64,000 bases of DNA from Brevinematales bacterium (GTDB lineage: Bacteria; Spirochaetota; Brevinematia; Brevinematales; Thermospiraceae), in assembly GCA_013177995.1 (NCBI GenBank), contig JABLXN010000014.1, positions 1-64,000 of the forward strand, given 5' to 3'. The stretch's first letter is position 1. Each line of letters begins with the position of its first letter. The notes under the pieces are model-generated. The model did no database searches. It was not told the DNA's origin and worked only from the letters and a program-made list of their open reading frames with translations. This document shows, piece after piece, positions 1 to 64,000 of the stretch. The position numbers and the translations under genes were made by a program.

Positions 1-127
1 ACAAGGGCCGGTTTGTCTTTTTTATTCAAAAAAATTGGTTTATTTATTACAGCACGGAATATTTTGATACTAATTTTTGTTTCTTTATTACTTTTTTGAG
101 ACCTTTGCACATTCGTGCAAAGGTCTC
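1..127 (+). mobile_element. MITE copy A (right part, cut by window edge)
   Basis: Right-hand part of the about 200-bp repeat family described at 24767-24969. It keeps the AT-rich interior and ends in the perfect terminal hairpin at 98-127 (arms GAGACCTTTGCAC / GTGCAAAGGTCTC, loop ATTC). The left end lies outside the window, so its target duplication cannot be checked. The hairpin ends 21 bp before the -35 box of the next gene. Confidence 0.85.
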
Positions 128-148
128 AAAAAAGAATTTTCCCAAAAG

Positions 149-177
149 TTGACAACCTCTTTTTTCTCCCCTACAAT
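149..177 (+). promoter_or_regulatory. Vegetative promoter of the 195-644 gene
   Basis: TTGACA at 149-154, a 17-bp spacer and TACAAT at 172-177, followed by an AAGGAGGT ribosome site at 182-189 and ATG at 195. It lies just outside MITE copy A. Confidence 0.75.
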
Positions 178-194
178 AACACAAGGAGGTCATC

Positions 195-644
195 ATGAAT
201 TTTTCAGAAATCGAACTTTTTGAAATTGCGAGATTGATCAAAGAAGAAGAAAAACGTTTCCTTGAAAAGGTCAAAAACACTCTTTCTGCAACAGAAGAAC
301 TTACCAAAGAAATAGAAATCCTTGTCCTTTTTTATGCCCGCCAAGAGAAACAGAAAAAAAGAGAACAGAAAATCTGCAACTATATAGACAACGAAGAAAC
401 CCTCGCCTATCTCAAAGAAAATTTTGCGGATATTCTGGCTTTTAGTGAAAAGAATTTTTCTCACGCAACCCCAAAAGAAATTCTTGCCTTCTGGCTTGAT
501 ACTCACAAAAGGGTCCTGGCCTTTTTTGACAATCTTTTTACCTCTACCTCTGATACTGTTTTGCAAACAGATATCCGACTGATTATAGAAAAAGAGCAGG
601 AATGGAGACAAAAATTACAGGAAGAGATGACTAAACTGAAATAA
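195..644 (+). CDS. Hypothetical helical protein, possibly ferritin/rubrerythrin-like
   Basis: 149 residues, not recognised with certainty. The protein is almost entirely predicted helix and rich in Lys and Glu. Its start, SEIELFEIARLIKEEEKRFL, resembles the first helix of ferritin-like or rubrerythrin-like four-helix bundles, with Glu residues spaced as in metal-binding helices, but a clean set of four ligands is not evident. It has no signal peptide or membrane segment, so it is probably cytoplasmic. It has its own strong promoter (149-177) and an AAGGAGGT ribosome site, and stands alone between a MITE end and a convergent operon. Expression looks real; function is unknown. A search against ferritin-like HMMs would settle the fold. 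Confidence 0.7.
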   Translation: MNFSEIELFEIARLIKEEEKRFLEKVKNTLSATEELTKEIEILVLFYARQEKQKKREQKICNYIDNEETLAYLKENFADILAFSEKNFSHATPKEILAFWLDTHKRVLAFFDNLFTSTSDTVLQTDIRLIIEKEQEWRQKLQEEMTKLK

Positions 645-741
645 GAAAGACAATACTGAACCATCGAAAAAGATCTGGAAGATGATTTTTTATGTTTCTT
701 AGAAAAAGGCTTTTCTCAAAATGTCCCAAAACTGAAAAGAG

Positions 742-793
742 GCTATTACCTTGTTTCAGCAAAGGCCTCCGTTTGCTGAAACATCGACATAGC
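742..793. repeat. Inverted pair of the 19-bp palindromic repeat
   Basis: GCTATTACCTTGTTTCAGC at 742-760 faces a diverged inverted copy at 775-793, giving a hairpin with a loop of about 14 nt. It belongs to the repeat family seen at 4654, 6071, 8779 and as single arms elsewhere. Its position between convergent genes, and the CTCTTTT tract that follows on the minus strand, would allow it to work as a terminator for the operon ending at 851. Confidence 0.7.
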
Positions 794-850
794 AAGCAGC
801 CAAACACTTCCCACGTTCTCTCTCCAAAGAAGCATACCTCTCACACCCCT

Positions 851-1948
851 TTACCCATGCCCCTTTTTTGTTCTTGAAAGAAACTCCACACAGAGAAGCG
901 CCTGATCATCGACATTCTTCTCTCCCCACCCAAAACGAATAACCTCCTGGCGAATAGCCTCCACACAGCGCTCGGGAGAGAGATGGGCATACTGCAGAAC
1001 CACCTTTTCCAGTTTTTCCACCCCAAACCATTCTCCATCCCTATTCTGAATATCCACCAGCCCATCGGTAAAAAGAAACATCTTGTCATGGGGATTCATC
1101 TCAAGCTTTTGACTTTCAAAAACCGGATCAGAGAAAACCCCCAAAATCGTTCCCTTTGTATGGAGGGGGGTCAAGGTATGCTCATGAGAAGAATAATAGA
1201 GAAGTGGCATATGACCCGCCGAAGTATAGGAAAGGGTTCCCTTCTCTAAGTTCAAAAAAGCATAAAAGGCCGTCACATAAAACCCTACATCCCGCAGGGT
1301 TTTCAAAAAGTCCCGATTGACCTCCGCACATACCTGGGCCGGATCCTTCTCCCAACCCGAATGATTGATAAACGCTACCTTGGTCATAGAAGTAAGAAGC
1401 GCAGAAGGGATCCCATGCCCCGACACATCCGCCACCACAAAGGCATAACCATTCCGACCCACACGAATAATATCTAAAAGATCTCCTCCGATGGTTTCCG
1501 CTGGCTGATACCAGAAAGCCCAGCGAAACTCACTCCTTTCCACAGAAGACTGCGAAAGCGGCATAAAAGCCATTTGAACCTTCCGGGCCATCGCTAACTG
1601 CTCATTAAGATTGAGATTAATCGACGCAAGAAGAGAAGCCGTTTCCCTCTCCTTCTCTTCTACAAGATTTTTCAGTTCTTCATAGTATTCCTTGAGTTTT
1701 TGATCGGCCACCCGGTGATGGGAAAGGTATTTTCGTAAACTCTGAAGAAATTGCCGATATTCAAGAGTCTCAAAAGAGCTTTGCCTGCCCAAAGAAAACC
1801 ACATGGCTACGGCTACCCCCGTGTTCACCACAAGGAGCCCCAGAAGAATCCAGAAAGAAACCCCTCCATGAAACCATAGAGTTCCTCCAGCCAGGAGAAG
1901 CGTTATTCCCATCAGCACACCGCATGCCACTTTACAGGAGTCTCCCAT
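851..1948 (-). CDS. Membrane-anchored SpoIIE/RsbU-type PP2C serine phosphatase
   Basis: 365 residues. Two hydrophobic helices (about 7-27 and 31-51) anchor it in the inner membrane. A coiled-coil linker (about 65-120) follows, then a PP2C/SpoIIE domain from about 135 to the end. Metal-binding motifs are visible: GGDLLD (154-159), ADVSGHG (173-179) and FTDGLVD near 295. The family removes phosphate from Ser on anti-anti-sigma (STAS) proteins or acts as the output of a signalling relay. No sigma factor, STAS or RsbW gene is adjacent, so its target is elsewhere. It is the last gene of the minus-strand operon, 28 bp after the glycerol-1-phosphate dehydrogenase gene, with an AAGGAGGG ribosome site. 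Confidence 0.9.
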   Translation of the reverse strand: MGDSCKVACGVLMGITLLLAGGTLWFHGGVSFWILLGLLVVNTGVAVAMWFSLGRQSSFETLEYRQFLQSLRKYLSHHRVADQKLKEYYEELKNLVEEKERETASLLASINLNLNEQLAMARKVQMAFMPLSQSSVERSEFRWAFWYQPAETIGGDLLDIIRVGRNGYAFVVADVSGHGIPSALLTSMTKVAFINHSGWEKDPAQVCAEVNRDFLKTLRDVGFYVTAFYAFLNLEKGTLSYTSAGHMPLLYYSSHEHTLTPLHTKGTILGVFSDPVFESQKLEMNPHDKMFLFTDGLVDIQNRDGEWFGVEKLEKVVLQYAHLSPERCVEAIRQEVIRFGWGEKNVDDQALLCVEFLSRTKKGHG

Positions 1949-1976
1949 GATGCCCTCCTTATTTTAGACAACTTTC

Positions 1977-3023
1977 CTATTTGAGCATTGAACGAAGTAT
2001 CTCATTCTCTTCAAGAAAACTCAAAAGTTTCTCCACACTCCCTTTTTCTGAGAGAATCGTATAGTAGTTTTCTTTCATCTGTGGGGCAAGCTTTACCGCT
2101 TCACGAAACGTCTCAAGAGAAAGGGGATTCTCCCGCATAAAAGCAAGAAAACCAGATTCCTCAATAGCCTTGCGAATAAGCGGTTCGGTCTTTTCCTGAA
2201 GAAGACTCACAGCATAACTCGCCACTCCCACCTGAAGTCCGTGAAGACTCGGTTTCTCCGCTACCTTATCATAGGCATGAGAAATCAGATGTTCACTTCC
2301 ACTGGCTGGACGACTGCTTCTGGCTACTTCCATCGCAATTCCGGACATCATCAGGGATGTGGCAATAACTCGCAAAAAGTCCGGATTATCCAATCGCTTC
2401 TCATCATAGTAGAGAAAGGTATCCGCCGCACTTCTGGCCATATTGGCAGCAAAATCGTTCACTGGTTCTTTGGTACGACGATAGGCAAGTTTCCAGTCAT
2501 AGACCGATGTAATCTTGCAAAAAAGATCCCCCATCCCCGAATAAAGAAACTTAGCCGGAGCCTTTTGAAGGACCTCCGTATCCACAATAACCGCCTGGGG
2601 AAGTTCCACCCGAAAACTTGTTTTTTTACCCCGAACAGTAAGCGAAGCCATAGGAGAACAGAAGCCATCATTGGAAACAGCTGTGGGTACAGAAAAAAGG
2701 GGAAGCCGCTTCAAAAAAGCCAAGTATTTGCCGATATCAATAGCCTTGCCCCCTCCAATGGCCACAATGGCCTCCACCGTGGAAGGAAGTTCCACAGCCA
2801 TCTGAAAAATAGCCTCTACTTCTGTCTCTGTCGCTATGCTCTCAGCTACCACCTCTATCTCCGCGGAGAGAAGACTTACCTCTACCACAGGCTTCAACAT
2901 TTCAGCCATCCCCTCTCCCCAGAGAAGAACAATACGCCTGTGGTCCTCGTCTCTCAGGTATTTACCTATCTTGTATAACGCCTTGGGTTTAATCCGTACA
3001 AGAGAAGGAACAGAAATCTCCAT
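1977..3023 (-). CDS. egsA: sn-Glycerol-1-phosphate dehydrogenase (EgsA/AraM type)
   Basis: 348 residues, normal for the family. It reduces dihydroxyacetone phosphate to sn-glycerol-1-phosphate with NAD(P)H, the archaeal-type stereoisomer. The nucleotide site GGGKAIDIGKYLA (about 91-103) and the hallmark PTAVSNDGFCSPMAS follow the archaeal/AraM pattern rather than GldA. The zinc ligands are offered by GDLFCK, SEHLISHAYD and LHGLQVG. The start directly abuts the stop of the upstream HAD phosphatase gene, whose last codons carry its GGAGG ribosome site, so the two are translationally coupled. In Bacillus subtilis the homologue AraM lies next to the NagD-like phosphatase AraL, the same pairing seen here. 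Product use (ether lipid, stereospecific glycerol phosphate or a detoxification step) is not shown. Confidence 0.9.
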   Translation of the reverse strand: MEISVPSLVRIKPKALYKIGKYLRDEDHRRIVLLWGEGMAEMLKPVVEVSLLSAEIEVVAESIATETEVEAIFQMAVELPSTVEAIVAIGGGKAIDIGKYLAFLKRLPLFSVPTAVSNDGFCSPMASLTVRGKKTSFRVELPQAVIVDTEVLQKAPAKFLYSGMGDLFCKITSVYDWKLAYRRTKEPVNDFAANMARSAADTFLYYDEKRLDNPDFLRVIATSLMMSGIAMEVARSSRPASGSEHLISHAYDKVAEKPSLHGLQVGVASYAVSLLQEKTEPLIRKAIEESGFLAFMRENPLSLETFREAVKLAPQMKENYYTILSEKGSVEKLLSFLEENEILRSMLK

Positions 3024-3800
3024 CTAAGCCTCCAGTTTTTTTATATCAATCTCACCAATATGCTCAAAAACATAATCCGGCTGATAGGGAAACTCTCTCA
3101 ATACCTCCCGTGTACTGACTCCAGAAAGAACTAAAGCCGTTCTCATCCCCGCTTCCATACCCCCTAAAATATCTGTATCCATACGGTCCCCTATCATAAG
3201 CGTCTCCGTGGCATGACACCCAAGCTTTCGTTTGGCAATAAGCATCATCATAGGATTGGGCTTGCCCACAATATAGGGCTTTTTGCCTGTGGCTGCCTCA
3301 ATAGCCGCCAAAATACTCCCACACGCAGGTTCAATCCCATCCTCTGCCGGGTCAATTACATCAGGATTAGTCCCAATAAACTTAGCCCCCTTCTCAATGA
3401 GACGAACGGCTTTTTTGAGCATCTCAAAATTAAAATGAGAGGTTTTTCCCACCACCACATAATCAGCCTGACTCTCGCTTATGGAAAAACCTACTCTATA
3501 CATCTCCGTGGCAAGCCCCCCTCCTCCTATCACGTAAACCGTAGCGCCGGGCTTCTGAGAACGAAGAAATTCGGCTGTAGCCATAGCTGAAGTAATAAAA
3601 TTTTCCTCCTTCACCCCACTGATCCCCAACGTCTCCAGCTTTCGTTTCAGGTCAAGGGGAGTCTGTTCAGAGTTATTGGTAAGAAAAAGAAAGGGTATGT
3701 TTTTTTCTAAAAGTTTCGCCACAAACTCCTTGGCTCCAGGAATGAGATGTTTCCCCCTATAGAGCACTCCATCCATATCAGAAATTACGGCCCGTATCAT
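3024..3800 (-). CDS. HAD-IIA phosphatase, NagD/AraL-like
   Basis: 258 residues, full length for the NagD/PNPase branch of the HAD superfamily. Visible motifs: DMDGVLYRG (catalytic Asp pair, about 8-16), FLTNNSEQT (motif II, about 39-47), the Lys of VGKPNP and MIGDRMDTDILGG (motif IV acids). These enzymes dephosphorylate small metabolites such as sugar phosphates, nucleotides or glycolate/glycerol phosphates in the cytoplasm. It lies 8 bp after the nitroreductase gene and abuts egsA without a gap. The AraL-AraM pairing of Bacillus suggests it dephosphorylates a phosphorylated sugar or glycerol phosphate linked to EgsA; the exact substrate is inference. Confidence 0.9.
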   Translation of the reverse strand: MIRAVISDMDGVLYRGKHLIPGAKEFVAKLLEKNIPFLFLTNNSEQTPLDLKRKLETLGISGVKEENFITSAMATAEFLRSQKPGATVYVIGGGGLATEMYRVGFSISESQADYVVVGKTSHFNFEMLKKAVRLIEKGAKFIGTNPDVIDPAEDGIEPACGSILAAIEAATGKKPYIVGKPNPMMMLIAKRKLGCHATETLMIGDRMDTDILGGMEAGMRTALVLSGVSTREVLREFPYQPDYVFEHIGEIDIKKLEA

Positions 3801-3808
3801 ACTTCCTC

Positions 3809-4327
3809 CTATACAAACCTTACCACATCCTTCAGATCCTTGCGTTTCTTTGGTCCTGGACCGGGGTAATCAGGACGTGGATACCCCAAGGGAGTAAGAG
3901 CATACACCTCTTCGTGGGGACTCAGCCCCAGAACCTCTCTCACTACCTCTGGCTGAAAGGCCGCAATCCAGCAAGTGGCCACCCCTTCATTCGCCGCAGC
4001 CAAAATCATAAAGGTCATCGCAATAGCCACATCCGTTTCAAGCGATGAATACCCATCCTGAAGCCGTCTCCATGCTTCATTTTTGTCCCCAACCACAACT
4101 AAAACCTGTGGGGCATCATAAAACCAATCCTTAGCATAGGCATGCCTGAGAAGAGCAAGCTTCTCAGGAGAGTGTACGACAACAAATCGCCACGGTTGAC
4201 GATTCGCAGCCGACGGAGCCAACCTCCCCGCCTCTAAAATTCTGTGAAGAACATCCTCTTCAACCGGCCGATGTGGATCATAACTTCGAATACTTGCCCG
4301 TGTGTGAATAAGATCCCAGAAATCCAT
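3809..4327 (-). CDS. Nitroreductase-family FMN oxidoreductase
   Basis: 172 residues from the chosen start. It shows the FMN-binding signatures of the nitroreductase family: TRASIRSYDPHRPV near the N-terminus, APSAANRQPWRFVVV for phosphate binding, and the C-terminal LGYPRPD. Such proteins reduce quinones, nitro compounds or flavins with NAD(P)H. A longer frame reaches 4369, but ATG at 4327 has a GGGAGG ribosome site and the promoter -10 box lies at 4354-4359, so the longer form would begin upstream of the transcript. It is the first gene of the four-gene operon ending at 851. Its link with the phosphatase and glycerol phosphate dehydrogenase is unclear. Confidence 0.9.
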   Translation of the reverse strand: MDFWDLIHTRASIRSYDPHRPVEEDVLHRILEAGRLAPSAANRQPWRFVVVHSPEKLALLRHAYAKDWFYDAPQVLVVVGDKNEAWRRLQDGYSSLETDVAIAMTFMILAAANEGVATCWIAAFQPEVVREVLGLSPHEEVYALTPLGYPRPDYPGPGPKKRKDLKDVVRFV

Positions 4328-4353
4328 ATTTTCCTCCCTCTTCTTCTCCCTCA

Positions 4354-4382
4354 AGTATATCACAGGCAAAAGGTTTCGTCAA
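4354..4382 (-). promoter_or_regulatory. Vegetative promoter of the nitroreductase-egsA operon
   Basis: On the minus strand TTGACG (4382-4377), a 17-bp spacer and TATACT (4359-4354). The predicted transcript would start near 4347, which fixes the nitroreductase start at 4327 rather than 4369. Confidence 0.7.
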
Positions 4383-4756
4383 ACTTTGAAAGAGAAAAAC
4401 CTCTCTTCTACGACACAAAAAAGACAAATATCATCTGAAAATAGCTTATACAAAGAACTTAAAAAACCTAAAAAACCTTGCCAAAAAGTGGAGTTTGGAG
4501 GGATGATATATTTTTTCTATGGCTATCACCATGTTTCAGCAAAACTCATGAGAGAAGGGGAAGAAGAGGTGAGGTTTTAGCCTTTGGCTATTACCCTATT
4601 TCAGCAAAACCATATGCTTTGGGGTTAACTAGGATAGTACAATTGTTTCTTCGGCTATTACCTTATTTCAGCAAAATCCCTTCGTTTAGCTGAAACATGG
4701 TAATAGCACAAAAAAAATTTTCCACATAACAACTTTCTAACCACTTCTGGACAACC
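4383..4756. other. Repeat-bearing intergenic region
   Basis: Between the divergent promoters at 4354 and 4757. The first part (4383-4520) is AT-rich with nothing recognised. The rest holds three direct copies of the 25-bp repeat and one inverted arm (next entry). No convincing coding frame is seen. Confidence 0.6.
4521..4707 (+). repeat. Regularly spaced 25-bp repeats ending in an inverted arm
   Basis: Three direct copies begin at 4521, 4586 and 4653, that is 65 and 67 bp apart, with unrelated 40-42 bp between them. The core is GCTATTACCTTRTTTCAGC followed by AAAA. The third copy is followed after about 16 nt by the inverted arm at 4689-4707, making a stem-loop. The regular spacing looks like CRISPR, but copies differ by several bases, the last is palindromic, and no cas gene is present. 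It sits about 100 bp upstream of the IS1595-like gene. Confidence 0.75.
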
Positions 4757-4785
4757 TTGACAATATTTTTTCGATAATATATACA
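4757..4785 (+). promoter_or_regulatory. Vegetative promoter of the IS1595-like gene
   Basis: TTGACA at 4757-4762, 17-bp spacer, TATACA at 4780-4785; a CAGGAGG ribosome site at 4795-4801 precedes ATG 4807. Confidence 0.7.
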
Positions 4786-4806
4786 GAGAAAAAACAGGAG
4801 GCCCCT

Positions 4807-5589
4807 ATGACAAAAGATGTTTTCACCTACACCCAAGAAGAGACTGTACAGCTTTTTGAAGATCTCTTCTGGCACGGTAAAATCCGCTGTCCCCGATGCG
4901 AAAATTTCGCCTACCGACTTTCCAGTCGTCCTCTCTACCAATGCAAGCATTGCCGTTACCAGTTCTCCATCAAAAGCATTTCCATCATGCGCAAAAGTCA
5001 TCTTTCCCTCAAAACCTGGCTTTGTGCCATTGCCATTATCTGTGAGGGAAACATTAACGGTGTTAGCCTTGCTAAACATCTTGGGGTAAGCTACAAAGCT
5101 GCCTGGCTTCTTTTTCACAAGGTCCGCAACCTGATGCGAGCCCTTTCTGCCAAGCAAAAACACCACCTTCGCCACCTCCTGCGAAAGTTTTTTCTTCTCC
5201 CTGGCATAAAAAAAGTCCAGAGGGAAAAGAAAAGGCCCTTTCAGCTTATCGAATGCGATAGTGTGGCCTCTCCCACCCATTTTCACATTCACCTTGTACA
5301 AAGTACATCATGCGATAGTCTTAAGACCCTCTTCTCCTCCAAAAATACTGCGGCGATTCTTGATGCCCCTGAAGCTTTTTCTCGTATCTTTCAGCAACTT
5401 GTTAGCCGACTTGAAAACCTCTACCACCATGGTTGTCGAAAACACCCTCAGCGCTACATTGATGAGTTTTGTCTTTTTTTGTTGTATCAGAACCCGGACA
5501 TTCGAATGAAAAAGCTTTTGTCGATGATAAACAGGGAAGAGCTTCTGCTTCCTTACCGGACACTTATTGAGGAGCCAATCGTTTTGTAG
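4807..5589 (+). CDS. IS1595-like protein without a recognisable DDE domain
   Basis: 260 residues. The N-terminus has the IS1595 zinc ribbon (CPRC near 30 and CKHC near 49), then the family's helix-turn-helix segment GVSLAKHLGVSYKAAWLLFH and a following HKVRNLM. In IS1595 transposases a DDE (ISXO2-like) nuclease domain of about 150 residues comes next. Here only about 130 residues follow, and the usual LDE..., DG and H/N catalytic motifs cannot be found. A weak tail motif, HPQRYIDEF, resembles the family's normal C-terminus, so the centre looks shrunken or degraded. Promoter and ribosome site are strong and the frame is intact, which suggests retained expression, perhaps as a DNA-binding protein. 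No IS ends or target duplication were found. It is bracketed by the palindromic repeats and followed by MITE copy B. Confidence 0.75.
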   Translation: MTKDVFTYTQEETVQLFEDLFWHGKIRCPRCENFAYRLSSRPLYQCKHCRYQFSIKSISIMRKSHLSLKTWLCAIAIICEGNINGVSLAKHLGVSYKAAWLLFHKVRNLMRALSAKQKHHLRHLLRKFFLLPGIKKVQREKKRPFQLIECDSVASPTHFHIHLVQSTSCDSLKTLFSSKNTAAILDAPEAFSRIFQQLVSRLENLYHHGCRKHPQRYIDEFCLFLLYQNPDIRMKKLLSMINREELLLPYRTLIEEPIVL

Positions 5590-5697
5590 GAAAGTCTTAG
5601 GGGGTGGCTTTTTCCTGAGGTGTTCAAACTTCTTGTCCTGAAAAGTATTCGAATTCTGCTTTTCGTGTGGATATTCGTTCGCAAAAAGAAAAAAAGT

Positions 5698-5901
5698 GAG
5701 ACCTTTGCACGAATGTGCGAAGGTCTCAAGAAAGTAATTAAAAACAAAAATTAGTATAAAAATATTTCTTTAAGTAATCAATAATTCTGTTTTTTTTTGA
5801 ATAAAAAAAGACAAATAATCCCTTGTAAGCAGAAAAAGCGGGGTTTCAGGGGCGTAGCCCCTGACCCAGAAAGGGCAAGAAAGCACCCGTGCAAGGGTCT
5901 C
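5698..5901 (-). mobile_element. MITE copy B (complete, inverted)
   Basis: 204 bp in reverse orientation. The terminal hairpin is at 5698-5727 and the other terminus GTGCAAGGGTCTC ends at 5901. The flanks carry an exact 5-bp duplication, AAAGT (5693-5697 and 5902-5906). It lies 108 bp after the IS1595-like gene. Confidence 0.9.
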
Positions 5902-6004
5902 AAAGTGATGATTGAAGAGAGTTTATTCTTCGTTTAGGGGAAAGGGATATTGGAAGGGATTAAAAAGAAGGAAGAAGAAAGGGAAAAGGCTTATTACCGG
6001 CCTT

Positions 6005-6123
6005 TGCTATTACTTTGTTTCAGCAAAACCTATTGCTTTTTATCTGGACACTCACTGAGTTTGCACTTTGGCTATTACCCTGTTTCAGCAAAAGGGGGCT
6101 TTTAGCTGAAACAAGGAAATAGC
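6005..6123 (+). repeat. Second set of 65-bp spaced repeats with inverted arm
   Basis: Direct copies start at 6005 and 6070 (65 bp apart), and an inverted arm lies at 6105-6123, repeating the arrangement at 4521-4707. The copies at 4586 and 6005 also share similarity just after the core (AAAACC...TGCTTT). Confidence 0.75.
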
Positions 6124-6161
6124 AGAAAATCCCACGCCCTCTACCCCCTCACTTATCAGAT

Positions 6162-6196
6162 TTAGGGCCCTTACCATAAATAAGCAAGGACCCTAA
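6162..6196 (-). terminator. Hairpin downstream of the leuD-like gene
   Basis: A 13-bp stem (6162-6174 with 6184-6196, two G-U pairs when read on the minus strand) begins 16 nt beyond the leuD-like stop. No clean U tract follows, so termination is likely but not certain. Confidence 0.5.
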
Positions 6197-6212
6197 AAAC
6201 TTTTCTCCCTCT

Positions 6213-6737
6213 TTAGTAATGCTTCTCGGCGTACCCCACCCATCCTCCTGCTTCAATGAGGGCTTTTTCAAATCCGCCAATAGTATAAGAGTAGGTTTTC
6301 TTCTTTCCTTCTGCTTCAAGGGTAATCTCTGCCGGATCAATGGAGATACGGGCATAGGTCTTCTTACCAGCGAACTCTCTAAACATCTCATCAATTGTCT
6401 CTTTGGGAAGTTCAATAGCCAACATCCCCCCGTTGAACATATTCTGACGAAAAATACGGGCAAAGTTCTCAGCAATCACCGTATAGATCCCGTTTACCTC
6501 GAGAGCCCAGGGAGCATGCTCACGAGAAGACCCACATCCAAAATTCGCCCGGGTAATAATCACAGACTTTCCTGGCAGGTCTCTTTTCGAATCAAAACCC
6601 TCAAGCTTCAGGTCCTCAAGACAGTAAGGCTTCAGGGCTTCTTTGGTTATTTCAGTGAGATATTTCGCAGGAATAATCTCATCTGTATTGATATCACTTC
6701 TATCAAGAAAAAGAACTTCTCCCTCAAACTTTCGCAT
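6213..6737 (-). CDS. LeuD-like aconitase-family dehydratase, small subunit
   Basis: 174 residues, the swivel-domain subunit that pairs with the large Fe-S subunit encoded just upstream. Motifs include SDINTDEIIPAKYL near the start and ANFGCGSSREHAPWAL (about 64-79), the substrate-binding loop of the aconitase/isopropylmalate isomerase family. The paired enzyme moves a hydroxyl group between adjacent carbons through dehydration and rehydration. No leuA or leuB lies nearby and the operon has its own regulator, so isopropylmalate is only one candidate; homoaconitate or dimethylmalate-type substrates are possible. The gene starts 11 bp after the large-subunit gene with a ribosome site AGGAGG. Confidence 0.85.
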   Translation of the reverse strand: MRKFEGEVLFLDRSDINTDEIIPAKYLTEITKEALKPYCLEDLKLEGFDSKRDLPGKSVIITRANFGCGSSREHAPWALEVNGIYTVIAENFARIFRQNMFNGGMLAIELPKETIDEMFREFAGKKTYARISIDPAEITLEAEGKKKTYSYTIGGFEKALIEAGGWVGYAEKHY

Positions 6738-6748
6738 GGTTTTCCTCC

Positions 6749-8038
6749 TTATTTTCCACGATAAAGGGGGGAATTCACAATCTTACCAGCAATAGCCGAA
6801 GCCGCTGCAGTGGCTGGACTCATCAGGTGCACCATTCCACCCTTCCCCATTCGACCATAGAAATTGCGATTCGTTGTGGCGGCACACACCTCGCCCTCTG
6901 CCAGCACCCCATTGGACATACCAAGACATGCCCCACAGGTAGGGTTGGTAATCGAAAACCCAGCCTCATAAAAGATTTTGAGAATACCCTCTTCCATAGC
7001 TCTGAAATAGATTTCAGGAGTCGCAGGAGAAAGAATACCTCGCACCGTAGGAGCAATCTTTTTGCCCTTCAACACCTCTGCCGCAATACGCAAATCCTCC
7101 AGCCGGCCATTGGTACAACTTCCAATATACACCTGATCGATAGGAGTACCCTCCATCTCTCTGACCGGTTTCACCTGATCAGGCTTATAACCATAGGTAA
7201 CCATAGGTTCCAGATCGGAAAGATCATATTCAAGCACCTTCTCATAGTGGGCATCAGGATCAGAAACCCATTTCTGAAAATCCTGAAGAGCGGCTTCTTT
7301 GGAAGGATATTCGTCCTTGATAAACTTCCAGAGATACTCCACCGTGGTCATATCTGGATAACATATTCCACTGGTACCCCCTGCCTCAATGGCCATATTG
7401 GAAAGCGTCATCCGACTCTCCATGGACATGGCATCCACAATAGGCCCCGTAAATTCCATTACATGATCTGTAGCCCCATTCACCGAAATCTGAGAAATAA
7501 TATATAGAATCACATCCTTGGCATAGACTCCCTCGGGGAGTTTTCCTTTGAGAACAAACTTGATGGTCTTCGGATACTTAAAAGCACACACACCTTTCAG
7601 GATACCCACCTCAAGATCCGTCGTTCCCACCCCCGCAGCAAAAGCCCCAAAAGCCCCATGGGTACAGGTGTGAGAATCTCCCATGATGATGGTATAGCCC
7701 GGGCGTACAAAACCCTGTTCAGGGAAAAGGGCATGACAAACGCCATTCCTCCCTACATCAAAAAAGTCTTTGATATTATGACGACGAGCCCAATCCCGAA
7801 GAATTTTATGCTGTGTAGCCGTTTTGGAATCCTTGGCTGGAGTCACATGATCAATCACTGCCTTAATTCGGTTAGGATCAAATACCCTATCAAGCCCACG
7901 ACTGACCAGATCCATAATAGCCACAGGGGTAGTAATCTCATGACAAAACACCATATCCAGACGAAGTACATACACCCCTTCGTATGGCCTATCCACTAAA
8001 TGGGCATCAAAAATCTTCTCGGCAATCGTTTTTCCCAT
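6749..8038 (-). CDS. LeuC-like aconitase-family dehydratase, large subunit
   Basis: 429 residues, typical for the bacterial/archaeal LeuC-HacA branch. The [4Fe-4S] cluster cysteines are visible in YIGSCTNGR (near 303) and NPTCGACLG (near 363), and substrate residues in GDSHTCTHGAFGAFAAGVGTTD (near 120). The pairing with a separate swivel subunit identifies a heteromeric isomerase of the isopropylmalate/homoaconitate type. It acts in the cytoplasm. It lies 12 bp after the XRE-cupin gene in the same operon, which suggests control by a small-molecule effector. Substrate is not determinable from sequence alone. Confidence 0.88.
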   Translation of the reverse strand: MGKTIAEKIFDAHLVDRPYEGVYVLRLDMVFCHEITTPVAIMDLVSRGLDRVFDPNRIKAVIDHVTPAKDSKTATQHKILRDWARRHNIKDFFDVGRNGVCHALFPEQGFVRPGYTIIMGDSHTCTHGAFGAFAAGVGTTDLEVGILKGVCAFKYPKTIKFVLKGKLPEGVYAKDVILYIISQISVNGATDHVMEFTGPIVDAMSMESRMTLSNMAIEAGGTSGICYPDMTTVEYLWKFIKDEYPSKEAALQDFQKWVSDPDAHYEKVLEYDLSDLEPMVTYGYKPDQVKPVREMEGTPIDQVYIGSCTNGRLEDLRIAAEVLKGKKIAPTVRGILSPATPEIYFRAMEEGILKIFYEAGFSITNPTCGACLGMSNGVLAEGEVCAATTNRNFYGRMGKGGMVHLMSPATAAASAIAGKIVNSPLYRGK

Positions 8039-8050
8039 AGCGTCCTCCGT

Positions 8051-8611
8051 TTATACTTTTCGCCTTGGGGGCGTCAAAATCCAATAAGCCTCAAGGGGGA
8101 TCTCCTTCGTATTACGAAGGAGATGTACAATACCCGATTCAAAAGCAATGCTATCCCCTTCTTTCAAAGAATAAGTCGTCTCCCCTAACACAAACTCTCC
8201 CTCTCCCCGAAGGATAATACCAAGTTCCTTTCCTCTATGTCCCAGTGGCTCACTTCTCTTTTCCCCGTGGGGGGGAATACAAAGAAAATATCCCTCAATG
8301 CCCTCTCCCTCCTGACCAGGAATGGAGGCAAGTCTCTCATACACCGTCCCCTCTACTTCTACCCTTTCTCTCTTGTGACGAGGAACATAGGCCAAGGGAC
8401 GAGACCTCTTCCAGTCTCGAAAGAGGTACTCTATATCGGTATCTAAAACCTCAAGAAGGGCTAACAGAGTATCAAGTGCAGGCGAGACTCGATTCCGTTC
8501 AATCTGAGATACAAGACTCTCACTGACACCGGCCCTTTCTGCCACCTCTCGCAGAGTCATCCCCTTCTTTTCACGAATTTCCCTGAGCTTCTCCCCAAAA
8601 TAATATCGCAT
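8051..8611 (-). CDS. XRE-family regulator with C-terminal cupin domain
   Basis: 186 residues. An N-terminal helix-turn-helix of the Cro/XRE type (about 5-60; MTLREVAERAGVSESLVSQIE) is followed by a cupin effector domain (about 105-180; HRGKELGIILRGEGEFVLGE and GDSIAFESGIVH). This architecture is usual for local repressors or activators that sense a small metabolite. It is the first gene of the operon with the leuC- and leuD-like genes and overlies a perfect inverted repeat at its own promoter, so autoregulation and control of the dehydratase are likely. The start is ATG 8611; no strong Shine-Dalgarno is seen because the operator occupies that position. Confidence 0.88.
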   Translation of the reverse strand: MRYYFGEKLREIREKKGMTLREVAERAGVSESLVSQIERNRVSPALDTLLALLEVLDTDIEYLFRDWKRSRPLAYVPRHKRERVEVEGTVYERLASIPGQEGEGIEGYFLCIPPHGEKRSEPLGHRGKELGIILRGEGEFVLGETTYSLKEGDSIAFESGIVHLLRNTKEIPLEAYWILTPPRRKV

Positions 8612-8616
8612 TTCAG

Positions 8617-8652
8617 TTTCACTTAAAATATTTTAGTATATTTTAAGTGAAA
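8617..8652. promoter_or_regulatory. Operator: perfect 14-bp inverted repeat
   Basis: TTTCACTTAAAATA (8617-8630) and its exact inverse (8639-8652) are separated by 8 bp. The repeat covers the -10 box, the expected transcription start near 8633 and most of the leader of the XRE-cupin gene. This is the place expected for binding by its own product. Confidence 0.8.
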
Positions 8653-8668
8653 AATCTCTTTTTGTCAA
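8640..8668 (-). promoter_or_regulatory. Promoter of the XRE-cupin/leuCD-like operon
   Basis: On the minus strand TTGACA (8668-8663), 17-bp spacer, TAAAAT (8645-8640). The -10 box is inside the operator. Confidence 0.75.
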
Positions 8669-8778
8669 GAAAAAACGTGCTCTTTCTCTGAAATTTTTTA
8701 TTTTTATCCCATTTCACAAAACTTCATCTTCATAATAAAGACTATTTTAAAAAAAGATTCTCCCCCATAAGAACAAAT

Positions 8779-8832
8779 GCTATAACCTTGTTTCAGCAAA
8801 TATACCCTCTCTAGCTGAAACAAGATAATAGC
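8779..8832. repeat. Inverted pair of the 19-bp palindromic repeat
   Basis: GCTATAACCTTGTTTCAGC (8779-8797) and an inverted arm (8814-8832) with only two differences from perfect pairing, loop about 16 nt. Confidence 0.75.
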
Positions 8833-8971
8833 TTCAATATCATTATTGAAATATTCTCATATACACTTTACTATACCCCCTCGTTACACCAGAAACATTT
8901 TGTATTCCTTTTCTCTTTCACCAAACGTGACGATAGGTATTCAGTTTCATATGTGGAACGACAATTCTCTG

Positions 8972-8990
8972 GCTGAAACAGGGTAATAGC
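8972..8990 (-). repeat. Single arm of the 19-bp repeat
   Basis: GCTGAAACAGGGTAATAGC, inverted orientation, without a nearby partner, just upstream of the wbaP-like promoter. Confidence 0.65.
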
Positions 8991-9001
8991 CATATATCTT
9001 T

Positions 9002-9031
9002 TTGGAATTTTTCCCAAAAAGAGGGTATAAT
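9002..9031 (+). promoter_or_regulatory. Promoter of the WbaP-like gene
   Basis: TTGGAA (9002-9007), 18-bp spacer, TATAAT (9026-9031); AAAGGAG at 9051-9057 precedes ATG 9063. Confidence 0.65.
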
Positions 9032-9062
9032 AAAAGGGAATATTTTTCACAAAGGAGTTCCT

Positions 9063-10502
9063 ATGAAATACCTTCGCCGGACACTTCAGTTCTTTTTACT
9101 CCTGGCTTCTGATTTGGTAGCTTACTTTCTCGCTTTAGCTCTCGCTGTTTTCCTCCGGCAAAACATTGCCCACTTTTTCTTTTCCAATCTACCTTCGTTT
9201 AATTTTCAGTATGCCTATTTTGCTTCTATCCCCTGGCTTCCTCTTGCCTTTATTTTCAGTATCGGTCTTTTCAAACTCTATCATCGACACTTTTCCTTCT
9301 GGGAAGAAACAGAAAAGTTTGTCAAAGCCCTTTCCCTTGGACTTATCATCATCTTTTTTGTGATCAGCATTCGCAAGATGCATGCTGACTTTTCCCGACT
9401 CACCCTTTTCTTCCTCTGGGCAGTTTCTCTCTTTTTCTTCCCCTTGCTTCGCTACCTCGTGAAAAAACTGGGCTATTCCATGGGCCTATGGGGAGAGAAT
9501 ATCCTTATTTTGGGTCGTGAAGACTTGGGCCTTGAATTAGCTAACAAACTCGCAAAAGACCCCTTTCTTGGTTATCGTCCGTTGGCCATCCTCTCCTATA
9601 CGAAAGGGAAACGAAAAAAATCCCAAAGTCAGACAACCCTCCCTGTTTACTATGAGAATGACATCGCAGGATTCATTAAAAAATTGGGAATCGATACCGT
9701 GTTTATCATCACGGAAGCTTTCAACGAAGAAACCCTCTCCCATCTTACCAGCGAAGCTTATAGTAGCGCAAGACATATTGTTCTTTTTCCCCTTGATTAT
9801 CCCCTTGTTCTTTTCAATGCAGAAACCCAATACCTCCTCAAAGAAAGGTCCTATCTCATCTATACCAAAAATAACCTCAACACATGGTACAACCTTTTCC
9901 TCAAAAGGACAATGGATATCGTAGGAGCAACCATAGGCCTCATTGTGCTTTCTCCCTTGCTTCTTATTGTGGCCATCATTATCAAACTCACCTCTCCAGG
10001 AAAGGTGATTTACCGACAACAGCGTATCGGCAGAGATGGAAAACCCTTTTATCTTTACAAGTTTCGCAGTATGTACCCAGATGCTGAGGCAAGACTCAAA
10101 GAGATTTTAGCTAGTGACCCAAAAGCCCGCGAAGAATGGGAAACCAAACGCAAACTTTCACGTGATCCCCGCATTACCCCTATTGGTCATTTCATCCGCA
10201 AAACCAGTATTGACGAACTACCCCAGCTATGGAATATCCTGAAAGGCGACATCAGCATTGTTGGCCCAAGACCAGTATCAGCAGAAGAAATCGAAAAATT
10301 CTACAAAGAGTACCGCGTCTATTACTACTCCGTAAGGCCTGGTCTCACCGGTCTCTGGCAGGTTTCTGGGAGATCCAACACGGACTATGCGTATCGCGTT
10401 CAAACAGACGTGTGGTATGTAGAAAACTGGTCTCTGTGGTTAGATATCGTGATCATTCTCAAAACCTTTGAGGTTCTCCTCAAAAGAGAAGGGGCTTACT
10501 AA
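9063..10502 (+). CDS. WbaP-type undecaprenyl-phosphate sugar phosphotransferase
   Basis: 479 residues, normal for the polyisoprenyl-phosphate hexose-1-phosphate transferase family. About four N-terminal membrane helices (10-140) are followed by a cytoplasmic nucleotide-binding-like domain (about 145-250), a further helix near 290 and the catalytic bacterial sugar transferase domain to the end. Signature segments: KFRSMYPDAE, DELPQLWNILKGDISIVGPR and RPGLTGLWQVSGRS. The enzyme loads the first sugar phosphate onto undecaprenyl phosphate for O-antigen or exopolysaccharide. No other glycan genes are adjacent, so it is an isolated initiating enzyme. It overlaps the convergent radical SAM gene by 4 bp at its 3' end. 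Confidence 0.92.
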   Translation: MKYLRRTLQFFLLLASDLVAYFLALALAVFLRQNIAHFFFSNLPSFNFQYAYFASIPWLPLAFIFSIGLFKLYHRHFSFWEETEKFVKALSLGLIIIFFVISIRKMHADFSRLTLFFLWAVSLFFFPLLRYLVKKLGYSMGLWGENILILGREDLGLELANKLAKDPFLGYRPLAILSYTKGKRKKSQSQTTLPVYYENDIAGFIKKLGIDTVFIITEAFNEETLSHLTSEAYSSARHIVLFPLDYPLVLFNAETQYLLKERSYLIYTKNNLNTWYNLFLKRTMDIVGATIGLIVLSPLLLIVAIIIKLTSPGKVIYRQQRIGRDGKPFYLYKFRSMYPDAEARLKEILASDPKAREEWETKRKLSRDPRITPIGHFIRKTSIDELPQLWNILKGDISIVGPRPVSAEEIEKFYKEYRVYYYSVRPGLTGLWQVSGRSNTDYAYRVQTDVWYVENWSLWLDIVIILKTFEVLLKREGAY

Positions 10503-12106
10503 CCAGACATTCTCTCAAGCACACCATAGAGAGGACTTTCTGAAAAATCAGAGAGGGAAAGATCCCCTTTTGAAAAGAGAAGTCCCGCTTTTTTGGCCAT
10601 ACCCGGAATATGCTGGATCTCGTGATACGTAAGCTTTCCAGGAGAGAAGGGATAGGAAAGCCCCACAAGAGACCTCTCCCGATAGCCTATAACAAATACA
10701 TCTAAATGGGTCCGAAGGGGATATACTCTTGGAATATTTATCGTAATGGGATAACTCCCCAAAGGTCTTGCTAAACTCCATTCTCCTCTTGTGCCGTCAA
10801 CTATAACACCCCGGAAGAGCGTTCCCACAGGAAACACCTTCTCAAGCATGGGAATATCAATCTCTCGCCGAATTCTCTCTCGGTAGTGTCTGAACGCCGC
10901 CTCCGTTTTCACATCTAGGCGCACATCCATCTGTGAAAGAGGAGTACCCGGTGTTTTTTTGAGCTGACGAATATTGATACGACGAAGCAAAAGCCCTTTG
11001 TCTAATACTACCCGAAGAAACTCATAATTCAAACGAAAGGTCTGTCGCGTTTCACCGGCAAGACCATGAATCAGATTGATCCCTGGCAAAAGATGCGGAA
11101 TTCCTTCTGTTCTTTTTCCCCCTATCTCATTGACCATCTCTATCGCCATCATCACCTGTTCAGGGGTCGCTTTGAGCTGGTTTTTTCTGACTACCTCTGG
11201 ATCAGCCGATTCCATACCAAAGGCTGCTATATCCCCAGGGGTATTATACTGAACAATACTCTCAAGAATCCTGGCTGACTCCTCAGGGAAACGGGCAATA
11301 GTTCCGGGATTCATATTATCAAGATGAAGGGTTTTGAGGGCAGGGGCCACCTCTCGAATACCCTCGTAAAGGGCTCGCACCATCACAGGATTTGGCCTGA
11401 AGAATCCATCCCGTTCCACATTTCTATCCACATGAAAACTCAGAATATCCGCCTGCTTTCCCAATCGAAAATGCCTGCACCCAAGAGTAAAAAGCGCCTT
11501 CACTTCTGAAACAACCGACTCTACAGACCGAAATTCTACAGGATACAGCCCCTCTAAACAAAAACTACAATGAAACCGACGGGGACAGCCCCTCCCTGTT
11601 TCCAGTTCAATCACCACATCAGGAAACCAAGGATGCTGAAGTACCACCTCAGCCCCTTTTCGGGCAAACAAATCCCATTCCTCTTCGGTTCTTTTTCGCA
11701 TGCGGGGAGAAATCCCTTGAGCCACATCAGCTACATAAGCCTCTATATCCTCTGAGATAACCTCGACATTGGAGGGAAACCTTGTCTGTTTCTCAAGACT
11801 CTGCGGTCCTCCCCAGAGCACATGACTTTTTTGGTAGCGAAGAGCTACCAGCTTCACTTCCTCGTTAGTTATAGGAGTGCCGCCTAAGTACTTCCCCGGC
11901 ACAGGATTTCCAGAAATCAAGACCACAACATCAGCCTCTGGCCAGTTTTCTGTCTCTCGAAGCTGGTCAATAGTACGATAAAAAAGGGTGTGTCCTGACG
12001 CAGAGAGAATAGCCCCTGCCACATACCTCACATAGGGAGAGATATAAGGGGGAACACCAAGAGCCGTGGGTTCATCCACATAGCCATCTATCAGAAGAAA
12101 CCGCAC
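10499..12106 (-). CDS. Radical SAM protein with B12-binding-like N-terminus (MJ_0865/MJ_1487 type)
   Basis: 535 residues. The N-terminal 170 residues resemble a cobalamin-binding-like domain (LLIDGYVDEPTALGVPPYIS; later VVVLISGNPVPGKYLGG). The radical SAM core follows, with cysteines in ETGRGCPRRFHCSFC. The spacing is C-x5-C-x2-C, not the common C-x3-C-x2-C, as expected for the archaeal-type MJ families. A C-terminal TRAM-like region may bind RNA. Substrate is unknown. GTG 12106 directly follows the PBP1A stop codon, so translation is coupled to a cell-wall synthase. Confidence 0.8.
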   Translation of the reverse strand: MRFLLIDGYVDEPTALGVPPYISPYVRYVAGAILSASGHTLFYRTIDQLRETENWPEADVVVLISGNPVPGKYLGGTPITNEEVKLVALRYQKSHVLWGGPQSLEKQTRFPSNVEVISEDIEAYVADVAQGISPRMRKRTEEEWDLFARKGAEVVLQHPWFPDVVIELETGRGCPRRFHCSFCLEGLYPVEFRSVESVVSEVKALFTLGCRHFRLGKQADILSFHVDRNVERDGFFRPNPVMVRALYEGIREVAPALKTLHLDNMNPGTIARFPEESARILESIVQYNTPGDIAAFGMESADPEVVRKNQLKATPEQVMMAIEMVNEIGGKRTEGIPHLLPGINLIHGLAGETRQTFRLNYEFLRVVLDKGLLLRRINIRQLKKTPGTPLSQMDVRLDVKTEAAFRHYRERIRREIDIPMLEKVFPVGTLFRGVIVDGTRGEWSLARPLGSYPITINIPRVYPLRTHLDVFVIGYRERSLVGLSYPFSPGKLTYHEIQHIPGMAKKAGLLFSKGDLSLSDFSESPLYGVLERMSG

Positions 12107-14587
12107 CTACAACCCCAGATTGAGATTGATAGATTCCTGACCGCTATCCAGATTCCAGTTTTCCTGAGAATTTTCACCACCAAAATCAAACTGATAATCC
12201 ACTTTGTTGGTCAGAATCTCCATCTCTTTATTCTGGCGCTCATAAGAATCCGACGTATGCTTATCACAGGTTCTGGAAGGCACCGTACTCCGAAGGAAAA
12301 TCTCTTCTATCACATCCGGACAGTACACCGTCGGAAGAAGCCCCGTTTCTGCACATACGCCCACCCTCACTGTCTCTCCAGGTTGAGTAAAATTCGGTGG
12401 AGGATTCATCTTGGAAACATCTCTCATATAGTTCATCCAGATAGGAGCTGCCACCACCGCTGCGGCACGATGACGCCCTAAGGCTTTTCGATAATCATCA
12501 AACCCAACCCAGACAACCGTGGCTAAGTTTTTGGTAAATCCAGCAAACCAGGCATCCTTCCAGTTAGGGGTGGTTCCTGTTTTTCCTCCAGCGGGATAAT
12601 TGAAACCAGCCGCTGTTGCCGCACCAGCTCCCGTTCCACGATAAAGAACCGTAGAAAGCATATCCTGCATAATATAGGCTGCCCCCTCAGAAAGCACCTG
12701 TTGACGATTGCTTTTATTGAGATCCCGTTCCATCTCAAAATCAGCCACCACACGCCCATACCTGTCTTTAACCTGACGAATAGCCAGCGGCTTCACCCAT
12801 TCCCCATTGTTCGCAATGGTGGAGAAAGCCTGCGCCACCTGAAAAGGAGTAAATGTTCCTACACCCAGAGCAAAAGCCAGTGAAGGCATCACATTTTTTT
12901 TGACATCTTCCACGGTAGTTCCCAAAAGTCCGGCTATCATAGAAGCTGTCGCCTCATACCCCACCGTCTGCATCAGTTTTTGCCATATCTGAATAGCCAC
13001 AAGGTTCACCGAATACTGAAGGGCCGTTCGCACACGAATTTCTCCTCTGAAGGTACCTTCATAGTTTCTGGGGATCCAGGGATTTCCTGCCCCATCCTGA
13101 AAGACCTTGGGAGCATCATCAAAGACGCTGGCGGGAGTAATGATCTTTTTCTCTATCGCCACAGCATAATACACAGGTTTGAAAAGAGAACCCATCTGAC
13201 GACGGGCCTGCATCGCACGATTGAACTGGTTGTAGGAAGAAAAGTCCTTTCCACCAACCATGGCCTCAATGTACCCCGTCGCAGGGTTAATAGATATCAA
13301 GGCCCCTTCCACCTGATCCTGACGGGCCGACTTGATACGATTGGGATTGAGTCTATCACGAAGAACAAGGTTCACCTTCTCAGCCCCTAAGCCATAGGAA
13401 ACAAGATATAGGACATCCTCATAATCACGAATAGCCTCATCAAGGCTATCCTGAATCTTGGAAAAACCCACATACACAGAGGAAATCCCAAGATACAGCC
13501 CAAGGGCATCCACAATATCCGCATAATTCTCCTGCAGAGCACGTTTCATACTCCGGTTATAGGCATCATAAATCATCTGTTCATTAGAAACAGCTGCTTT
13601 GACATATTTTTCAGCCAAGATTTGCTTATCCAGATCCAGGGTGGTATATACACTATACCCGGCGGTATAAAGCCTATCCTTCCCAAACTTCTCCTCAAGA
13701 ATCTGGCGAATATATTCCACAAAATAGGGAGCGTACGCCTGGCTTGTTCGCTGTACAATGACAGACTCTGCCTTGACATAGGCATGAAGATTGTCCCAGA
13801 AATCCTCATAGGCTTCATCTGCCTGAGGCCGTGTGATATACTTGAGAGAAACCATCGCATCAAGTACCTGTTTGTGACGTCTTTTAGCCCTCTCAGGATT
13901 GAGAAGAAGTGAATATCCCTCTGGCATCTGAACCATACCTGCAAGCATAGCCGACTCAGCAAGAGTCAGATCCTTTGCCCGTTTCCCAAAATAAAACTGG
14001 GCTGCTGCCTCTATCCCATAACAACCATGCCCGAGATACACCTGGTTGAAATACATCTCAAGGATCTCTTCCTTGGAGTATTTTTTCTCAATCTGCATCG
14101 CATACCACAGTTCCACAATCTTTCGGAATATGCTTCTTTCCCCAGAGGTATATAAACGCTTGGCAAGCTGCTGAGTCAGGGTAGATCCCCCACGTGCCCT
14201 TTTGCCAAGAAGGGGATCAATGAGCGCCCCCCGAATCATGGCAAAAAGGTTAAACCCACGGTGTTGAAAAAACTTATTATCTTCTATGGCTACAATGGCA
14301 TAAATGAGACTCTGTGGCATATCCTTGTAGGAGATAATCTCTCGCTTCTCTCGATAAAATTCGGCAATGAGTTTGCCATTGACATCATAAACCTTGGTAG
14401 GCACCGCATAGGTAGAATAGGACTCAAGGGGTTTAATATCAGACAATTCCCGAAAGGTTATGGTAATCTGGGCAATCACAATACCAGCCACAATACCTAT
14501 CATGACCAAAATAGTATAAAAAATAATCTCCAGTTTGGGAAGTGGCAAACGCTTGCGAATCTCATGGAGATGCTTTTTGAGACTCAT
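12107..14587 (-). CDS. Penicillin-binding protein 1A (class A)
   Basis: 826 residues. A short cytoplasmic segment and one membrane helix (about 21-43) precede a GT51 transglycosylase domain (about 65-240, catalytic Glu in AIEDNKFFQHRG; RGGSTLTQQLAK; EKKYSKEEILEMYFNQVYLG). A transpeptidase domain follows, with SLFK (active Ser), SVN and KTGTT. It polymerises and cross-links peptidoglycan in the periplasm. The promoter lies at 14634-14662 and the radical SAM gene is coupled downstream. The C-terminal tail beyond the transpeptidase is short and Asn/Gln-rich. Confidence 0.95.
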   Translation of the reverse strand: MSLKKHLHEIRKRLPLPKLEIIFYTILVMIGIVAGIVIAQITITFRELSDIKPLESYSTYAVPTKVYDVNGKLIAEFYREKREIISYKDMPQSLIYAIVAIEDNKFFQHRGFNLFAMIRGALIDPLLGKRARGGSTLTQQLAKRLYTSGERSIFRKIVELWYAMQIEKKYSKEEILEMYFNQVYLGHGCYGIEAAAQFYFGKRAKDLTLAESAMLAGMVQMPEGYSLLLNPERAKRRHKQVLDAMVSLKYITRPQADEAYEDFWDNLHAYVKAESVIVQRTSQAYAPYFVEYIRQILEEKFGKDRLYTAGYSVYTTLDLDKQILAEKYVKAAVSNEQMIYDAYNRSMKRALQENYADIVDALGLYLGISSVYVGFSKIQDSLDEAIRDYEDVLYLVSYGLGAEKVNLVLRDRLNPNRIKSARQDQVEGALISINPATGYIEAMVGGKDFSSYNQFNRAMQARRQMGSLFKPVYYAVAIEKKIITPASVFDDAPKVFQDGAGNPWIPRNYEGTFRGEIRVRTALQYSVNLVAIQIWQKLMQTVGYEATASMIAGLLGTTVEDVKKNVMPSLAFALGVGTFTPFQVAQAFSTIANNGEWVKPLAIRQVKDRYGRVVADFEMERDLNKSNRQQVLSEGAAYIMQDMLSTVLYRGTGAGAATAAGFNYPAGGKTGTTPNWKDAWFAGFTKNLATVVWVGFDDYRKALGRHRAAAVVAAPIWMNYMRDVSKMNPPPNFTQPGETVRVGVCAETGLLPTVYCPDVIEEIFLRSTVPSRTCDKHTSDSYERQNKEMEILTNKVDYQFDFGGENSQENWNLDSGQESINLNLGL

Positions 14588-14633
14588 AGAAAAATCTCCC
14601 CTTTTTTCCAGGATAAATCAAGAAAATCATCAT

Positions 14634-14662
14634 ATTGTAAAGCAAAAGAAAAAAACTCGCAA
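14634..14662 (-). promoter_or_regulatory. Promoter of the PBP1A operon
   Basis: Minus strand TTGCGA (14662-14657), 17-bp spacer, TACAAT (14639-14634). Confidence 0.65.
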
Positions 14663-14726
14663 TTTCCAGAAAAACCCTCTCTTTTTCTGAGTCCCTTCTG
14701 TATCTCTGTCTCTCTTCCCCTCTCCT

Positions 14727-16634
14727 TTATAACTCACCTATCTTTTTTCTCTCCACCCGAACCTCTACAAAAAAGACCGGTGCAGTTCCATACAGAAGCG
14801 TTCCGCCCAATTCCTTCACAAAATCTCTCGACACAGAAAAATCCTCATCCGTTATCGAAAGGGAACCTGCAAACTCAATATGGAGAACCACATCCCCCTG
14901 GTTTTTCAGGGTAAGAAACAGCGTAGCCCCATCACGACAGCATTGCCACACAAGAAACACCACCTCCTGCACCACAAACAGAAGTACCAACATCGACTGA
15001 CTATTCATTTCGACCATGTCCACATCCGCATTGATCACAAATCCGAGTTCCTCTTCTACATGATGAAGAAACTCAAGAAGGGGTACTTTGACATTGTAGA
15101 GTCTGATCTTGAGATCCTGCATGGTATAATTTTGAAGGATAGTGAGAAGATCAATCCCACAGGTCAACTTCACCAAAAGATCCTCAGCCGTATAGCGTTT
15201 GACAAGCCCACCATGCAAACGAACAAACGAGCGCATGAGCTGAAGGGTATTTCTCACCCGATGTTCCAGTTCCATGAAGAGAAGATCCTTTTCCTTCATG
15301 GCCAAAAGCATCTGATTCTGCTTGTACTGAGAAGCCTTTTCCACATCCCTCTGTTCAGAATAGTCCACAAACGTGAAAAGAAACTTCTGCCCAAGTCTAT
15401 GAATATCCACACGACAGGGATGTTCATTACCCACCGCATCACGAAAGAGAAAATGCTCTAAGATAATATACGGATTTGGCTTCTGACCTGTCACAATAGT
15501 TTCCCATTTCTCCCAGAGAAGCTTTTTATCACTCTCCTGAGCGGGTGTCTTTTGATAGAAGGTATAAAAATTCTTGATATCTGCCTGTGTCAGGCCAAAA
15601 ATCTCCACAAAAAGGGAGTTGACATAGGAGATTGTTCCGTCAAGTTCTACCATCATAGCTCCAATGGGAAGCCTGTCAAGCACCACAGGAAGCGTTTCCG
15701 CCATCTCGGAAAGCTCGTTGTAGAGTTCTTTCTCCCGTTTCTCGTGTTCTTTTTCCATCCGACGAACATTTCTCAGAAGAAAAACCACCACAAGGAGAAT
15801 GCCTCCAAAAACTCCCCCTATCACCCAGTTAAACCAGAGTGGAACAGGACGGGGAAGATACTTCTCCCCAAAAATCACCCATTTCCGGACAATCTCATGC
15901 CGGCGTGAAGGTGAAAAGTTCTTTTGAAATTTCTCAATAATTCCCACCAGAATAGGCCAATCCGACCTCACCCCAAAGCCACTCACATTCATTGGCTCAA
16001 AAGCCTGATCTATACGAAGGGTATAAAATCCCCCCTCTACCACATAATAACTGGCTGTCGCAAGGTCTGCCAAAAAATAATCAATCTCCCCATTGATAAG
16101 GGCACGAAAACCATCAGTAAGGGTAGGATACAAAACAGGTCTGAAAAAAGGATATTTCGCTACTAAAATATCCACCATGCCATAACCCCGTACCATCCCC
16201 GTCTTTGCGCGGAGAATACTCTCAAAAGGCACTCCTGAGGGCATACTCTTGCGGGTCACCACCACATTGGGAATCTCAAGATACGGTGTGGGAAAAGAAG
16301 CATAGGCTCTCCTTGCCGGCGTGTCAATAGCACAGTTGATCATATCCACCTGACGATTACTGAGAGCATGAAGCACCTCATCCCAGTTCTTATACCGATA
16401 GATTTCAATCCTGATACCCGACCAACGGGAAAATTCCCGCGCCACATCAGCTCCAATGCCCTGATACCTCCCCCACTGGTCAAAGAACTCAAACGGCGGG
16501 AAATCCGGATCTGGAGCAAGCCTTACCACAGGATGAGTAGCAATCCAGGCCTTCTCCTCCTCAGTGAGTCCTCCCGGCTGACAGGAAATAAGCCACACAC
16601 AGCAGATAACCAAAACAAACCCCCACCGTTTCAT
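14727..16634 (-). CDS. Lipoprotein sensor: SBP_bac_3, TM, PAS and HisKA_2-like kinase region
   Basis: 635 residues. A lipobox (LISC, Cys about 18) starts the protein. A periplasmic solute-binding protein family 3 domain (about 35-250) is followed by one membrane helix (about 270-288), a PAS domain (about 310-430) and a HisKA_2-like helix pair with ELEHRVRNTLQLMRSF holding the phospho-acceptor His. The ATPase part is degenerate: the N-box position reads VQEVVFLVWQC with no Asn, and clear G boxes are absent. Compare the intact EVLTNAIKYAF in the kinase at 22915-24348. It may sense an amino-acid-like ligand but could be a pseudokinase. It ends the queC-DUF366-ribE operon, 9 bp after ribE, ribosome site AAGGAGGG. 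Confidence 0.82.
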   Translation of the reverse strand: MKRWGFVLVICCVWLISCQPGGLTEEEKAWIATHPVVRLAPDPDFPPFEFFDQWGRYQGIGADVAREFSRWSGIRIEIYRYKNWDEVLHALSNRQVDMINCAIDTPARRAYASFPTPYLEIPNVVVTRKSMPSGVPFESILRAKTGMVRGYGMVDILVAKYPFFRPVLYPTLTDGFRALINGEIDYFLADLATASYYVVEGGFYTLRIDQAFEPMNVSGFGVRSDWPILVGIIEKFQKNFSPSRRHEIVRKWVIFGEKYLPRPVPLWFNWVIGGVFGGILLVVVFLLRNVRRMEKEHEKREKELYNELSEMAETLPVVLDRLPIGAMMVELDGTISYVNSLFVEIFGLTQADIKNFYTFYQKTPAQESDKKLLWEKWETIVTGQKPNPYIILEHFLFRDAVGNEHPCRVDIHRLGQKFLFTFVDYSEQRDVEKASQYKQNQMLLAMKEKDLLFMELEHRVRNTLQLMRSFVRLHGGLVKRYTAEDLLVKLTCGIDLLTILQNYTMQDLKIRLYNVKVPLLEFLHHVEEELGFVINADVDMVEMNSQSMLVLLFVVQEVVFLVWQCCRDGATLFLTLKNQGDVVLHIEFAGSLSITDEDFSVSRDFVKELGGTLLYGTAPVFFVEVRVERKKIGEL

Positions 16635-16643
16635 ATTCCCTCC

Positions 16644-17282
16644 TTACAAGGAGCGCATCCACTCCTCAAGAAGACGTTCCTTATTCTCCCGTCGTCGCAT
16701 AAACTCATAGTGATACTTGGCCAAAAGATGGACCTCTATATTCACCTTCTCCCCTTCTCGTTTAACCCCCAACGTCGTATGAGCAAGCGTCTGGGGAATT
16801 ACTGCCACAGAAAACTGTCCCCCATCAATATCAAAGAGAGTGAGACTTATCCCATCGATGGCTATGGAGTCCTTCTCCACAAGATAAACCTCTAAATCCC
16901 GTGGCACCTCAAAACGATAAAGAGCCGCCTCTCCCTTCTGTTTTTTTGAGAGAAGTCGTCCTATCCCATCCACATGCCCCATCACCACATGCCCATCAAG
17001 AAGCCCTGACGGCGTGACGGGAAGTTCAAGATTCAACTTCCGTCCCACCTTCGCTTCCCCTAATGTCGTTCTCTCCAAAGTCTCAAAACTGGAATACACC
17101 TCAAAGCATGTCCCCTCTTTCTTCTCAACGGTATGACAACTTCCATCAAGCGCAATGCTGGTAATCCCTTCCTCAAGCCTTTCCACGACATCAGAAGGTG
17201 CCTCAATAACCAAACGTGTTCCCCCACTTACCCTCTTCAGCTGCACTATCTCTCCCTGATAGCGAATAATCCCTGTAAACAT
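16644..17282 (-). CDS. ribE: Riboflavin synthase alpha subunit
   Basis: 212 residues. Two lumazine-binding repeats are visible: MFTGIIRYQGEI at the start and the second repeat near 100 (GHVVMGHVDGIG), with SIAIDGISLTLFDI. It dismutates two 6,7-dimethyl-8-ribityllumazine molecules to riboflavin. ATG 17282 was chosen over the longer frame because MFTGII is the universal start. Its A is the last base of the upstream TGA (TGATG), so it is translationally coupled to the DUF366 gene. No ribBA, ribD or ribH lies in the window. Gene naming varies (ribE or ribC). Confidence 0.93.
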   Translation of the reverse strand: MFTGIIRYQGEIVQLKRVSGGTRLVIEAPSDVVERLEEGITSIALDGSCHTVEKKEGTCFEVYSSFETLERTTLGEAKVGRKLNLELPVTPSGLLDGHVVMGHVDGIGRLLSKKQKGEAALYRFEVPRDLEVYLVEKDSIAIDGISLTLFDIDGGQFSVAVIPQTLAHTTLGVKREGEKVNIEVHLLAKYHYEFMRRRENKERLLEEWMRSL

Positions 17283-17839
17283 CAGGATACCCACCTCACT
17301 TTTGTTTTAGCCATGGACATCCCCTCCACCTCAGCACAGAAAGCCTCCATCACCTCCTTTGCCAAGGACACCGCCTCTATACCCATTTCCTCAAGACAGG
17401 CAATGGGCAAAGGAGCCCCTGTTCCCTTCACATTGAGAGCTGTATGGACGAGTCCTGATACAGGGCTGACCGTGGCAATCGATACTGACAACTTTCTCCC
17501 CTGATAGAAAATATCATCCCCATCCCTCGTCAAGTGAGAAGGAGAAACCCTTTTCACCAACCTCTCAAAAAGCAAAAGCACAAAAAATCTCTGGACCCAT
17601 ACCATCTGACCCAGTCCCACCTCAAACATTTCAATCAAAAAATGCACCATCTCATCAGAAGAAATAGGAGCCACCTGACGGACATCCTCAATATCCACCA
17701 TCTCTGTAATACGAACATCAGCAGGACCCACAAAACCCACAATCACATCCCCCATCACCCCATAGTTTCGATACGCAAAATGAGAAGAGAGCTGCCTGCC
17801 ATCGTAAGTCATTCGCCTTTCTATCCAAAGACTTTTCAT
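17282..17839 (-). CDS. DUF366 family protein, queuosine-associated
   Basis: 185 residues, cytoplasmic. The sequence matches the DUF366 family, including SLWIERRMTYDGRQLSSHF at the start and GRKLSVSIATVSPVSGLVH in the middle. DUF366 genes are known neighbours of preQ0/queuosine genes but no reaction is established. Here it overlaps queC by 4 bp (ATGA) and ribE by 1 bp (TGATG). Both its neighbours make products from GTP, preQ0 and riboflavin, so a role in a GTP-derived pathway is a fair inference. Confidence 0.82.
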   Translation of the reverse strand: MKSLWIERRMTYDGRQLSSHFAYRNYGVMGDVIVGFVGPADVRITEMVDIEDVRQVAPISSDEMVHFLIEMFEVGLGQMVWVQRFFVLLLFERLVKRVSPSHLTRDGDDIFYQGRKLSVSIATVSPVSGLVHTALNVKGTGAPLPIACLEEMGIEAVSLAKEVMEAFCAEVEGMSMAKTKVRWVS

Positions 17840-18522
17840 TTCGCAAACCCTCCCCGAAAATGTTCAGAAGAGAACCACGCTATCTCATCACCGATGGCTC
17901 GCTTGAGCCTCTGACAGGACTCACATTCGCCACACATCCTCCACCCACCGCGATAACAACTCCAGACAAGGTCAAGGGGAGCAGTACATTCTCTCCCTAA
18001 ACGGTAAATCTCTCTCTTGTCCATGGTGAGCGTATAGGAAACCAGTTTAACCTTCGCCCGTGTAGAATAATGAAGGGCGATATTCAAACAATCAAGATAG
18101 TCTGATGAATTATCAGGAAAGGTGGCCGCTTCTTCCCTGTTAAAACCCACCACCACGGTAGAAGCCCCTACATTCTCAGCAATCCCAGCGGCAATCTCAA
18201 TAAAAATACCATTTCGATTGGGAACCCAGACTAAAGAAGCTGTTTGCTCTGTTTTTTCCCGCTTATCAAGTTCCTCTACTCGAAGAGAAGGAATCCCCCC
18301 TCTTGTTAAGGCACTCCCAAAGTGCGTCATAAAACCAAGCCGTATCTCCTGAAAAGGCACATCATAGCGATAGGCAATCTTTTTGACAGCTTCTCTCTCC
18401 CGCTTCAGAGACCTCTGTCCATAATCAAAAAAAAGCACGCGTGACACACCCACGTCATCTAACGCTTTTTTGAAATTAACAACCGAGTCAAGACCACCAG
18501 AAAGAAGAACCACCGCACTCAT
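17836..18522 (-). CDS. queC: 7-cyano-7-deazaguanine synthase
   Basis: 228 residues. The ATP pyrophosphatase P-loop SGGLDSVVN is close to the N-terminus, and the C-terminal zinc site uses the cysteines of SCYRGGWRMCGECESC. It converts 7-carboxy-7-deazaguanine to preQ0 with ATP and ammonia, a step in queuosine tRNA modification. ATG 18522 is preferred to a frame extending to 18582, because it has a GGGAGG ribosome site and the -35/-10 boxes (18554-18582) overlap the extension. queD, queE and folE are not in the window. Confidence 0.93.
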   Translation of the reverse strand: MSAVVLLSGGLDSVVNFKKALDDVGVSRVLFFDYGQRSLKREREAVKKIAYRYDVPFQEIRLGFMTHFGSALTRGGIPSLRVEELDKREKTEQTASLVWVPNRNGIFIEIAAGIAENVGASTVVVGFNREEAATFPDNSSDYLDCLNIALHYSTRAKVKLVSYTLTMDKREIYRLGRECTAPLDLVWSCYRGGWRMCGECESCQRLKRAIGDEIAWFSSEHFRGGFAK

Positions 18523-18553
18523 GACCTGCGCCTCCCTCTGTTTTCTCTCCCAT

Positions 18554-18582
18554 ATCCTACCACCAAAACACCAAAATGTCAA
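18554..18582 (-). promoter_or_regulatory. Promoter of the queC operon
   Basis: Minus strand TTGACA (18582-18577), 17-bp spacer, TAGGAT (18559-18554). Confidence 0.6.
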
Positions 18583-18602
18583 ACTTTAACAACATATTTT
18601 TC

Positions 18603-18696
18603 GAAACCCTTGCACAGGTGTTTTCTTCCCCTGTCTGGGTCAGGGGCTTTGCCCTTCTCCCCAGCTGAGACCTTTGCACGAATGTGCAAAGGTCTC
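18603..18696 (+). mobile_element. MITE copy C (internally deleted, 94 bp)
   Basis: It keeps the left end (GAAACCCTTGCAC) and the terminal hairpin (18667-18696) but lacks about 110 bp of interior. The flanks still show an exact 5-bp duplication, TTTTC (18598-18602 and 18697-18701). The duplicated target includes the stop codon of the glycoside hydrolase gene. The hairpin loop reads GAAT, inverted relative to the ATTC of copies A, B, E and G when read in element orientation. Confidence 0.85.
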
Positions 18697-18699
18697 TTT

Positions 18700-21150
18700 T
18701 CAGGGCTTCTTCTCAAAGAGAATCCATGGCGTAGTCTCCACCCCAAAGGTAAACCAGCCCTCAGACGACAAAATCTCCTCTCTTTTCCTCCCCCTTTCAT
18801 CCAGAAGATAGGCCCGAAATCCCGGGAGAAACAACCTCCACGTTAGCTGAAAAAGGATATAAGGTGGTCTTCCCCACTTATTCCCCACAGAAGTTCTTGT
18901 GGCATTCCACTTCATGGCTGTATTTTCTCCTTTTCCTACCATCACACCAAGGATTTTTTTTGTCTCTCTCCAGGACTTCTCATCCAAGGTACAGAGAGCA
19001 ATAGCTCCCCATGAGGCATCCTTGGCTACCTCAATAACCATATTCCCATTGGTAAAAGAGGTGCCCCTTATATTTCCCGTGAGAAGAAAAGCCTCCTCAC
19101 TTTGCCAGAGAAGAAGGGGTTTTGTTCTCTCCCATCTCCAGGGCATGGTTTGAGAGAGAACCGCCTGATTCCTTCCTGCAAAATCCACCCCTACCCTCGC
19201 AAACAAACTCTCATTCATCCAGAAGGCAAAACGCTTCACATCATACCATGGTCCACCCTGAGTATAGGCTTTCTCCATTTCTGATGGGTTTACCCCCCTT
19301 ATAACCTCAGAAGACCACGGTATTCCTTTTCGGAACACACGGACAGCCCAGGGCAAAAGACTCATCTTGCCTCCACTCCCGACAAAGTGGAAAAAGCCCG
19401 TCATGTGTTTCTGGTAATAATTCCCACCAAAATCAAGAAGGGTATAGAGATAAACCCCATCCCAATCCTGAAAAGCCCCCCACAGAGCAAGCCACAAGGG
19501 CGCCTCAAAACCGTACTCATTGGGATCAGGCACATTATATTCACTGACGGTAAAGGGCTTCCCAACAACCCGCCAGTAAGCCACATACGAGAGTGGGCCC
19601 AGTGCGGCATCGGTGAGCTGGCTGGTATTGTCTATCCTCCAGTCCGTAGGGGACCACGCCTTGCCAGGAAATTCTGGATGCTGCCAGTAGGCATGAATAT
19701 CCACAAAATCAGACAGGTGTCCCTCACGGAGAAGCCCGGCCAGTCCACCATACGTCACCTGCGTATGAGTAATAGGTTTTGCACACCCCAAACCACGAAT
19801 ATGCTCGCGAATTCGCTTCACCACCTCCTGTTCCCTGTGGAGAAGAAAAGTCCGAAAATCTGCTATCACCTGCTTCCCGATCAGCCCTTCCCAGGGCAAA
19901 GGCATGCTATTCTTTTGCCAGAGTCCTTCTTCTGCCCCTGTTTCGATTACTTGACGGAGAACAAAGTTCCGTATCTCTACCCTGCCCGTTTTCCCCCTCT
20001 CCGTGGAGAAATTGAGCCGTGTTTTTGATTCATCGAAAGCTGGCATAAAACGAAAACGATACCTCTGCCATCCAGAAGAAATCCTGATATTGGTAAAAAA
20101 CCCCAAACCCTCCCAGGGACTCTGATCCTGCATGAGATAAACAAAAACGGGCAAAGATCCCTCAGTTTTCGCCTCAAAGACCACCTCATACACACCCCCT
20201 CCTACTACAGGAAACCCCGCACACATAAACTGATTATGCCATTCTTCTGTTCCAGGCTTTTCGACCTTCCAGATAAGGGTATCTCCCTGCCAATCAAAAC
20301 GGGAAGCAGCCCCTTCATGAGCCTCCCATCGCCAGTAAAAGCGCTGTCTTCTATTGGTTTGAGAGATCAAAAGGGGTTTTTCAGTTTTGATATGATTTTC
20401 CGCCTGCCACTGGACAAAACTGCCATACTTTTTCCTGAGAAAATCAGTCCATTTCACCCTGAGAATATCCTGATAGTACGAAGACAAACGAGAAAGTTCC
20501 TGAAAATCAATACCTGTCAGGGCATTTTCATTGTTGACCTCAATCACCGCCACCACAGGATCCTTGGTATAAGGCATTCCCGTATAGGGATTGGTATGAG
20601 CTAAAAGAGCTGCCGCATATCGCTTTTGAGACTCTACCAGCTGGTCATCAATATACCCCACGATCTTTCCGAGTTCAAACACCTCTCTATCCTGAAACGG
20701 GATTTGCGGAAACACCCTCCCCACGTGAAGATTCATATTGACATAGATGCCTTCTTTTTTTAGACAGAAGACAAAATAATCTAACCTGTCAAGGGCATTC
20801 GTGTCCAATTCTTCCTTCTCAGGAGAAGCCAAAAGGGAACCCTCCCCCCAGCTATGTTCCATAAAATGGAGCCGTACGATATTGACCCCAAAAAGACGCA
20901 GAGCTCGGGCTATCCTTGGAGCATCCCCCTTGAGAGGAAAATTTTTATCTCCTGTGATATTGAACCCAAAGAAACGAAGCCTCTTTCCCTCTGCGTAAAA
21001 ATGCCCATTAGAAACACTGACCGGTAACACCTCTCCCGACGAGGAAAACCCCCACTCTGGATTCTCAAGGTTCATCACATCCACATACCAGGGGACAGAA
21101 GCAAAGAGTCCCACAGGCAACCAGACAAAGACCCACAGAAGCCATTTCAC
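18700..21150 (-). CDS. Secreted clan-A glycoside hydrolase with a CBM4/9-like insert
   Basis: 816 residues with a signal peptide (1-17, cleavage after LFAS). A (beta/alpha)8 hydrolase domain begins near 35. A likely acid/base Glu lies in AVIEVNNENAL and a likely nucleophile Glu in FTVSEYNVPDPNEYG, the clan GH-A arrangement. A beta-sandwich segment between them (about 285-400; GGGVYEVVFEAKT...RVEIRNFVL) looks like a CBM4/9 carbohydrate-binding module. A beta-rich C-terminal region follows. Family number and sugar are not determinable by eye. It overlaps the P83/100 gene by 4 bp and ends at MITE copy C. Confidence 0.8.
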   Translation of the reverse strand: MKWLLWVFVWLPVGLFASVPWYVDVMNLENPEWGFSSSGEVLPVSVSNGHFYAEGKRLRFFGFNITGDKNFPLKGDAPRIARALRLFGVNIVRLHFMEHSWGEGSLLASPEKEELDTNALDRLDYFVFCLKKEGIYVNMNLHVGRVFPQIPFQDREVFELGKIVGYIDDQLVESQKRYAAALLAHTNPYTGMPYTKDPVVAVIEVNNENALTGIDFQELSRLSSYYQDILRVKWTDFLRKKYGSFVQWQAENHIKTEKPLLISQTNRRQRFYWRWEAHEGAASRFDWQGDTLIWKVEKPGTEEWHNQFMCAGFPVVGGGVYEVVFEAKTEGSLPVFVYLMQDQSPWEGLGFFTNIRISSGWQRYRFRFMPAFDESKTRLNFSTERGKTGRVEIRNFVLRQVIETGAEEGLWQKNSMPLPWEGLIGKQVIADFRTFLLHREQEVVKRIREHIRGLGCAKPITHTQVTYGGLAGLLREGHLSDFVDIHAYWQHPEFPGKAWSPTDWRIDNTSQLTDAALGPLSYVAYWRVVGKPFTVSEYNVPDPNEYGFEAPLWLALWGAFQDWDGVYLYTLLDFGGNYYQKHMTGFFHFVGSGGKMSLLPWAVRVFRKGIPWSSEVIRGVNPSEMEKAYTQGGPWYDVKRFAFWMNESLFARVGVDFAGRNQAVLSQTMPWRWERTKPLLLWQSEEAFLLTGNIRGTSFTNGNMVIEVAKDASWGAIALCTLDEKSWRETKKILGVMVGKGENTAMKWNATRTSVGNKWGRPPYILFQLTWRLFLPGFRAYLLDERGRKREEILSSEGWFTFGVETTPWILFEKKP

Positions 21151-22913
21151 GGTTTTATCCTTTCCTTTACCTCCAAGGTCTTCTGATCAAGAACAAGAAT
21201 CTCCTGTGTCGGACTATTCACAAAGAGTTCATCCCCAAAGAAACTGATAAAGGTATTTGGATCAACCGGTTCCTTGGATTGTGACTGTTTCTTGAAAAGA
21301 AGATCAAAACGAGCAAGATAATATTTGTCTTTCTCAGGAATAAGCACATAAATAGACTCTCCTCGCACCTCAACAAAACTTCGCCAGAAAATCGTATCCG
21401 TTCCCTTGTAACGTACCCCCAAATTTGTCTCATTGAGCATCACAAGCACATAGTTTTCCGGCCTCGGTCCCTCATACCCCACTAACACTTCCCGATTATC
21501 AGAACGGGTGGCCCGTGTCCCCGTCCCAGGAAGGGGCTCAAACCCTATCACCACAATCCCCTCCGGAGAAAAATCAAACTTGTGCCCCCCAATACTCGTA
21601 TAGGGAGATTTCTGAAGCACTTTGCGGTTCACAGGATCGATGATCAGCATCTCATTGGAGTAATGTCCATCCGTGTAATAGCCATTGATCTTGAGGTAGT
21701 AGAGCTTGCCCCCCTTGATATCAGGTGGCAACCCTTCCCGAAGGGTTTGTTCTTGTTTGATAAGGTTAGTCTCTTTTTGAGCAAGCTCCTGTTCTTTTTT
21801 CTGGAGCTCTTGTGGTGTGGACGTGGTGGTCTCTTTTTTCTCATCCTGAGCAATCTTTTTCTCTTCTGTGGCTATCTGCTGTTTGGCCTGTTCTACTTTC
21901 TGTTCAGCCTGGGCAATCTTTTTCTCCTGTTCTGCGACAGCGGCTTCCTTTTTGGCCACCTCCTGTTTCTGCTGTTCTACTTGTTGCTTTTGCTGTTTCA
22001 CTTCCTCTTCTTTTTTGGCAGCTTCCTCTTTGGCTTTTTCCTTTTCAGGTCCAGGAGGAAGGGTGGCGGCTTCCTGCTTTTTCTGAGTCACTTCCTTTTC
22101 CTCGTGTTGAATCTCAGCTTCTTTTTTTGTTATTTCCTCTTTCTGCTTGGCTATCTCTTTTTTCTCTTCTGAAACCTCTTTTTTGGCTTCCTGGATGATC
22201 TTTTCCTCTTCTTTGACCTGCTCTTTCTGGATCTCCACAAGTTCTCTGCGTTCCTCTACCCCTTTGCCAGGCTGCTTTCGAAGATTTTCGATAGTCTTTT
22301 CATCTCCTAAAGCAAGAGTATCAAGCCGAAGCGACTGATTCAGCGGATTCTGAGAGAGGGGAATAACAATTTGAGTTTTCCCCGGCCAGTCTGTATATCG
22401 GCGGGCAAGCCCCACTTTTTGCCTTGAAAGAAAACCCATCACCACCGACTTGTATCGACTCTGGAAAAATGTCCAGTCCCCCCTGTGCACCGCATTATAA
22501 TACACAATAAACCAGGCTATCGTATCATTTTCTGCTTTATCATAGGCAAAGGTTTTGGCTAAATAAAAAGAAAGTAAGGCCTGGATATATCTCACATGAA
22601 AAATTCTTGCATTGGTATGTATTTCCACGATATCGGCATCAAAGCCATTGGTTTGTCTCTCATCCACCGCCCGAAGAATACTATACTTCATATCAGGATA
22701 AAAGATTTGCCGATTGGTTTGCCTGAGAAGAGCTAACGTCTCTCCAATCACCCGAAGGTCATCCATCCCCTGTGGACGGGTATAGGGTCCTGTGTAGTTC
22801 ACAAAATCCACCCGACGGGCGTTGTCGGCAAGTTCCTTTTTGTCCACTTCAAGGCCATAGCCTACCACCCACAGCCACACGATAAAGACTACTTTAGTCA
22901 CCGCTTTTCTCAT
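21147..22913 (-). CDS. Borrelia P83/100-family spirochaete surface/periplasmic protein
   Basis: 588 residues. An N-terminal hydrophobic signal (KVVFIVWLWVVGYG) leads into a conserved head (FVNYTGPYTRPQGMDDLRVIG; GDWTFFQSRYKSVVMGFLSRQ). A long Lys/Glu/Gln-rich coiled coil (about 240-400) separates it from a C-terminal beta domain that resembles a propeller (KLYYLKINGYYTDGHYSNEMLIIDP). This head-coil-tail layout is that of the P83/100 antigen family (Pfam Borrelia_P83), found in spirochaetes. ATG 22913 was chosen over a frame reaching 23009 because a GGAGG site sits before it. It begins 1 bp after the kinase stop and overlaps the hydrolase start. Role unknown; cell-envelope structure is likely. 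Confidence 0.88.
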   Translation of the reverse strand: MRKAVTKVVFIVWLWVVGYGLEVDKKELADNARRVDFVNYTGPYTRPQGMDDLRVIGETLALLRQTNRQIFYPDMKYSILRAVDERQTNGFDADIVEIHTNARIFHVRYIQALLSFYLAKTFAYDKAENDTIAWFIVYYNAVHRGDWTFFQSRYKSVVMGFLSRQKVGLARRYTDWPGKTQIVIPLSQNPLNQSLRLDTLALGDEKTIENLRKQPGKGVEERRELVEIQKEQVKEEEKIIQEAKKEVSEEKKEIAKQKEEITKKEAEIQHEEKEVTQKKQEAATLPPGPEKEKAKEEAAKKEEEVKQQKQQVEQQKQEVAKKEAAVAEQEKKIAQAEQKVEQAKQQIATEEKKIAQDEKKETTTSTPQELQKKEQELAQKETNLIKQEQTLREGLPPDIKGGKLYYLKINGYYTDGHYSNEMLIIDPVNRKVLQKSPYTSIGGHKFDFSPEGIVVIGFEPLPGTGTRATRSDNREVLVGYEGPRPENYVLVMLNETNLGVRYKGTDTIFWRSFVEVRGESIYVLIPEKDKYYLARFDLLFKKQSQSKEPVDPNTFISFFGDELFVNSPTQEILVLDQKTLEVKERIKP

Positions 22914-22914
22914 C

Positions 22915-24348
22915 TCATACCTCCTCACTATCCTCTTTCTGGTGGGGAAAACGTAGCACAATCCGTATCCCATCTCCCCGCCATATCTCCTGCGTTCCAG
23001 AGAGTTCATCCACCACCATGAGCATCACCTGTGAACCAAATCCACTACTTCCTGCTTCTACTTTCACCAGCGGTTTTTCTTCTTTCTCCCTTCCCCCATC
23101 GCTATAGATGAGTTCGACCATATCATCCTTCTCTTGCAGGGTAAACGAAAGCCATCCTTCACGGTTGGCACCAAAGGCATACTTTATCGCATTGGTAAGC
23201 ACCTCGGTAAACCAGAGCCCTATCAAATTTGCCCTATTCGCAGAAAGCATGACCGGTTTCAGATCAAGGGTTATCTTCACCTTTTCAAAGACCTGAGAAA
23301 AACTCTCCCGGAAACCATCAAGCACCTTGAGAAGATACTCAGAGAGATCAAGAACACTCCCTCCCCCCTTGTGATAGAGAAGCTCGTACACACGGGCCAT
23401 CGCCACTATCTGTTCCCGAAGCTTCAGAAGAACCTCATACACCTCTCCACTATAATCAAGGGCCACCAGCCCAATGAGTCCAGCAATAGAAGAGAAGGTA
23501 TTTTTTGCCCTGTGCTGAAGCTCACGAAAGAGAAACTGTTTCTTCTCTAAGGCTTCTTCTAACATCTGCTGTTGCTTCCGAAGGGGGGTGATATCAAGAA
23601 AAATCGTAGCAAACCCCTCCCCCCAGGGAATAGCTGAGATCCAGAAATAGCGATTCATCGGCGCATAGTAGGTCTCAAAGGTCTCCGCCTTTTTATTTTC
23701 ATACACCCGTTTATAGACCTCAAAATAAGGGGGCGGATTTAACCCATACAAACGGGTGGCGGGCATGCCAACACTTTTCTCCACATCAAGGTCGGTATAG
23801 GTCGAAAAGGCATGGTTTGCCGCCACAATTCGATAGTCAACAATCTCATTCTTCTCATCCCGTATCCATTCGTGAAGCACTACCCCTTCCTGCATATGGG
23901 TAAAGAGATCCTGAAAACGCCGATACATCTCCTCTTCTTTCTCTCGATTGAGCACCTCCGCCGTCACATTTTCATGGGCTACCAGCACCCACCGTTTCCC
24001 TTCATGGGTGAAGCCATTGATATGGACATGAAAGTATCGCCTCTCCGTTGGAGAATGACAAGGATACTCTACAAAGGTATGAATGTTTGCCCCTCCTATG
24101 ACCTTTTCTAACGCCTCCAGTACCTCCTTTGCACTTTTGTCCGTAAGAGCCGCCTGTCGTGTAATGTCAAGGTAGTTTGCCCCTATCTCATCATTGTCAA
24201 GGCCATTTTCCCGTGCAAAACGGCGCCACGCCTCATTGACAAAGCGTATCACCCCCTCCTCATCTAAAATAGCCATTTGAAAAGGCAAAGCATCGATCAT
24301 CGCTTGAAGAAAAGAAAGCGAAACCCTTTCCTCACCACCAAATACCAT
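22915..24348 (-). CDS. PAS-PAS-HisKA_2 sensor histidine kinase
   Basis: 477 residues, no membrane helix, so cytoplasmic. Two PAS domains lie at about 12-130 (AILDEEGVIRFVNEAW) and 145-265. The HisKA_2 motif LFRELQHRAKNTFSSI (about 275) holds the acceptor His. The ATPase has an intact N-box EVLTNAIKYAF, a YSDGG G1-like box and SSGFGSQVMLMVV. No response regulator is adjacent. It is the first gene of the operon with P83/100 and the glycoside hydrolase, which suggests it senses envelope or nutrient conditions. Its promoter abuts MITE copy D. Confidence 0.88.
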   Translation of the reverse strand: MVFGGEERVSLSFLQAMIDALPFQMAILDEEGVIRFVNEAWRRFARENGLDNDEIGANYLDITRQAALTDKSAKEVLEALEKVIGGANIHTFVEYPCHSPTERRYFHVHINGFTHEGKRWVLVAHENVTAEVLNREKEEEMYRRFQDLFTHMQEGVVLHEWIRDEKNEIVDYRIVAANHAFSTYTDLDVEKSVGMPATRLYGLNPPPYFEVYKRVYENKKAETFETYYAPMNRYFWISAIPWGEGFATIFLDITPLRKQQQMLEEALEKKQFLFRELQHRAKNTFSSIAGLIGLVALDYSGEVYEVLLKLREQIVAMARVYELLYHKGGGSVLDLSEYLLKVLDGFRESFSQVFEKVKITLDLKPVMLSANRANLIGLWFTEVLTNAIKYAFGANREGWLSFTLQEKDDMVELIYSDGGREKEEKPLVKVEAGSSGFGSQVMLMVVDELSGTQEIWRGDGIRIVLRFPHQKEDSEEV

Positions 24349-24376
24349 AGAAAAAAACTCCTCTTGCCCCTCTACT

Positions 24377-24404
24377 ATTGTAAGCCATGATACAAAAAAG
24401 TCAA
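24377..24404 (-). promoter_or_regulatory. Promoter of the kinase-P83-hydrolase operon
   Basis: Minus strand TTGACT (24404-24399), 16-bp spacer, TACAAT (24382-24377). The 5 bp between the -35 box and MITE copy D correspond to that element's near-exact target duplication. Confidence 0.65.
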
Positions 24405-24409
24405 TATTT

Positions 24410-24610
24410 GAGACCCTTGCACGGGCGTTTTCTTCCCCTATCTGGATCAGGGGCTACGCCCCAAAAACCCCGTTTTTTCCATTTACAAGGGCTTATTTGT
24501 CTTTTTTTGTTCAAAGGAATAGTTTTATTTATTACGTTAAGGAACATTTTTATACTATTTTTTGTTTTTTACCACTTTTTTGAGACCTTCCACATCCGTG
24601 CAAAGGTCTC
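24410..24610 (+). mobile_element. MITE copy D
   Basis: 201 bp. The left end GAGACCCTTGCAC is intact; the right hairpin has lost one base in an arm (24582-24610). The flanks TATTT and TATTC agree at four of five positions. Confidence 0.88.
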
Positions 24611-24766
24611 TATTCACTCAAGGGAGAAAACCTGTTTGGTATAAAAGAACACACGTGCCATCTCTTTCAACGGAGTTCTCGTAAAAGAGAAAAAGGGAGA
24701 CAAGGCTCTCTCCTTTTCTCAAGGAAAATCACCCTATTTCTTTTCATGGTATTAGGTTATAGTATT
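24611..24766. other. Spacer between two MITE copies
   Basis: 156 bp with nothing recognised. Together with copies D and E it fills the 774-bp divergent gap between the kinase and lysA. Confidence 0.5.
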
Positions 24767-24969
24767 GAGACCCTTGCACGGGTGTTTTCTTCCCCTGTTT
24801 GGGTCAGGGGCTGCGCCCCTGAAACCCCGCTTTTTCTGTTTACAAAGGCTTATTTGTCTTTTTTTATTCAAAAAAATCGGTTTATTTATTACGACAAGGA
24901 ACATTTTGATACTAATTTTTGTTTCTTTATTACTTTTTTGAGACCTTTGCACATTCGTGCAAAGGTCTC
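24767..24969 (+). mobile_element. MITE copy E (reference copy)
   Basis: 203 bp. The left terminus GAGACCCTTGCAC and the inverse of the right terminus, GAGACCTTTGCAC, form a 13-bp inverted repeat with one mismatch. The right end is itself a perfect 13-bp stem with loop ATTC (24940-24969). An internal stem TCAGGGGC/GCCCCTGA lies near 24804. The element is flanked by an exact 5-bp duplication, GTATT (24762-24766 and 24970-24974). No open frame of meaning is inside, so the element is non-autonomous. Confidence 0.92.
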
Positions 24970-25063
24970 GTATTGCTATTTGAAAAAAGGAGAGAACTCA
25001 TCCTCCCCCTCTCTCAAAACCATCTCCCTTTTCTTTCCAACCACCCCCCATCTTTGCCAAAAC

Positions 25064-25092
25064 TTGCCAAAAACACTTTTTATGGCTATAAT
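25064..25092 (+). promoter_or_regulatory. Promoter of lysA
   Basis: TTGCCA (25064-25069), 17-bp spacer, TATAAT (25087-25092). Confidence 0.7.
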
Positions 25093-25122
25093 AAAACCTA
25101 CTTTGAAAAGCAGGATAAGGAT

Positions 25123-26391
25123 ATGATACAGCCATACGAAATTGAAAATAACCAGTTATCCATCGGGGGCATCAAGGTTTCGGAACTTGTCAGTGAATTT
25201 GGTAGCCCTCTCTACGTGTACAATGAAAGCGTCATCAGGGATCGTTATACGACTCTGGTGAATGCCATTCCCTATCCTCACAAACGGCTTCATTATGCCA
25301 TGAAGGCCAATAGCAACCTCCGTATTCTCAAACTTTTTTTAGAAATGGGAGCCTATATTGATGCTGTTTCCTTGGAAGAGGTTCGGCTTGCTTTACATGC
25401 CGGTTTTTCGCCGGACAAAATCCTTTTCACAGGCATCAACCTCAAAAACGAAGAACTCCACTGGTTGGTCTCTCAAAATATACGGGTAAACATCGGATCT
25501 CTTCACATGCTCCAGAAATATGCTTCTCTTTTCCCAGGCACAGAGGTTTCGATTCGTATCAATCCGGATTTTGGTGGAGGACACCACTCTCATGTGATCA
25601 CAGGGGGAAGAGAAAGCAAATTCGGTATTTTCTATAGCCAGGAAGGAAACTACAACCAGATCCCCCAGGCCAAACAGATCATAGAACGGGCCCATCTCAA
25701 GTTAGTGGGAATCCATGCCCATATTGGTTCCGGCATCCTTGAAGAAAAAAAGTTCATAGAACTCATTTCTCTCATTCTCTCCATTGCCAAACACTTCCCC
25801 GATCTTGAATTCGTGGACTTTGGGGGTGGTTTTGGTATCCCCTACCGTCCACATGAAAAACCCTTCCAGTTTGATCTTTTTGCCGAGCATCTTGAAAAAA
25901 CCATGCAAAAATTCACCAAAGAGTACGGCAAAGAGGTAATTATCGCCTTTGAACCAGGAAGATTTTTAGTCGCTGAAGCAGGTATCCTTCTTACGACGGT
26001 TACAGAAATCAAACATACCCCAAAGTACACCTTCGTAGGTGTCGATTCTGGATTCAACCATCTCATTCGTCCTATGGCTTATGGAAGTTATCATCCCATC
26101 CTGAACGCCTTCCGGGTTCAGGGAGAACAAAAAGAAGTCGTCATCGCCGGTTATCTCTGCGAATCAGGGGATCTTTTCACCAGAAACGAACATGGTCCAG
26201 AGGTCAGGTCTATCACCACCCCTCTTGAGGGGGATGTGTTAGCCATTCTCAACGCCGGTGCCTACGGTTTTGCGATGAGTTCGAACTACAACATGCGTCC
26301 CAGACCAGCCGAAGTTCTCATCACCCCGGAGGGACCAAAACTCATTCGAAGAAGGGAAACCTTCGAAGACATGATCCGTTTCTTTGTATAG
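25123..26391 (+). CDS. lysA: Diaminopimelate decarboxylase
   Basis: 422 residues, the usual size. PLP-binding Lys in HYAMKANSN (about 55), HAHIGSGI, the phosphate-binding GGGFGIPY, EPGRFLVAEAG and CESGDLF are all present. It decarboxylates meso-diaminopimelate to lysine in the cytoplasm. A longer frame begins at 24919 inside MITE copy E, but ATG 25123 follows the promoter at 25064-25092, and the family begins at this point. It is a monocistronic gene or leads the chemoreceptor operon after 65 bp. Confidence 0.95.
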   Translation: MIQPYEIENNQLSIGGIKVSELVSEFGSPLYVYNESVIRDRYTTLVNAIPYPHKRLHYAMKANSNLRILKLFLEMGAYIDAVSLEEVRLALHAGFSPDKILFTGINLKNEELHWLVSQNIRVNIGSLHMLQKYASLFPGTEVSIRINPDFGGGHHSHVITGGRESKFGIFYSQEGNYNQIPQAKQIIERAHLKLVGIHAHIGSGILEEKKFIELISLILSIAKHFPDLEFVDFGGGFGIPYRPHEKPFQFDLFAEHLEKTMQKFTKEYGKEVIIAFEPGRFLVAEAGILLTTVTEIKHTPKYTFVGVDSGFNHLIRPMAYGSYHPILNAFRVQGEQKEVVIAGYLCESGDLFTRNEHGPEVRSITTPLEGDVLAILNAGAYGFAMSSNYNMRPRPAEVLITPEGPKLIRRRETFEDMIRFFV

Positions 26392-26456
26392 GGCTTTAGA
26401 ATATTCCTACTTTTTGCCGATAAAATAATATAACACTCAGCGTGCGGGAGGTTTTT

Positions 26457-28649
26457 ATGCGCCGTTTTTCTCTTCAGATGCAGCTTTTTATCGGCATGGC
26501 TGTTCTTCTTGTGGTGGCTGTAGGAGGCATCGGTTTTCTCAATTACACCATGGCTATCAGGGCCCTCCGGCAATCCTTAGAAGGACAGATTGATTCTCTT
26601 GTTGACCTCTCTCATCACCTCCTCCAGTACGAAGTTACCAGTCTCTCCACGCACTATCTCAAGGGCATCAACACCTCCGCTTTGAGAACCGTGTCAGAAA
26701 CCTTTTCTCAGGTCAAACGAAACCGTATGAGAGAAAATGAAGCCCTCACCTTTTTACGCCGAAGCCTGCTCTCTATTTCCATAGGCAAAACAGGGTATAT
26801 GGCCATCATTGATAGCAAGGGCCAGATAGTGATTCACCCTAAATTAGCCACAGGAACCGATCTCTCCTCGTATGATTTTATCCAGCAGGCGATGAAACAA
26901 AAAGATGGCATTATTTTCTATAGCTGGAAAAACCCGGGAGAAAAGGCTCCAAGGGACAAAGTTCTCTATGTGTCCTATTATCCGGAGAAAGAGTGGTATG
27001 TCTTTTCTACCGCGTACATAGAGGACTTCAGCGAAATGGTCGATCTCTCCTCCCTGCAGGATGCTTTTCAGAACATCGGGAAACTCAAAAAAACCAGTAT
27101 TTTCCTGATGGATACAGAAGGCAAAATTATCAGTCATAATACCCTCAAAAAAGGAGAAAACATCCTTTCCCTTTTCGATGAACAAGGCCCGGAAACCCTC
27201 AAAACCATTCTTGAAACCGGCAATGGACTTCTCCACTATCGAAAAAAAGAAGAAAACACCACAATCCCTGTGATCGCCTATTTCAAAAAGTTTCCCCACC
27301 TCCCATGGATCTTTGTGGCTGAAGTCCCTGAAAGTCTGATCGACGAACAAACCCTTCAACTTCGTATCATCAATTTCTCTGTGATCCTTTTGGCTTTTGT
27401 GGTGATGAGCCTTATCAGTTACTGGATATCACGTAGCCTGAGAAATTCTCTGAAAACTATCCAGACCAAACTTGCCAACCTCTCCTCCGGTACAGAAAAA
27501 GCCGACCTCAGCCGACGTATTGAAATCCATCTCCAGAACGAATTTGGGGAAATGGCCACCCTGATGAATCGCTTCTTAGATCGCATCAACAACGACCTTC
27601 TCAGTGTACGAGAAACCTCACAGCTTCTCAAAAGTTCAACAGCCCGTTCCCAGGAGATTATGGCCAATACCATCAAGAAAAGCCTTGAGTCCATCAAAAA
27701 CAAAATCATTCAGATAGATTATTCCACAGAAAACGCCACCTCTGGTATAGAGGAACTCACAGCAAACCTTGAGGAGATGAGCCGCTCCATCCAGAGCATC
27801 ATGAACAACATGGAACGCCAGGCCTCAGCCGTCGAAGAAAGCGCCAGTTCCATCGAAGAAATGGTACGCAACATAGAGAACATCACGGCCACCACCGTCA
27901 AATCCCAGACCATCTCCACCAACCTCAACAATGTGGCCCAGGAAGGCGGTGAAGCAGTCAAACAGGCCATCGCTTCTATTAAGGAAGTGGCAGAATATTC
28001 TCAGCAAATCATCAAGATGCTTCAGATTATTTCCAATATTGCTAAACAAACCAACCTCCTTGCCATGAACGCCGCTATTGAAGCTGCGCATGCCGGAGAA
28101 GCAGGCAAAGGCTTCGCTATTGTGGCTGAAGAAATCAGACGTCTCTCCGAAGATACCAACAAAAATGCCAAAGAGATCGGAGAGGTGATCAATGTGATTG
28201 TCGATCGTATCGCCAACTCCGTGAAACTCTCAGAAAAAGCCGGTATTGGCCTTGATATGATCATGGCCTACTCCCAGCAAAATGTCCAGATAGCCAACCA
28301 GATTACCATTGCCATGTCCGAACAGAATCACGGTGCTAAAGAAATCCTTGATTCCACCCATGAGATGGTCAAGATTACAGAAGAGGTGAAATTAGCCATC
28401 ACAGAACAAAATGCAGCCACTCAGGATTTCAGTGATGCGGTACGGGGCCTGAGAGATGTCTCTATAGAAAACAAACACATCATTCAAGAACACCTCAAAG
28501 ACCTCAATGACCTTCTTACCGGACTTGAAAGCATCCAGGAAATCCTCAATCAGGTGGTTGCCAATGCTTCCTCGTTAGATGAGCTTTTAGGCAACTTCAT
28601 CTTACGAGAAGAGACAGCGGAGTTGCCCTCACATGCCATGGAAAGCTAA
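26457..28649 (+). CDS. Methyl-accepting chemotaxis protein
   Basis: 730 residues. Two membrane helices (about 8-30 and 305-325) enclose a periplasmic dCache-like ligand domain (FLRRSLLSISIGKTGYMAII; VLYVSYYPEKEWYVF). A HAMP domain and the long signalling domain follow, with the conserved tip IAKQTNLLAMNAAIEAAHAGEAGKGFAIVA. It passes ligand state to CheA. ATG 26457 follows a GGGAGG site and is preferred to the in-frame GTG at 26442. The last 17 bp overlap the ppx gene, so chemoreceptor and polyphosphate genes are probably cotranscribed. Confidence 0.95.
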   Translation: MRRFSLQMQLFIGMAVLLVVAVGGIGFLNYTMAIRALRQSLEGQIDSLVDLSHHLLQYEVTSLSTHYLKGINTSALRTVSETFSQVKRNRMRENEALTFLRRSLLSISIGKTGYMAIIDSKGQIVIHPKLATGTDLSSYDFIQQAMKQKDGIIFYSWKNPGEKAPRDKVLYVSYYPEKEWYVFSTAYIEDFSEMVDLSSLQDAFQNIGKLKKTSIFLMDTEGKIISHNTLKKGENILSLFDEQGPETLKTILETGNGLLHYRKKEENTTIPVIAYFKKFPHLPWIFVAEVPESLIDEQTLQLRIINFSVILLAFVVMSLISYWISRSLRNSLKTIQTKLANLSSGTEKADLSRRIEIHLQNEFGEMATLMNRFLDRINNDLLSVRETSQLLKSSTARSQEIMANTIKKSLESIKNKIIQIDYSTENATSGIEELTANLEEMSRSIQSIMNNMERQASAVEESASSIEEMVRNIENITATTVKSQTISTNLNNVAQEGGEAVKQAIASIKEVAEYSQQIIKMLQIISNIAKQTNLLAMNAAIEAAHAGEAGKGFAIVAEEIRRLSEDTNKNAKEIGEVINVIVDRIANSVKLSEKAGIGLDMIMAYSQQNVQIANQITIAMSEQNHGAKEILDSTHEMVKITEEVKLAITEQNAATQDFSDAVRGLRDVSIENKHIIQEHLKDLNDLLTGLESIQEILNQVVANASSLDELLGNFILREETAELPSHAMES

Positions 28650-30165
28650 AGAAAACCTCCTTGCTCTCCTCGATATAGGCTCTCATACTATCAAGCTCTA
28701 CATCCTGAATGTCTCCTCCTCAAAACAGGAGTGGAAGATCGTAGATTCCATGTGGCTTCCTATCCAGATAGGCAAAGACATTTTTGTCCGTGGGTCCATC
28801 CGTCAGGAAACCCTTTCTGAACTCAATCGTATTCTCACTCGCTATCAGGAAGTTATCCGAAGTTATCGAATCACCGACATCAAGGCTTTCATCACCAGTG
28901 CCCTGAGTGAAGCAAGCAATAGTGAATCCGTCATCTCCCGCTGTGAGAGTATCCTTGGCGTTCCTGTAACGATTATCCATCCCCATCAGGAAAACGAAGC
29001 CATTTACCTCGCTGTTTCTCATATCACCCACAACCACCCCCAGCTCAAACACGGGACTATCCTCACCCTTCACGTGGGAAGTGGCTCAAGTCGACTTTTT
29101 CTCGAACAAAATGGAAGTCTTTTACTCAACCAGACCTATCACACGGGGATTCTCCGTCTCAGCCAGTACCTCCCATCAACCCCTTCAGCCTATGAAAGTT
29201 ATTTTTACCCTTTTGTGAAACACCTGCAAAAGACCATTCAGACCACCATTGGAGAGGCTTCCCTGCACCTTGTTCTTCTCCACGATGATATTGTGAGAAT
29301 GCTTGAACATCTCGGTTACAAAGAGAACCATCATCTTTATCTTCTTTCCAGACAGGAGATAGAAAAAATCACCGTGGCTTTTCTCTCTCTTCCCGATGAA
29401 GAACTGGTCGCTCACTACAGTATCCCGGATACCACTATACAAACTATCAGGATTTCTCTTGTGTTTTTCCTCACTATCCTGAGACAACTGAGTCTGAGTG
29501 AACTCTATCTTCCCCATACCATCAGCACCTTTGGTTTTGCCTATGAACTTCTTCACAAGGACAACGAAAAACTCACAACGGCTACCCTCTCCTCGGTCAT
29601 GGCTCTTGCCAAACGCTACCAATACGATGCAGAACATGCACAGAAAGTCATGCATTATAGCTCCCTTCTCTTTGATGCCCTGAAAATCACATCACACCTT
29701 TCCGAAAGGGAAAAACTCTATCTACAAGTGGCTGCTCTTCTTCACGATATTGGCTACTTTGTTGGCCCCACCAACCATCACAAAAACACCTATGACCTTC
29801 TTCGTCATACCGAAATCTTTGGTCTTGACCCGGAAGAGGTACTTCTCATCGCTCTCATTGCCCGCTACCATCGAAAATCTCCTCCAAAGAAAACCCACAG
29901 TGAGTTTGTCAATTTAGATATTCACAAGCGTATCTTAGTCACCCGCCTTTCAGCTATCCTTCGGATAGCCAACGCTCTGGATACCTGTCATATGCCCGCC
30001 ATTCGTCACCTCGAAGTACACCTGAAAGATAACACCCTCTCTCTTCTCTGCCATGTCGAACCAAAGCATGGACATGCCTATGAAGTCATACAGAATGCGG
30101 TAACCGTCAATAAAACCCTTTTTGAAAACTTTTTTGGTATCAAGGTGGTGATAGAAAAACGATGA
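28633..30165 (+). CDS. ppx: Ppx/GppA phosphatase with C-terminal HD domain
   Basis: 510 residues. The N-terminal two-thirds is the actin-like Ppx/GppA fold (LLALLDIGSHTIKLYI; TLHVGSGSSRLFL). The C-terminus carries an HD-type region (VAALLHDIGYFVGPTNHHKN; ALIARYHRK). This is the usual full-length exopolyphosphatase/guanosine pentaphosphatase layout. It probably releases phosphate from polyphosphate or converts pppGpp to ppGpp. Its start lies inside the chemoreceptor gene and its stop overlaps ppk by 4 bp (ATGA), a coupling that supports the polyphosphate role. Confidence 0.92.
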   Translation: MPWKAKENLLALLDIGSHTIKLYILNVSSSKQEWKIVDSMWLPIQIGKDIFVRGSIRQETLSELNRILTRYQEVIRSYRITDIKAFITSALSEASNSESVISRCESILGVPVTIIHPHQENEAIYLAVSHITHNHPQLKHGTILTLHVGSGSSRLFLEQNGSLLLNQTYHTGILRLSQYLPSTPSAYESYFYPFVKHLQKTIQTTIGEASLHLVLLHDDIVRMLEHLGYKENHHLYLLSRQEIEKITVAFLSLPDEELVAHYSIPDTTIQTIRISLVFFLTILRQLSLSELYLPHTISTFGFAYELLHKDNEKLTTATLSSVMALAKRYQYDAEHAQKVMHYSSLLFDALKITSHLSEREKLYLQVAALLHDIGYFVGPTNHHKNTYDLLRHTEIFGLDPEEVLLIALIARYHRKSPPKKTHSEFVNLDIHKRILVTRLSAILRIANALDTCHMPAIRHLEVHLKDNTLSLLCHVEPKHGHAYEVIQNAVTVNKTLFENFFGIKVVIEKR

Positions 30166-32252
30166 AATACCCATGGATACTCCGGGACTATAGCTGGCTC
30201 AAGTTCAATAGTCGAGTCTTGTTTGAAGCCACTGATCCTTTCAACCCTGTTTTAGAAAGGCTTAAATTTCTTTCCATTGTGACGTCCAACTTAGAAGAAT
30301 TTTTTATGATTCGAGTAGCTGTGCTCAAAAGGCAATGGCAAAACCCTTCTTTAGTGGCTGAGGTAGAGGATCCTGAAACCGTTCTCAAAACCATCCTCAA
30401 AGAAGTCAGAAACATGATTCAGGATCAATATCACATTTTTGACAAAGTCCGGCAGGAACTTCAAAAACATAGTATCCACATCTTGATTGAAGACACTCAG
30501 TGTATTGCGTATCAAGAAAAATTGCAACAGGTATTTGAACATACCCTTTTTCCTCTCCTCACCCCTCTTTCGGTAAGTCAGACCCACCCCTTTCCAACCC
30601 TTCAGAGTGGAAAACTCTATATGGTGATTGAACTCTCTCCCCCAGCCAATCACCCCCTTTCAGAAAAACCATCTCTCTCCTTTCTCGAACTTCCCATAAC
30701 ACCCTTCGGGCGTTTTTATGAGATAGAAACGAATGTTTTTCTCCCCATAGAAAATATTGTCAAGATGTTTCTTCCTCTCCTTTATCCAGGTTATACCATC
30801 AAACAGTGTGGTATCATCAGGATTACAAGGGATGCTGATTATGAACACCAGGTAGATGGGGCTTTAGACCTCATCAGTTCAGTAGAACAGAATATCAAGC
30901 ATTTCCATAAACGAGAGGTTGTCAAACTCGAAATAAGTGAAGGACTTTCTTCAAAAATCGTCAAAACACTTTGTAGTCATCTTCATCTTCCTGAGGATTT
31001 TGTTCTCGCTATTCCCCACCCTCTCAATCTCAAGGATCTGATGGGGATCTATCAGTCATGCCAGCGAGAAGACCTCAAACTCAAACCTCTCTCTCCTCTT
31101 CTTCCTGCGCCTCTCACAAGGTCAAAAAACATCTTTTCCCTTCTTGCCAAAGAAGATATTCTCCTCTTCCATCCCTACCAGAGTTATGACCCTGTTCTCT
31201 GGCTTTTAGAAGCCGCCGCTCATGACCCAGATGTGATTGCCATAAAGCAAACCCTCTATCGAACAAGCAGCCAGTCGGAAATTATCCGTTATCTTACTCT
31301 TGCTGCAGAAAACGGCAAATATGTTTCGGTGGTGGATGAACTTACCGCCAGATTTGACGAACAGCGCAATATCACGTGGGCACGTCATCTTCAGGACGCC
31401 GGCGCCCATGTCACCTATGGAATCGCCCATCTCAAAACCCACGCCAAAGCCCTTCTCATTGTGAGAAAAGAAAAAGGAGAAATCCGTCGTTATGTGCATT
31501 TGGCCACGGGAAACTACAACGAAGCGACGGCAAAACTCTACTCAGACTTCAGTTTTTTCACCACCAATCCTGAGATTTGCGATGATATCAATCAGTTATT
31601 TAATCTTCTCACCGGCTTTTCTCTCCCCCAATCATGGAAAAAGATTGCGGTTGCTCCTCTCACCCTTCGCCAGCGTTTTCTTTCTCTGATCCAGCGAGAG
31701 ATCCGCCATGCCAGGGCTGGACTGAGAGCCCACATTCGTGCTAAAATGAATTCGCTCTCTGATGACCAGATTATTGCCGCTCTCTACGAGGCTTCTCAGG
31801 CTGGCGTTACCATCGAGCTCATTGTGAGAGGTATTTGTTGTCTCATACCGGGGATCAAAGGCTTTTCAGAAAACATCACGGTAAAAAGCATCATAGGTCG
31901 TTATTTAGAACATTCCAGAATATATTACTTCTACAATAATGGAGAAGAAGAATATTACCTTGCCAGTGCAGACTGGATGAAACGAAATTTAGACAGACGA
32001 ATCGAAGTGCTCTTTCCTATCGAAAACAAAACCCTTCAGCATATGATACAGACTATCTTTGATCTCCAGATGCAGGATAGCGCCAATAGCTGGATACTGG
32101 AGTCGAATGGCTCTTACAAAGCCCCCGGTGTACGAGAAAGTAGCCACAGAGATAGTTTTGAGGAAATCTATACCTTCTTGCAACAATTTTCAAGACCTTC
32201 CCGAAATAAAACTTTCCCCTTTATTCTCAAACATGAGGCAAAGGATGGGTAG
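30162..32252 (+). CDS. ppk1: Polyphosphate kinase 1
   Basis: 696 residues, normal length. The N-terminal domain starts with RDYSWLKFNSRVLFEA and SNLEEFFMIRVAVLK. The two PLD-like C-terminal domains carry the phospho-acceptor His in VHLATGNYNEATAKLYSD and the second catalytic His in LEHSRIYYF. It polymerises the gamma phosphate of ATP into polyphosphate, reversibly, at the inner membrane. It overlaps the ppx gene by 4 bp, so opposing enzymes are made together. Confidence 0.95.
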   Translation: MKYPWILRDYSWLKFNSRVLFEATDPFNPVLERLKFLSIVTSNLEEFFMIRVAVLKRQWQNPSLVAEVEDPETVLKTILKEVRNMIQDQYHIFDKVRQELQKHSIHILIEDTQCIAYQEKLQQVFEHTLFPLLTPLSVSQTHPFPTLQSGKLYMVIELSPPANHPLSEKPSLSFLELPITPFGRFYEIETNVFLPIENIVKMFLPLLYPGYTIKQCGIIRITRDADYEHQVDGALDLISSVEQNIKHFHKREVVKLEISEGLSSKIVKTLCSHLHLPEDFVLAIPHPLNLKDLMGIYQSCQREDLKLKPLSPLLPAPLTRSKNIFSLLAKEDILLFHPYQSYDPVLWLLEAAAHDPDVIAIKQTLYRTSSQSEIIRYLTLAAENGKYVSVVDELTARFDEQRNITWARHLQDAGAHVTYGIAHLKTHAKALLIVRKEKGEIRRYVHLATGNYNEATAKLYSDFSFFTTNPEICDDINQLFNLLTGFSLPQSWKKIAVAPLTLRQRFLSLIQREIRHARAGLRAHIRAKMNSLSDDQIIAALYEASQAGVTIELIVRGICCLIPGIKGFSENITVKSIIGRYLEHSRIYYFYNNGEEEYYLASADWMKRNLDRRIEVLFPIENKTLQHMIQTIFDLQMQDSANSWILESNGSYKAPGVRESSHRDSFEEIYTFLQQFSRPSRNKTFPFILKHEAKDG

Positions 32253-32328
32253 ATTGAGCAAAGCCAGGATGGGGAAGGAAAAGGTAGAAGAAAGTTTAAT
32301 TTTACCACCAATCAGGAAATCGATAGAT

Positions 32329-32357
32329 TTGCAATTATTCTTATCTCTTTTTATAAT
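32329..32357 (+). promoter_or_regulatory. Promoter of the TPR lipoprotein gene
   Basis: TTGCAA (32329-32334), 17-bp spacer, TATAAT (32352-32357). The ATG at 32364 lies at the expected transcription start, so the mRNA would be leaderless. Confidence 0.65.
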
Positions 32358-32363
32358 ATTTGT

Positions 32364-33311
32364 ATGCAACAAAAACTATGGATTTCCCTGATCTTCAGTC
32401 TTAATATAATTATGCTCTTTTCCTGCCAAAAACATTTTGATCGGGGAATGGTATATTTTTTTCAAATGAAATACACCAACGCTATAGAAGAATTTTCCCT
32501 TGCGTTTGCTCAAAATGACAGACCAATTGAGGCCGCAATCATGCAAATGGAATCTCTTCGAAACCTCCAAGAATATGAGGTAGGCCTTCGTGTATGTGAT
32601 TTGGCTCTCAAAAGTTTTTCTAATTCTCTTGCATTAAGAATAGAAAAACTCCTTCTTGCGGCGGACATTTTCACTTCTGGTCAAACCAAAGACGATACAT
32701 TAGTAGTAGAATGCTATATAGAAAGCAAAAAATATTCTCCTACAAACTCTTGGGATTATAGAGCATTAGGGAGCTTTTTTCATAGCGTGATGCACGACCA
32801 ACCACGGGCTGTCTGGTGTTATTCAAAAGCCATAGAAATAGACCCAAAATTTTATGTTGCCTACTTTGGACGAGGATATATTTATTTCAATTTGGGTTAC
32901 TATGAAAAGGCTCTGGAGGACTATTCTCTTGCTATCTCACTAAATCCTAAAAACGCTGTCGCCTACAATAATCGAGCAGTTATTTATGAGAAACTTCGTG
33001 AATATCGCAAGGCACTCAAAGACTATTCTTCGGCTATCGCTCTATGCCAGAATAATCCTTATTTTTATGACAATAGAGGACACATATATTATTATCTTGG
33101 TAAATATACCAAGGCTATTCAAGACTATACAAAGGCTATAGAGCTTCATCCTACCTTTACTGATGCCTATCTGCACCGCGGGGATGTGTACTTTGCACTT
33201 CGACAATATGATAAAGCAAAACTTGATTTGGAAAAAGCTATCGAACTTGATCCAAATGGAGAAACAAGAAAGTTAGCTGAGCAAATACTCTTTTTTTTAC
33301 CTCGGGAATAA
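32364..33311 (+). CDS. TPR-repeat lipoprotein
   Basis: 315 residues. A lipoprotein signal ends in LFSC (Cys about 21). At least five tetratricopeptide repeats follow from about 130 to the end, each with the pattern AYFGRGYIYFNLGYYEKALEDY; they form a protein-protein interaction solenoid, probably at the periplasmic face of a membrane. Base composition is visibly more AT-rich than the neighbouring genes, which may indicate a different origin. No Shine-Dalgarno precedes the ATG and the -10 box ends 6 bp before it. Function unknown. Confidence 0.85.
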   Translation: MQQKLWISLIFSLNIIMLFSCQKHFDRGMVYFFQMKYTNAIEEFSLAFAQNDRPIEAAIMQMESLRNLQEYEVGLRVCDLALKSFSNSLALRIEKLLLAADIFTSGQTKDDTLVVECYIESKKYSPTNSWDYRALGSFFHSVMHDQPRAVWCYSKAIEIDPKFYVAYFGRGYIYFNLGYYEKALEDYSLAISLNPKNAVAYNNRAVIYEKLREYRKALKDYSSAIALCQNNPYFYDNRGHIYYYLGKYTKAIQDYTKAIELHPTFTDAYLHRGDVYFALRQYDKAKLDLEKAIELDPNGETRKLAEQILFFLPRE

Positions 33312-33359
33312 TCTCACAAAAACATATTATTCCCATTGCGAGAGCATTCTCCCCTCCCC

Positions 33360-33388
33360 TTGCCTTTTTTCCCTCTTCTCCCTACAAT
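33360..33388 (+). promoter_or_regulatory. Promoter of tlyA
   Basis: TTGCCT (33360-33365), 17-bp spacer, TACAAT (33383-33388); GAAGGAG at 33395-33401. Confidence 0.6.
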
Positions 33389-33409
33389 AATAGGGAAGGA
33401 GACGTTTCC

Positions 33410-34168
33410 ATGGCAACTCCGAAGCACCGACTTGATCAATTTCTCGTCGAACAAGGGATATTCCCCTCCAGACAAAAGGCCCAGGCCGCTATCTTGGCCG
33501 GTGAAGTACTTGTAAACGACCAAGTCATCACCAAAGCCGGCCATACCGTTCGAGAAAATGATCACATCCGCTTAAAACAATCCTTCCCTTATGTAAGTCG
33601 TGGAGCCCTCAAACTTCTCCATGCCCTGGACACCTTCCACCTTTCTCCGGAGGGCCAGGTAGCCATCGATATCGGTTCCTCCACAGGAGGATTTACCCAG
33701 GTACTTCTGGAACGTGGAGCCCGCTTAGTCTACGCCATTGACAGTGGCACCAACCAGCTTGACTGGAAGCTTCGCTCCGATCCCCGGGTTATCTGCCGGG
33801 AAAACACCAACGCCCGTTATCTTCGCCCTGAAGATTTTGATCCCAGCCCCACCTTTGCTACCATTGACGTTTCTTTTATCTCCCTCACCAAAATTCTTCC
33901 TCCGTTAGTCACTATCCTCGCCATCCCCTTCACCATCGTCTGCCTTATCAAACCCCAATTTGAAGTTGGTCCAGAACTCGTAGGAGAAAAAGGTTTTGTA
34001 GATCCCTCCCATCATCCAAAAGCATGGGAAATCGTACTCACTTGTGCCCATCAGCTGAAGCTGAAAACATCTCAAATTATCCCCTCACCTATTACCGGAC
34101 AAAAAAGCAAAAACCAGGAATACCTTATAGCCCTCTTTTCACAACAAGGAGAAAAGGATGAGCTTTGA
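33410..34168 (+). CDS. tlyA: TlyA-family rRNA 2'-O-methyltransferase
   Basis: 252 residues. An S4 RNA-binding domain (HRLDQFLVEQGIFPSRQKAQ, 6-65) is followed by an FtsJ-like Rossmann methyltransferase with AIDIGSSTGGFTQVLLERGA as the SAM site and TIDVSFISL. The family methylates ribose 2'-hydroxyls of rRNA cytidines; it was first named hemolysin. Spirochaete homologues are common. Its last 11 bp overlap the small Cys-rich frame. Confidence 0.93.
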   Translation: MATPKHRLDQFLVEQGIFPSRQKAQAAILAGEVLVNDQVITKAGHTVRENDHIRLKQSFPYVSRGALKLLHALDTFHLSPEGQVAIDIGSSTGGFTQVLLERGARLVYAIDSGTNQLDWKLRSDPRVICRENTNARYLRPEDFDPSPTFATIDVSFISLTKILPPLVTILAIPFTIVCLIKPQFEVGPELVGEKGFVDPSHHPKAWEIVLTCAHQLKLKTSQIIPSPITGQKSKNQEYLIALFSQQGEKDEL

Positions 34169-34349
34169 ATGCAAATTTTACGACAAAGGATTCTGTATAA
34201 GACTTGAAAAAACCTGCAAACCAGGACAAGCGGGGTGTGTGCTTTTTGGAAAAGTGAAGTTTATTTCTCCTTCTCCGGAGCCTGATACAAACTCACCCGA
34301 TTCTTCCCCGCCTTCTTCGACTGATACAGAGCATCATCGGCCGCATTGA
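34158..34349 (+). CDS. Small four-cysteine protein
   Basis: 63 residues. The first 36 look like a designed small domain: MSFECKFYDKGFCIRLEKTC, then KPGQAGCVLFGKVKFI, with Cys at 5, 13, 20 and 27, suggesting a metal site. The remaining 27 residues are Pro/Ser/Asp-rich and low in complexity. They are encoded where the gene overlaps the 3' end of the convergent GGDEF gene by 89 bp, so they may be shaped by that gene. A ribosome site (GGAGAAAAGG) lies in the tlyA end. Translation is probable; function is unknown. Confidence 0.6.
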   Translation: MSFECKFYDKGFCIRLEKTCKPGQAGCVLFGKVKFISPSPEPDTNSPDSSPPSSTDTEHHRPH

Positions 34350-35388
34350 AGATATAGTACGCCTCTTCCCCATGCGTGGGAAACTCAGAAACCCCCATAC
34401 TCAGGGTAAACCCAAAGGACTTCCCATCCTCTGTGGTAATGGTGATAGTACGCACCAATTTCAGAAGCCTTTCACATACCTTGAGAGCTTCCTCCCCCCG
34501 CGTATTGGTAAGAAGCAGAACAAACTCATCCCCCCCATACCGGGCCGCAATATCCACATCCCTTCTCACCGTTCGCTGAATACAAGAAGCCAATTCCTTG
34601 AGAGCCCTATCCCCATAACTGTGGCCATAGGTATCGTTTATCCGCTTGAAGTCATCAATATCAAAGATAACAAACGAGAAAAATCTCCCATACCGAAGGC
34701 TCCGCTCAATCTCCTCGTCCATCTCCTTTTGAAAATAATGGGTATTATACAGCCCCGTAAGCCTGTCATGAATAGCGAGACTATAGTGACGGGCATTTTC
34801 CAAGATGGTGGAAGCAAAATTGGCAATAATCATCACCACTTCCATATCCTCACTGTTGAACTCTCGCTTATCCACCGTATTGGTAATCTCAAGAAGGGCC
34901 TCAACCACCCCATCAACCTTCAGTGGAACTACAATAACGGACTTAATTTCTCGACGCAATACCTCACCAATCACCGGTTGAGAATACGACGTCTGACGAA
35001 TATTGGGCACAAGGATTGGTGTTTCCTTGACAAAGGCGTCTCCCACCACCCCCTCACCCGGCACGATCTTGTAATCCTTCACCACCTCTCCAAAACTCTC
35101 AAGCATGATGCGGTTATTTTCATACACATACATATCCTGATAATTCAGGATATTTTTGTCCCTGTCATACACCACCAGGGCCCCCTGGCTGGCTTCAACA
35201 GACTCAATAGCAAAACGAACAATCATGGTTTTGAGGATTTCTGTTTCCTGAAGATCCAAAATTCGTAGAAACTCACTCATCTCCTTGATAATTTTGAGCG
35301 CGCGATCCCTTTTGACAAAACCTTCATAATAATCGACACCTGTTGACGACACACCATGAGAAGCCAAATGTGTTTCTCTGCGTCTCAC
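34261..35388 (-). CDS. GAF-GGDEF diguanylate cyclase
   Basis: 375 residues, cytoplasmic. A GAF domain (about 30-200; GEGVVGDAFVKETPILVPN) precedes a GGDEF domain (about 205-370) with FDIDDFKRINDTYGHSYGD and the active-site YGGDEF. The inhibitory RxxD site (RDVD) lies five residues before GGDEF, so product feedback by c-di-GMP is expected. It overlaps dxs by 4 bp (ATGA). Confidence 0.92.
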   Translation of the reverse strand: MRRRETHLASHGVSSTGVDYYEGFVKRDRALKIIKEMSEFLRILDLQETEILKTMIVRFAIESVEASQGALVVYDRDKNILNYQDMYVYENNRIMLESFGEVVKDYKIVPGEGVVGDAFVKETPILVPNIRQTSYSQPVIGEVLRREIKSVIVVPLKVDGVVEALLEITNTVDKREFNSEDMEVVMIIANFASTILENARHYSLAIHDRLTGLYNTHYFQKEMDEEIERSLRYGRFFSFVIFDIDDFKRINDTYGHSYGDRALKELASCIQRTVRRDVDIAARYGGDEFVLLLTNTRGEEALKVCERLLKLVRTITITTEDGKSFGFTLSMGVSEFPTHGEEAYYIFNAADDALYQSKKAGKNRVSLYQAPEKEK

Positions 35389-37250
35389 GAGTTTTTGAGT
35401 TCTCCTCGTTTTATTATAGCGATAATCTCTTCCCTTGTCAAGCCTTCCTCCTTGAGAAGCTCCTCTCTTGTCCCCACCTCAGGATAATGATCGGCGACGG
35501 CGAGCACCTCTACCTTTTCTCCTACCACCGCCCTCAGGTGCTCCCCAATCCCTCCACGAACAATACCCTCTTCCAGCACATACACCCGTTTGTATCGAGA
35601 GAGTATCTCGTAGGTTATAGTATGTATCGGCTTTATATAACGAAGGTTTAATACCGAGACACCATATCCTTCCTTAGCTAGTGCATCTGCTACTTCAAAA
35701 GCCTCTCCCAGGAGTGCCCCAACCCCAACTAAAAGCACCTCTCCCCCTTCCCGACAAAGCACCGGCTTTCCATCCAGGGGATACTTTGCTGGTTCATACC
35801 CATCCCACTCATGGGCAATAGCCTTTGGGTAACGAATAGCCACAGGCCCCCTCGCTTCTCTCACAGCATATTCTACCATCATCTGAAGTTCCCTTCCTGT
35901 CGCTGGGGCCATCACCATCATCCCCGGGATCATGGAGAGATAAGCGATATCAAAAATTCCCTGATGTGTCTCCCCATCTCCTGGAACAAGCCCCGCCCTA
36001 TCCAAGGCAAACACCACGTGGGCCCTAGAAATCCCAATATCATGCACAAGCTGATCAAAAGCCCTCTGCAAAAAGGTCGAATAAATAGCCACCACAGGAA
36101 TAAACCCTCGAAGAGCAAGCCCAAAAGCAAAGGTAACCGCATGTTGTTCGGCAATCCCCACATCAGCAAATCTCTCTGGATAGAGAGAAGCAAACTCCGA
36201 AAGCCCCGTCCCACTCTCCATGGCCGCTGTGATAGCAAAAAGCCGTGGTTCACAAGCGGCAAGGCTTACCATCGTATCCCCAAAGATCTCAGAAAAGCTT
36301 CTCCCCTCAGTAGGGATCTCGCCGGGTGCACAGACCTTTGGGGCACTTATCCCATGGTAACGCTCTGGATTCTCCTCCGATGGCTGATAATCTTTTCCCT
36401 TGATGGTACGAACATGAACAAGCACCGGTTTATCAAGTCCCTTTATCCCTTCAAAGGTTTTGAGAAGCCCTTTGAGGTTATGCCCATCAAGAGGCCCATA
36501 ATAACAAATATTGAGGTCCTCAAAAAAGTTCCGTTTTCTCCCTACAATCCTCCATAGCTGTCTCTTGATCCATTCCTTCGTATGATACAAAATTCCCACA
36601 AAAAAGCCCGTCCATCGCCACCGACGTTTCACGTCCTCAAGAAGCTTCTTGGCCCGGAAATAGGCGCTTGACTGAAAAAGTTTGTCAAAATACGAAGCAA
36701 TCCCTCCGACATTCTCAGAGATAGACATTCCGTTGTCATTGAGAATAATAATCACCGGCAAAGACTCATAGGCAATCTGATTGAGGGCTTCATACACTAA
36801 CCCCGCCGTAAAAGCCCCATCCCCAATCACCACAATCGTCTCAGAGTGGTCTCCCTGCAGTCTCTTTGCCCTGGCTATTCCTGCCGCAATCGAAAGAGAG
36901 GTAGAGCTATGACCTGCATGCACCGCGTCATAAAAACTCTCTTTGGGATCGGGAAAGCCCTTCAGCCCACCCTTCTGTCGAAGCGTTGAAAATTTTTCCC
37001 GTCTTCCGGTAAGTATTTTGTGCACATAACATTGATGCCCCACATCCCAGATGAGCGTATCCTCGGGAAGATGAAACGCTCTGTGAATGGCCAAGGTGAG
37101 TTCCACTACCCCAAGATTCGACGCCAAGTGTCCCCCCGTTTTTGAAACAGAATCAATGAGAAAGGATCGAATCTCTGTTGCCAAGGTATTCAACTCAGCC
37201 AAAGAAAGACTTTTCAGATCCTCCGGAGAGGATATTCGTTCAAGTAGCAT
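35385..37250 (-). CDS. dxs: 1-Deoxy-D-xylulose-5-phosphate synthase
   Basis: 621 residues from the chosen ATG. ThDP motif GDGAFTAGLVYEALNQ, transketolase central region HAVTFAFGLALRG with its catalytic Glu in AEQHA, and the C-terminal VLEEGIVRGGIGEHL are all visible. It joins pyruvate and glyceraldehyde-3-phosphate in the first step of the MEP isoprenoid pathway. The longer frame (37283) overlaps the upstream gene; ATG 37250 lies 7 bp after that stop with a GGGAG site. Confidence 0.94.
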   Translation of the reverse strand: MLLERISSPEDLKSLSLAELNTLATEIRSFLIDSVSKTGGHLASNLGVVELTLAIHRAFHLPEDTLIWDVGHQCYVHKILTGRREKFSTLRQKGGLKGFPDPKESFYDAVHAGHSSTSLSIAAGIARAKRLQGDHSETIVVIGDGAFTAGLVYEALNQIAYESLPVIIILNDNGMSISENVGGIASYFDKLFQSSAYFRAKKLLEDVKRRWRWTGFFVGILYHTKEWIKRQLWRIVGRKRNFFEDLNICYYGPLDGHNLKGLLKTFEGIKGLDKPVLVHVRTIKGKDYQPSEENPERYHGISAPKVCAPGEIPTEGRSFSEIFGDTMVSLAACEPRLFAITAAMESGTGLSEFASLYPERFADVGIAEQHAVTFAFGLALRGFIPVVAIYSTFLQRAFDQLVHDIGISRAHVVFALDRAGLVPGDGETHQGIFDIAYLSMIPGMMVMAPATGRELQMMVEYAVREARGPVAIRYPKAIAHEWDGYEPAKYPLDGKPVLCREGGEVLLVGVGALLGEAFEVADALAKEGYGVSVLNLRYIKPIHTITYEILSRYKRVYVLEEGIVRGGIGEHLRAVVGEKVEVLAVADHYPEVGTREELLKEEGLTREEIIAIIKRGELKNS

Positions 37251-37257
37251 AGAACGT

Positions 37258-37974
37258 TTACTCCCTGAAAATAAGATCCACAAGCCGATTGAGATACTGA
37301 AGAATCAGCGTCTTCTTTTTCTCTTCGGCTATTCCCTTGAGAACCAGTTCATACGCCGACTGGTTCGTTTCCACAACAAGATTGGTGATAGCATTGCTCA
37401 CAACAAGATTTGTTCTGATATCCGTGTAGTTTGTTTTGAAAATCAGGTCCGCTTCCGTAAGGAAAGGCTCACGCGTTTTGTCCTCCTGGACCAACTGAAA
37501 ACGAAGATTGTACAAAGCCGACGAAGGAATGGTCATATTCGCCTGAACAAAACGCATCATAGCCTCCCCCTGAAAAAGAAAGCTATAGATCTGCCCACCA
37601 ATCTCTGACTGAAACCGTCCCTCGAGTCGGAGCCATTTCCCCTCTTTCGATATCACACGAGCAGGAAGAACAAGGCGCCTCTCCTCACTGAGAGAGTACT
37701 GTCTCTGCCCTTTGCGCGTCGTCTGTTCCACCACTTCACCCTCAGGGTAGAAGTTCAACACCCCACCCCGACCATAGAGAGGGGTACTATTTTCATTTCC
37801 GCTTCTTTTCTGGTCCTCTTTGAGTTTGAGTACGGTTTTCTCAGAAAACACGACAAGGAGAACATCCCCCTCTTCCACCTTGACTGTATAGAGAGAGGCA
37901 TCGGGAGTGTTCCACACACTCCCGGCCCATACGATATTTCCTATCAACCACATGATGGCAAGCGCTTTTTTCAT
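37258..37974 (-). CDS. Exported protein, possibly FlgH (flagellar L-ring)-like
   Basis: 238 residues with a signal peptide (KALAIMWLIGNIVWAG). The mature start SVWNTPDASLYTVKVEEGDV resembles the FlgH opening (S-L-W ... GD), and LFQGEAMMRFVQANMTIPSS recalls the FlgH stretch with N-T-I-x-SS. Overall similarity is weak and the end is a Lys-rich helix. Many spirochaetes lack L and P rings, although Leptospira keeps genes for them. It lies between ftsH and dxs in the same direction. Assignment is tentative. Confidence 0.5.
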   Translation of the reverse strand: MKKALAIMWLIGNIVWAGSVWNTPDASLYTVKVEEGDVLLVVFSEKTVLKLKEDQKRSGNENSTPLYGRGGVLNFYPEGEVVEQTTRKGQRQYSLSEERRLVLPARVISKEGKWLRLEGRFQSEIGGQIYSFLFQGEAMMRFVQANMTIPSSALYNLRFQLVQEDKTREPFLTEADLIFKTNYTDIRTNLVVSNAITNLVVETNQSAYELVLKGIAEEKKKTLILQYLNRLVDLIFRE

Positions 37975-38033
37975 GCCATCCTCCTTTTTCTGGTCCTCTC
38001 CTGAGTATCGACCAGAAAGTTTGTTTTCTTCAC

Positions 38034-39941
38034 CTATGCCTGAGAAGGATTTTCAAGTTCCTTCTTGATCAGTTCAAGGCGAGGAAATTGTTTCTTGGGT
38101 GCCTCTCCGAGAAGTTCTTTGAGATCTTCACCGGTAAGCACCTCTTTTTCTATGAGGGTCTTGGCAAGAAGATCCAGCTTTTTCTCATGCTTTTTGAGAA
38201 GTTTCAATGCCTCCTCATAGCAATGCGTGATGATCTTCTGGACTTCTTCATCAATGAGCTCGTGAATCTTCTCACTGAAGTTCTTGCGTGTCACAAGGTC
38301 CTTGCCAAGAAATACAGGTCCCTCAGTCTCCCCATAACGCACAGGTCCAAGAATATCGCTCATCCCCCATTCACAGACCATCGTTCTCACAAAACGGGTC
38401 ACATGGTCAATATCACTGGAAGCTCCACTGGAGATATAGTCCTTGCCAAACTTGAGTTCTTCAGCAGCACGCCCACCCATGGCCATGATAATATTCTGGA
38501 TGGCTTCTTCTTTGACAATACTACGTTTTTCCACCTCCGGGAGATGATAGGTGATACCCAAAGCCTGGCCACGAGGGATAATGGTCACCTTGTGCACAGG
38601 ATCATTGAGAGGAAGAATGTGTCCTAAGATAGCATGACCTGCCTCATGATACGCTGTCATCCATTTGTCTTCTTCGGAGAGAACAAGGCTACGTCTTTCA
38701 GGACCAAGGCTTACCTTGTCCTTGGCAAACTCAAGGTCTTCCATGGTGACCTTCTTGCGGTTATTTCGAGCCGCATTGAGAGCCGCTTCGTTGACAAGAT
38801 TCTCCAGATCAGCCCCGGTAAATCCCGGCGTTCCTCTGGCTATAATCGAAAGGTCCACATCCTCAGCCAAAGGCACCTTACGCGTATGAATTTTCAGGAT
38901 AGCCTCGCGAGCCTTGACATCCGGCTTGTCCACCACTACCTGTCTATCAAAACGACCAGGGCGAAGAAGAGCTGGATCAAGAATATCCGGGCGGTTCGTA
39001 GCCGCAAGGATAATCAACCCTTCAGAGGAATCAAAACCATCCATTTCTACTAAAATCTGGTTGAGGGTCTGTTCACGCTCATCATGAGAACCACCAAGAC
39101 CAGCCCCACGAGAACGTCCCACCGCATCGAGCTCGTCGATAAACACAATACAGGGGGCATGCTTGCGGGCTTCAGAGAAGAGATCCCTCACACGAGCCGC
39201 TCCCACGCCCACAAACATTTCTACAAACTCAGAGCCACTTACACTAAAGAAAGGCACTCGTGCCTCTCCTGCCACTGCCTTGGCAAGAAGGGTTTTTCCC
39301 GTTCCAGGCGATCCAACCAGAAGCACTCCCTTCGGAATACGCGCTCCTATGGCATTGAACTTTTCAGGGCGTTTCAAAAACTCCACCACTTCCTGAAGAT
39401 CCTGTTTTGCCTCTTCACAGCCAGCTACATCACTGAAACGAATCTTGTTCGTATTCTCTCTATGGAGTCTTGCCCTGGATTTTGAAAAGGTAAAGGCCCT
39501 GGACGAATCCCCAGCCTGGGCACCACGCATCACAAAGAGCAGAAATCCCACAAAAAGAAGCCCTCCAACAATCATCCAGGTGAGAGACCACCCACTCTGA
39601 TCCTTCACCTTCTCTCCTATGATCTCTACCCCGGCCTGTTTAAGAAGGGGCAAAAGCTCCTCATCCATAAGGGGAAGAATTGTCACAAACCTGGTAGCAT
39701 TTTCCACTCTATTTTTGAATTCCCCCTGAATCACCTGTCCTTCAATGCGAACAAGAGCCACATTCCCATTGGTTACCTGTGCCAAAAACTGAGTATAGGA
39801 GAGATTTTTCTCCCCTGGCTGGCTGGTAAACTGAAGTACCACAAAAGTACCCAAGAGAACAATCAGCAAAAAAATCCCCACATACATCGACTGATTATTC
39901 TGGGGAGGATAAGGGTTATTCCGCTTTGACTTTCGTGCCAT
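38034..39941 (-). CDS. ftsH: ATP-dependent zinc metalloprotease FtsH
   Basis: 635 residues. Two inner-membrane helices (about 17-40 and 118-140) flank a small periplasmic domain. The AAA domain has the Walker A GSPGTGKT (Ser in place of the common Pro), Walker [13 protein letters not shown] and the second region of homology. The protease has [12 protein letters not shown] (HExxH zinc site). It degrades membrane and short-lived cytoplasmic proteins, including LpxC in enterobacteria; lpxC is in this window. It lies 3 bp after hpt. Confidence 0.96.
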
Positions 39942-39944
39942 ACG

Positions 39945-40475
39945 CTATCTCTCCTCTGTGTTTCTCAAAATCCCGATGTAAGGCAAATTTCGATAGTATT
40001 CATTATAATCCAGACCATACCCAACAACAAACGCATCCTCAATGGTAAAACCCACAAAATCAGCCTTCATCTCCACTTTTCGCCGGGATGGTTTGTCCAA
40101 TAGGGTGGCTACTCTCATTTCAGCGGGACAATGCATGGTGACAAAGTGCTCCAGCACCTTGGAAAGAGTAAGCCCTGTATCCACAATATCCTCTACCACC
40201 AGAAGCTTTTCTCCCCGACAGGTTTGTTGCAAATCCTTGAGAATACGCACCTGTCCTGAACTCTGTGTCCCCACATAACTCTCCGTAGCGATAAAATCGA
40301 CTTTGAGTCGTGAGCTCTTCAAACACCGAACAAGATCAGCAAAAAAAACAAACGACCCCTTGAGATTCGCTACACAGAGAACCTCACCTCCACCAATCCA
40401 TCGATCAATCTCTTCGGCCATTTCCCTTATCCGGGATTGAATACGCTCAGCAGAAATATACACATCTATCGACAC
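39945..40475 (-). CDS. hpt: Hypoxanthine phosphoribosyltransferase
   Basis: 176 residues. The PRPP-binding loop KLLVVEDIVDTGLTLS and the flexible loop after FIATESYVG mark a type I phosphoribosyltransferase of the purine salvage branch. It converts hypoxanthine (or guanine) and PRPP to the nucleotide. GTG 40475 was chosen because AAAAGGAG sits 7 nt before it and the -10 box (40503-40508) is inside the longer 40532 frame. The hpt-ftsH gene order is common in bacteria. Confidence 0.92.
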   Translation of the reverse strand: MSIDVYISAERIQSRIREMAEEIDRWIGGGEVLCVANLKGSFVFFADLVRCLKSSRLKVDFIATESYVGTQSSGQVRILKDLQQTCRGEKLLVVEDIVDTGLTLSKVLEHFVTMHCPAEMRVATLLDKPSRRKVEMKADFVGFTIEDAFVVGYGLDYNEYYRNLPYIGILRNTEER

Positions 40476-40502
40476 ATTCGTCTCCTTTTCTTTCAGAAGT
40501 TT

Positions 40503-40532
40503 ATTGTAGCACAAAAAAGGAAAAAATGCCAA
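40503..40532 (-). promoter_or_regulatory. Promoter of hpt-ftsH
   Basis: Minus strand TTGGCA (40532-40527), 18-bp spacer, TACAAT (40508-40503). Confidence 0.65.
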
Positions 40533-40568
40533 TTCTTGAAGAGTTCAAACCATTCCTATCTCTAAATT

Positions 40569-40766
40569 GAGACCCTTGCACGGGCGTTTTCTTCCCCTAT
40601 CTGGGTCAGGGGCTACGCCCCTGAAACCCCGTTTTTTCCATTTACAGGGGCTTATTTGTCTTTTTTATTCAAAAAAACATCTTGTTTTATCAATAGAGAT
40701 ATTTTTTGGTTAATTATGCTTTTTTATGACTTTTTTGAGAGCATTGCACGAACTTGCAATGCTCTC
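40569..40766 (+). mobile_element. MITE copy F with covarying hairpin
   Basis: 198 bp in the divergent hpt/rpmF gap. The terminal hairpin (40737-40766) differs from the consensus at arm positions 5 (C to G) and 7 (T to A), and both partners changed to match, so a 12-bp stem is kept. The flanks share AATT (AAATT left, AATTT right), weaker than in other copies. The right end lies 3 bp before the rpmF -35 box. Confidence 0.9.
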
Positions 40767-40769
40767 AAT

Positions 40770-40798
40770 TTGACAATTTTCTTCTTTAACCTTAAAAT
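40770..40798 (+). promoter_or_regulatory. Promoter of the rpmF-plsX-fab operon
   Basis: TTGACA (40770-40775), 17-bp spacer, TAAAAT (40793-40798); AAAGGAGG precedes ATG 40831. Confidence 0.75.
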
Positions 40799-40830
40799 AA
40801 CAGGACATTTACTGGACAAAGGAGGAAACC

Positions 40831-41028
40831 ATGCCAGTACCCAAACATAAAGTAGCAAAATGTAAAAGCCGCATGCGCCGATCCATTGGTTACTACAATC
40901 TGCAGGCTCCGGGGATTTCTCTTTGCCCAAACTGCGGCACTCGCAAGCTTTCTCACCGCGTATGTCCTGAGTGTGGGTACTACAAGGGCAAACAGATTCT
41001 CACAAGAACTATCCGCGAAGAAGCATAA
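40831..41028 (+). CDS. rpmF: Ribosomal protein bL32
   Basis: 65 residues, full length. It starts with the invariant MPVPKHKVAKCKSRMRRS and carries the four-cysteine zinc site CPNC...CPEC. It is a component of the large ribosomal subunit. The rpmF-plsX-fabH order is classical and links ribosome and lipid synthesis. Promoter at 40770-40798. Confidence 0.97.
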   Translation: MPVPKHKVAKCKSRMRRSIGYYNLQAPGISLCPNCGTRKLSHRVCPECGYYKGKQILTRTIREEA

Positions 41029-41055
41029 GTGCATAAAATGGGAAGGTAGGCACTT

Positions 41056-42081
41056 ATGAGAATCGGTGTGGATATCATCAGTGGAGAAAGGGACCCCCTT
41101 GAACTGGTCGAGGGGGCTCTGGATGCCCTCAAAGAGGAACAGGATATTACCGTTGTTTTGATTGGGCCAAAGGAAACCTACGAACATCTTCTGCAGAAAA
41201 TCCAACAGCAAAAACGCTACCCCGAGAATGTCCTCGCTAAGATCGATTTTCTCCATGCGACGGAAGTGGTAACCATGGAAGACGACCCTCTCAATGTCAT
41301 GAAGCAAAAAAAAGATGCGAGTATCTACGTTGGACTCCGTGCTCACAAAGAGGGACAACTCGACGCCTTTTTTTCTCCCGGCAATACAGGAGCCATTGTG
41401 GTAGCCGCTGCTCTTATCCTTGGCCGCGTCAAGGGAGTCAAAAAACCCGCTCTGGCCACTTTCATGCCCAATATCAAGGGAGAAGCCAATATTCTCCTTG
41501 ATGTAGGAGCAAGTGCCGAGTGCGAACCATCGGATTATGTCAAGTTCTGTGTGATGGGAGAAATCTATAGCCGGGAAATGCTGGGTATCGAGAAACCTCG
41601 CATTGGGCTTCTCAACATTGGCGAGGAAGAACACAAAGGCACAAAGGAAATGAAAGATATACACCGTTTCCTGAAAGAGCTCCCTCTGAATTTTATTGGA
41701 AATGTTGAAGGTGGCGATATTTTTGGTACCAAGGCAGATGTCATTGTTTGTGATGGGTACATCGGAAATATTGCCCTGAAAACAGCCGAAGGAGCCGCAA
41801 AAGCCATTTCCAAGCTGTTGAAAGAGGCTCTCAAGAAACGTCCCCTTGCTCTTCTCACCATTCCTTTCTACAAAGGGGCACTTGACGAACTCAAGGAAAA
41901 GATTGATCCCGAAAGGTATGGAGGGGCACCTCTCTTGGGTGTCAATGGAAATGTGTATATTGGCCATGGTGCCTCAGGGAAAGACGCCATCCGCTATGGC
42001 ATCAAGGCAGCAGCGCGTGCCGTACGACATCAGGTGCTTTCCAAAATCCACACCGAACTGGAGGAGTTTCATCTGATATAG
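41056..42081 (+). CDS. plsX: Phosphate acyltransferase PlsX
   Basis: 341 residues. The family features SPGNTGAIVVAAALILGRVKG, LLDVGASAECEPSDYVKF and LLNIGEEEHKGT are visible. It makes acyl-phosphate from acyl-ACP for PlsY in phospholipid synthesis and is a peripheral membrane enzyme. It lies 27 bp after rpmF. Confidence 0.95.
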   Translation: MRIGVDIISGERDPLELVEGALDALKEEQDITVVLIGPKETYEHLLQKIQQQKRYPENVLAKIDFLHATEVVTMEDDPLNVMKQKKDASIYVGLRAHKEGQLDAFFSPGNTGAIVVAAALILGRVKGVKKPALATFMPNIKGEANILLDVGASAECEPSDYVKFCVMGEIYSREMLGIEKPRIGLLNIGEEEHKGTKEMKDIHRFLKELPLNFIGNVEGGDIFGTKADVIVCDGYIGNIALKTAEGAAKAISKLLKEALKKRPLALLTIPFYKGALDELKEKIDPERYGGAPLLGVNGNVYIGHGASGKDAIRYGIKAAARAVRHQVLSKIHTELEEFHLI

Positions 42082-42106
42082 AAAACCACACAAAAGAGGT
42101 GCGATT

Positions 42107-43093
42107 ATGTACAAAGCAATCATCAAAGGCATGGGAATGTATGTGCCGGAAAAGGTATTGACTAATCATGACTTGGAAAAGATGGTAGAAACAAACGATG
42201 AATGGATAACAACACGAACAGGGATAAAAGAAAGACGTATCGCAGCCCCAAATGAGTCAACCTCTGATCTGGCTACAAGGGCTGCTCGCCAGGCGATGGA
42301 AAAAGCCGGGGTAAAACCGGAAGATATCGATATGGTAATTGTAGCTACCATTACCCCTGATTATATCTTCCCGGCCACAGCCGCTCTTGTGCAAAACGCT
42401 CTTGGGCTTCCCCATGCTGGCACGGTGGATATAGAAGCCGCATGCTCCGGTTTTATCTATGCCCTTTCCATGGCAAATGCCTATGTGGTCAGTGGCATGT
42501 ACAAAAACATCTTGGTTATCGGGGCTGAAACTCTTTCCCGTATTACCGACTGGACAGATAGAACCACCTGTATCCTCTTTGGTGACGGGGCTGGAGCGGC
42601 CGTCGTTAGCCGTACCGAGGCTACAGATACTTCAGGATTTATTGGGTTTAGTCTTGGTGGTGATGGTTCGTATGCTGACCTGTTATGGGTACCGGCTGGA
42701 GGCTCAAAAAATCCTGCCAGCCACGAGACGGTAGACAATCGTCTCCATTACATGAAAATGAATGGAAACGCTACCTTCAAAGTAGCGGTAAGAACCATGG
42801 CTGAGGCCCTTGAGTCTATCCTCAAGGAACACCACATTGATCCCGGTGAAGTAAAACTTATTGTACCTCACCAGGCAAACCTGAGAATTATCTCAGCCAT
42901 TGCAGAAAGGTTGGGCATAGGCGAAGAAAGGGTTATGGTGAATCTGCAAAAGTATGGAAACACCAGTTCTGCCACCATTCCCATGGCTCTCTACGAAGCC
43001 ATCGAAGAAGGACGGGTGAAAAAAGGCGATCTGGTAGCTATGGTAGCATTTGGAGGAGGCTTCACCTGGGGTGCTGGTCTCCTACGATTATAA
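42107..43093 (+). CDS. fabH: 3-Oxoacyl-ACP synthase III
   Basis: 328 residues. The Cys-His-Asn triad is in EAACSGFIYAL, VPHQANLRI and KYGNTSSAT. It condenses an acyl-CoA with malonyl-ACP to begin fatty acid chains. RBS AGAGGTGCG before ATG 42107. In many bacteria fabD follows, but here fabG comes next. Confidence 0.96.
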   Translation: MYKAIIKGMGMYVPEKVLTNHDLEKMVETNDEWITTRTGIKERRIAAPNESTSDLATRAARQAMEKAGVKPEDIDMVIVATITPDYIFPATAALVQNALGLPHAGTVDIEAACSGFIYALSMANAYVVSGMYKNILVIGAETLSRITDWTDRTTCILFGDGAGAAVVSRTEATDTSGFIGFSLGGDGSYADLLWVPAGGSKNPASHETVDNRLHYMKMNGNATFKVAVRTMAEALESILKEHHIDPGEVKLIVPHQANLRIISAIAERLGIGEERVMVNLQKYGNTSSATIPMALYEAIEEGRVKKGDLVAMVAFGGGFTWGAGLLRL

Positions 43094-43115
43094 AACCAAA
43101 ATGGAGGATGTGATT

Positions 43116-43862
43116 ATGGGAAAACTTACTGGCAAAAACGCTATTGTGACGGGTTCTGCTCGTGGTATTGGAAAGGCTATTGCAGCCCGTTTGGCTGACG
43201 AAGGTGCGAATGTGGTTATTGTGGATGTGAATCTTGAGGCCGCTGAGGAAACCGCCAAGGAACTCGCTGCCAAAGGAGTCAAAACCATGGCAATGAAAGT
43301 CAATGTGGTCAACTACGAAGAGGTTGAGGCCATGGTAAACAAAACCAAAGAAGCATGGGGAAGCGTGGATATTCTTGTGAACAATGCTGGTATCACCCGT
43401 GATAACCTCATTCTCAAGATGACCCCTGAGGATTTTGATCTTGTGATTGATATTAACCTCAAGGGTGTGTTCAATGGTATCAAGGCCGTCTATCCCGTGA
43501 TGATGAAGCAGCGCAGTGGCAAAATCATCAATATTGCTTCTATCATTGGACTCATGGGGAATGCTGGTCAGGCAAACTATGCAGCAAGTAAAGCCGGCGT
43601 GATTGCTCTCACCAAGACAGCCGCCAAAGAACTTGCCGGTCGTGGCGTTCAGGTCAATGCTGTGGCTCCCGGCTACATCAAAACCGCTATGACAGATCAG
43701 CTTCCTGATGCCGTGAAGGAAGAGATGCTCAAACTGATTCCTATGAAACGCATGGGTCTTCCAGAAGACGTGGCCAATGTAGTCTTCTTCCTTGCTTCAC
43801 CAGACTCTGACTATGTCACCGGCCAAACAATCACAGTAGATGGTGGGATGGTGATGGCATAA
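43116..43862 (+). CDS. fabG: 3-Oxoacyl-ACP reductase
   Basis: 248 residues. NADP site TGSARGIGKAIA, NNAG (about 88), and catalytic Ser and YAASK in IASIIGLMGNAGQANYAASKAG. It reduces 3-oxoacyl-ACP in each elongation cycle. ATG 43116 has a GGAGG site; the longer frame from 43050 overlaps fabH and is not needed. acpP, which often follows, is missing. Confidence 0.96.
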   Translation: MGKLTGKNAIVTGSARGIGKAIAARLADEGANVVIVDVNLEAAEETAKELAAKGVKTMAMKVNVVNYEEVEAMVNKTKEAWGSVDILVNNAGITRDNLILKMTPEDFDLVIDINLKGVFNGIKAVYPVMMKQRSGKIINIASIIGLMGNAGQANYAASKAGVIALTKTAAKELAGRGVQVNAVAPGYIKTAMTDQLPDAVKEEMLKLIPMKRMGLPEDVANVVFFLASPDSDYVTGQTITVDGGMVMA

Positions 43863-43880
43863 GCCTCACCAGGAGGAAAT

Positions 43881-45131
43881 ATGGAAAAAAGACGTGTTGT
43901 TGTTACGGGTATAGGGACAATCAATGCCTGCGGTCTCAATGTTGAAGCCTTCTGGGATTCTCTCAAAAATGGCCGGTCAGGTATCTCAAGGGTCACCAAT
44001 GTGGACCTCAAAGACTCCCCTTCCCTTATCGGCGGTGAGGTCAAGAATGAGGTTTTTAATCCAGAAGACTTCATCGACAGAAAGCTTGCCCGTCGAATGG
44101 ATCGGTTCAGCCATTTTGGATGGGTAGCCGCTGAAGAGGCGGTAAAATCCAGTGGCTTAGAAAATGCTTCTGTCGACAAAGATAGGGTTGGGGTTCTGAT
44201 TGCTGCCGGTATTGGTGGTATTCAGACGTTTTATGAGAATTCCGTCAAAATGGAGAAAGAGGGCCATAAGCGGGTATCTCCCCTTATGATCCCTATGATT
44301 ATTACGGACATTACCTCAGGCTATGTTTCCATTCGCTATGGATATCGAGGCCCGAATTATTCTGTTTCTTCTGCCTGTGCCTCCGGGGCTCATGCCATTG
44401 CCATAGCCTACAATCACATTCTTGTTGATGATGCTGATGTGATGATTGTCGGTGGAACAGAAGCCGCTATCACTCCCCTTGGGTATGCAGGTTTTACCCA
44501 GGCTCAGGCCCTCTCCACTCACTACAACGATGAACCTACCAGGGGTTCCCGTCCCTTTGACAAGGATAGAGACGGGTTTGTGATGGGTGAAGGTGCCGGT
44601 GTCCTTGTACTCGAAGAATTGAACCATGCCCTCAAGCGCGGGGCTCCTATCTATGCAGAAATGGTGGGGTATGGGATGAGTGCTGATGCTCACCATATTA
44701 CTGCCCCCTGTCCGGATGGTGCAGGGGCTGCCCTTGCCATGAAAGTCGCTCTCAGAAAGTGCGGTCTCAAACCCACTGATATTCAGCTTGTCAATACCCA
44801 CGGTACATCGACACCCCTCGGCGATGTAGCGGAAACCATGGCTATCAAACAGGTTTTTGGGGACTATGCCTACAAACTCAAGATCAATTCGACAAAATCC
44901 ATGACCGGTCATACCCTTGGGGCAGCCGGTGGCATAGAGGCCGTCGCTGTGGTAAAGATGCTTCAAGAAGGCATCATTCATCCGACCATTAACCTCGACA
45001 ACCCTGATGAACAGTGTGATCTCGACTATGTGCCACACAAGGCCATCAAGATGGATGTCAAGTACGCTATCAGTAATTCCTTTGGATTTGGTGGACACGA
45101 TGTCTCTCTGGTTTTCAAAAAGTACGAGTGA
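43881..45131 (+). CDS. fabF: 3-Oxoacyl-ACP synthase II
   Basis: 416 residues. Active-site Cys in SSACASGAHAIAIAYN, His in VNTHGTSTPLGD and His in KSMTGHTLGAAGG. It elongates acyl-ACP with malonyl-ACP. It lies 18 bp after fabG with an AGGAGG site, leaving no room for acpP. Its last 32 bp overlap rnc. Confidence 0.96.
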   Translation: MEKRRVVVTGIGTINACGLNVEAFWDSLKNGRSGISRVTNVDLKDSPSLIGGEVKNEVFNPEDFIDRKLARRMDRFSHFGWVAAEEAVKSSGLENASVDKDRVGVLIAAGIGGIQTFYENSVKMEKEGHKRVSPLMIPMIITDITSGYVSIRYGYRGPNYSVSSACASGAHAIAIAYNHILVDDADVMIVGGTEAAITPLGYAGFTQAQALSTHYNDEPTRGSRPFDKDRDGFVMGEGAGVLVLEELNHALKRGAPIYAEMVGYGMSADAHHITAPCPDGAGAALAMKVALRKCGLKPTDIQLVNTHGTSTPLGDVAETMAIKQVFGDYAYKLKINSTKSMTGHTLGAAGGIEAVAVVKMLQEGIIHPTINLDNPDEQCDLDYVPHKAIKMDVKYAISNSFGFGGHDVSLVFKKYE

Positions 45132-45858
45132 AGCACAACTTTCTGCTGAACGTATCAGGCAACTCAAAGATCTCTGCAAAAAAATGAAGGTAAAAGTAAA
45201 AGCCCTGGCCTTGCTGGACAGGGCTTTTACTCATGCTTCTTACGGACATGATAATCGAGACCCCATGTATAACTATGAACGACTCGAGTTTTTAGGCGAT
45301 TCTGTACTGAATTTAGGTGTAGCCCGTCTTCTCTATGAAACCCGTACCCAGGAAAAAGAAGGTACTCTCTCAGCCCTTCGTTCAAGTTTAGTGGATGAGA
45401 AAACCCTCTACGAAATTGCCCAGCAATTCTCCTTTTATGAGTATCTTAACCTTGGCAAAGGAGAAAGTCTCTCCGATGAGAGAGCCAGAATCAAAGTACT
45501 TGCCGATGTCGTTGAGGCTTTTCTTGCCGTCTATTTCCTTGAACACGGCTGGGAAAAAACCTTTGAACTCATCAAACGCCTTTTTTCTCCCCTTCTCACC
45601 CACCGTCTTCAGAGTGGTACCCGCGATTTCAAAAGCCAGCTCCAGAAATGGGCCCTCTCTACCTACAAAGAGTATCCCGTGTACAAGGTGATCAAAGAAG
45701 AAGGCCCCGATCACAACAAAGTTTTCACCATAGAAGTCTCCCTTCACAAAACCTATCGGGCGATCTCTGAGGGAAGAAGCAAAAAAGAAGCCGAACAAAA
45801 AGCCGCCGAAAAACTCCTTGCCCAGATTCGCAAAGAGGAGAAATCCAATGCTTCGTAG
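45100..45858 (+). CDS. rnc: Ribonuclease III
   Basis: 252 residues. The RNase III signature ERLEFLGDSVLNLGVARLL and the second acidic site ADVVEAFLAVYFLE are present. A double-stranded RNA-binding domain ends the protein (FKSQLQKWALSTYKEYPVYKV). It processes rRNA precursors and structured RNAs. ATG 45100 inside fabF has a GGTGGA site; ATG 45184 is an alternative but would trim the first helix. The longer frame to 45007 is a fabF shadow. Confidence 0.92.
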   Translation: MSLWFSKSTSEAQLSAERIRQLKDLCKKMKVKVKALALLDRAFTHASYGHDNRDPMYNYERLEFLGDSVLNLGVARLLYETRTQEKEGTLSALRSSLVDEKTLYEIAQQFSFYEYLNLGKGESLSDERARIKVLADVVEAFLAVYFLEHGWEKTFELIKRLFSPLLTHRLQSGTRDFKSQLQKWALSTYKEYPVYKVIKEEGPDHNKVFTIEVSLHKTYRAISEGRSKKEAEQKAAEKLLAQIRKEEKSNAS

Positions 45859-46741
45859 TATGACAGGATTTGCCAGTGCCTTTATCACGTATGACGACTT
45901 TGATATCGAAGTGGAAATCAAAAGCGTCAATTCTCGCTACTTTGAGTTTCGGCTTTTAGGAACCCCTCTTCCTGTGGAGTGGGAAAACGAATTCCGTCAA
46001 CAGGTATTTGAAGTCCTCAAACGGGGCAAAATTGATCTCTTGATCCGCGTGGTAGAAAAAAGTGCCAAAAACACCCGCGTTGTGGTCAATACCGAACTTG
46101 CCAAACAATACTTAGATGCCCTCAGAACCTTATCGCACGATTTAGGGATCCCCGGCGATATCACTATCCCTCATCTTCTCTCTTTAGGTCCTATTGTCGA
46201 GGTGGAAAAATTGGACGCGGATGTCACCCTTTTTGAGAGACTCAGGGAAGTGGTGAGTGATGTCCTGCAACGTACGGAAAATATGATGCGCCTTGAGGGA
46301 CAAAAAACCATCGCAGATATTCGCAAGTCCCTTTCCCTCATCGAGAAAGCCCTCTCGCTAATCGAACAGCGTTATCCCGAAAGCTTAGCGCGCTATCAGC
46401 AGGAACTTCAGAAGAAACTTGTCGAATTCGCTTCCAGTCTCGGGGAAAGTACAAGAGAAATTGTCCAGAACCGCATCCTCCTCGAAGTAGAACTCGTTTC
46501 AAGCCGGGTTGCCATCAACGAAGAGATTGTGAGACTGAGAAGCCATCTTCACCAGTTTGATCAGATCATTGAGGGCAAACTTCCCGGTGATGGCAAAAAA
46601 CTCGACTTTATCTCCCAGGAGATGAATCGCGAAACCAATACCATTGCCTCCAAATCCCAGGACTATGAGATCATTCAAGCAACCATAGACATCAAGGGAG
46701 AAATAGAAAAAATCCGTGAACACCTGAGGAATCTCGAATGA
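45848..46741 (+). CDS. YicC-family endoribonuclease
   Basis: 297 residues. It starts with the family hallmark MLRSMTGFASA and has VEIKSVNSRYFE and, at the end, FISQEMNRETNTIASKS. YicC-type proteins are RNA endonucleases. ATG 45848 overlaps the rnc end by 11 bp, with GAGGAG as ribosome site. The usual partner gmk follows with 4-bp overlap. Confidence 0.94.
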   Translation: MLRSMTGFASAFITYDDFDIEVEIKSVNSRYFEFRLLGTPLPVEWENEFRQQVFEVLKRGKIDLLIRVVEKSAKNTRVVVNTELAKQYLDALRTLSHDLGIPGDITIPHLLSLGPIVEVEKLDADVTLFERLREVVSDVLQRTENMMRLEGQKTIADIRKSLSLIEKALSLIEQRYPESLARYQQELQKKLVEFASSLGESTREIVQNRILLEVELVSSRVAINEEIVRLRSHLHQFDQIIEGKLPGDGKKLDFISQEMNRETNTIASKSQDYEIIQATIDIKGEIEKIREHLRNLE

Positions 46742-47301
46742 AACAGGGTGGTATTATTGTTATCTCCGGTCCTTCTGGGGTGGGCAAAACCACACTCTAC
46801 AAAAGACTTCTTGCCGAATTTCCTGAAAAACTTGCCTTCTCGGTTTCGGTGACAACCCGTTCTCCACGACCTGGAGAAGTCGATGGCGTTGATTATTATT
46901 TTTATACAAAAGAAGAATTTGAGAGAGCTAAAGAAGAGGGTAAGTTTGCAGAATGGGCTGAGGTGTATGGCAATTACTATGGCACGCTCAAAAGTGAACT
47001 TGAGAGAATCATGAAAAGCGGAAAAACAGCTCTTCTCGACGTCGATGTCCAGGGTGGGATGAGTATTCGACAGGCCTTCCCCGAGTCCTATCTCATCTTT
47101 ATTCTTCCCCCTTCTGTTGAGGAACTCAAAGAGAGAATCCTCAAACGTTGTAGCGATAATCCTGAGGCTATCAAACGCCGTCTTCACCAGGCCTCTGAAG
47201 AAATGAAAATGGCTTCCTTCTACGATCTCTGTATTGAAAACAAAAATCTTGATGAAGCCTATGCTTCCCTTCGTGACGCCGTAGTCTCACGAATTCTTTG
47301 A
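46738..47301 (+). CDS. gmk: Guanylate kinase
   Basis: 187 residues. P-loop ISGPSGVGKTTLYKRLL, the GMP-binding VTTRSPRPGEVDGVDYYF and LLDVDVQGG. It phosphorylates GMP to GDP. Last gene of the rpmF-gmk operon; rpoZ, often the next gene, is absent. Confidence 0.96.
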   Translation: MKQGGIIVISGPSGVGKTTLYKRLLAEFPEKLAFSVSVTTRSPRPGEVDGVDYYFYTKEEFERAKEEGKFAEWAEVYGNYYGTLKSELERIMKSGKTALLDVDVQGGMSIRQAFPESYLIFILPPSVEELKERILKRCSDNPEAIKRRLHQASEEMKMASFYDLCIENKNLDEAYASLRDAVVSRIL

Positions 47302-47309
47302 AAAAGAGA

Positions 47310-47342
47310 TGTATACTTTTGTATACAAAGTTGCATTTGCAA
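47310..47342. promoter_or_regulatory. Two palindromes upstream of the sigma-54 promoter
   Basis: TGTATAC-TTTT-GTATACA (47310-47327) and TTGCA-TT-TGCAA (47331-47342). They lie roughly 80 to 115 bp before the expected lpxC transcription start, the range of enhancer sites for sigma-54 activators. No T tract or GC-rich stem suggests a terminator. Confidence 0.5.
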
Positions 47343-47397
47343 TTATCTTTATCTTTTTAATTTCAATTCAGAAAAGCAATTAGAAAAATTTTTATTT

Positions 47398-47413
47398 TGG
47401 CACGATTCTTGCA
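47398..47413 (+). promoter_or_regulatory. Sigma-54 (RpoN) promoter of lpxC
   Basis: TGGCACG-ATTC-TTGCA is the -24/-12 consensus, with GG (47399-47400) and GC (47411-47412) exactly 10 bp apart. The start would be near 47424, leaving a leader of about 16 nt that includes AAGGAG at 47425-47430. Confidence 0.8.
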
Positions 47414-47439
47414 ATTAAAAAAGAGAAGGAGTGTACGTT

Positions 47440-48372
47440 ATGTCAAGAAAACAACAGACCCTCAAGTCTTCTGTTCGTTTTGAAGGCATAGGTCTTCATA
47501 CAGGCGAAAAAAGCACCATAGAAGTCCATCCCGCTTCTGAAGATACAGGACTGGTCTTTCTCACCCGTTATCAGGGAAAAGAAAGAGCCATCCCTTATAC
47601 CGTCGATTATATCACTGATACAAGAAATAATATTACCGTCTCGGATGGGGTGGTTTCCTACAAGACGGTAGAACATATGATGGGGGCCCTGTATGGCCTT
47701 GGAATCGACAATGCCATTCTTGAGTTTACCGGCCCTGAAATGCCCATCATGGATGGAAGTGCCGCTCCCTTTGTCGAGGCTTTTCTGAAAGCAGGAGTGG
47801 TTGCCCAGCATAGCGAGAAAAAGGTCCTTCGTCTCATGGAATCCCTGTGGGTGACAAAAGATGACAAGTTCTTAGTGGGCGTTCCTTTCTATGCTCTCAA
47901 GATCAACTATACTATTTCTTTTCCAAACTCACCCATTGGGACACAGACCTTCCAGCTCAATATGACAGAAGAGGATGCCTTTAGTTCCATAGCCCAGGCA
48001 AGAACCTTTGGTTTTCTGGAGGATATTGACTACTACCAAAAGAATGGTCTTGTGTTAGGCGGCGGGTTCGACAATGTTCATGTGTATAGCCGCAAAGAAA
48101 ACCGCTCCATCAATGGTGCCCGCTACGACGATGAACCTGTTCGTCACAAGGTGCTAGACCTTTTAGGTGCCCTTGCCCTTCTCCCCTATGATATTGAGGG
48201 ATTCCTCGTATCCTACAAGGGTGGCCATACGTTAGATGTGGATTTTGCAAGACTTCTCTCTCACTATGCCGAGAAACAAAAAGAAGAAGCAAAGATCTTC
48301 ACCGAAGGGTATTCCTATCAGGTATCCGGTCTTCTTCACTTAGAGCCAAGAGTGGCTCATTTAGCTTCGTAA
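47440..48372 (+). CDS. lpxC: UDP-3-O-acyl-N-acetylglucosamine deacetylase
   Basis: 310 residues. The family start RKQQTLKSSVRFEGIGLHTG, the zinc-site His of TVEHMMGALYGLGIDN, and the second His and Asp in DDEPVRHKVLDLLGAL are all present. It performs the committed step of lipid A synthesis, showing an LPS-type outer membrane. ATG 47440 follows AAGGAG; the in-frame GTG 47431 overlaps that site. It has an unusual sigma-54 promoter and its own terminator (48398-48427). Confidence 0.95.
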   Translation: MSRKQQTLKSSVRFEGIGLHTGEKSTIEVHPASEDTGLVFLTRYQGKERAIPYTVDYITDTRNNITVSDGVVSYKTVEHMMGALYGLGIDNAILEFTGPEMPIMDGSAAPFVEAFLKAGVVAQHSEKKVLRLMESLWVTKDDKFLVGVPFYALKINYTISFPNSPIGTQTFQLNMTEEDAFSSIAQARTFGFLEDIDYYQKNGLVLGGGFDNVHVYSRKENRSINGARYDDEPVRHKVLDLLGALALLPYDIEGFLVSYKGGHTLDVDFARLLSHYAEKQKEEAKIFTEGYSYQVSGLLHLEPRVAHLAS

Positions 48373-48397
48373 AATAACTACCTTCCCATATTCCTGG

Positions 48398-48427
48398 GGC
48401 GTATCCATCATGGGTACGCCTTTTTTA
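48398..48427 (+). terminator. Rho-independent terminator of lpxC
   Basis: Stem GGCGTATCC/GGGTACGCC (one G-U pair), loop ATCAT, followed by TTTTTTATT. Confidence 0.85.
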
Positions 48428-48793
48428 TTAAGAGAGAAAAGTCTTTTGATAAGCCTCTACCTTTTCGATAATCGTCAAAAAATGCGGATTTTCTCCATGC
48501 TTTTCCACAAATTCCCGGTAAGCCTCTTCCTTGCGACTTGCTTTTTCCATCTCACGAAGAAAAGCCTCTTCCTCTTCTGTGAGAGAAAGCCCCAAATCAC
48601 GGCAGGTCTCTACCACGCCATGATGAGGGATTTCACCGGTGGCATAGATGGCAAGATCCTCTATCCACTGCAGAAGTGTCTCAGCAAGAAGAAAAGCCCT
48701 CTTTTCCCGAAAGAAGAGAACAAGCGTTTCAGGAAGACCGGCAAGAGAGTCGAAAAACTGCTTTCGTGCCAATTCACACCAGAACACTTTCAT
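48428..48793 (-). CDS. Hypothetical protein downstream of purE
   Basis: 121 residues, not recognised. It is helical and acidic, with no membrane or export signal ([20 protein letters not shown] start; [20 protein letters not shown] in the middle). It overlaps purE by 4 bp (ATGA) and is the last gene of the purKE operon, so it is probably translated. A structural or regulatory link with purines is not shown. Confidence 0.7.
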
Positions 48794-49314
48794 TTTTTCT
48801 TTTCCTCAAGGTAGGTTTTCCATCCAGCAAGAGTGAGCTTTGCGTCCTTCTCAAGGACTTCCTTCTCCATGTGTTTTTTGTAGTTTCGATACGCTTCTCT
48901 GTACTCCGGATATTTGATCCCTAACATGCTTACCGCAAGAAGCCCGGCATTTTTGGCCTGATTGATCGCCACGGTGGCTACAGGAACCCCTCCAGGCATC
49001 TGCACAATGGAGAGAAGAGAATCCAAACCCTGGAGATGAGAACTTTTGACAGGAACACCAATCACCGGCAATTCGGTAAGAGAGGCCACCATCCCGGGCA
49101 GGTGAGCTGCTCCCCCTGCTCCGGCAATAATCACCTCAATACCACGAGAAGATGCCCCATCCGCAAATTCTACCATCCAGTGAGGAGTCCGATGAGCCGA
49201 TACAATATGAACCTCATAAGGCACCTGCATTTCCTCAAGCACAAGAGCGGCCTCTTTCATTACCTCAAGATCCGAATCACTTCCCATGATGATACTTACC
49301 AGAGGTTTTTTCAT
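48790..49314 (-). CDS. purE: N5-carboxyaminoimidazole ribonucleotide mutase
   Basis: 174 residues, class I Pur[17 protein letters not shown] and the catalytic His loop [14 protein letters not shown] are present, with [13 protein letters not shown]. It converts N5-CAIR to CAIR in purine synthesis. It overlaps purK by 4 bp and its C-terminal helix is slightly extended ([19 protein letters not shown]). Confidence 0.95.
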
Positions 49315-50447
49315 AGAGCCTCCGAAACAATGCGAATTTTTGATCGAATAGCCTGAGCTTTTTCCAGGGCTTCTTCCACTGTTTGGGCGGTGATAGTAAC
49401 ATGTCCCATCTTGCGGAATGGTTTGGTAACAGGCTTCCGATAAAAATGAAAAGCAAGCCCGGGAATAGAAAGGGCTTCTTCAAAACCTTCGACCACCGCC
49501 GGACCCTCATGCCCTACCTCTCCCAAGAGATTAAACATCACTGCTGGAGCCAGAAGCCGGGGAGACCCAAGAGGAAGATTCAGAACAGCCCGAATATGCT
49601 GTTCAAATTGACTGGTTTCACAGGCCTCAATGGTATAATGCCCTGAGTTGTGTGGTCGAGGAGCTATCTCATTGTAAAGAAGTCGTCCATCGGTAGAAAG
49701 AAAAAGTTCCACACCAAAAATACCCACCCCCTGCAAGGCTTCAACACAGGCGATGGCTATCTCCCTTGCCTCCTTTTCCACCTGAGAGGAAACCCGGGCT
49801 GGAGCAAGCACCATATCACAGATATGCGCCCGTTCATCAAACACCATCTCTGTGAGAGGATAGGTAACCACTTCTCCCCGCTGATTTCTCGCCACCATGA
49901 TACCCAGTTCTTTTTCTATGGAAACCCTCTCTTCAACAAGGAAATTCTCCGGAAAGGCCCCTTTGAGATCCTCTTCCCCCCTGATGGTCAAAACCCCTTT
50001 TCCATCGTAACCACCCTTTCGGGCTTTCTGAATACAGGGAAAACCAAACCGGCGAAGAGCCTCTCTCTCCAGGGTATCATACAGGGCAAAACGAGGCATA
50101 GGAATACCACAACGGGCGAGAAACTCCTTTTGCCGCCCCTTGTCCTGGATAAGAGCTAAAAGATCAGGAGAAGGAGCAAATCGGTGACCTTCGTTCTCTA
50201 TCTTTTTGATAGCTTCCGTGGAAATATGTTCAATATCATACGTGGTCAAAGTACAATGACGTGCCAGTTCCCGGATGGCAGCTTCATCATGAAAGCTTCC
50301 TACAATGGTGTGATCAGCCACAAAAGAGGCGGGACATTTCTCATACGGATCAAGCACCCAGACAGAAAAACCCAACCGCTGAGCTACCTGAGCCATCATC
50401 TTGCCCAACTGCCCCCCTCCAATGATGCCAAGCCTGATTTTCTCCAT
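49311..50447 (-). CDS. purK: 5-(Carboxyamino)imidazole ribonucleotide synthase
   Basis: 378 residues. An N-terminal [20 protein letters not shown] fold and an ATP-grasp domain ([29 protein letters not shown]) are present. With bicarbonate and ATP it forms N5-CAIR for PurE. It is the first gene of the operon; a TACAAT-like -10 box lies about 50 bp upstream but the -35 is weak. Confidence 0.95.
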
Positions 50448-50527
50448 CAGTCCTCCACAAAGTTATCATCGAGAAAGGATTCGCTTATCATTCATTGTAC
50501 CATAGAAAAAGTATTTTTTCCACTTCT

Positions 50528-50728
50528 GAGACCTTTGCACGAATGTGCAAAGGTCTCAAGAAAGTAATAAAAAACAAAAAAACAGTATAAAAATATGCCT
50601 TTCTATAATAAAAAATCCTATTTTTTGGATAAAAAAGACAAATAGACCCTTGTAAACAGAAAAAACGGGGTTTCAGGGGCGTAGCCCCTGACCAAGACAG
50701 GGGAAGAAAACACCCGTGCAAGGGTCTC
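50528..50728 (-). mobile_element. MITE copy G (complete, inverted)
   Basis: 201 bp with a perfect terminal hairpin (50528-50557) and the other end GTGCAAGGGTCTC to 50728. The 5-bp duplication CTTCT is exact (50523-50527 and 50729-50733) and includes part of the traB stop codon. Confidence 0.92.
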
Positions 50729-50731
50729 CTT

Positions 50732-51916
50732 CTATTTGAGAAGTCGAGAGATCCAGGGAATACCGATAAAAGTTCCTATAGAAGCCCCAAGAGAGCTTGT
50801 CACAAAGACAAGGAGAATCTTGGTGATACGATTCTGCCAAAAACCCTTCCAGGTAGTGATATCATAGGGCAGATTCTCAAAATCCCTCACCCTTGGCTTG
50901 TGAAAAAAGGCCTCAATGAGAGCTAAAAACATCCCCGCCCCCACAAAGGGATTGAGGGTCGTAAGTGGTGCAATAACCCAGCTTGAAAGAATGGTCACAG
51001 GATGAGCGAAAGCCACAAGACAACCAAGAGCCGCCGCCGTCCCCGTGACCAGTATCCAGTCCCGGACCATAGAAATGGCAAGCCCTGTACCTCCCTTGAA
51101 AAACCCGGCAACCACTATCAAGCCAAAAAGAATCACGACAAGCCACCCTACCACAGCCCCACTGATACGGCTCTGAGGTATTGTCTCAAGCGATTCTTGA
51201 GAACTCTCCACCACCGGATTTTCTAACGCCTCAGCCACCCCCTCAAGATGTCCCCTTCCAATCACTACAAGAGCTTTCTTTCCACTTCCTGAAAGAATTT
51301 TCTGAGCCATATAGAGATTTCGTTCATCAATCAGGACACGTTTCACCGCCGGTAAATGTTTTGCCAGTTCACTCATCATGGTGTTGTAAAGATTGCCTTC
51401 CCCAAGGAGTTTTTTGACCTCTTCTTCAGAAACCTCCTCAGTTTCAAAGAGACTCTCAAAGAGAATCTCCACAATCCGCATCTTGTCCTTGAAAGAGGCC
51501 AAATGCCACGTTCGTTTCAGGGTGGTATTGAGATCGCGGTCGGCTAACACAAAAGGGATACGCTTTTCCTCTGCCAAACGAATAGCAGAGAGCATATCTT
51601 CTCCAACCTCTTCGCCAAGCTGGATCCCCATCTTTTTCTGAAGAGCGGTAAGCAGAAGCGAGGCCAACATAAGAAAACCCTGTCCCGACTTGATAACATT
51701 CACGATATCAAGGTTTTTCCACCGATCCTTTGAGGTAAGAGCCTGATAACGAGCCTCACAAAGCTCCACATACACGGTATCCGGTTGCCACTCTTCTATC
51801 CAGCGACTCACTTCCTGAACACTTTCTTCCAAAATATGCGCTGTCCCGAGAAGAAGGATTTCCCTCTCAGAAAGCGTTACCTTCATTATATGGGGAGCAA
51901 GTCTCTCCTGTGCCAT
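50732..51916 (-). CDS. TraB/PrgY-family membrane protein
   Basis: 394 residues. The TraB/PrgY domain fills residues 1-230 with LLGTAHILEESVQEV, VELCEARY, DERNLYMAQ and VIGRGHLEGV, a putative metallohydrolase core. About four membrane helices follow (about 255-390). PrgY-type proteins limit pheromone signals, but the family occurs widely and its enzymatic role is unsettled. The start overlaps the murA stop (TAATG), so it is coupled to cell-wall synthesis. Confidence 0.9.
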   Translation of the reverse strand: MAQERLAPHIMKVTLSEREILLLGTAHILEESVQEVSRWIEEWQPDTVYVELCEARYQALTSKDRWKNLDIVNVIKSGQGFLMLASLLLTALQKKMGIQLGEEVGEDMLSAIRLAEEKRIPFVLADRDLNTTLKRTWHLASFKDKMRIVEILFESLFETEEVSEEEVKKLLGEGNLYNTMMSELAKHLPAVKRVLIDERNLYMAQKILSGSGKKALVVIGRGHLEGVAEALENPVVESSQESLETIPQSRISGAVVGWLVVILFGLIVVAGFFKGGTGLAISMVRDWILVTGTAAALGCLVAFAHPVTILSSWVIAPLTTLNPFVGAGMFLALIEAFFHKPRVRDFENLPYDITTWKGFWQNRITKILLVFVTSSLGASIGTFIGIPWISRLLK

Positions 51917-53187
51917 TATTCCTCCTGAGGACGACGCTGGATATCCGCCCCGAGTGCACGAAGCTTCTCTTCAAAGTGCTCATATCCACGGTCAATATGA
52001 TAAATACGAAGAACCTCTGTTTTGCCCTTTGCCGCCAGCCCCGCAAGCACAAGCCCTGCCCCGGCCCGAAGATCCGAAGCCATGATAGAAGCACCTGAAA
52101 GCCTTGGCACCCCTTTCACTACAGCGACAGCCCCATCAACATGAATATCCGCTCCCATACGACAGAGCTCTGCCGCATGAAGAAAACGATCAGGGAAAAT
52201 CTTCTCAGAAATAATACTGATCCCATCGGCAAGCGTGACCATGGCCATCAGCTGCGCCTGAAGATCTGTGGGGAAAAAGGGATACGGCTTGGTTTCTACC
52301 TCCACAGGCCGAATGGTTTTCCCCCTGGCCACCAGCGTGGTATGAGAGAGGATCTCTATCTCCACCCCCGCCTTTGAGAACACCTCAATGGGCTCAGCCA
52401 AATGGGCCACACAGGTATTGGTGAGAGTAATCTCTCCTCCGGTAATTCCTGCCGCTGCAATAAAGGTACCCGCCTCAATCCTATCAGGAATAGTCGTGTA
52501 TTCCACTCCGTGAAGTCTCTCCACCCCTTCGATGGTAATCACACTGGTACCCGCCCCGCTAATCTTCGCCCCCATCTTGTTAAGACACTGGGCAAGATCC
52601 GCTACCTCTGGCTCACAGGCAGCCCCTTCAATAACCGTTGTCCCTTCTGCTAACACAGCCGCCATCATGACATTTTCTGTCCCAAGCACACTGGGACCAA
52701 AGCTTCCCAAAAGGTTCATCGAAGTCCCTTTCAACTTAGGACAGGTGGCATTGATATATCCCTCTTCTATGACAATCTCCGCCCCTAACGCCTTCATACC
52801 CCTGATATGAAGATCCACAGGTCGAGGCCCAATGGTACACCCACCGGGGAATGAAACCCTTGCCCGCCCACGTCTCCCAAGAAGGGGACCAAGAACCGCA
52901 ATAGAGGCTCGCATCTTGCGAACAATATCATAAGGAGCCTCATAAGACTGGGACGACACCTCTTCAATGCGCAGAGTATGAGTATCTTCGATAGTTACCT
53001 TTTTGCCTAGGTAGGTGAGAAGGGCTATCATGGTCCGGATATCCATGAGATCGGGTACATTATGCAAGATAACCGGCTCATCTGTCAGAAGCGAAGCCGC
53101 CATAAGAGGAAGCGAAGAGTTCTTTGCTCCACTGATCGCTACCGTTCCCTTGAGGGGGATTTCTCCATGAATGACATATTTATCCAT
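51916..53187 (-). CDS. murA: UDP-N-acetylglucosamine 1-carboxyvinyltransferase
   Basis: 423 residues. The catalytic Cys lies in [18 protein letters not shown] (equivalent to Cys115 of E. coli), with [17 protein letters not shown] at the start. It adds enolpyruvate to UDP-GlcNAc in the first committed step of peptidoglycan synthesis. A Cys at this position predicts normal fosfomycin reactivity. Promoter at 53223-53251. Confidence 0.96.
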
Positions 53188-53222
53188 ATCTTCTCTATCC
53201 TTGGAAAATAAAATAGGATTTT

Positions 53223-53251
53223 AGTATAAGGAAAAAAGAAAGAAAACGCAA
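53223..53251 (-). promoter_or_regulatory. Promoter of murA-traB
   Basis: Minus strand TTGCGT (53251-53246), 17-bp spacer, TATACT (53228-53223). Confidence 0.65.
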
Positions 53252-53279
53252 TTTTTGGAAATAAAGAACACATGAGGTA

Positions 53280-53338
53280 AAAAAACTTGAGGCCTTTGCA
53301 GGGAGATTTTGTCCTTCTCATCTCTCCCCACAAAGGCC
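53280..53338 (-). terminator. Terminator after the 53384 lipoprotein gene
   Basis: Interrupted long hairpin: GGCCTTTG/CAAAGGCC (53291-53298, 53331-53338) and GGGAGA/TCTCCC inside. On the minus strand it is followed by TCAAG and a T tract (53285-53280). Confidence 0.7.
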
Positions 53339-53383
53339 CCTTATCATCCTCTTTTTTTTGAAAAGATGTGCCAAGAACAAAGT

Positions 53384-54118
53384 TTATAACTTCTCCATTT
53401 CTTTATACTTCACTTCCTGGATCACCCGAATAAACTGATTATACGTGTTGGTCAAACAATCATCCAACAGAGGATTGATGATATCATCCTCAAGGAATCT
53501 ATCAAGATTGGCCCCAGACTTCCATTTGGAATCATAGGGAGGGGTTTTATCATTCCAGATGACGGTCTTTTTCCCCTTTGTTTTTTCTTCTCGCAAATCA
53601 TACATCGTGCCACTCACTTTTCCCCTCACAAGATACTCCCATCCAAACAAACCCTCATATCTCAATATTCCAAATTCAATATTTAACATCAAATAAGCAT
53701 CAGCTCCATACTTCTCCTGCAAAAGAAATTTGTCTTGTTCAAAGTTTGTGATCTCTGCACTATTCAACACCACAAAAGTATAGGTGGGAAAATCTCTTTG
53801 CAGTCTCTCAATAAAGAGAGGGACCACCTTCGGGACAAAATTTGAGATAATCTCTTTTCCCCTTGCGTACTGCTTTCCCATACTGGCATCTATCGCCGTC
53901 ACAAGAGTTATTCCTATTAGACCTTCGCTCATCCTTTCTCTATACCCAGAGAGAAAATCCACCTTATAACTCTCTCTTATGTCCAACAACACCGTCATCG
54001 GCTTCTCAAGATAAACCTTGTTCATCTTGACGGTACTGGAGGTACTCGAACACGAAAACACCACCAGGACAAAGAAAAGTCCCAAAAGCCCTTTCACCCA
54101 GCGATCAAACTTCATCAT
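53384..54118 (-). CDS. Hypothetical lipoprotein
   Basis: 244 residues. The lipoprotein signal ends in VVFSCSSTSS (Cys about 23). No family recognised. The mature part is a mixed fold with a Phe/Leu-rich helix (KVVPLFIERLQRDFPTYTF) and a region reminiscent of envelope lipoproteins that build a nucleotide-free alpha/beta domain (YGADAYLMLNIEF). Probably outer-membrane or periplasmic. It is transcribed in the same direction as the lipoprotein at 54202-54588, about 80 bp after it. Confidence 0.75.
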   Translation of the reverse strand: MMKFDRWVKGLLGLFFVLVVFSCSSTSSTVKMNKVYLEKPMTVLLDIRESYKVDFLSGYRERMSEGLIGITLVTAIDASMGKQYARGKEIISNFVPKVVPLFIERLQRDFPTYTFVVLNSAEITNFEQDKFLLQEKYGADAYLMLNIEFGILRYEGLFGWEYLVRGKVSGTMYDLREEKTKGKKTVIWNDKTPPYDSKWKSGANLDRFLEDDIINPLLDDCLTNTYNQFIRVIQEVKYKEMEKL

Positions 54119-54201
54119 CTCTTTCCTCCTCTATATACAATTCTCTTTTCTCTCATCACCCCACAAAGCACCTATCATCACCCGATGAGTATGAAAAATT
54201 T

Positions 54202-54588
54202 CTACTTCGCCTGCTCTTCTGTCTCAATCTTCAGAATCTCAATGATTCTGATTTTCCCCGAATACGGCTGTTCCTCTATCACCTCCACCTTCACTGTGAG
54301 AATCTTGCCTGCATACTGACGGAGATTGATTTTGTCAGCATTCACCACCTCAAAGGCCCTCTGGGACCTCGTTGTCCAGTTGAGGATAAAATAGACCGTC
54401 GGATTCCCTTCATAGATTTTCACCAGTCCCCGCCACCCCTGTTCAACAGGCTTCACTGGTGAGGTAACTTTATGACGGTATTCTTCCAGAGATGCATCTC
54501 CGTTTCTAAGATAAGGCGTTGGTTTCTTCTCACACCCAACAAAAACCATCCCCGCTAAAAGAAAAACCAAAAACCTCTTTCCCATCAT
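54202..54588 (-). CDS. Small hypothetical lipoprotein
   Basis: 128 residues from ATG 54588. A lipoprotein signal ends in VFVGCEKK. The mature domain is beta-rich (GWRGLVKIYEGNPTVYFILN; GKILTVKVEVIEEQPYSG), like an OB-fold, but no family is recognised. The start was chosen for the AAGGAG site 6 nt upstream; the frame extends to 54615 only into the terminator of the next gene. Confidence 0.72.
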   Translation of the reverse strand: MMGKRFLVFLLAGMVFVGCEKKPTPYLRNGDASLEEYRHKVTSPVKPVEQGWRGLVKIYEGNPTVYFILNWTTRSQRAFEVVNADKINLRQYAGKILTVKVEVIEEQPYSGKIRIIEILKIETEEQAK

Positions 54589-54614
54589 TTCCTTCTCCTT
54601 CAAAGATAAAAACA

Positions 54615-54640
54615 TTCGGGGCAGTTTTCACTGCCCCGAA
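54615..54640 (-). terminator. Terminator of the C11 peptidase gene
   Basis: Perfect 10-bp stem TTCGGGGCAG/CTGCCCCGAA with loop TTTTCA; on the minus strand TGTTTTTATC follows. Confidence 0.85.
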
Positions 54641-54644
54641 AAAT

Positions 54645-57600
54645 CTACTTCAACACGGCGGTGACGCCCTTGACTTTGATAGTAAAGCTACCCGTTCCAG
54701 TATAGGCACCCGCCACCAGTAGATACCACCCCGGTTGAGTTATAGTATAGGTGATTATCTCAGGGTTGTTCTCAGTGTATGCATACTTAAGCCGTTGCAA
54801 TGTTCTCGCATCATACAACTCCAGATCAAAATCCATCGATCCACTCCAGGAAAGAGTGGCTTCTATGCTTCCTGGTTGAGATACATAAAACTGGAAAACT
54901 CTTATCTGACCAGAAGCGGTAAAATTACTCACCATACCCACATTATTGAACAACCAGGGCACGTTAAACTGATTTCCAACTGCGTCAATATATAAATCCC
55001 AAAGTGATGCCTGGTTGAAAAGAGTATAGTTTGAGAGCACATAGTCAGGTCTTACCCAAATCATTAAATCTCCCTGAGAATTTGTCAACCATGTACAGTA
55101 GTACACTGCCATTCCATGGGCATTTGGGTTACCTGCGATAATATTACCACCCGGCTGATGCCATTCATACACCACCGCATTCTGAAGAGCCGTCTTGACA
55201 GCAGAACCATCCGCTATAGTTACCTTGTCAGCAAATTCATACACATCTACATGGTAATAGCCACCATGAATATAGGCACTATATGCTTCCACTGTATCCC
55301 TCACAGGAGCAAAATGAAGAGGAGCTCTCAAGTCATGAGCGGCATTCAAAAGATTGTTGTAAAGATTAGTAACATAACTCTCAAAAGCAGTGAAGAGGGT
55401 ATTGATCTTGGAAAGATCATAAACTGCTATTGCACTTGTCTGGATAGTTGCATAACGGTTAGCAAAGGCATTGACAATAGCCTGATAGAGATTTTCCTTC
55501 GACAACGAACCAGAGAGAAATACCGGTAACCATTGATCATATTCCCATCCATCCCCCAGAGTAGTATCAGGAGAAGCAATGAGATACTCAGCAAGGCTTC
55601 GCCATTCGTAGGCTGTTTCAAGCATACCCATCAGACAGGCATCTGCTCCGAGGATAGTAATCCCTTTTCCTGTCAGCGCAGTGCGTACTTCCGAGTTATA
55701 TAATTCATCTCCAGAAGAAGCATCCCAACTGATCCCTTTCAACACATCATTTCTTTTTGCAGAAACAACAGAAGGAAGTATTGTCTCTTTTTCGGGGAGA
55801 GTAAAGATCGAAGAAAAAGGTGTCTTTTCTTTACGAGAAGAGGTGAGCATAATCTCTTTTTGTAAAAGGATAGTGGGAATGTTCTGAGAAGAGGTTTTAC
55901 TTCTCCAGCCATCTCCATGGTTCCAGATGACAAGCATGGTATTGGTTGCCGGGAAGTATGCCTTCACATAGTCCACAAAGGCCGCAAGGACAGCAGGATC
56001 TCCCATGTTTTTCTCGTCACTATCCCCTGTATCAGAGAGCCCCATACCGGCAAGCCTCTTGGAAATCACCGTGCCATTCAAACCACCACTATCATATTGC
56101 ATATAGTAGAGACGAGTTCCCTTCCAGTCTCCATCAGAGGTATCATCACCAGGACTTCTATCTACCAGCACGACCACATGAACCTTGTTCTCTCCTCCAG
56201 CAAGCCCTGCTTCTATCTCATTGAGATCCTCCATGGCATTTGGTTCAAGATCACTGTCTCCGTTCATGAAAATCATAATAGTCCAGGGCAGTCGCGCGGA
56301 ATTTGTGAGAATAATGCGGTTGGTAACCGAACTATTCCCGGCTTTATCAAGGGCATAGATATCATTCGTTTGCAGGGTTCCTCCAGCAATAGCTACATTA
56401 TAATTCCAGCTATTTCCAACCAGATTGGCCTGTACATAAGAAGAACCATTGACAGAAATCATCACTTTGTCCAGATTCTGATCAGAAGCCGATCCAGCCA
56501 ACACATAGTTGGTAGAAACAAACTGGAAGTTTGTATGAGAAGTTACCGTTAAGGTTGGCTTCGTGCTATCCAGTACCACTTTTCTGGTCACCTGAGAGGT
56601 CTTGCCATTATCGGCCGTGGCTTTAGCCCGAATAGTGTTCGTCCCTTCTGCCAACGACAAAGTCAAAGACCAGTTGCCATTATTATAAGTAGCCTCAGTA
56701 TAATTCACCCCATCAAGGCTCAGTTCTACTTTGGTAATACTATAGGGAGCATTAATAGAAGCCGTTCCCGTAAACGTTACGGCGACGGCATTGGTCAAAA
56801 TACCCTCAGCAGGAGCCGTAAAAGCCACTACAGGCGCTACAGGATATTCAACCTCTCTCTCAACGATAGCCGATACATTCCCGGCCAGATCCTCCGCATA
56901 GACATAGTTAGTATGTTTTCCATAGGTGGAAAGAGTTATGTTGGTACTCCAGTTTCCATTGACCACAGAAACTGCCTTCCAGGAACCATTATCCACTTTT
57001 ACATACACGACGTTGTAGGCAATGTTATCACTCACCGTTCCCGAAAGAGTATAATTCGAACTCACTTCACTCCCGGCTGCTGGTGCAGTAATAGTGACCA
57101 CAGGAGCCACCGCATCCAGCACCACTTTTCTGGTAACCTGCGTCGTCTTTCCATTATCAGCTGTGGCTTTGACACGAAGAGTATTTGTCCCTTCTGAAAG
57201 GTTGACGTTCGCGGACCAGTCGGTACCACTGACGTTTGCCGGCACATAATTTACCCCATCAAGGCTCACCTCTACCGTAGCAATCGAATAGGGAGCTTCA
57301 ATAGATACCGTTCCCATCACCGTGACAGAAGCACTCGCTGTAAGGTATCCCTCTGCAGGAGATGTTACAACGAGAGAAGGCACAGCGGCACGAACCACTT
57401 CCACAAGATTGGTCACGGTTACATTGGAAGCCTTGTCTTCAGCATACACATAATTCGTATGCTTCCCATAGCTTGAGAGGGAAATATTGGTACTCCAGCT
57501 TCCATTGACCACAGGCACAACACCAAACACCGAATCATTATCCACAGCCACATACACAGCCTGTACCCCGGAGGCATTATCACTTACCGTCCCCTGAAGA

Positions 57601-57803
57601 GTATAAGTAGCCCCGACTTCCTGACCATTGGTTGGCTGAGAGATCACCAGAGTTGGAGGAGTGGTATCAGGCGTTGGTGTAGAACTACCACCGCTTCCAC
57701 TTCCTGAATCCGTTCCCGAACCCGAGGTACCACCAGAAACAGAACACGCCACTATGATGGCACCAAGGAAGAGAAAACACCAGAACTTCCACAATTTTGA
57801 CAT
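54645..57803 (-). CDS. Clostripain (C11) family lipoprotein protease with Ig-like repeats
   Basis: 1052 residues. A lipoprotein signal (IIVACSVSGG) is followed by a Gly/Ser linker and five Ig-like domains in an A-B-A-B-A order (about 45-500; A units share GKHTNYVYAED, B units share KATADNGKT and VTRKVVLD). A peptidase C11 domain follows (about 505-920) with the His of VIWNHGDGW and the catalytic Cys of GADACLMGMLE. The C-terminus (about 960-1052) resembles a bacterial pre-peptidase PPC domain. It is a likely surface-anchored cysteine protease cutting after Arg/Lys. An inverted repeat (57845-57857) lies at its promoter. Confidence 0.9.
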   Translation of the reverse strand: MSKLWKFWCFLFLGAIIVACSVSGGTSGSGTDSGSGSGGSSTPTPDTTPPTLVISQPTNGQEVGATYTLQGTVSDNASGVQAVYVAVDNDSVFGVVPVVNGSWSTNISLSSYGKHTNYVYAEDKASNVTVTNLVEVVRAAVPSLVVTSPAEGYLTASASVTVMGTVSIEAPYSIATVEVSLDGVNYVPANVSGTDWSANVNLSEGTNTLRVKATADNGKTTQVTRKVVLDAVAPVVTITAPAAGSEVSSNYTLSGTVSDNIAYNVVYVKVDNGSWKAVSVVNGNWSTNITLSTYGKHTNYVYAEDLAGNVSAIVEREVEYPVAPVVAFTAPAEGILTNAVAVTFTGTASINAPYSITKVELSLDGVNYTEATYNNGNWSLTLSLAEGTNTIRAKATADNGKTSQVTRKVVLDSTKPTLTVTSHTNFQFVSTNYVLAGSASDQNLDKVMISVNGSSYVQANLVGNSWNYNVAIAGGTLQTNDIYALDKAGNSSVTNRIILTNSARLPWTIMIFMNGDSDLEPNAMEDLNEIEAGLAGGENKVHVVVLVDRSPGDDTSDGDWKGTRLYYMQYDSGGLNGTVISKRLAGMGLSDTGDSDEKNMGDPAVLAAFVDYVKAYFPATNTMLVIWNHGDGWRSKTSSQNIPTILLQKEIMLTSSRKEKTPFSSIFTLPEKETILPSVVSAKRNDVLKGISWDASSGDELYNSEVRTALTGKGITILGADACLMGMLETAYEWRSLAEYLIASPDTTLGDGWEYDQWLPVFLSGSLSKENLYQAIVNAFANRYATIQTSAIAVYDLSKINTLFTAFESYVTNLYNNLLNAAHDLRAPLHFAPVRDTVEAYSAYIHGGYYHVDVYEFADKVTIADGSAVKTALQNAVVYEWHQPGGNIIAGNPNAHGMAVYYCTWLTNSQGDLMIWVRPDYVLSNYTLFNQASLWDLYIDAVGNQFNVPWLFNNVGMVSNFTASGQIRVFQFYVSQPGSIEATLSWSGSMDFDLELYDARTLQRLKYAYTENNPEIITYTITQPGWYLLVAGAYTGTGSFTIKVKGVTAVLK

Positions 57804-57844
57804 TACAAACCTCCTTTTGATTTTAAAATATTTTTATATATAAT

Positions 57845-57857
57845 ACGCAAAATGCGT
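57845..57857. promoter_or_regulatory. Short inverted repeat at the C11 gene promoter
   Basis: ACGCA-AAA-TGCGT overlaps a possible TTGACG -35 box (minus strand) followed 16 bp later by TATAAA. A regulatory site is possible but not proven. Confidence 0.35.
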
Positions 57858-57979
57858 CAAAAAAATGAAATTTCCACAAAAATTTTCTTCAAATATACCT
57901 TTTTCTTCAAAACGGTTCAAACAAAACTTCTCGCGACTTTTTTATTATAACACATAGACACACAAATATCAACTAAACC

Positions 57980-59311
57980 TCACCCCTTCAACCCTTCTAT
58001 GAGCACCTTCATCTCAGAGAGAGAGGAAAGCGGCTTCAGCCCCTCTCTCCTCTCCACCCGTATTCCGGCTGGATATATCACCGTTTCAAATCCAAGCTTG
58101 AAAGCCTCCTCTATTCTCCTATCCCCTCCTCTCACAAGCCTCACCTCCCCCGCAAGTCCCACTTCACCAAAGACTACCCACGACAAAGGAAGAGGTATCT
58201 GCGTATAAGCCGAGATAAGAGCCCCTGCAATGGAAAGGTCAAGAGCCGTATCCGAAACCTCAAGCCCACTGGTGATATTCACATACACATCAAACTTTGA
58301 AAACGGATACCCAAGATGCCTTTCTAAAACCGCTAAAAGAAGATACAATCGATTGATATCACAGCCCTCCGCCGTTCTCCGCGGATAACTAAACGAAGAA
58401 GAAACCACAATGGCCTGCACCTCCACCGGAATCACCCTCAATCCATCCAGAAGAGGATAAAAACTCACCCCCGTGGGCGGGCTTTCATAGCGGTGGCGAA
58501 AGAGAGAGGCTGTCACAGGAAGCGAACGTATCCCCTCACTCGTCATCTCAAAAATCCCCCATTCATCGGTAGGAGCAAAACGGTTCTTTAGACTACGAAT
58601 AATTCGATAAAGCCCCTTCCTATCCTGTTCAAAAAAGAGCACCGTATCTACAAGATGTTCAATCACCTTGGGCCCGGCTATCTGTCCACTTTTGGTGATA
58701 TGACCAACCAACACAAGAAGAATCTCGAGTTCCTTGCACACCCGTACAAGAACCTGCGTTGACTCCCTCACCTGAAGGATACTTCCCGGAGGAGAACTGT
58801 AGCGGGTAAGCTCAAGCATCTGAACAGAGTCCACAAGAAGTACCTGGGGCCTTTTGGCCCTGAGAAAGTCCTCTATCACCTCCACCCGTGTATCAGCCAA
58901 AAGCCAGAAGTCCTGTTTGACCCCCAACCGACCTGCACGAAGCTTTATCTGAGAGGCAGACTCCTCGCCATGAAGATAACAGACCCGGTATTCTTTGGCT
59001 AAAATATTGGCCAAATGAAGAAGAAGGGTGGACTTCCCTACTCCCGGTTCCCCGGCCAAAAGAATGGTTTGCCCTGGAACAAATCCCCCCACTACACGAT
59101 CAAGCTCAGACTCACCAGAAAAGATCCGTTCCGACTCCTTTGCCTCAACAAGGGAAATCGTGGTGTACGAAGCCTCCCCACTTCCTTTTGAAGCGGGGTG
59201 TTCTTCCACCTCTTCAAAGGTATTCCATTCCCCGCACTCAGGACACTTCCCCAACCACTTTGAGGACTTATACCCACACGAGGTACAGTAGTAAAAGATT
59301 TTTGTCTTCAT
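57980..59311 (-). CDS. radA: DNA repair protein RadA
   Basis: 443 residues. N-terminal zinc finger YYCTSCGYKSSKWLGKCPECGEW, Walker A GEPGVGKSTLLLHLA and a C-terminal Lon-protease-like fold (SGLEVSDTALDLSIAGALIS). The diagnostic KNRFG motif reads KNRFA here. RadA helps branch migration in recombination. It is followed 8 bp downstream of the LapA-like gene's stop and leads no further gene. Confidence 0.94.
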   Translation of the reverse strand: MKTKIFYYCTSCGYKSSKWLGKCPECGEWNTFEEVEEHPASKGSGEASYTTISLVEAKESERIFSGESELDRVVGGFVPGQTILLAGEPGVGKSTLLLHLANILAKEYRVCYLHGEESASQIKLRAGRLGVKQDFWLLADTRVEVIEDFLRAKRPQVLLVDSVQMLELTRYSSPPGSILQVRESTQVLVRVCKELEILLVLVGHITKSGQIAGPKVIEHLVDTVLFFEQDRKGLYRIIRSLKNRFAPTDEWGIFEMTSEGIRSLPVTASLFRHRYESPPTGVSFYPLLDGLRVIPVEVQAIVVSSSFSYPRRTAEGCDINRLYLLLAVLERHLGYPFSKFDVYVNITSGLEVSDTALDLSIAGALISAYTQIPLPLSWVVFGEVGLAGEVRLVRGGDRRIEEAFKLGFETVIYPAGIRVERREGLKPLSSLSEMKVLIEGLKG

Positions 59312-59319
59312 GAAAAGAA

Positions 59320-59538
59320 CTATGGGTTATTCGCGCGCTTAAACTGAGCTAAAGCCATCACCAAAATCCCGACCACAAAGCCACCTAAGAAGAAAAGAAG
59401 CATCACCACAATGAGAGGCAACTGAAAACTCCAGAAAAGCAAACTCACCACCACCATGGTCACATTCTGCAGGATGAGGACACTCAAGAGAACAAGAACA
59501 CCAACCAGAATACCCACCTGTACCCAAAAACGAGACAT
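59320..59538 (-). CDS. LapA/DUF1049-like small membrane protein
   Basis: 72 residues. Two membrane helices (about 6-28 and 36-60) with the family pattern FFLGGFVVGILVMAL in the second. LapA-type proteins assist LPS assembly in enterobacteria, consistent with lpxC here, though a general membrane role is possible. ATG 59538 was chosen for AAAGGAG 8 nt upstream. It lies between the exported protein gene and radA. Confidence 0.78.
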   Translation of the reverse strand: MSRFWVQVGILVGVLVLLSVLILQNVTMVVVSLLFWSFQLPLIVVMLLFFLGGFVVGILVMALAQFKRANNP

Positions 59539-59552
59539 AGGTTTTTCTCCTT

Positions 59553-60119
59553 TCAAAAAGGTTTTTGTCGACCAAGAAAGACAAACGAATTCACCACAAA
59601 AAGAAAGTCATTATAATACTTTTCATAGAGTTCCTTCTTACGAGCCATATACACAATCGTTACCACCGTCTCCCCCGCATCAATATAAACGACTGTCTCA
59701 TGCTCTCCCTGAGGATACAGAAAATCCAAGACCTCATACCTTCCCGTAAGATATTCTGTTTTGCGAATATTCTTAAATTCTATTTTGCGAGGTTGAATAA
59801 TCACCCCTGGATAGGTTTTCAGAAAAAAATTCGTATCTCCATCAATAAATTCCTCCAAATTATTGGTTTTGCCTGTCGGGTTATCTCCTCCTCTGGCATA
59901 GATATACACAGGCATAAGTGAACGAATATTCGTATAAATAACAGGATACGCAAAGTGAGGAATTCCTTCAGAAGCCCCGCTTGTATCAACAATCCAGCCC
60001 TCCGGTGTCCCTACCGAAAAAAAATGCCTCTTGCCATAAATAAGGGCTGTTTCAGTTTCCTCTCCATACACCAAAGACACCAGAAAAGCAGTGGCCAATA
60101 AAAAAAATCCTTTTTTCAC
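59553..60119 (-). CDS. Exported hypothetical protein
   Basis: 188 residues from GTG 60119. A signal peptide (KKGFFLLATAFLVSLVYG) is followed by a beta-rich domain (GKRHFFSVGTPEGWIVDTSG; YETVVYIDAGETVVTIVYMARKK) without recognised family. The frame starts at another GTG (60134), but GGAGGAGGAA immediately precedes the GTG chosen. It is followed closely by the LapA-like and radA genes. Confidence 0.72.
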   Translation of the reverse strand: MKKGFFLLATAFLVSLVYGEETETALIYGKRHFFSVGTPEGWIVDTSGASEGIPHFAYPVIYTNIRSLMPVYIYARGGDNPTGKTNNLEEFIDGDTNFFLKTYPGVIIQPRKIEFKNIRKTEYLTGRYEVLDFLYPQGEHETVVYIDAGETVVTIVYMARKKELYEKYYNDFLFVVNSFVFLGRQKPF

Positions 60120-60241
60120 TTTTTCCTCCTCCACCTCGAGATGAATGTATTATATCAGAAAATCCAGGCCATGTCAAAATACTATACCCAATAAAAAATT
60201 AAGTTAGTTGCTAATTCATGAAAATAGTCGTCTCACAATAT

Positions 60242-60345
60242 GAGACCCTTGCACGGGTGTTTTCTTCCCCTATCTGGTTCAGGGGCTACGCCCCTCTTCC
60301 CCGCTTTTTCTGTTTACAAGGGTTTATATGTCTTTTTTATCCAAA
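60242..60345 (+). mobile_element. MITE copy H (right end lost)
   Basis: Left end GAGACCCTTGCAC and the internal CAGGGGC/GCCCCT stem are kept, and similarity fades near 60345. The terminal hairpin is absent. Confidence 0.8.
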
Positions 60346-60373
60346 GAACACCCTGCACACGTATTCGCTTTTT

Positions 60374-60392
60374 GCTGAAACAAGGTGATAGC
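60374..60392 (-). repeat. Single arm of the 19-bp repeat
   Basis: GCTGAAACAAGGTGATAGC, close to the consensus arm, without partner. Confidence 0.6.
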
Positions 60393-60413
60393 GCTTCTCT
60401 GCTATAAAAAACA

Positions 60414-60443
60414 AAAGAGCCTCCCTTTCGGGGAGGCTCTTTT
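60414..60443 (-). terminator. Terminator of the giant gene
   Basis: 12-bp stem AAAGAGCCTCCC/GGGAGGCTCTTT with loop TTTCG; flanked by A and T tracts, so it could act on both strands. Confidence 0.88.
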
Positions 60444-60444
60444 T

Positions 60445-63400
60445 TTATCTTGCGATCACAATGGTTCCACTGTACACCTGCCCACCAGCCTCAATCTTGT
60501 ACACATACACCCCACCAGGCACATCGTAGCCAGACAGGTCTCTCCCATCCCAGAAGACTTCACCATTGCCATACTCACCACTGCGTTCTACCCTGTACAC
60601 CAAATTGCCCTTGAGATCATAGATGCGCACCACATATTTCTCCACTGGTTTCTCAAACACAATGGAGAGTTTCATGTTCTGCACCTCTCGACCACCACGC
60701 CGTGGGGTGAATACCTTCGGATCTGTTCGTACACTGATGAAGCCTTCTTTTACCTTCTCCGCCGTATCAGCCATCACCGTGTAGTACTTGTGGAGATAGC
60801 TTACCTTCACACTTACCGTATGGTTATTTGGATCAACCTTGCCACCCAACTTCACCCACTGCTTGGTGGTAGCCCGCCAGTAGTAGATCGAGAGTTTGTC
60901 CTCACTCCAGCCCTGAGCGGCAATATACGCTGGATCATAGGCTATCTTGATTGTCGCATCGTTTTTCAGCCACTGTTCAGGCTGTTCCTCTCCCTTCGCA
61001 TTGCGGATGACAAATATCCATGCCTTGGCATTTAGCTTATCAAGAGGCGCCTGAATGGGCTTCTTCTCGGTAGCCTCTTGCTGCTCAGTGGTCATATTGG
61101 TGATCCAGATATCAAGCCTGAAGTTCTCTCCGATGGTACCAGCCGGGAAGGAAATCGCTGTCTCAAGGTCGTCAAGACACACCACCGTCTGTTCACCTGT
61201 CGCATCAGGACTCAAAATGTCTCGCTCCATCTTGTTTGTCCCGATGTTGGTGACCTTGTTGGAAACCACAACAATCCCACCCCTTCTCGTCTCAATATAA
61301 TTTTTGCCAATGAAACCTATCTCATACTCACCAGGGAGAACAAAATCAAGAAGATAATTTCCTGCGAGGTCTGCACCTGCGACCAGCTCATTGGAAAACT
61401 TATCCTTGGCAAGAATAGAGGTCCCTTTCTGGTAGAGCTTAATTGAAGGATTGGCAAAACCGGGAAGAACCACGCCCTTCACCCGCCCAAAGTCGGCAAG
61501 AAGAACTGGCAAGATATTCGTTTCCCCAATGGCCGCCTTTGTGAGTGACCATACACTGGCCCCCTCATACCATACCCACGACACCATATCATTTGTCCAG
61601 TTTTGATTATTGGTATAGGCAACGTAAATCTCGAGAACGTCCTGTCCATTCTTATCTGGAATAGCACTGCTTTCATAATCTACCAGAATATTGGTAGAAG
61701 TCAGTACGTACTTGAGGCTTCTTTTGAGATTATCTGAACGCACATCTCGTACCTTCAAACGATCTGTATCAAAGCTCACAAGAACTCGTTTGATTGCCCG
61801 ATTATAAGACCCATTCCGCACCACATACCGAATCACCGCCTCATGGTCAATACTATAAAGAATTTGATGATTCTCCACATACCCTTCAGAATCCACTTGA
61901 GCTGGATCAAAATCTACAAACTGTTGAGAAAGAGAGGGCTGTACAGAACCATTATAAGCCACAATCTGAACCATAACCCTTTCCGGTTGCTCAACCAAAT
62001 TCGTAAAGAAGAACTGGATGAAATTTGTTTCCCCTGGAAGAAGCCCCCTTCCTCCTGGATAGGTCACCCGAATCCTCTCTGACCCTACAAGCGAAATCTG
62101 AGCCTCCGGGTAAGAAACAGCGAGTGTCGAAACAAGAACAGACCGCATTTTCTCAGGCAAAAGAATCTCATTGGTGAGTATACCGTTTTCTTCTTCACCG
62201 GTATTCCGAATCAGTACCGCGGCATAATTCGTTTTTCCAATGACACCAGCAAGATACCATGTTGTCAACCACTCCTGAGTAGCTCCAGGTGATTCAATCT
62301 GGACCTCCTGTTTCAGGGAATCCTGATACTTTTCCCGCACCAAGGCAAGACCACTTCCATTATCTGCTTCTACCTTCCAGCCAAGAAGTTGGCGGGCAAA
62401 GTTCGTTCCATCCCGAAGCATAAATACCAACCTATCCGACTCACCCTTCGCCAAAGGAACCTCATAGGTTACTATCACTTGATTTCCCTGTCGCTGGAGA
62501 GCCCCTCCTTTTGTACTCATGACAGCCTCAATATTCGTATAGTAGGATGGAACCGTCACCCTTAGCTGCGAAACAGCCGAAGTCCCACTGGTGTTATTGA
62601 CAAAATCAAGGGCGACCTCTTGTGTCACTCTCGTAGAATACACCACCCCAGGAGAGACTGAAGCCGAGGGGGTTTCCCGAATCAAGAGCACAAAATTGGT
62701 ACTTATCCCATACCAGCCATTAGAAAGAACTATACCCCAATTTGACACCACCGTGGCATTGGTGAAACGATTGGTAAGTACAATGCCAAACTTACACTCC
62801 CTGGTAGGAGGAAGGTTAGACAAAAGAAGAATCAAAGAGGTACCAGAAGCATAAGAGACATTGGTAATCCAGCCATTGGTAAGTACCGACCAGACACCCA
62901 AACCATTGGTATAAGAAGAAGGTATACTCATAGTTATTGTTCGTATGACATTTGATCTTTCTGAGGTATTGGAAATCGTCCACCACAGGGTAAATTCTTC
63001 ATGGGTGGTATAGATCTCATTTTGTTTCAGACGTATCTCTGCAACAGGTTCTGGCATCCCAAACTTCACCACATTTGTCGCATTCGGAGCTAAGATACCT
63101 GGAACAAAGGTACTTCCTGATGTCGTGAAAAGGCTCTCCACTTCTATCCTCACATTGGTTTCTCCTTCCTCTAAAGCATCAAGAACAGAAAGAGTAATAG
63201 TATCATTGGAGCCGGGCTTCATTTTTCCGAGAGGATATACAAGAATCACCACATAATTGGTTTTTGTCTCGTGAGTGAACATTTCCTTTCTATAAGAAAC
63301 CATTTTCTCACTATTTACCGATCCCACATTGGTAAGAGGCCATGGAAGATGAATCCTCACATTGGTTATTTCATCTTCATTCCGACCACTGATATTCTGG

Positions 63401-64000
63401 ATGTTAATAGTGAGAGAATTGGAAACTTTCACGGTATTCAACTGAAGAGGGCTCACCGCGTAGGTAGTATTATAGGGAGGAACCACAAATTTTAACACAA
63501 GAGAACCCGGCAACTGCCCTGTATTTTCCCGTTCACGGTTTGTGAGAGGCTCCCAGATCGCTCCGCTAGCATACACTTCCCATTTGCCTTCAAAACCTGC
63601 CTGTTTCTGATTATCCCAGCCGGTAAACACAATGGTATCTTTCTGGGCACTATCTAACCAACCAACACCGGTATAATCTACATAGAGAGACTGATCGTTA
63701 GACCACACAAGCATAGCCCCACGTCCCGAGACCATTCCTGTGATATTGGTAATCACCTTTTGGCCATTGGTTTCGGGCATGGGTATCCTCAATCGAGCGA
63801 TCTTATTCCCTGGCTCTCCAGCATTTGAAACAACAAGGGTATATTGAACCATGTCTAAATCCTTGTTTACTTCAGTAGGAGACATCACCGCATAAAAGAT
63901 CGGAGCTACATGACTGATACTTTGTCCCGTACTTTGAAGAAGCGACTGAGGCACCATTTCCCAATTTGATACATAATAAACTTCGGTCTGCCAGGATACA
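60445..64000 (-). CDS. Very large repetitive secreted protein, 3' part
   Basis: The frame is open to the window edge; 1170 residues from the first Met plus 14 more codons are seen, and the true start is outside. It consists of many beta-sandwich domains of about 100-150 residues with recurring TNTTEVxL... type strands and Asn-Val-Thr-rich linkers. A C-terminal FlgD-like Ig domain (EKYVVRIYDLKGNLVYRVER...GGVYVYKIEAGGQVYSGTIVI) resembles tails used to sort or anchor secreted proteins in several diderm phyla. A carboxypeptidase-regulatory-like segment (GNYLLDFVLPGEYEIGFIGKNY) lies before it. Likely a surface or filament protein; function unknown. Confidence 0.75.
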   Translation of the reverse strand, partial: VSWQTEVYYVSNWEMVPQSLLQSTGQSISHVAPIFYAVMSPTEVNKDLDMVQYTLVVSNAGEPGNKIARLRIPMPETNGQKVITNITGMVSGRGAMLVWSNDQSLYVDYTGVGWLDSAQKDTIVFTGWDNQKQAGFEGKWEVYASGAIWEPLTNRERENTGQLPGSLVLKFVVPPYNTTYAVSPLQLNTVKVSNSLTINIQNISGRNEDEITNVRIHLPWPLTNVGSVNSEKMVSYRKEMFTHETKTNYVVILVYPLGKMKPGSNDTITLSVLDALEEGETNVRIEVESLFTTSGSTFVPGILAPNATNVVKFGMPEPVAEIRLKQNEIYTTHEEFTLWWTISNTSERSNVIRTITMSIPSSYTNGLGVWSVLTNGWITNVSYASGTSLILLLSNLPPTRECKFGIVLTNRFTNATVVSNWGIVLSNGWYGISTNFVLLIRETPSASVSPGVVYSTRVTQEVALDFVNNTSGTSAVSQLRVTVPSYYTNIEAVMSTKGGALQRQGNQVIVTYEVPLAKGESDRLVFMLRDGTNFARQLLGWKVEADNGSGLALVREKYQDSLKQEVQIESPGATQEWLTTWYLAGVIGKTNYAAVLIRNTGEEENGILTNEILLPEKMRSVLVSTLAVSYPEAQISLVGSERIRVTYPGGRGLLPGETNFIQFFFTNLVEQPERVMVQIVAYNGSVQPSLSQQFVDFDPAQVDSEGYVENHQILYSIDHEAVIRYVVRNGSYNRAIKRVLVSFDTDRLKVRDVRSDNLKRSLKYVLTSTNILVDYESSAIPDKNGQDVLEIYVAYTNNQNWTNDMVSWVWYEGASVWSLTKAAIGETNILPVLLADFGRVKGVVLPGFANPSIKLYQKGTSILAKDKFSNELVAGADLAGNYLLDFVLPGEYEIGFIGKNYIETRRGGIVVVSNKVTNIGTNKMERDILSPDATGEQTVVCLDDLETAISFPAGTIGENFRLDIWITNMTTEQQEATEKKPIQAPLDKLNAKAWIFVIRNAKGEEQPEQWLKNDATIKIAYDPAYIAAQGWSEDKLSIYYWRATTKQWVKLGGKVDPNNHTVSVKVSYLHKYYTVMADTAEKVKEGFISVRTDPKVFTPRRGGREVQNMKLSIVFEKPVEKYVVRIYDLKGNLVYRVERSGEYGNGEVFWDGRDLSGYDVPGGVYVYKIEAGGQVYSGTIVIAR

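Follow-up and report, generated by a model that had tools for sequence, protein, structure and literature searches.

LpxC catalyses the first committed step of lipid A (LPS) synthesis, and in model bacteria its control is exerted mainly by proteolysis. A sequence-only reading of a 64-kb stretch of Brevinematales DNA (the window, by which we mean the whole stretch analysed) placed lpxC behind an RpoN (sigma-54) promoter with two palindromes further upstream, raising the question of whether lipid A synthesis in this bacterium answers to a signal at the promoter, and through which activator. We compared the locus with the remainder of its 2.38-Mb genome, with a near relative (Brevinematales MAG SKW221, whose lpxC is 90% identical) and with other genomes of the phylum Spirochaetota. 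The observation was confirmed as real, and its extent proved larger than first claimed: construction of the outer membrane seems to be coupled to two-component signalling, and we put at roughly 70% the probability that lpxC is activated via its sigma-54 promoter by an enhancer-bound response regulator, most likely an NtrX-like one.

The lpxC locus and its sigma-54 promoter

The lpxC gene (47440–48372, forward strand) encodes a UDP-3-O-acyl-N-acetylglucosamine deacetylase of 310 aa, which is a true LpxC by the curated model, scoring 247 bits for TIGR00325 (cut-off 187) in profile searches and matching PF03331 at E=1.9e-83. The -24/-12 element TTGGCACGATTCTTGCA (47397–47413, forward strand), ending 26 bp 5' of the gene, is a perfect consensus match that is conserved in relatives; its GG (47399–47400) and GC (47411–47412) stand in the canonical GG-N10-GC spacing, so that the RpoN match originally read from TGGCACG-ATTC-TTGCA holds in full. 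From the position of this GC, sigma-54 promoter geometry gives a predicted transcription start at 47424 on the forward strand and a predicted leader of 16 nt, which opens, at its extreme 5' end, with the ribosome-binding site AGAAGGAG seen in the sequence (47424–47431, forward strand). A pattern scan places a terminator-like hairpin 3' of lpxC (48396–48422, forward strand), and since the next gene in the open reading frame map is convergent, lpxC is probably transcribed alone.

Both upstream palindromes of the sequence-only reading are present, and only the first is conserved in relatives. This candidate enhancer site, TGTATACTTTTGTATACA (47310–47327), begins 9 bp after the end of gmk (46738–47301) and is a perfect 18-bp palindrome lying 97–114 bp upstream of the predicted start, with its centre at ~105 bp, within the ~80–150 bp expected of an upstream palindromic activator site; its counterpart is conserved in the related loci L043 and L044. 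The other palindrome, TTGCATTTGCAA (47331–47342), 82–93 bp upstream of the predicted start, was rejected as an activator site on account of its lack of conservation, and is probably not functional. Bare palindromes of the 7+4+7 type are not rare, numbering 15 in the window; by contrast, TGTATAC-W4-GTATACA with up to two mismatches has only four genomic copies. One belongs to lpxC and the other three precede a gene for an RpoS-like sigma factor (sigA); all four lie upstream of sigma-54 promoters, that of sigA again being a perfect match. The search for this palindrome at other sigma-54 promoters, suggested at the outset, was thus successful. At both lpxC and sigA, such sites and the sigma-54 promoter are kept in the two other genomes of the genus, and in L043 site and promoter are retained at lpxC though the sequence upstream of them differs.

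Sigma-54 machinery and further targets in the genome

The regulatory proteins that such a promoter calls for, named in the sequence-only reading as the things to look for, are encoded in the genome. It has rpoN (L001; PF04552, E=1.1e-56) and four full sigma-54 activators, or bEBPs (PF00158, E<1e-70 each): a NifA-like protein with two GAF domains (L003), an AtoC-like protein (L004), an NtrX-like protein with a HAMP histidine kinase encoded just upstream (L005; G000:C15:7267–7764) and a PspF-like protein lacking a sensor domain (L006). A weak second rpoN match (G000:C8:106676; 23 bits, two in-frame stops) was dismissed as spurious.

The exact motif TGGCAC-N5-TTGCW has nine matches in the genome, at least six of which directly precede a gene in the correct orientation, the six genes being lpxC, sigA, sigB and those for an Hsp20 protein, a type III glutamine synthetase and an alpha-amylase (the last three at L016, L017 and L018, respectively). 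The glutamine synthetase gene is divergent to that of the NifA-like activator. The products of sigA (L012; G000:C8:103811) and sigB (L015; G000:C12:4356) are RpoS-like sigma-70 factors whose perfect sigma-54 promoters are conserved through the order; RpoS is their best model, yet at 170 bits (sigA) and 255 bits (sigB) they score below the 379 bits of the NCBIfam RpoS equivalog. Together, the two genes could form a two-branch cascade from sigma-54 to sigma-70. Upstream of sigB there is a conserved 17-bp palindrome, TGTRTCA-N3-TGAYACA (L068–L074), one base shorter in its spacing than the site at lpxC and sigA; we rejected shared regulation of sigB and lpxC on this ground, and because of the 17-bp spacing sigB probably has another activator.

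Conservation across the phylum

Within the phylum, lpxC was found in 110 of 393 genomes, and 78 of its upstream regions (~300 bp each) were scored for a sigma-54 site. The threshold of 9.5 out of 12 was reached by 41 of the 78, and these account for 41 of the 42 genomes in nine families (f1 3/3, f3 3/3, f4 2/2, f8 4/4, f9 8/8, f21 3/3, f27 2/2, f28 1/1 and f32 15/16); families beyond those nine had low scores. Reverse-complemented, reversed and complemented controls each gave 1/78. Within the order, every sampled family with lpxC (f1, f3 and f4) retains the sigma-54 site, and promoter and 18-bp upstream site are conserved together between families in which different genes lie upstream. In an f10 genome (G017, L187), a decayed near-site, TTGGTATAAAAATTGAT, lies ~116 bp before lpxC with one -12 base off consensus.

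The outer bases of the upstream palindrome, TGT-N12-ACA, recur in 27 of the 41 promoter-bearing regions, compared to 1.5 expected from 100 dinucleotide shuffles (maximum 4), and in 1 of the 37 regions without the promoter. This enrichment is specific to the spacing: the next best, N9 and N10, reach 9/41, and all others at most 4 of 41. All eight f9 genomes have two such sites 19–20 bp apart, the f1 site is unlike that of other families in its inner half-sites, and in most of the GC-rich f32 genomes no TGT-N12-ACA was found within 170 bp, a point against the model proposed below. A composite search of 28 genomes (enhancer site, 60–90 bp, sigma-54 site) returned lpxC upstream regions in 18 of them and sigma-factor genes in four, namely sigA in the three genomes of the genus and an RpoS-like gene in an f8 genome (G015), along with a few further matches, such as an apparent amtB and a gene for a putative lipoprotein; a backward-pattern control gave one match. 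The enhancer/sigma-54 module therefore serves few genes, of which lpxC is the chief one.

An NtrX-like protein as candidate activator

Among the lpxC genomes tested, rpoN was present in 72 of 79, most of those without it being incomplete assemblies. Activators were sampled in 28 genomes outside the order, part of them being classified, and in a tree of 121 sequences the NtrX-like class is represented in all nine promoter families, which is true of no other bEBP class. It is not sufficient, since f10, f13 and f37 have an NtrX-like protein and no good sigma-54 site at lpxC. In the sampled genomes, the promoter is absent where the only activator is NifA-like (G028 of f20, G112 of f39) or on the AtoC side (f14, f25), the single-class genomes without it being G028, G112, G115, G044, G143 and G045; a NifA-like protein is accordingly disfavoured as a general activator. 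In f2 genomes, which have no lpxC, rpoN is kept and the sole bEBP is an AtoC-like protein without its C-terminal DNA-binding domain (L094, L098, L099, L101).

Gene order links the same proteins. The cluster lptB-rpoN-hprK-ntrY-ntrX is found in f9 and most f32 genomes, and in f8, f13, f21 and f27 the order is the same with extra genes between. Seen at L251, L252, L253 and similar loci, this conserved lptA/lptB-rpoN-hprK-ntrY-ntrX arrangement joins LPS export, sigma-54 and a kinase-regulator pair. A HAMP-HisKA-HATPase kinase adjoins the regulator, as in NtrYX pairs (L005:2411–3496, L251:4619–6424), and for the regulators, compared with the REC-AAA+-Fis HTH type, the best model is that of NtrX (NF051870), at 455–457 bits; we call them NtrX-like because this is below the curated 600-bit equivalog cut-off. 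The NtrX recognition helix, ERTxL[HY]RK, shows conservation together with the outer TGT/ACA bases of the site. In the flanking sequence retrieved for 38 loci, no bEBP gene was found beside lpxC. The kinase of f9 (G016) belongs to the LIC_11548 family (NF047496, 823 bits against a cut-off of 750), which marks f9 as Leptospira-type and makes the gene after it the counterpart of LIC_11549 (EbpB); the same arrangement, a kinase of this family followed by a REC-bearing bEBP near rpoN, is what we find in G016, and the assignment is made for f9 and not for the window genome. By co-occurrence and linkage, an NtrX-like protein is most likely the activator of lpxC, and the comparison strongly supports the proposal that RpoN control here operates through an enhancer-binding protein.

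Receiver domains fused to LpxC

In four families (f14, f43, f16 and f25), no sigma-54 site precedes lpxC, and an N-terminal receiver domain and LpxC are encoded in one frame, an architecture recorded at loci L211–L220, L209, L210, L202 and L203. In the translations, these receivers show the acidic pair, phosphoacceptor Asp, Ser and Lys that are canonical for the domain. A receiver tree puts them on the NtrX side with 98/93 support, apart from AtoC-like receivers, with finer placement unreliable in a tree of 121 columns. The fusion would be a second, independent link between NtrX-type signalling and LpxC, one in which the enzyme itself, rather than the promoter, may be the direct target of a two-component signal. 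We found no literature report of such a fusion in a search that was thin on subscription papers. A broader scheme, for which we see about even odds, would make NtrYX a dedicated lipid A control of the Spirochaetota: in most LPS-bearing families NtrX would act on lpxC via sigma-54, and in others an NtrX-type receiver fused to LpxC would let the same phospho-signal work on the protein.

Proposed mechanism and alternatives

In the mechanism that we propose, the lpxC promoter would remain inactive until acted on by a phosphorylated response regulator of the enhancer-binding type. Bound at the 18-bp TGT-N12-ACA site, this regulator would loop to the promoter and melt the DNA via its AAA+ ATPase. 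Judged from sequence comparison, the binder would be the NtrX-like protein (L005 in the window genome), phosphorylated by its membrane-bound, NtrY-like HAMP kinase, and its binding would activate transcription. The signal would plausibly be envelope or lipid status, and with the same site driving sigA in this genus, one signal could bring about both more lipid A synthesis and a second sigma regulon.

That the promoter is a chance resemblance and lpxC an ordinary housekeeping gene deserves next to no credence: promoter-like words do arise by chance, and over half of one-mismatch matches are expected to (53 in the genome vs 34 in the control), but conservation in nine families, the spacing-specific enhancer enrichment and near-zero orientation controls reject this explanation. 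It is improbable, too, that promoter and site are real and another bEBP, whether AtoC-like L004, PspF-like L006 or NifA-like L003, activates lpxC in the order, the NtrX-like protein having other targets. Such an arrangement would accord with the presence of all four bEBP classes in f1, f3 and f4, with the divergent inner half-sites of f1 and with f2, where lpxC is missing and the remaining AtoC-like bEBP has lost its DNA-binding domain; it is at odds with the restriction of full promoter-family coverage to the NtrX-like class, with the Leptospira-type genome G016, whose two bEBPs are NifA-like and NtrX-like and which has neither an AtoC- nor a PspF-like one, with the missing promoter in sampled NifA-like-only genomes and with the grouping of LpxC-fused receivers with NtrX, not AtoC.

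We regard as conceivable, if rather doubtful, that lpxC has an extra housekeeping promoter and that the sigma-54 promoter only adjusts expression. The gene is essential in most LPS bacteria, and the short distance from the end of gmk to the enhancer site makes read-through possible; against this, a pattern scan found no sigma-70-type promoter near lpxC (~47300–47440), and in L043 site and promoter remain though the upstream sequence is different. Overlapping promoters are known for glmY and rpoE (PMC6358824), which would favour the dual arrangement.

Comparison with known systems

In the papers searched, we found neither the enhancer site and its conservation across the phylum, together with that of the promoter, nor the sigma-factor co-target, the NtrX assignment or the receiver-LpxC fusion. 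An association of sigma-54 with LPS outer membranes has long been noted (PMC3162934), and a sigma-54 switch at lpxC, conserved across much of the phylum, would provide a concrete mechanism for it.

In Leptospira, a sigma-54-type promoter at lpxC has been predicted in silico as one of a list (PMC12655853, citing Hu 2017). The RpoN/EbpA/EbpB system of that genus resembles the one described here in that LIC_11549 is number four after rpoN (LIC_11545), as in our cluster (PMC12655853, PMC4758666); it differs in that the texts searched describe neither an enhancer site nor an activator, nor any conservation outside Leptospira. For EbpB (LIC_11549), which carries a REC domain, the downstream targets were said in 2016 to remain unknown (PMC4758666). 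Our analysis suggests a target for this orphan regulator: in the broader scheme, lpxC would be the missing one. Saprophytic Leptospira have been reported without EbpB (PMC4758666), which could weaken or sharpen the NtrX model, if lpxC there keeps its promoter.

In Desulfovibrio vulgaris, lpxC is the single mapped target of DVU2934, likewise a response regulator aimed at lpxC, from a mostly NtrC-family, sigma-54-dependent set; however, that system belongs to another phylum, its operon includes an HD-GYP regulator, no rpoN/lptB linkage is reported and its motif was found only in close relatives (PMC3333781). The alphaproteobacterial NtrYX is from the same family of kinase/regulator pairs and regulates the envelope, but its NtrX shows no binding upstream of lpxC, and its effect on the gene is indirect and runs in the opposite direction, lpxC mRNA rising 8.8-fold in Rhodobacter without NtrYX (PMC7240162).

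Enterobacterial QseF/GlrR offers a further likeness, sigma-54 control of an LPS-precursor pathway and a stress sigma factor, given that E. coli QseF controls glmY and rpoE (PMC6358824). Its site, TGTC-N10-GACA, also fits TGT-N12-ACA (PMC8745638), but the full form does not occur here, the fourth-position C/G not being kept; targets and protein subfamily differ as well, and the candidate activators fit NtrX better than GlrR. Finally, the Rrp2-RpoN-RpoS pathway of Borrelia, as cited in PMC4758666, resembles the present case in that a spirochaete response-regulator bEBP drives an RpoS-type sigma gene, whereas here the enhancer site also stands at lpxC, with three copies before a distantly RpoS-like sigma gene.
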